Shown piece after piece: positions 1-10,999 of a DNA stretch of 10,999 nt. The stretch is taken from contig MHGR01000010.1 in assembly GCA_001805655.1 (NCBI GenBank), forward strand, positions 1-10,999, in the 5' to 3' direction. Source of the stretch: Omnitrophica WOR_2 bacterium RIFCSPHIGHO2_02_FULL_52_10. GTDB taxonomy: Bacteria; Omnitrophota; Gorgyraeia; Zapsychrales; Zapsychraceae. The stretch's first letter is position 1. Each line of letters opens with the position of its first letter. A program made the position numbers and the translations under genes. Under the pieces are notes generated by a model. The model was not told the origin of the DNA, searched no databases, and saw nothing but the letters and a program-made list of their open reading frames with translations.

Positions 1-826
1 CCTCAATATCCCTGATTATGTTGAGATCATCTCTGACAAGTTCGGCATGACGAGCTAGAGTTTCCGCAATCACCTTTTCGGGATTATAGGTATAGTCGGC
101 GTGCGTCGCTTCATGAACAATGATCGCACCAATAGCTTGCGCCACCACCAAATCCTTCAGTAATTCATTGATATATATCGTATTATATTGCGGCCCCCGC
201 CAAAGCCCCAATGCATTTTCGTGTCCATATTTTATAAAATTATCGTAAATAACGCTGATCTTTTTATTAATGATTAAGTCATAAAAATATTGTCCAGTCG
301 TAGTCCCGTTTAACGAATTTATTGCAGTTTGAATATCCGTATCAATTTCCTGATCCGGAGGAGGAGTGGCATCTTCACCGCTCGTGCTACCACCACTTCC
401 ATCATCAATATTATCACCGCCACCACCAGTATTATCGGTGTTCACGTTACCGCTAGCACCACTGCCGTCGCTAATGTTCCACCCTCCGCCGCCTCCACCG
501 CTACCGCCGCCAAAACCGCCGCCTCCGCCGCCACTGCCAGAGCTACTGCCTTCGCCGCCCCCACCGCCGCCCCCGATATAGCTGTTGTCAGCTATTTCCT
601 CAACTCCCGCTACTGTAAGAACCTCTTGGCCGTCCCACATAGATAAAGCAATCTGGTCCGCCATATTCATCATCCCGGAACTGGTGGATGACAAAACCTC
701 ATCATACGCTGTTTGGAAGGGGCTAAGAGGCCCCAAAAACATAAGTGCGGCCCCAATAATGACCGCAATGAGGACCAGATATTCTATACCCGTGATCCCT
801 TTATGTGCCCTGTGATTATTAGTCAT
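1..826 (-). CDS. Flp/type IVb prepilin-like protein with Gly-rich linker and HExxH metallopeptidase domain (3' end outside window)
   Basis: The reading frame is open for 275 codons from the ATG at 826 to the window edge; the C-terminus is missing. Residues 1-10 form a short basic leader ending in Gly10. A hydrophobic segment follows (about 11-32) with Glu at +5 and Tyr at +6 (GITGIEYLVLIAVIIGAAL). This is the signature of Flp/Tad-type prepilins cleaved by a prepilin peptidase. Residues 85-150 are a low-complexity Gly/Ser/Asn/Asp linker, ending in a PPP turn near 155-157. The C-terminal domain has HEATH at 238-242, a zinc-binding HExxH motif with Glu239 as expected catalytic base. Glu255 or Glu262 could be the third ligand. 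Inferred role: a pilus- or membrane-anchored surface metallopeptidase. There is no clear Shine-Dalgarno, but a promoter candidate lies about 110 nt upstream. The pilin-like N-terminus is well supported; peptidase activity is not proven. Confidence 0.8.
   Translation of the reverse strand, partial: MTNNHRAHKGITGIEYLVLIAVIIGAALMFLGPLSPFQTAYDEVLSSTSSGMMNMADQIALSMWDGQEVLTVAGVEEIADNSYIGGGGGGGEGSSSGSGGGGGGFGGGSGGGGGGWNISDGSGASGNVNTDNTGGGGDNIDDGSGGSTSGEDATPPPDQEIDTDIQTAINSLNGTTTGQYFYDLIINKKISVIYDNFIKYGHENALGLWRGPQYNTIYINELLKDLVVAQAIGAIIVHEATHADYTYNPEKVIAETLARHAELVRDDLNIIRDIE
377..574 (-). repeat. Gly-rich low-complexity coding tract
   Basis: This tract encodes residues 85-150 of the pilin-like protein. 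It is built of GGC/GGT/GGA glycine codons with Ser, Asn and Asp interspersed, so the plus strand reads as GCC/CCG-rich simple sequence, densest at 481-575. Its length may vary between strains through slippage; that is inference. Confidence 0.7.
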
Positions 827-933
827 TTTGAGATATTGAAACCGGGTTAAGTATAACTCCAATAAATTAATGGAATGTAATTAATCCTAACACATAATGT
901 TACAATATGTTACAAGTATTAGCAAAAAGGGCG

Positions 934-1322
934 TTAAGAGTATAGCATATTTTTAATAGCACAACAAAGGGGTCGGAAAAAGCCATTTTCCTCTTCGCTC
1001 ATCTGCTTGGTCGGATAAAACACCTGTTTCCCTGCCTCAAAATGAGAAATCATGGCGTAGAATGCCGCTGAATGTAATCCGCTAACGCCCTGCCTATAAA
1101 ATCGTTGCCTTGAACATCAAAATGGTCGGCCGTATTTTCCGGATTATAGCCGTAATCCCGCATGTCCTAGCCGGCCCAGAAAAACCCGGTAAACACGGTC
1201 AATGTTATAATGGCCAGATCCCGCGCGGCCGGTTTGAGCTTTTTGGGCGTGACCAAGCAGACAACATAAAGGAAAAGGGCAAAAAAGAAAAGCAGGCAAA
1301 GAAAAAAGGTCGCCAATAACAT
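934..1322 (-). pseudogene. Broken gene for a small two-helix membrane protein (or an intact 51-aa membrane peptide)
   Basis: An ATG at 1322 opens a 51-residue frame ending at TAG (1167-1169). It has a very hydrophobic first helix (about 2-24), a basic TPKKLKPAAR turn, and a second hydrophobic helix (about 36-50). The same frame continues past the TAG for about 38 protein-like residues (with YGYNPEN and DVQGNDFIGRAL) to TGA at 1050. Near 1060-1080 the protein-like sequence moves to another frame, open from 1116 to TAA at 934 (SAAFYAMISHFEAGK and onwards). The simplest reading is one gene of about 125 codons damaged by a nonsense codon and a frameshift. I do not recognise the family. The start lies 80 nt after the chromate transporter stop, in the same direction, with no good Shine-Dalgarno. 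An intact micro-protein of 51 residues is the alternative. Confidence 0.4.
939..967 (-). promoter_or_regulatory. Candidate extended -10 promoter for the pilin-metallopeptidase gene
   Basis: Read on the minus strand, TTGTTG (962-967) is followed by a 17-nt spacer and TATACT (939-944). The spacer ends in TGC, giving an extended -10 (TGnTATACT). Expected transcription start is near 932, leaving a leader of about 105 nt before the ATG at 826. A second TATACT at 850-855 sits closer to the start codon but has only a poor -35 partner. The site overlaps the tail of the decayed gene upstream. Confidence 0.45.
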
Positions 1323-1402
1323 AGATAAACGCGCTTAACCGTGACCGGTTGAAATTAGAGGATAATTGACTGCAGCGGGCCTGCCCGGGGAGTATATCAT
1401 TT

Positions 1403-1927
1403 TTATCTCAGCCAAAACCCGCCCAGCAGGCCGGCACCGATGATTATGAGCGCCGGATGGACTTTGGTGTACATAAACAGAATGAAGGCCGCGCAGATCA
1501 CCAGCAGGCTGCGCCATCTGATCAGCTCCTGCACGTTAATGGTCTGGAAGGCGACGGCAATGATCATGGCAAAAACGGCGACCTGAATCATTTCAAAGGC
1601 GCCTTTGATCTGCGGCGCGTTTCTGTAATGCTTGTAAAGGTAGGTGGCAAAGATGATCATCAGGACCGGCGACAGCATGTTGGCGATATTGGCGACGACC
1701 GCCCCGGCCCATCCGGCCATTTTAAAACCGGTGTAGGTCGCGAATTTGATGGAGATCGCGCCGGGAAAAATTTTCACCACACCGAGCACCTCGAGGAATT
1801 CCTCTTTGGTCAGCCAGCCGTAGCGCTCGACAATGTCCTTTTGCAAAAGCGGCAGGAACGAATACGCCCCGCCGACGGCAAAGAGGCCGATGCGCAGGAA
1901 CACCAAAAAAAGTTCAATTAAAACCAT
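1403..1927 (-). CDS. chrA: Short-form chromate transporter subunit (CHR family, single domain)
   Basis: This is a 174-aa hydrophobic protein matching one CHR domain. The N-terminal helix at about 4-27 (LFLVFLRIGLFAVGGAYSFL) leads to a cytoplasmic-type loop with WLTKEEFLE. The family motif follows at 54-72 (FPGAISIKFATYTGFKMAG), then hydrophobic spans at about 74-97, 110-130, 138-153 and 157-172. CHR proteins export chromate, or in some cases sulfate, across the inner membrane. Long forms carry two CHR domains; short forms normally occur as adjacent gene pairs that assemble together. Here no second CHR gene is adjacent: upstream lies an ATPase gene and downstream a broken small membrane gene. 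The ATG at 1927 is preceded by an AGGCAGGG-like ribosome site about 5 nt away. The symbol is used at family level; the substrate is not determined by sequence. Confidence 0.82.
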   Translation of the reverse strand: MVLIELFLVFLRIGLFAVGGAYSFLPLLQKDIVERYGWLTKEEFLEVLGVVKIFPGAISIKFATYTGFKMAGWAGAVVANIANMLSPVLMIIFATYLYKHYRNAPQIKGAFEMIQVAVFAMIIAVAFQTINVQELIRWRSLLVICAAFILFMYTKVHPALIIIGAGLLGGFWLR

Positions 1928-1947
1928 AAAATCCCTGCCTCGTTAAA

Positions 1948-2027
1948 CGCCGGGCGGCGGAAAGAGCCAACAACGTCAATTCACCGGGTTTTTCTGCTCT
2001 CCATGCCCTTCCGTCCGCCACCCGGCG
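1948..2027 (-). repeat. Long-range inverted repeat in the leader of the CHR gene
   Basis: Arms at 1948-1960 (CGCCGGGCGGCGG) and 2015-2027 (CCGCCACCCGGCG) are complementary at 12 of 13 positions, separated by 54 nt. The structure fills much of the 156-nt gap before the CHR start codon. A transcript reading through would fold into a GC-rich stem 20 nt upstream of the ATG. A role in limiting translation or readthrough is inference. No U-run follows, so it is not a standard terminator. Confidence 0.5.
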
Positions 2028-2051
2028 CTAGGAGCCCGTCTTAATGAAACT

Positions 2052-2072
2052 CCCCGCAGCAGAGCTGTGAGG
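2052..2072 (-). terminator. Weak hairpin after the PEPCK/HPrK-like ATPase gene
   Basis: On the minus strand CCTC-a-CAGC, a three-base TCT loop, then GCTG-c-GGGG form an imperfect 8-bp stem starting 11 nt after the stop codon. Only a short, broken T-rich tail (AGTTTCATT) follows, so this is a weak candidate. Confidence 0.3.
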
Positions 2073-2083
2073 AATTCTTTCGA

Positions 2084-3841
2084 TTAATGGTTTTTGACTA
2101 TCCTGAGCAATTCTCTGGCCGCCTCGAGCGGGCCTTTCTGCTCACAGCCGGGAACACCCAGCCGCGTCCTCATCTGCCCCACATATATTTTCTTTTCATA
2201 GAAGAGCTTGAAATATTTCATGGCAATCCGGTCATGCGCTTCCTTGTACTGGGGAGGGCCGAAAATATTGGCAAAATACGAGTGGACGAGCCCGGTCGAG
2301 GTCGTCGTGCCTTTGCTCATGACCGTCCCTTCCTTAAAAATATTAAAGGCCAGCTCGGGGCTTTCAATGCGCTCAATCAGGGGATGCTCGGCATCGATTT
2401 CCTCATAATTATTGGCGTATAAAATAAAGCCGATCTTATGCTCCTTAATCACCCGCTCAAAGGCCGTGACCGGTATGATGATCCGGGCGTTCACCTTGTT
2501 GGCGCCCATGATGATCGCCCGATCCATCTGCCCGAAGGCGTAACCGGGCTTTAAATCGTCCAGCCGCAAAAACGCGCCGATCTCCGTGCCTATGCCGACA
2601 ATATCATTTTTCTTGCTCTTGCGCACGGACCCCATGTCATCCGCGATGATATGCATGTCCGTGATTTCCTCATCTCCGGCTTCCCGCAGCGCCTCCAGAG
2701 TTTCGGACTTGCCCGCCCCGGTGTCGCCGATCAATAGAATGGTCGCCTTGTTCTTCGACTTTAAGGTCAACTCGACCAGCGCCCCGTGAAAGGGCAGCTC
2801 CCCCCTTTTCATGATGACGATATTATGCAGCGTCAGCGCCATCTTCTTCAAATACCCGAAATAGCCGAACTCCTCGCTGTCGGGGACGGCCGCAAAAAGA
2901 ATGCCGTGCTCTTCGTCATCGTAAAAAACCGTCTGGGACTGCCCTAAACCTTTCACGACGCTTCCCGGAACGCCAAAGCAATAGACCGCGTCCGGCTTCA
3001 CCCGCAGGTCCTTTTCATCCGCCAGCTGAAAAAGATTCGATAAGGTGTAGCCCAGCTCGGCATAAGAATTATGAAAGTAAATTAAAATCAGCAACTGGCC
3101 GACCTTGGCGGGATAGCACACCCATTCATTCTTCTTGATGACCAATCTATCCAACGGATTCTGGCTCACCCGCTCAAAGGACCCCGTCCGCTTATTCATC
3201 GGCGGATTAAAAATGAGGGGCGGATAGAGGAGGACCTGACGGATGACGGGAACGGGGTTTAACTTTTGGTAGGCTTTTGAGGGAAATTTAAATTTATGGG
3301 GAATGGCGATGGCGGCAATTTCCGCGCCGGCCCGGACCTGGCGGTATATTTTGGGGTGGGTCCCCGTGATGCTTTCCTCAATGTCACGGTAGGTGGCCCT
3401 GACCAGATGCATTAATTGCTCAATCGTCTCGTTAAAAATATGGTACGGCCGCTTCTCAATATCGACGTTTTCTGAAGAACAAATGAGAAAGCGGTCGAAA
3501 CTTCTCCAATAATTATAAAGATGCTCGACAAAATCATTAAACAGCATTTTATCCCGGAGGAAAACCTCCGACCCCTGGACGACGTTGGGGACCAAATCCC
3601 CTTTCATTTTCGGCAAATAAAAAAGGGTCTGGATCAAGGTTTGGATGTGCGCGTCGGTGATCTTCCTGGTTTGAAATATTTCCAGCAGCTCGGAATCGCG
3701 TTTCTGCAGATCCTTGATGCACTGCTTTAAGACGCACGCGAACAGCTTGCTGGAGATCAGCTCATCCGAATCCTCGCAGACCCTGTTTTTGATCCTGATG
3801 ATTATTTTTTTCCCGTAAAATTCAAATTCACCGAAAGTCAT
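2084..3841 (-). CDS. PEPCK/HPr-kinase-like P-loop ATPase with a large N-terminal domain
   Basis: This 585-aa protein has a C-terminal half that reads like the PEP carboxykinase/HPr kinase fold. HGALVELT at 352-359 precedes a Walker A loop GDTGAGKS (372-379). Next come the acidic HIIADDMG (398-404, Asp401/Asp402 as likely metal ligands), GTEIGAFLRLDDL (418-430), and a C-terminal GTTTSTGLVHSYFANIFGPP stretch (511-530). The last resembles the nucleotide-closing region of PEPCK. The N-terminal 340 residues are not recognised; they are rich in aromatic and charged residues and lack membrane segments. Classical HPr kinases are about 310-330 aa and ATP-PEPCKs about 530 aa, so this is neither. I see no PTS genes nearby. 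Kinase, phosphatase or carboxykinase activity cannot be decided. The ATG at 3841 has an in-frame stop shortly upstream and no clear Shine-Dalgarno. The gene follows a DUF486 gene after a 203-nt structured spacer. Confidence 0.7.
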   Translation of the reverse strand: MTFGEFEFYGKKIIIRIKNRVCEDSDELISSKLFACVLKQCIKDLQKRDSELLEIFQTRKITDAHIQTLIQTLFYLPKMKGDLVPNVVQGSEVFLRDKMLFNDFVEHLYNYWRSFDRFLICSSENVDIEKRPYHIFNETIEQLMHLVRATYRDIEESITGTHPKIYRQVRAGAEIAAIAIPHKFKFPSKAYQKLNPVPVIRQVLLYPPLIFNPPMNKRTGSFERVSQNPLDRLVIKKNEWVCYPAKVGQLLILIYFHNSYAELGYTLSNLFQLADEKDLRVKPDAVYCFGVPGSVVKGLGQSQTVFYDDEEHGILFAAVPDSEEFGYFGYLKKMALTLHNIVIMKRGELPFHGALVELTLKSKNKATILLIGDTGAGKSETLEALREAGDEEITDMHIIADDMGSVRKSKKNDIVGIGTEIGAFLRLDDLKPGYAFGQMDRAIIMGANKVNARIIIPVTAFERVIKEHKIGFILYANNYEEIDAEHPLIERIESPELAFNIFKEGTVMSKGTTTSTGLVHSYFANIFGPPQYKEAHDRIAMKYFKLFYEKKIYVGQMRTRLGVPGCEQKGPLEAARELLRIVKNH

Positions 3842-3905
3842 AGGAACACCGTTTTGATTTTTTTAAAATACTTCCTGTATCGCCCTCCCTGGCACAAGGC
3901 CCCGC

Positions 3906-3923
3906 GGCCGGCAGCCGCCGGCC
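3906..3923. repeat. Perfect GC hairpin in the leader of the PEPCK-like ATPase gene
   Basis: GGCCGGC (3906-3912), a 4-nt loop, and GCCGGCC (3917-3923) are fully complementary. It lies 65 nt upstream of the ATPase start codon. There is no adjacent T-run on either strand, so it is not a simple terminator; a leader structure or a protein-binding palindrome is possible. Confidence 0.5.
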
Positions 3924-3972
3924 GGGTTCCGAGCCAAACGAAATGCCATATTTTAACATAATTACCAAAAAT

Positions 3973-4014
3973 CCGGTTTGTGAATTTTTGCCGATATGCC
4001 GGCCAAAAAACCGG
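3973..4014. repeat. Nested inverted repeat between the DUF486 and ATPase genes
   Basis: Outer arms CCGGTTT (3973-3979) and AAACCGG (4008-4014) enclose an inner stem: TTTTTGCCG (3985-3993) pairs with CGGC and AAAAA (4000-4009) with one bulged base. The outer arm overlaps the T-run of the preceding terminator, so the structures could compete. Any regulatory role is inference. Confidence 0.4.
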
Positions 4015-4035
4015 GGCCCTATCATGCAAAGCCCC
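4005..4035 (-). terminator. Rho-independent terminator after the DUF486 gene
   Basis: On the minus strand, shortly after the stop codon, GGGGC (4031-4035) pairs with GCCCC (4013-4017) across a 13-nt loop. GG and a run of six T follow (4005-4010). The stem is short but GC-only, and the T-run is clean. Confidence 0.45.
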
Positions 4036-4044
4036 ACATTTTGA

Positions 4045-4374
4045 TCACCATTTCTTTAAAACAAAGAAAACCGCCGCGACCATTAACCCGAACCCGACTA
4101 AATAATTCCAGCGCAATTCCTCCTTCAAATAAATGACCGAGAACGCGCAAAACACAACCAGGGTGATCACCTCTTGAATCGTTTTCAGCTGGGCCGCCGT
4201 GTACATGCCGTGGCCGGTCCGGTTCGCCGGAACCTGAAAGCAGTATTCAAAAAAGGCGATCAGCCAGCTGATGAGGATCACCCAGGCCAGCGGCTTGTCT
4301 TTATACTTCAGGTGCCCGTACCAGGCGAAAGTCATGAAAATGTTCGAGATTGTCAAGAGAATGACTGTTTTCAC
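4045..4374 (-). CDS. DUF486 family (DMT-like) four-helix membrane protein
   Basis: This 109-aa protein fits the full length of the DUF486 family, small relatives of the drug/metabolite transporter superfamily. Four hydrophobic spans fall at about 3-22, 30-47, 66-84 and 90-106. Family hallmarks are present: ISNIFMTFAWYGHLK (9-23), SWLIAFFEYCFQVPANR (36-52) and QLKTIQEVITL (62-72). The transported substrate, if any, is unknown for the family. Translation starts at a GTG (4372-4374) with a strong AAAAGGAG site 7 nt upstream (4382-4389), which settles the start. The gene stands alone: a strong terminator lies 58 nt before it and a weaker one just after it. Confidence 0.88.
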   Translation of the reverse strand: MKTVILLTISNIFMTFAWYGHLKYKDKPLAWVILISWLIAFFEYCFQVPANRTGHGMYTAAQLKTIQEVITLVVFCAFSVIYLKEELRWNYLVGFGLMVAAVFFVLKKW

Positions 4375-4431
4375 CTCACGGCTCCTTTTGCCGATTTGCC
4401 CCGACGAAACGGGATCATGGCCCGCCCCACA

Positions 4432-4460
4432 GAAAAAGGCGGACCGCTTGCGGTCCGCCT
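4432..4460 (-). terminator. Strong Rho-independent terminator downstream of the DUF3617 gene
   Basis: Perfect 10-bp GC-rich arms (4437-4446 and 4451-4460, AGGCGGACCG with its complement) flank a 4-nt loop. On the minus strand the hairpin is followed by a T-run (4433-4437). It lies about 110 nt after the DUF3617 stop and isolates that gene from the DUF486 gene. Confidence 0.82.
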
Positions 4461-4540
4461 GTAGATAAAATATAGGCAGGGTTTGGGTCGAATTTTGCGA
4501 CTATTTCACGGCCCTTAACAGGCCATAGAGCCAGTCACAA

Positions 4541-4560
4541 AGAAACCCCGCGTCCCGCGG
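4541..4560 (-). terminator. Small hairpin right after the DUF3617 stop codon
   Basis: On the minus strand CCGCG (4556-4560), loop GGA, CGCGG (4548-4552), then GGTTTCT. The stem is only 5 bp and the T-run is interrupted. It may be a first, leaky terminator ahead of the strong one at 4432-4460. Confidence 0.3.
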
Positions 4561-4568
4561 TTAAACGT

Positions 4569-5078
4569 TTAAGAGCACGGCCCTACGTATTGCCCGTTAA
4601 TCTCGATCGTTGCGCTCGTTTCCTGCCCATCGACCGTTTCACGCGACGTAATCGTGCCGCTCATGGTGTCCCCGTTATACGTCACCTGGCCGGTGGAATG
4701 GCTGTCACTGCACGCCTCTTCGAAATGGATCGTGTTGCCGTTGACAGAATGCGTTTGCTGGCAATCTTCGTCCTCACTCATGCCCGGGACCGGGTCTTGG
4801 GCCGACAGGCATTTCGTGACCGTTGTCGTGATCCCGGCGCCGTTGCCGCCCATTTGAACGTTCATGCCGCCCATCATCTGCTGCATCATGGCCTTCTCTT
4901 CGGGCGACATATTTTCCATCTCTGCCATTGCTTCATTCGATTCTTGGTCCATCCCTTCCATGGTCGTAACCATGGTCATGGACCATTTCCCCTCCTGAAA
5001 ATTTTGCGCCCGTAAACCTGCGGTAAAAACAAAAAACCCCGCGGACACAACCGCCATTACCAAAGTGAACTTTTTCAT
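4569..5078 (-). CDS. Exported DUF3617 family protein with a Met-rich segment
   Basis: This is a 169-aa protein. A signal peptide spans residues 1-24 (KK, hydrophobic core, LRA cleavage site before QNF). The mature part follows the DUF3617 pattern: an N-terminal GKWSMTM strand, a TKCLS cysteine motif (Cys90), then Cys106, the EEAC motif (Cys123), a YNGDTMSGTI strand, and a terminal GQYVGPC (Cys168). The four cysteines probably form two disulfides in the periplasm. Function is unknown for the family. Between residues 34 and 76 there are 13 methionines plus many Glu, including MMQQMMGGM. This is unusual and could be a soft-metal-binding or flexible insertion (inference). The ATG at 5078 has AAAGGAG about 8 nt upstream. 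A copy of the 51-bp intergenic repeat begins 49 nt before the start, and terminators follow the gene. Confidence 0.8.
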   Translation of the reverse strand: MKKFTLVMAVVSAGFFVFTAGLRAQNFQEGKWSMTMVTTMEGMDQESNEAMAEMENMSPEEKAMMQQMMGGMNVQMGGNGAGITTTVTKCLSAQDPVPGMSEDEDCQQTHSVNGNTIHFEEACSDSHSTGQVTYNGDTMSGTITSRETVDGQETSATIEINGQYVGPCS

Positions 5079-5126
5079 GCTCTTGCTCCTTTCACGTTTA
5101 ATTTGAGTTTAATGTGGGGACAAATC

Positions 5127-5177
5127 TGGGGCAGCCGTCCTTCCGCATTTAATTTTCGGAGCACGCAACCCCTGATT
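5127..5177 (-). repeat. 51-bp intergenic repeat, copy 1
   Basis: This segment matches 10352-10402 at 41 of 51 positions without gaps. The best conserved blocks are TGGGGCAGCC, TTTCGGA, ACGCA and CCCTGATT (plus-strand reading). Copy 1 also opens a perfect inverted repeat: CCCCTGATT at 5169-5177 with AATCAGGGG at 5200-5208 (22-nt loop). Both copies lie between a stop codon and the next start, in the same orientation relative to the genes. Confidence 0.7.
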
Positions 5178-5250
5178 GCCTGGCTATTTCCTGTCGGAAA
5201 ATCAGGGGTGGCACTTGTTTTTCTAATAAAGCACCATCGATCCCCCGCTC

Positions 5251-6531
5251 CTATTTTTCTGCTTTTCCCAAAATCCATTGATAAACCGGCACAACATTGA
5301 TATTCTTCCCGGAAATCTTGAGCTCTTCTTCATCGTCATCGGTCAAAAGAAGTCCGGTTTTAAGCTTCAACTCCTCCATAGCCTTAAGGAGCGCTTTGAT
5401 TTCTCTTTGCCTCGTTTTCTCTTTTTGCAAATTATCCGCGACTTGAATCAATTGTATATCCTTCCGCCCGGATTTGACCAAAAAGTCCACCTCAAGATTA
5501 TTTGTGGTCTTATAATAATAAACCTCTGGGAACCTCCTCCTCAATTCAAGAAAAACCAAATTCTCTAGAAACTTGCCCTTATTCTTGGAGAATTGAAAAG
5601 CGATCGACTCCGCCAAACCGTTGTCGATACAATAAATTTTTTTGAGGGCTACAAACTGCTCTTTCAAGGAATACGAAAACTTAGCTGTAAGGAATATCAA
5701 GTAGCTGTTTTCTAAGTAATCCGCATAGCGCTTGATGGTATTCATACTGCCCAGCCCAAGAACTTTTTTCAGATTGTTATAAGAAAACGTCCCGCCGACA
5801 TTACTCAAAAGATACAGTCCTAATTCGCGTAACGGTTTTACTTGCTTGATACCATATCTCGCCACTATATCTCGGTACAAAATATCTTCATAGACCCGTT
5901 TCAAAAGGGTTTGATCCTGATATTTCAAGTATTCGGGCATGCCCCCGTGCTTGAGGTATTCGGCAAAATGTTTTTTGAGCGCAGCCCTCTCTGTCGTTAG
6001 AGACAATCCGTTCTTGGACAACTGAAATCCTTTAAAGGAAAGATATTCTGTGAAAGAAAAGGGAAACAGCTCAATACTGACGTTCCTGCCGGACAATTTC
6101 GTACCAAGCTCTTTGCTCAGCAGGGAGGCATTCGAGCCTGTGATAAAAAATTTACAGCCCTTCCCCTGCATGCGCCGGACAAATACTTCCCACTGGAAAA
6201 CATTTTGAATTTCGTCGAAAAAGAAAACTTTTTTCTCGCCATAAAGCTCCAAAAAGACCTCATAAAGATCGTTGAAATCCTCAACATTAAAATCGATGAG
6301 TCGTTCATCTTCAAAGTTAAAATAATAAACGCCATTTTTATAAAAATCATCGATGACCTGGTTGAGCAAAGTCGACTTGCCGCAACGGCGAACGCCTGAG
6401 ACAACCACGGCGTGCGGCAAAGCCGCGTGGCGTAAAGCAACATCCAAGGCGGTCCTTGGAACGCCCCCACCCAAACCTTGGCGATCTTTTTCTTGCTCAA
6501 GAATAATTTCTTTTAATAAGGACTTCTGCAT
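5251..6531 (-). CDS. AAA ATPase with C-terminal DUF4143 domain
   Basis: This 426-aa protein belongs to the AAA_14 plus DUF4143 family. Numbered from the ATG at 6531, Walker A is GVRRCGKST (46-54), Walker B KVFFFDEIQN (101-110, Asp106/Glu107), and the sensor-like TGSNASLL is at 131-138. A SGRN motif at 147-150 may contribute the arginine finger. The C-terminal part has the DUF4143 pattern, including NLEVDFLV (345-352) followed by LIQV, which resembles a degraded restriction-endonuclease-like fold. Members of this abundant family are of uncertain function. The frame is open to 6591, but there TTG coincides with the -35 box and ATG 6585 lies before the predicted transcript start. ATG 6531 has AGGAG at 6535-6539 and is preferred; ATG 6546 is possible. 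The gene stands alone behind its own promoter. Confidence 0.85.
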   Translation of the reverse strand: MQKSLLKEIILEQEKDRQGLGGGVPRTALDVALRHAALPHAVVVSGVRRCGKSTLLNQVIDDFYKNGVYYFNFEDERLIDFNVEDFNDLYEVFLELYGEKKVFFFDEIQNVFQWEVFVRRMQGKGCKFFITGSNASLLSKELGTKLSGRNVSIELFPFSFTEYLSFKGFQLSKNGLSLTTERAALKKHFAEYLKHGGMPEYLKYQDQTLLKRVYEDILYRDIVARYGIKQVKPLRELGLYLLSNVGGTFSYNNLKKVLGLGSMNTIKRYADYLENSYLIFLTAKFSYSLKEQFVALKKIYCIDNGLAESIAFQFSKNKGKFLENLVFLELRRRFPEVYYYKTTNNLEVDFLVKSGRKDIQLIQVADNLQKEKTRQREIKALLKAMEELKLKTGLLLTDDDEEELKISGKNINVVPVYQWILGKAEK

Positions 6532-6562
6532 CTGCTCCTCTCGCATACTCACCACTGATGAG

Positions 6563-6591
6563 AGGATACCATAGATAGTTCTCATTGTCAA
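6563..6591 (-). promoter_or_regulatory. Consensus promoter of the DUF4143 ATPase gene
   Basis: On the minus strand a perfect -35 TTGACA (6586-6591), a 17-nt spacer, and a -10 TATCCT (6563-6568) preceded by TGG (extended -10). Predicted start is near 6556, only about 25 nt before the preferred ATG at 6531. Confidence 0.75.
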
Positions 6592-6601
6592 CGAGAACTA
6601 T
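6575..6601. promoter_or_regulatory. Operator-like perfect palindrome over the -35 box
   Basis: Arms ATAGTTCTC (6575-6583) and GAGAACTAT (6593-6601) are exact reverse complements separated by 9 nt. The -35 hexamer sits in the spacer. Arm centres are 18 bp apart, close to two helical turns, typical of a site for a dimeric repressor. No repressor gene is adjacent. The regulator is unknown. Confidence 0.6.
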
Positions 6602-6687
6602 TTGTTAAAGCTTTAATCGATCTTTGAAGTTCAAATCCCTCGATCCGAGGCAACGGATTCATACCCCTAACTCTTTGACCCCAAAAA
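6602..6687. other. Intergenic segment with two small palindromes
   Basis: No gene is seen here. It holds TTTGAA-g-TTCAAA (6623-6635) and CCTCG-atc-CGAGG (6638-6650). No T-run follows either, so they are not terminators. Nothing else can be supported. Confidence 0.4.
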
Positions 6688-6724
6688 GTTAAAAACCCCG
6701 ATGACTTTTGATCACCAGGGTTTT
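6688..6724 (-). terminator. Strong Rho-independent terminator ending the zinc-knuckle unit
   Basis: Minus-strand RNA forms a 13-bp stem between AAAACCCUGGUGA (6712-6724) and UCAUCGGGGUUUU (6692-6704) with two G-U pairs. The loop is 7 nt, and the 3' arm runs into a stretch of five U (6691-6695). It lies about 170 nt after the zinc-knuckle stop codon. Confidence 0.78.
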
Positions 6725-6890
6725 ATTGTAACTAATTGCGCTACAATAAGTTACATAAAACTGGGGTGGCTGGCTGAAGAAGATTCGAACCTGCCTGACA
6801 GCAGACGAGCCTGTTTGGTTGTAGCATAACCCCGCCTGTTCCTCTTGCCCTTAGCAACCGGTCTATTCCTTGCGCCGGTTGACGCCTCCT
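6725..6890 (-). other. Structured noncoding stretch: long 3' UTR or candidate small RNA
   Basis: Between the zinc-knuckle stop codon and the strong terminator there are about 165 nt without a credible ORF. On the minus strand it opens with AAAGGAGG directly after the stop codon, but no start codon follows at normal distance. Then comes a perfect 7-bp hairpin CAACCGG/CCGGTTG (6855-6861 with 6875-6881, 13-nt loop). A GGTTCGAATC segment at 6782-6791 looks like a tRNA T-loop but no cloverleaf closes around it. The stretch ends in a near-palindrome at 6727-6755. No known RNA family is recognised. A terminated, structured RNA is inferred from the terminator alone. Confidence 0.35.
6727..6755. repeat. 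29-bp near-perfect palindrome next to the terminator
   Basis: TGTAACT-a-ATTG, a 5-nt centre, then CAAT-a-AGTTACA. There are 11 paired positions per arm with one A-A mismatch. It lies 2 nt from the terminator stem. It could be a second hairpin of the same transcript end or a DNA-binding site. Confidence 0.6.
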
Positions 6891-7049
6891 TTAACGGCCG
6901 CTATCTTTTCGTTTTGAAAAGCATTCTTTGCAGTAAATCGGGCGGTCTCCCCTGGGCTTAAAAGGGACTTCACACTCTTTTTTGCAGTCCGAACAAACCG
7001 CTTTGTGCATCTCCCGCGGACCTCTGTCATATCCATCTTGAAAAGCCAT
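6891..7049 (-). CDS. Small CxxC-CxxC zinc-knuckle protein
   Basis: This 52-aa protein has Cys19-x2-Cys22 and Cys40-x2-Cys43, spaced for one structural zinc ion, in the context AVCSDCKKEC and IYCKECFSKRK. An extra Cys26 and the PFKPRGDRPIYC link are typical of a small zinc-ribbon-like family found as stand-alone proteins or tails in several uncultivated phyla. The rest is basic and short, so nucleic-acid or ribosome binding is plausible but not shown. The start is ATG 7049, because AAGGAGG (7054-7060) stands 4 nt before it. The upstream ATG at 7073 would bury this site inside the coding region. It follows the Arg/Gly-rich gene by 60 nt, probably in one transcript that ends at the strong terminator near 6690. 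Confidence 0.75.
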   Translation of the reverse strand: MAFQDGYDRGPREMHKAVCSDCKKECEVPFKPRGDRPIYCKECFSKRKDSGR

Positions 7050-7109
7050 GCTGCCTCCTTTTTTGGTACCCATCAGGATACCGGTTAACTCTGGTTATGC
7101 TTCCGTTGA

Positions 7110-7484
7110 TTATTGCTCTTTTCGCTTATGAAAAGAAAATTTCTTTTTTGGGCCAAACCTTCTTTTTTTACCGCCAAACCCTCGATGCTCATCTCCTTCG
7201 GGTTTTACAGAATGACGGCCGGGGCGAAGGTTCCTTTCTTGGAAATCTTCACCCTGGCCTCTCCTGCCGCGATAATTGTCCGAGCGGTAAGGCCGATTAA
7301 AAGAACGAAAAGGTTTTGAAAAAGACTTTTCCCTGAAAGGTTTTTCTTGAGACTGGCTGATCAAGATGTCAATTTTCCTCTCCAGAAAAGTCAATTGCTG
7401 CTGCATCATTTTGATTAATACAAGGACGTCAGACCCGGTTTGTTGGTGCGCTGAAAAATTGCCGCTTTTGAGTTGCTCAGTCAT
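7110..7484 (-). CDS. Small Arg/Gly/Lys-rich protein with N-terminal amphipathic helix
   Basis: This is a 124-aa protein. Residues 18-45 (VLVLIKMMQQQLTFLERKI and onwards) form a heptad-like helix suited to oligomerisation. Residues 48-124 are disordered and highly basic, with FRSFNRPYRSDNYRGRRGQG, repeated F/R/S/K patterns, and a final KKRRFGPKKKFSFHKRK cluster. Such tails usually bind RNA. No catalytic domain is visible and I cannot name a family. The ATG at 7484 has AAGAGGAAAG just upstream. A consensus -10 box about 90 nt upstream gives it its own promoter. The zinc-knuckle gene follows, so the two probably act together in RNA handling or ribosome biology (inference from composition and linkage). 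Confidence 0.65.
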   Translation of the reverse strand: MTEQLKSGNFSAHQQTGSDVLVLIKMMQQQLTFLERKIDILISQSQEKPFREKSFSKPFRSFNRPYRSDNYRGRRGQGEDFQERNLRPGRHSVKPEGDEHRGFGGKKRRFGPKKKFSFHKRKEQ

Positions 7485-7571
7485 CTTTCCTCTTTTCTTA
7501 ATAAATAGATTTTAAAAGGGTGAAGGTTGGAATCTGCGTGACGATTGCCGGCAGGCAGGCCATTTGGGAAC

Positions 7572-7577
7572 ATTATA
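7572..7577 (-). promoter_or_regulatory. Consensus -10 box upstream of the Arg/Gly-rich gene
   Basis: TATAAT on the minus strand, with predicted start near 7565 and a leader of about 80 nt. No good -35 is seen at 16-18 nt, so the promoter may need an activator or another sigma contact. The leader contains a GC palindrome TGCCGGCA near 7548. Confidence 0.45.
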
Positions 7578-7697
7578 GCTAAAAATTGGATAATTGCTCC
7601 ATTTTATTGTTTTATGACAAACCGAATATGAACGGAAATCCCGTGGTCGTGAGCGCGGTCTTGATTTTTCATTCACCCGCGGGGACTTTTAAAAGCC

Positions 7698-9596
7698 TTA
7701 TTGTCCTTTGATGCCTTCCAAATATTCCCAGTGTTCATACGCCTTAAGCAGTTCATCCATCACGGCAATGACCCTGATTTGGCTCCGGGCAATTTTTTCA
7801 GGATTACTCTTATAAACGGCTGCATCCTCTAATACAGCGCAAAGCTCTTCCTGTTCAGCTTCAAGTTCCTGAATTTTACCCGGCAGATTATCTAATTCCT
7901 TCTGTTCAGCAAAGCTCAATTTGCGCGGTTTTGCGGATTGAACAGCCTTATCTCTTGGTTTGGCATCCGTAAGCTGCGCCTTCGCCTGCGGCGCTGCCGC
8001 TGCCCGTTGCGCCAGCCAATCATCATACCCGCCGGGATAGGAATAAATTTCCCCTTTGCCTTCAAGCACGATCGTCGAAGTCACAACATTATTTAAGAAA
8101 GCGCGGTCGTGGCTGACCAAAACTACGGTGCCGGAATATTCCATGAGAAGCTCTTCCAACAATTCCTGGGTTTCAAGATCCAGATCATTTGTTGGCTCGT
8201 CCATAATCAAGAAATTCGACGGCTTCGTAAAAAGGCGGGCAAGAAAAAGGCGGTTTCTCTCTCCACCGGAGAGGACTTTGACCGGGGTCCGGGCGCGTTC
8301 CGGCGTAAAAAGAAAATCCTGCAAATATCCGATCACATGCCGGGGCTTGCCGTTGATCATAACGGTGTCGCCGGCACCTTGGACAACGTTTTCGATAATG
8401 GTTTTTTCATCATCCAATTGTTCGCGCAGCTGGTCATAATAAGCGATTTCCAAATTGGTCCCGCGCTTGATCGTTCCTTTATCCGCGGGCAGAGCCCCGG
8501 TCAGGATCCGCAGCAACGTCGTCTTCCCGCTGCCATTAGCGCCGATCACGCCGATCTTATCTCCCCGCATGATCTGGATGGAAAAATCGCGGACAATGCA
8601 GCGGTCTCCGTAGCTGAAACCTAAATGCATGGCCTTGATGACTTGTCTCCCGGAGATGTCAGACTCCTGCACGCTCATACGGACCTTGCCCGCGAGGTCG
8701 CGCTGGGCCCGTTTTTCTTCCCGCAAGCGTTCAAGGGCCTTGACCCGTCCTTCATTGCGCGTGCGCCGCGCCTTCACGCCTTTGCGGATCCACGCCTCTT
8801 CCTCGGCGAGCTTCCTGTCAAATTGAGAACGCTGGGCTTCTTCGATATCCAGCGCGACCTGCTTTCGCTCCAAAAAAGTCTGATAATCGCACGACCAACT
8901 GAATGTTTTTCCGCGGTCGAGCTCAATGATATGCGTTGCGATATGCGTCATGAACATGCGGTCGTGGGTTACAAAAAACAGCGTATACGGATAACTTTTC
9001 AAAAACCCTTCAAGCCAGTTGATGGTATCAATATCGAGATGGTTTGTCGGCTCATCCAATAGAAGGATTTCCGGCTTGATCACCAGGGCTTTCGCCAAGA
9101 GCGCGCGGCGCTTCTGCCCGCTGGATAAAGTTTCAAACTGGCTTTCTCCGTCAAGTTTCATTTGGGAAAGGACATCCTCAACTTCATTGTTGAGGTCCCA
9201 GCCATCGGTATGGTTCAATTCCTCCTGCAGACGGCCAAGCTCCCTCATCAGGGCCGGCGTATGTTCGCTGTGCAAACGGTGAGTGACGTGATGGTAATCG
9301 CTCAGCAATTTCGCGCGCCCGCCTAATCCGGCAAAGACCACATCAAACACCGTCCCCTGAATGTCATTAGGCACTTCCTGCGGCAAGTAACTGACCCTGG
9401 TCCCTTTTTGAGAAATAATTTCACCGCTGTTGATTTCAATCTGGCCCGTGATAACCTTCATCAGCGTCGATTTCCCTGAGCCGTTACGGCCTAACAGGGC
9501 GACCCTTTGGCCGAACTCCACATGCAGGGTTAGCTTATCAAAAACTAACGGCCCGCCAAACGCCAGGGAAATTTCCTGTAAACTGATTAATGCCAT
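7698..9596 (-). CDS. uup: ABC-F family ATPase, Uup type
   Basis: From ATG 9596 the protein is 632 aa, normal for Uup. It has two ABC domains and no membrane segments. First domain: Walker A GRNGSGKST (36-44), signature LSSGQKRR (157-164), Walker B ILLLDEPTNHLD (177-188), switch His211. A charged linker at about 240-305 contains EAWIRKGVKARRTRNEGRVKAL, a Uup hallmark. Second domain: GANGSGKTT (352-360), LSGGERNR (442-449), FLIMDEPTNDLD (462-473), His496. A C-terminal coiled-coil region covers 555-632. ABC-F proteins bind ribosomes; Uup is linked to ribosome function and to tolerance of branched DNA. All catalytic residues are present. The start was chosen because MALISLQ aligns with the family N-terminus. 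A GTG at 9659 overlaps the upstream stop (GTGA) and could add 21 residues by coupled translation. Confidence 0.88.
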   Translation of the reverse strand: MALISLQEISLAFGGPLVFDKLTLHVEFGQRVALLGRNGSGKSTLMKVITGQIEINSGEIISQKGTRVSYLPQEVPNDIQGTVFDVVFAGLGGRAKLLSDYHHVTHRLHSEHTPALMRELGRLQEELNHTDGWDLNNEVEDVLSQMKLDGESQFETLSSGQKRRALLAKALVIKPEILLLDEPTNHLDIDTINWLEGFLKSYPYTLFFVTHDRMFMTHIATHIIELDRGKTFSWSCDYQTFLERKQVALDIEEAQRSQFDRKLAEEEAWIRKGVKARRTRNEGRVKALERLREEKRAQRDLAGKVRMSVQESDISGRQVIKAMHLGFSYGDRCIVRDFSIQIMRGDKIGVIGANGSGKTTLLRILTGALPADKGTIKRGTNLEIAYYDQLREQLDDEKTIIENVVQGAGDTVMINGKPRHVIGYLQDFLFTPERARTPVKVLSGGERNRLFLARLFTKPSNFLIMDEPTNDLDLETQELLEELLMEYSGTVVLVSHDRAFLNNVVTSTIVLEGKGEIYSYPGGYDDWLAQRAAAAPQAKAQLTDAKPRDKAVQSAKPRKLSFAEQKELDNLPGKIQELEAEQEELCAVLEDAAVYKSNPEKIARSQIRVIAVMDELLKAYEHWEYLEGIKGQ

Positions 9597-9655
9597 AAAT
9601 TGATTTTCCGCTGCATGAAAATTAAATGCTTGTTGTTCACTGGCTTTCGGGCTGC

Positions 9656-10258
9656 TCACCGCATGCCGCTATCCATTAATATTTTAATCTTGGTTTCAAT
9701 CTGGTCTTTAATCTCTGTGCGGGAATGTTTCAAGCGCCGCAATGCTTCTCTAAACGCCCGGATGGCCTTTTGCTTTTCCCCGAGATTGAGGTAGGTATCA
9801 GCTAAATTCTCATAGGTAACGGCCCGGCCGGGGTCAAGTTCAAGGGCCTTTTCAAAATACAGGATCGCTTCTTGATGACGCCCGAGTTTATTTAAGCGCC
9901 ATCCTTTATTGTGATACACATTCGCGTAATCCGGCTCGGCCTCAATGCCTTTATCAAAATCGGCCAGGGCACGCCCTTCATCGCCCCCTAATTCAATAAT
10001 ACATAAAGCGCGGTCGTTATAAGCCGCTCCGTCGGAGGGATTATATTTGATGGCGAGATCTAAACAGTTGACCGCCGCCGCATAATCTTCATTGATGATC
10101 TCCCGTTGAGCTTTAAAGTACATGATCTCGCCCAATAGTTCCCGGCTCTGCGCGCCGTTTAAGCCTTCCTGGGCCAATTGCCGCGCCAAATCAAAATCGG
10201 CATACGTGATCGCGTCATCTAACTCTCGTCTTAATTTACAGAAATCAATGGTCTTCAT
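9656..10258 (-). CDS. Tetratricopeptide repeat (TPR) protein
   Basis: This is a 200-aa protein from ATG 10258. Four consecutive TPR units lie at about 43-76, 77-111, 112-145 and 146-179. They show the usual pattern, for example NVYHNKGWRLNKLGRHQEAILYFEKALELDP. A helical N-terminus (1-42) and a charged helical tail (180-200) flank them. There is no signal peptide or enzyme domain, so a cytoplasmic protein-interaction scaffold is likely. The frame is open to 10363, but that extension is basic and runs through the intergenic 51-bp repeat, so MKTIDFCKL is preferred although its ribosome site is poor. The stop codon overlaps a GTG or lies 59 nt before the ATG of the Uup-type gene, so the two are probably co-transcribed. 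Partner and role are unknown. Confidence 0.8.
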   Translation of the reverse strand: MKTIDFCKLRRELDDAITYADFDLARQLAQEGLNGAQSRELLGEIMYFKAQREIINEDYAAAVNCLDLAIKYNPSDGAAYNDRALCIIELGGDEGRALADFDKGIEAEPDYANVYHNKGWRLNKLGRHQEAILYFEKALELDPGRAVTYENLADTYLNLGEKQKAIRAFREALRRLKHSRTEIKDQIETKIKILMDSGMR

Positions 10259-10285
10259 AAAAATAATTCGGGTTACATTGCGCGT

Positions 10286-10316
10286 CCCCAAGAATGAACG
10301 GGCAGTCCCCTTGGGG
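10286..10316. repeat. Inverted repeat upstream of the TPR gene
   Basis: CCCCAAG (10286-10292) and CTTGGGG (10310-10316) are perfect complements around a 17-nt loop that carries GGGCAG. It sits 28 nt before the TPR start codon and could sequester the weak translation start (inference). Confidence 0.45.
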
Positions 10317-10351
10317 CCCCTTTTGCGGGAGATTTGGGCTGGAAACGAAAA

Positions 10352-10402
10352 TGGGGCAGCCATCCGCCGGCATCTGAGTTTCGGAGGACGCAGTCCCTGA
10401 TT
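10352..10402 (-). repeat. 51-bp intergenic repeat, copy 2
   Basis: Ungapped match to 5127-5177 at 41 of 51 positions, same orientation relative to the downstream gene. After CCCTGATT the AATCA half of the copy-1 hairpin reappears at 10410-10414. It is separated from GGGG by about 12 nt that form a near-palindrome (ATCAATAATTATCGAT). Two more GGGCAGTC-type strings flank it at 10300-10307 and 10426-10433. Confidence 0.7.
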
Positions 10403-10459
10403 TTCTCTGAATCAATAATTATCGATGGGGCAGTCACCCACCGTCTATTAAATAGCTGT

Positions 10460-10999
10460 TCAGCCAAGCTCCACCCCTTTTTCCTTGAGGACTTTTAATA
10501 AATAGTCGGCATGCTCCCTGCCCCTTTGCGGGAAATGATAGAGATCCAAGTAAAGCTGGAGATTGGAAACGACGGACAAGCCCTTTATTTCCTGTTTATG
10601 GAGAAAGACGGAATTCTTATAGTAGGGCCTGATAAAGCAGACATTACCGCCGTTTTTCAATTCTTTCAAATCCAGCGCCTGCCGGATTTCCAGAGAGATT
10701 TCTGTGAAACGGTCACTGTCCAGATAGCAGTAAGTCACCGGTGTATTGACATAACTGCTGATCAGATTGGCGCCGGTATGGAGCGTTAAGGCATATTTAT
10801 CGTCCCACTTCTTATTTTGGAGGAACGTCTTCATTTTTTTTAAGATATCATCTTCACTATAGTAAAGATGGCTTTCGTTGAGTTCAAAGGTGTAAACACG
10901 AAGCCACTCTTTAATCAAGCCCTCCCTGTCTGTAAGCCGGCTGTAAGCCTGCCTGCCGGAGGCGATCCCGCCCACATAGCCTTTTTTCCGCAATTCGGC
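10460..10999 (-). CDS. AbiEi-type antitoxin/transcriptional regulator (5' end outside window)
   Basis: The frame is open from the window edge to TGA at 10460, giving 179 visible residues with no proper start codon, so the N-terminus (expected winged helix) is missing. The visible part matches the C-terminal domain of the AbiEi antitoxin/regulator family (AbiEi_2-like). It has an ALTLHTGANLISSYV segment, a GGNVCFIRPYYKNSVFL segment, and the diagnostic VSNLQLYLDLYHFPQRGREHADYLL near the C-terminus. In type IV toxin-antitoxin systems AbiEi represses the operon and counters the nucleotidyltransferase toxin AbiEii, usually encoded just downstream. Here the downstream gene is a TPR protein, so no toxin partner is visible. 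It may be an orphan regulator, or the partner lies beyond the window. Confidence 0.7.
   Translation of the reverse strand, partial: AELRKKGYVGGIASGRQAYSRLTDREGLIKEWLRVYTFELNESHLYYSEDDILKKMKTFLQNKKWDDKYALTLHTGANLISSYVNTPVTYCYLDSDRFTEISLEIRQALDLKELKNGGNVCFIRPYYKNSVFLHKQEIKGLSVVSNLQLYLDLYHFPQRGREHADYLLKVLKEKGVELG

Follow-up and report, generated by a model that had tools for sequence, protein, structure and literature searches.

The window, which comprises 10,999 nucleotides and corresponds to the whole of contig C10 of assembly G000 (1.56 Mb in 137 contigs; 76% complete), starts with a gene on the reverse strand (positions 2..826), designated here C0, which is predicted to encode an Flp-type modular pilin with a metallopeptidase-like domain. 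The reading frame opens with an ATG at position 826 and continues without a stop codon down to base 2, corresponding to 275 residues; a TTG located 36 bases upstream of the ATG represents an alternative start. Base 1 of the contig (G000:C10) is the start of the window, so the missing 3′ end of C0 reflects an assembly edge. When compared by eye with the full-length relative P0002 (362 aa), the C0 product was found to lack ~80 C-terminal residues, including the DQEY motif, and the position of the third-ligand Glu as well as any partner gene fall beyond the contig edge. The pilin–metallopeptidase architecture put forward in the original prediction was confirmed, with its extent corrected for this C-terminal part, which is absent from the window.

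The C0 product begins with a class III prepilin leader, MTNNHRAHKG (residues 1–10; 797..826, reverse strand), which ends in Gly10, with a predicted prepilin peptidase site behind it, and is followed by ITGIEYLVLIAVIIG. The adjoining Flp-like pilin module (residues 11–62; 641..796, reverse strand) consists of a hydrophobic α1 helix and a short body, and was assigned by identity to pilins of G000, being 44% identical to G000:C28:3319-3489 (E 8.2e-9), which belongs to this genome's own Tad locus, and 45% identical in an alignment to L055:3298-3510. The Gly10, the Glu at +5 and the Tyr at +6 (in ITGIEY) all agree with the Flp-type prepilin N-terminus that had been claimed, and G10 and E15 were shown to be invariant in a seven-row alignment including four Flp-like pilins of G000. 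A Pfam scan of the window protein matched no family, Flp_Fap (PF04964) included, and the module is therefore named Flp-type here rather than placed in PF04964. The expected Gly/Ser/Asn/Asp-rich linker was located at about residues 93–156 (359..550, reverse strand; 78% G/S/N/D). It precedes the metallopeptidase-like catalytic domain (residues 160–275; 2..349, reverse strand), which was delimited by profile matches and an AlphaFold (AF2) model of the P0002 domain, and the C-terminal part of which is missing. Within this domain, the HExxH zinc-site motif is represented by HEATH at residues 238–242 (101..115, reverse strand), in agreement with the original prediction; the motif is conserved in relatives, with H238, E239, T241 and H242 being invariant in a first 13-member alignment. 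Judged from its sequence, the window protein has the makeup of a modular type IV pilin, combining a class III leader, a hydrophobic α1 helix and an extra, non-pilus domain carried on a linker.

In the remainder of the window, nine other ORFs were scanned, for which Pfam matches indicated a chromate transporter, DMT_6, DUF3617, an AAA_14–DUF4143 protein, an ABC transporter, a TPR protein and an AbiEi-like protein, two being unmatched; no pilus genes were identified among these nine ORFs. One ORF (2084-3841, reverse strand) encodes a 585-aa protein with no Pfam match, in which a P-loop-like GDTGAGKS motif is visible by eye, while the AbiEi-type antitoxin-like gene (10460-10999, reverse strand) occupies the opposite end of the contig.

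A protein search identified 12 relatives in addition to the window protein (P0002–P0013; 362–397 aa). The start of P0002 is Flp-type, like that of the window protein, whereas P0003–P0013 start with a GspG/type IVa pilin module, followed by the same tether and domain; PF07963 was matched in 11 of the 13 members scanned against Pfam. A search with the catalytic-domain alignment yielded 26 proteins at E ≤ 0.01, of which six are distant. From the protein search, hits with E-values of 0.02 or worse (P0014–P0020) were dropped, those viewed being unrelated Gly-rich proteins. A profile of the domain matched in 13 of 190 relatives and in 32 of 384 genomes of the phylum, both counts including G000 and one false hit, G089 (L035), a protein of 294 aa without pilin or tether that was matched over 32 positions. 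With this hit removed, the proposed search for further proteins of the same two-part architecture revealed a phylum-wide family, present in 31 of 384 sampled Omnitrophota genomes; apart from G000, neither the genus nor the family of the window was represented among the domain-profile matches. All 15 loci retrieved in a scan of named genomes are titled Candidatus Omnitrophota or Omnitrophica. A viral origin was also considered, yet a pattern scan (A2) of viral contigs, which reaches close relatives only, produced no match.

To describe conservation across the family, 133 matches were reduced to 76 distinct domain sequences, from which L035 and the distant non-pilin relatives P0041–P0046, which were kept apart, were subtracted to give a 69-member set. 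Among the rows with letters in the HExxH columns, the first His is present in 68 of 68, the Glu in 67 of 68 and the second His in 68 of 68, and the later Glu (DQEY) is retained in 67 of 67. L050 has no letters in the HExxH columns owing to the alignment, and its protein (as L139) holds an HExxH. Every member with a visible start carries, by eye, a pilin module ahead of the domain, this being of the GspG/type IVa class in most members and Flp-type in nine, the window protein included. Furthermore, a Gly/Ser-rich run of at least 20 residues precedes the domain in 51 of the 52 members with enough upstream sequence, at lengths of 37–169 residues. One Flp-type member, P0028, has no Gly-rich tether and carries HDAVH in place of HExxH, and is possibly inactive.

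The P0002 domain, as modelled by AF2 (pLDDT 97.5), has HEATH within a helix spanning residues 75–93 and the Glu of DQEY within a second helix (residues 146–163). The metalloprotease-like helix pair at HEATH, on which the original prediction had been made to depend, is hence seen in the model of the closest full-length relative. Among solved structures, the nearest folds belong to HExxH proteins, with no significant match: Foldseek ranked selecase chains best by E-value and probability (E 0.038 at best), with jannalysin lower, and the VIA listing for this domain includes abylysin and selecase. These three proteins belong to the minigluzincins, which differ from the P0002 domain in being proteins of ~110 aa with 16% identity or less. 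Assignment to a named peptidase family was rejected, as Pfam scans of 13 members gave the pilin N-terminus plus weak matches (SprT-like, 0.0016 in six; M48, 0.027 in three), and NCBIfam returned mostly pilin N-terminus models for the same number of members.

A more distant link connects the domain to DUF6782 (PF20573), a family of putative metallopeptidases, through profile–profile comparison via P0042–P0046, in which HEATHA and the later Glu align. The bridging proteins differ from the pilin-borne enzymes in their length of 184–213 aa, their hydrophobic, signal-like start (by eye) and their lack of a pilin module. At the curated cut-off of PF20573 the window protein is unmatched and L036 and L050 fall below, while the non-pilin relative P0044 lies above it (27.9 versus 27). 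Six Omnitrophota proteins of ~650 aa (L125, L128, L129, L131, L132 and L133) likewise match DUF6782 weakly and lack a pilin module, and apparently represent another group of putative metallopeptidases. Based on motif and model, the C0 domain is predicted to be a zincin-type (HExxH...E) metallopeptidase, which would bind zinc and cleave proteins.

A tree was used to explore the relationship between enzyme and anchor; its 61 catalytic domains comprise 38 GspG-type members, seven Flp-type members and 16 fragments without an N-terminus; L050 and L052 are further Flp-type members too partial for inclusion. The Flp label requires six changes on this tree, at least four of them forced by starred branches, compared with an average of 6.8 for shuffled labels, and is therefore scattered about as if at random. 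The two pilin classes are interleaved at several points: the window clade (P0001, P0002 and three fragments; support 100/94) adjoins a single GspG-type row (97/95), while Flp-type P0029 and GspG-type P0010 form a pair (100/99). In G134, a GspG-type and an Flp-type copy are encoded in tandem, with both domains falling in one small clade (98/97). The pilin part of P0022 resembles, by eye, a pilin of the G000 Tad locus other than the one to which the window protein is 44% identical. At the level of sequence comparison, the enzyme stays constant among these proteins and the pilin varies.

The original prediction had also pointed to Tad and prepilin peptidase genes elsewhere in the genome. The former were located on contig C28 of G000, which encodes an AAA_31+T2SSE protein, presumably TadZ-TadA-like, together with a secretin, RcpC/CpaB and several Flp-like pilins; the C0 gene lies outside this locus. 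Prepilin peptidase (PF01478) was not found in this 76%-complete assembly; it is present in 29 of the 32 genomes searched in the family of G000 and in three of four other genomes of the same genus. On C28, the AAA_31 (TadZ-like) domain and the T2SSE (TadA-type) ATPase form a single protein of 717 aa (L055:6964-9117), and the secretin has a C-terminal TonB_C domain (L055:9468-11117). RcpC was detected in 16 of the 31 C0-positive genomes; among genomes with Flp-type members, it is present in G000, G134 and G415 and absent from G346. In G134 it lies at 12766, within what the available text of PMC10066038 gives as the Tad locus of CP019384.1. Regarding the other anchor class, the G368 locus has a GspG-type module and a TPR neighbour that follow genes with matches to T2SS E, F, G and K, with M below the cut-off, and also includes further pilin-like genes and one PilM/PilN-like gene.

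In relatives, the gene directly after C0 (designated C1) encodes a predicted membrane-anchored protein of the PsbP/Mog1 fold in all 29 loci that are not cut downstream. A lipobox-like motif is present in 22 of 41 C1 proteins, and most of the other 19 have a hydrophobic stretch at the N-terminus (by eye). The fold, which is also that of PsbP, LpqN and DcrB, is common to T6SS Eag chaperones and to the immunity proteins Tsi3 and Tli4; the tabulated C1 member falls below the PF01789 cut-off. C1 is most likely a dedicated chaperone, inhibitor or immunity partner of C0. The pairing of a PsbP/Mog1-fold protein with a pilin-enzyme gene was not found in the available literature passages. G134, the genome that matches the predator Ca. 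Velamenicoccus archaeovorus, encodes two C0–C1 pairs, and P0070 corresponds to BU251_07725 of this organism. Upstream of C0 in three Omnitrophota genomes (L061:6847-8919, L064:3672-5741 and L065:13985-16054), a glutamyl-tRNA synthetase-like ORF runs in frame, without a stop codon, into the TPR protein that precedes C0; in L066 the synthetase-like ORF, labelled as such by eye, is separate from the TPR protein.

The C0 architecture appears to be a variation on modular pilins, which are themselves already known. PilB and PilC of Streptococcus sanguinis similarly consist of a pilin module with a prepilin leader, a linker and a grafted domain that is not pilus-specific, as described in the available text of PMC8179133. 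The modular pilins in that text were collected via the N-terminal IPR012902 motif and include predicted S74 and M26 peptidase modules, those studied being adhesins. In contrast to S. sanguinis-type pilins, the Omnitrophota proteins carry as cargo a member of an HExxH family that has no name, on a long tether rich in Gly and Ser; their anchor is of the N-methylation class in some and of the Flp class in others, and their genes are coupled to one for a PsbP-fold protein. The tips of Kil Tad pili in Myxococcus xanthus, which act in contact-dependent predation, are likewise Tad minor pilins with variable domains, although these domains are not described as peptidases in the available part of PMC12075869, and the likeness is one of description. 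Closest in working principle is flagellinolysin, a filament subunit with a zinc metallopeptidase that cuts protein substrates, which is, however, a flagellin and not a pilin according to the available text of PMC7643111; no flagellin family occurred among the Pfam matches of the 13 C0-family members scanned. No title among the matches listed in open-licence literature describes a pilin–metallopeptidase fusion, and the predicted pilin-enzyme family, its anchor swapping and its partner gene appear to be new as far as the literature search reaches.

We consider it reasonably probable that C0 encodes a modular minor pilin which displays a metallopeptidase and is served by a dedicated chaperone, inhibitor or immunity partner. 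Prepilin peptidase would remove the 10-residue leader, after which the α1 helix would anchor the protein in the inner membrane and allow its entry into a Tad-type filament. The flexible Gly/Ser tether would then carry the zincin-type enzyme outward on the filament to cut extracellular proteins, probably those on other cells. In relatives, a GspG/type IVa pilin module would serve the same kind of display, the enzyme having presumably moved between pilin scaffolds several times. The C1 protein of these relatives is expected to face the periplasm, where it would most likely hold, shield or inhibit the enzyme-pilin before export.

A different possibility, which we regard as rather doubtful, is that of an inner-membrane periplasmic protease, in which the pilin helix would be a membrane anchor only, never entering a filament, while the enzyme would mature or clear proteins belonging to the cell itself, whether of the envelope, the pilus or type II secretion, under regulation by the PsbP-fold protein. 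The interchangeable anchor class would suit a generic membrane anchor, C1 also looks membrane-anchored, one locus lies at the end of a T2SS-like operon, and neighbours are shared within families f32 and f41, which resembles vertical inheritance. However, GspG-type members keep the pilin head besides the helix, Gly/Ser-rich runs of 37–169 residues (51 of 52 members) exceed the need of a periplasmic enzyme, and the family has a patchy distribution (31 of 384 genomes).

A more specific form of the displayed-enzyme reading, unlikely though worth stating, would be a contact weapon of Omnitrophota predators. The protease effector would be a permanent part of a pilus subunit, and a filament of the Tad or the type IVa/T2SS-like kind would fire it onto prey, while the gene directly downstream would supply a cognate immunity protein of the PsbP fold to guard the producer's periplasm; this effector–immunity pair would have been re-fitted to different pilin scaffolds several times. 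Use of the zincin-like fold and its retained metal site for surface binding, as with lectin and vWA modules of other modular pilins, would be consistent with the adhesins characterised in the available text of PMC8179133 and with the HDxxH of P0028; retention of the catalytic Glu in 67 of 68 aligned members and of the later Glu in 67 of 67 makes this very unlikely. Even less probable is a non-peptidase HExxH enzyme, such as an oxygenase like the HExxH domain of ChlB. A fortuitous HExxH in some unrelated surface pilin rich in Gly, as the window protein taken alone, with no Pfam match, might suggest, is virtually ruled out by the related proteins, the conserved phylum-wide domain family, in which 67 of 68 aligned members have the motif, and the confident model of P0002.

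A role of C0 in attack or digestion is plausible from its context, and C0-type enzymes could be one way in which tiny, possibly predatory Omnitrophota cells attack or digest other cells. If displayed as proposed, the enzyme would be to pili what flagellinolysin is to flagella, and would provide a concrete candidate, amenable to cloning, for the means by which ultra-small, uncultured Omnitrophota affect other cells. The swapping of pilin anchors under one enzyme would offer a natural experiment, and C1 may give the PsbP/Mog1 fold a new role beside pilins. As two C0 copies are encoded in the genome matching V. archaeovorus, a predator from a limonene enrichment culture, published proteome data could test this role. 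In the clade of V. archaeovorus, Pfam scans of L034 and L036 gave no FN3 match; by eye, an FN3-like stretch lies between the tether and the catalytic domain in L034, L036 and L042.
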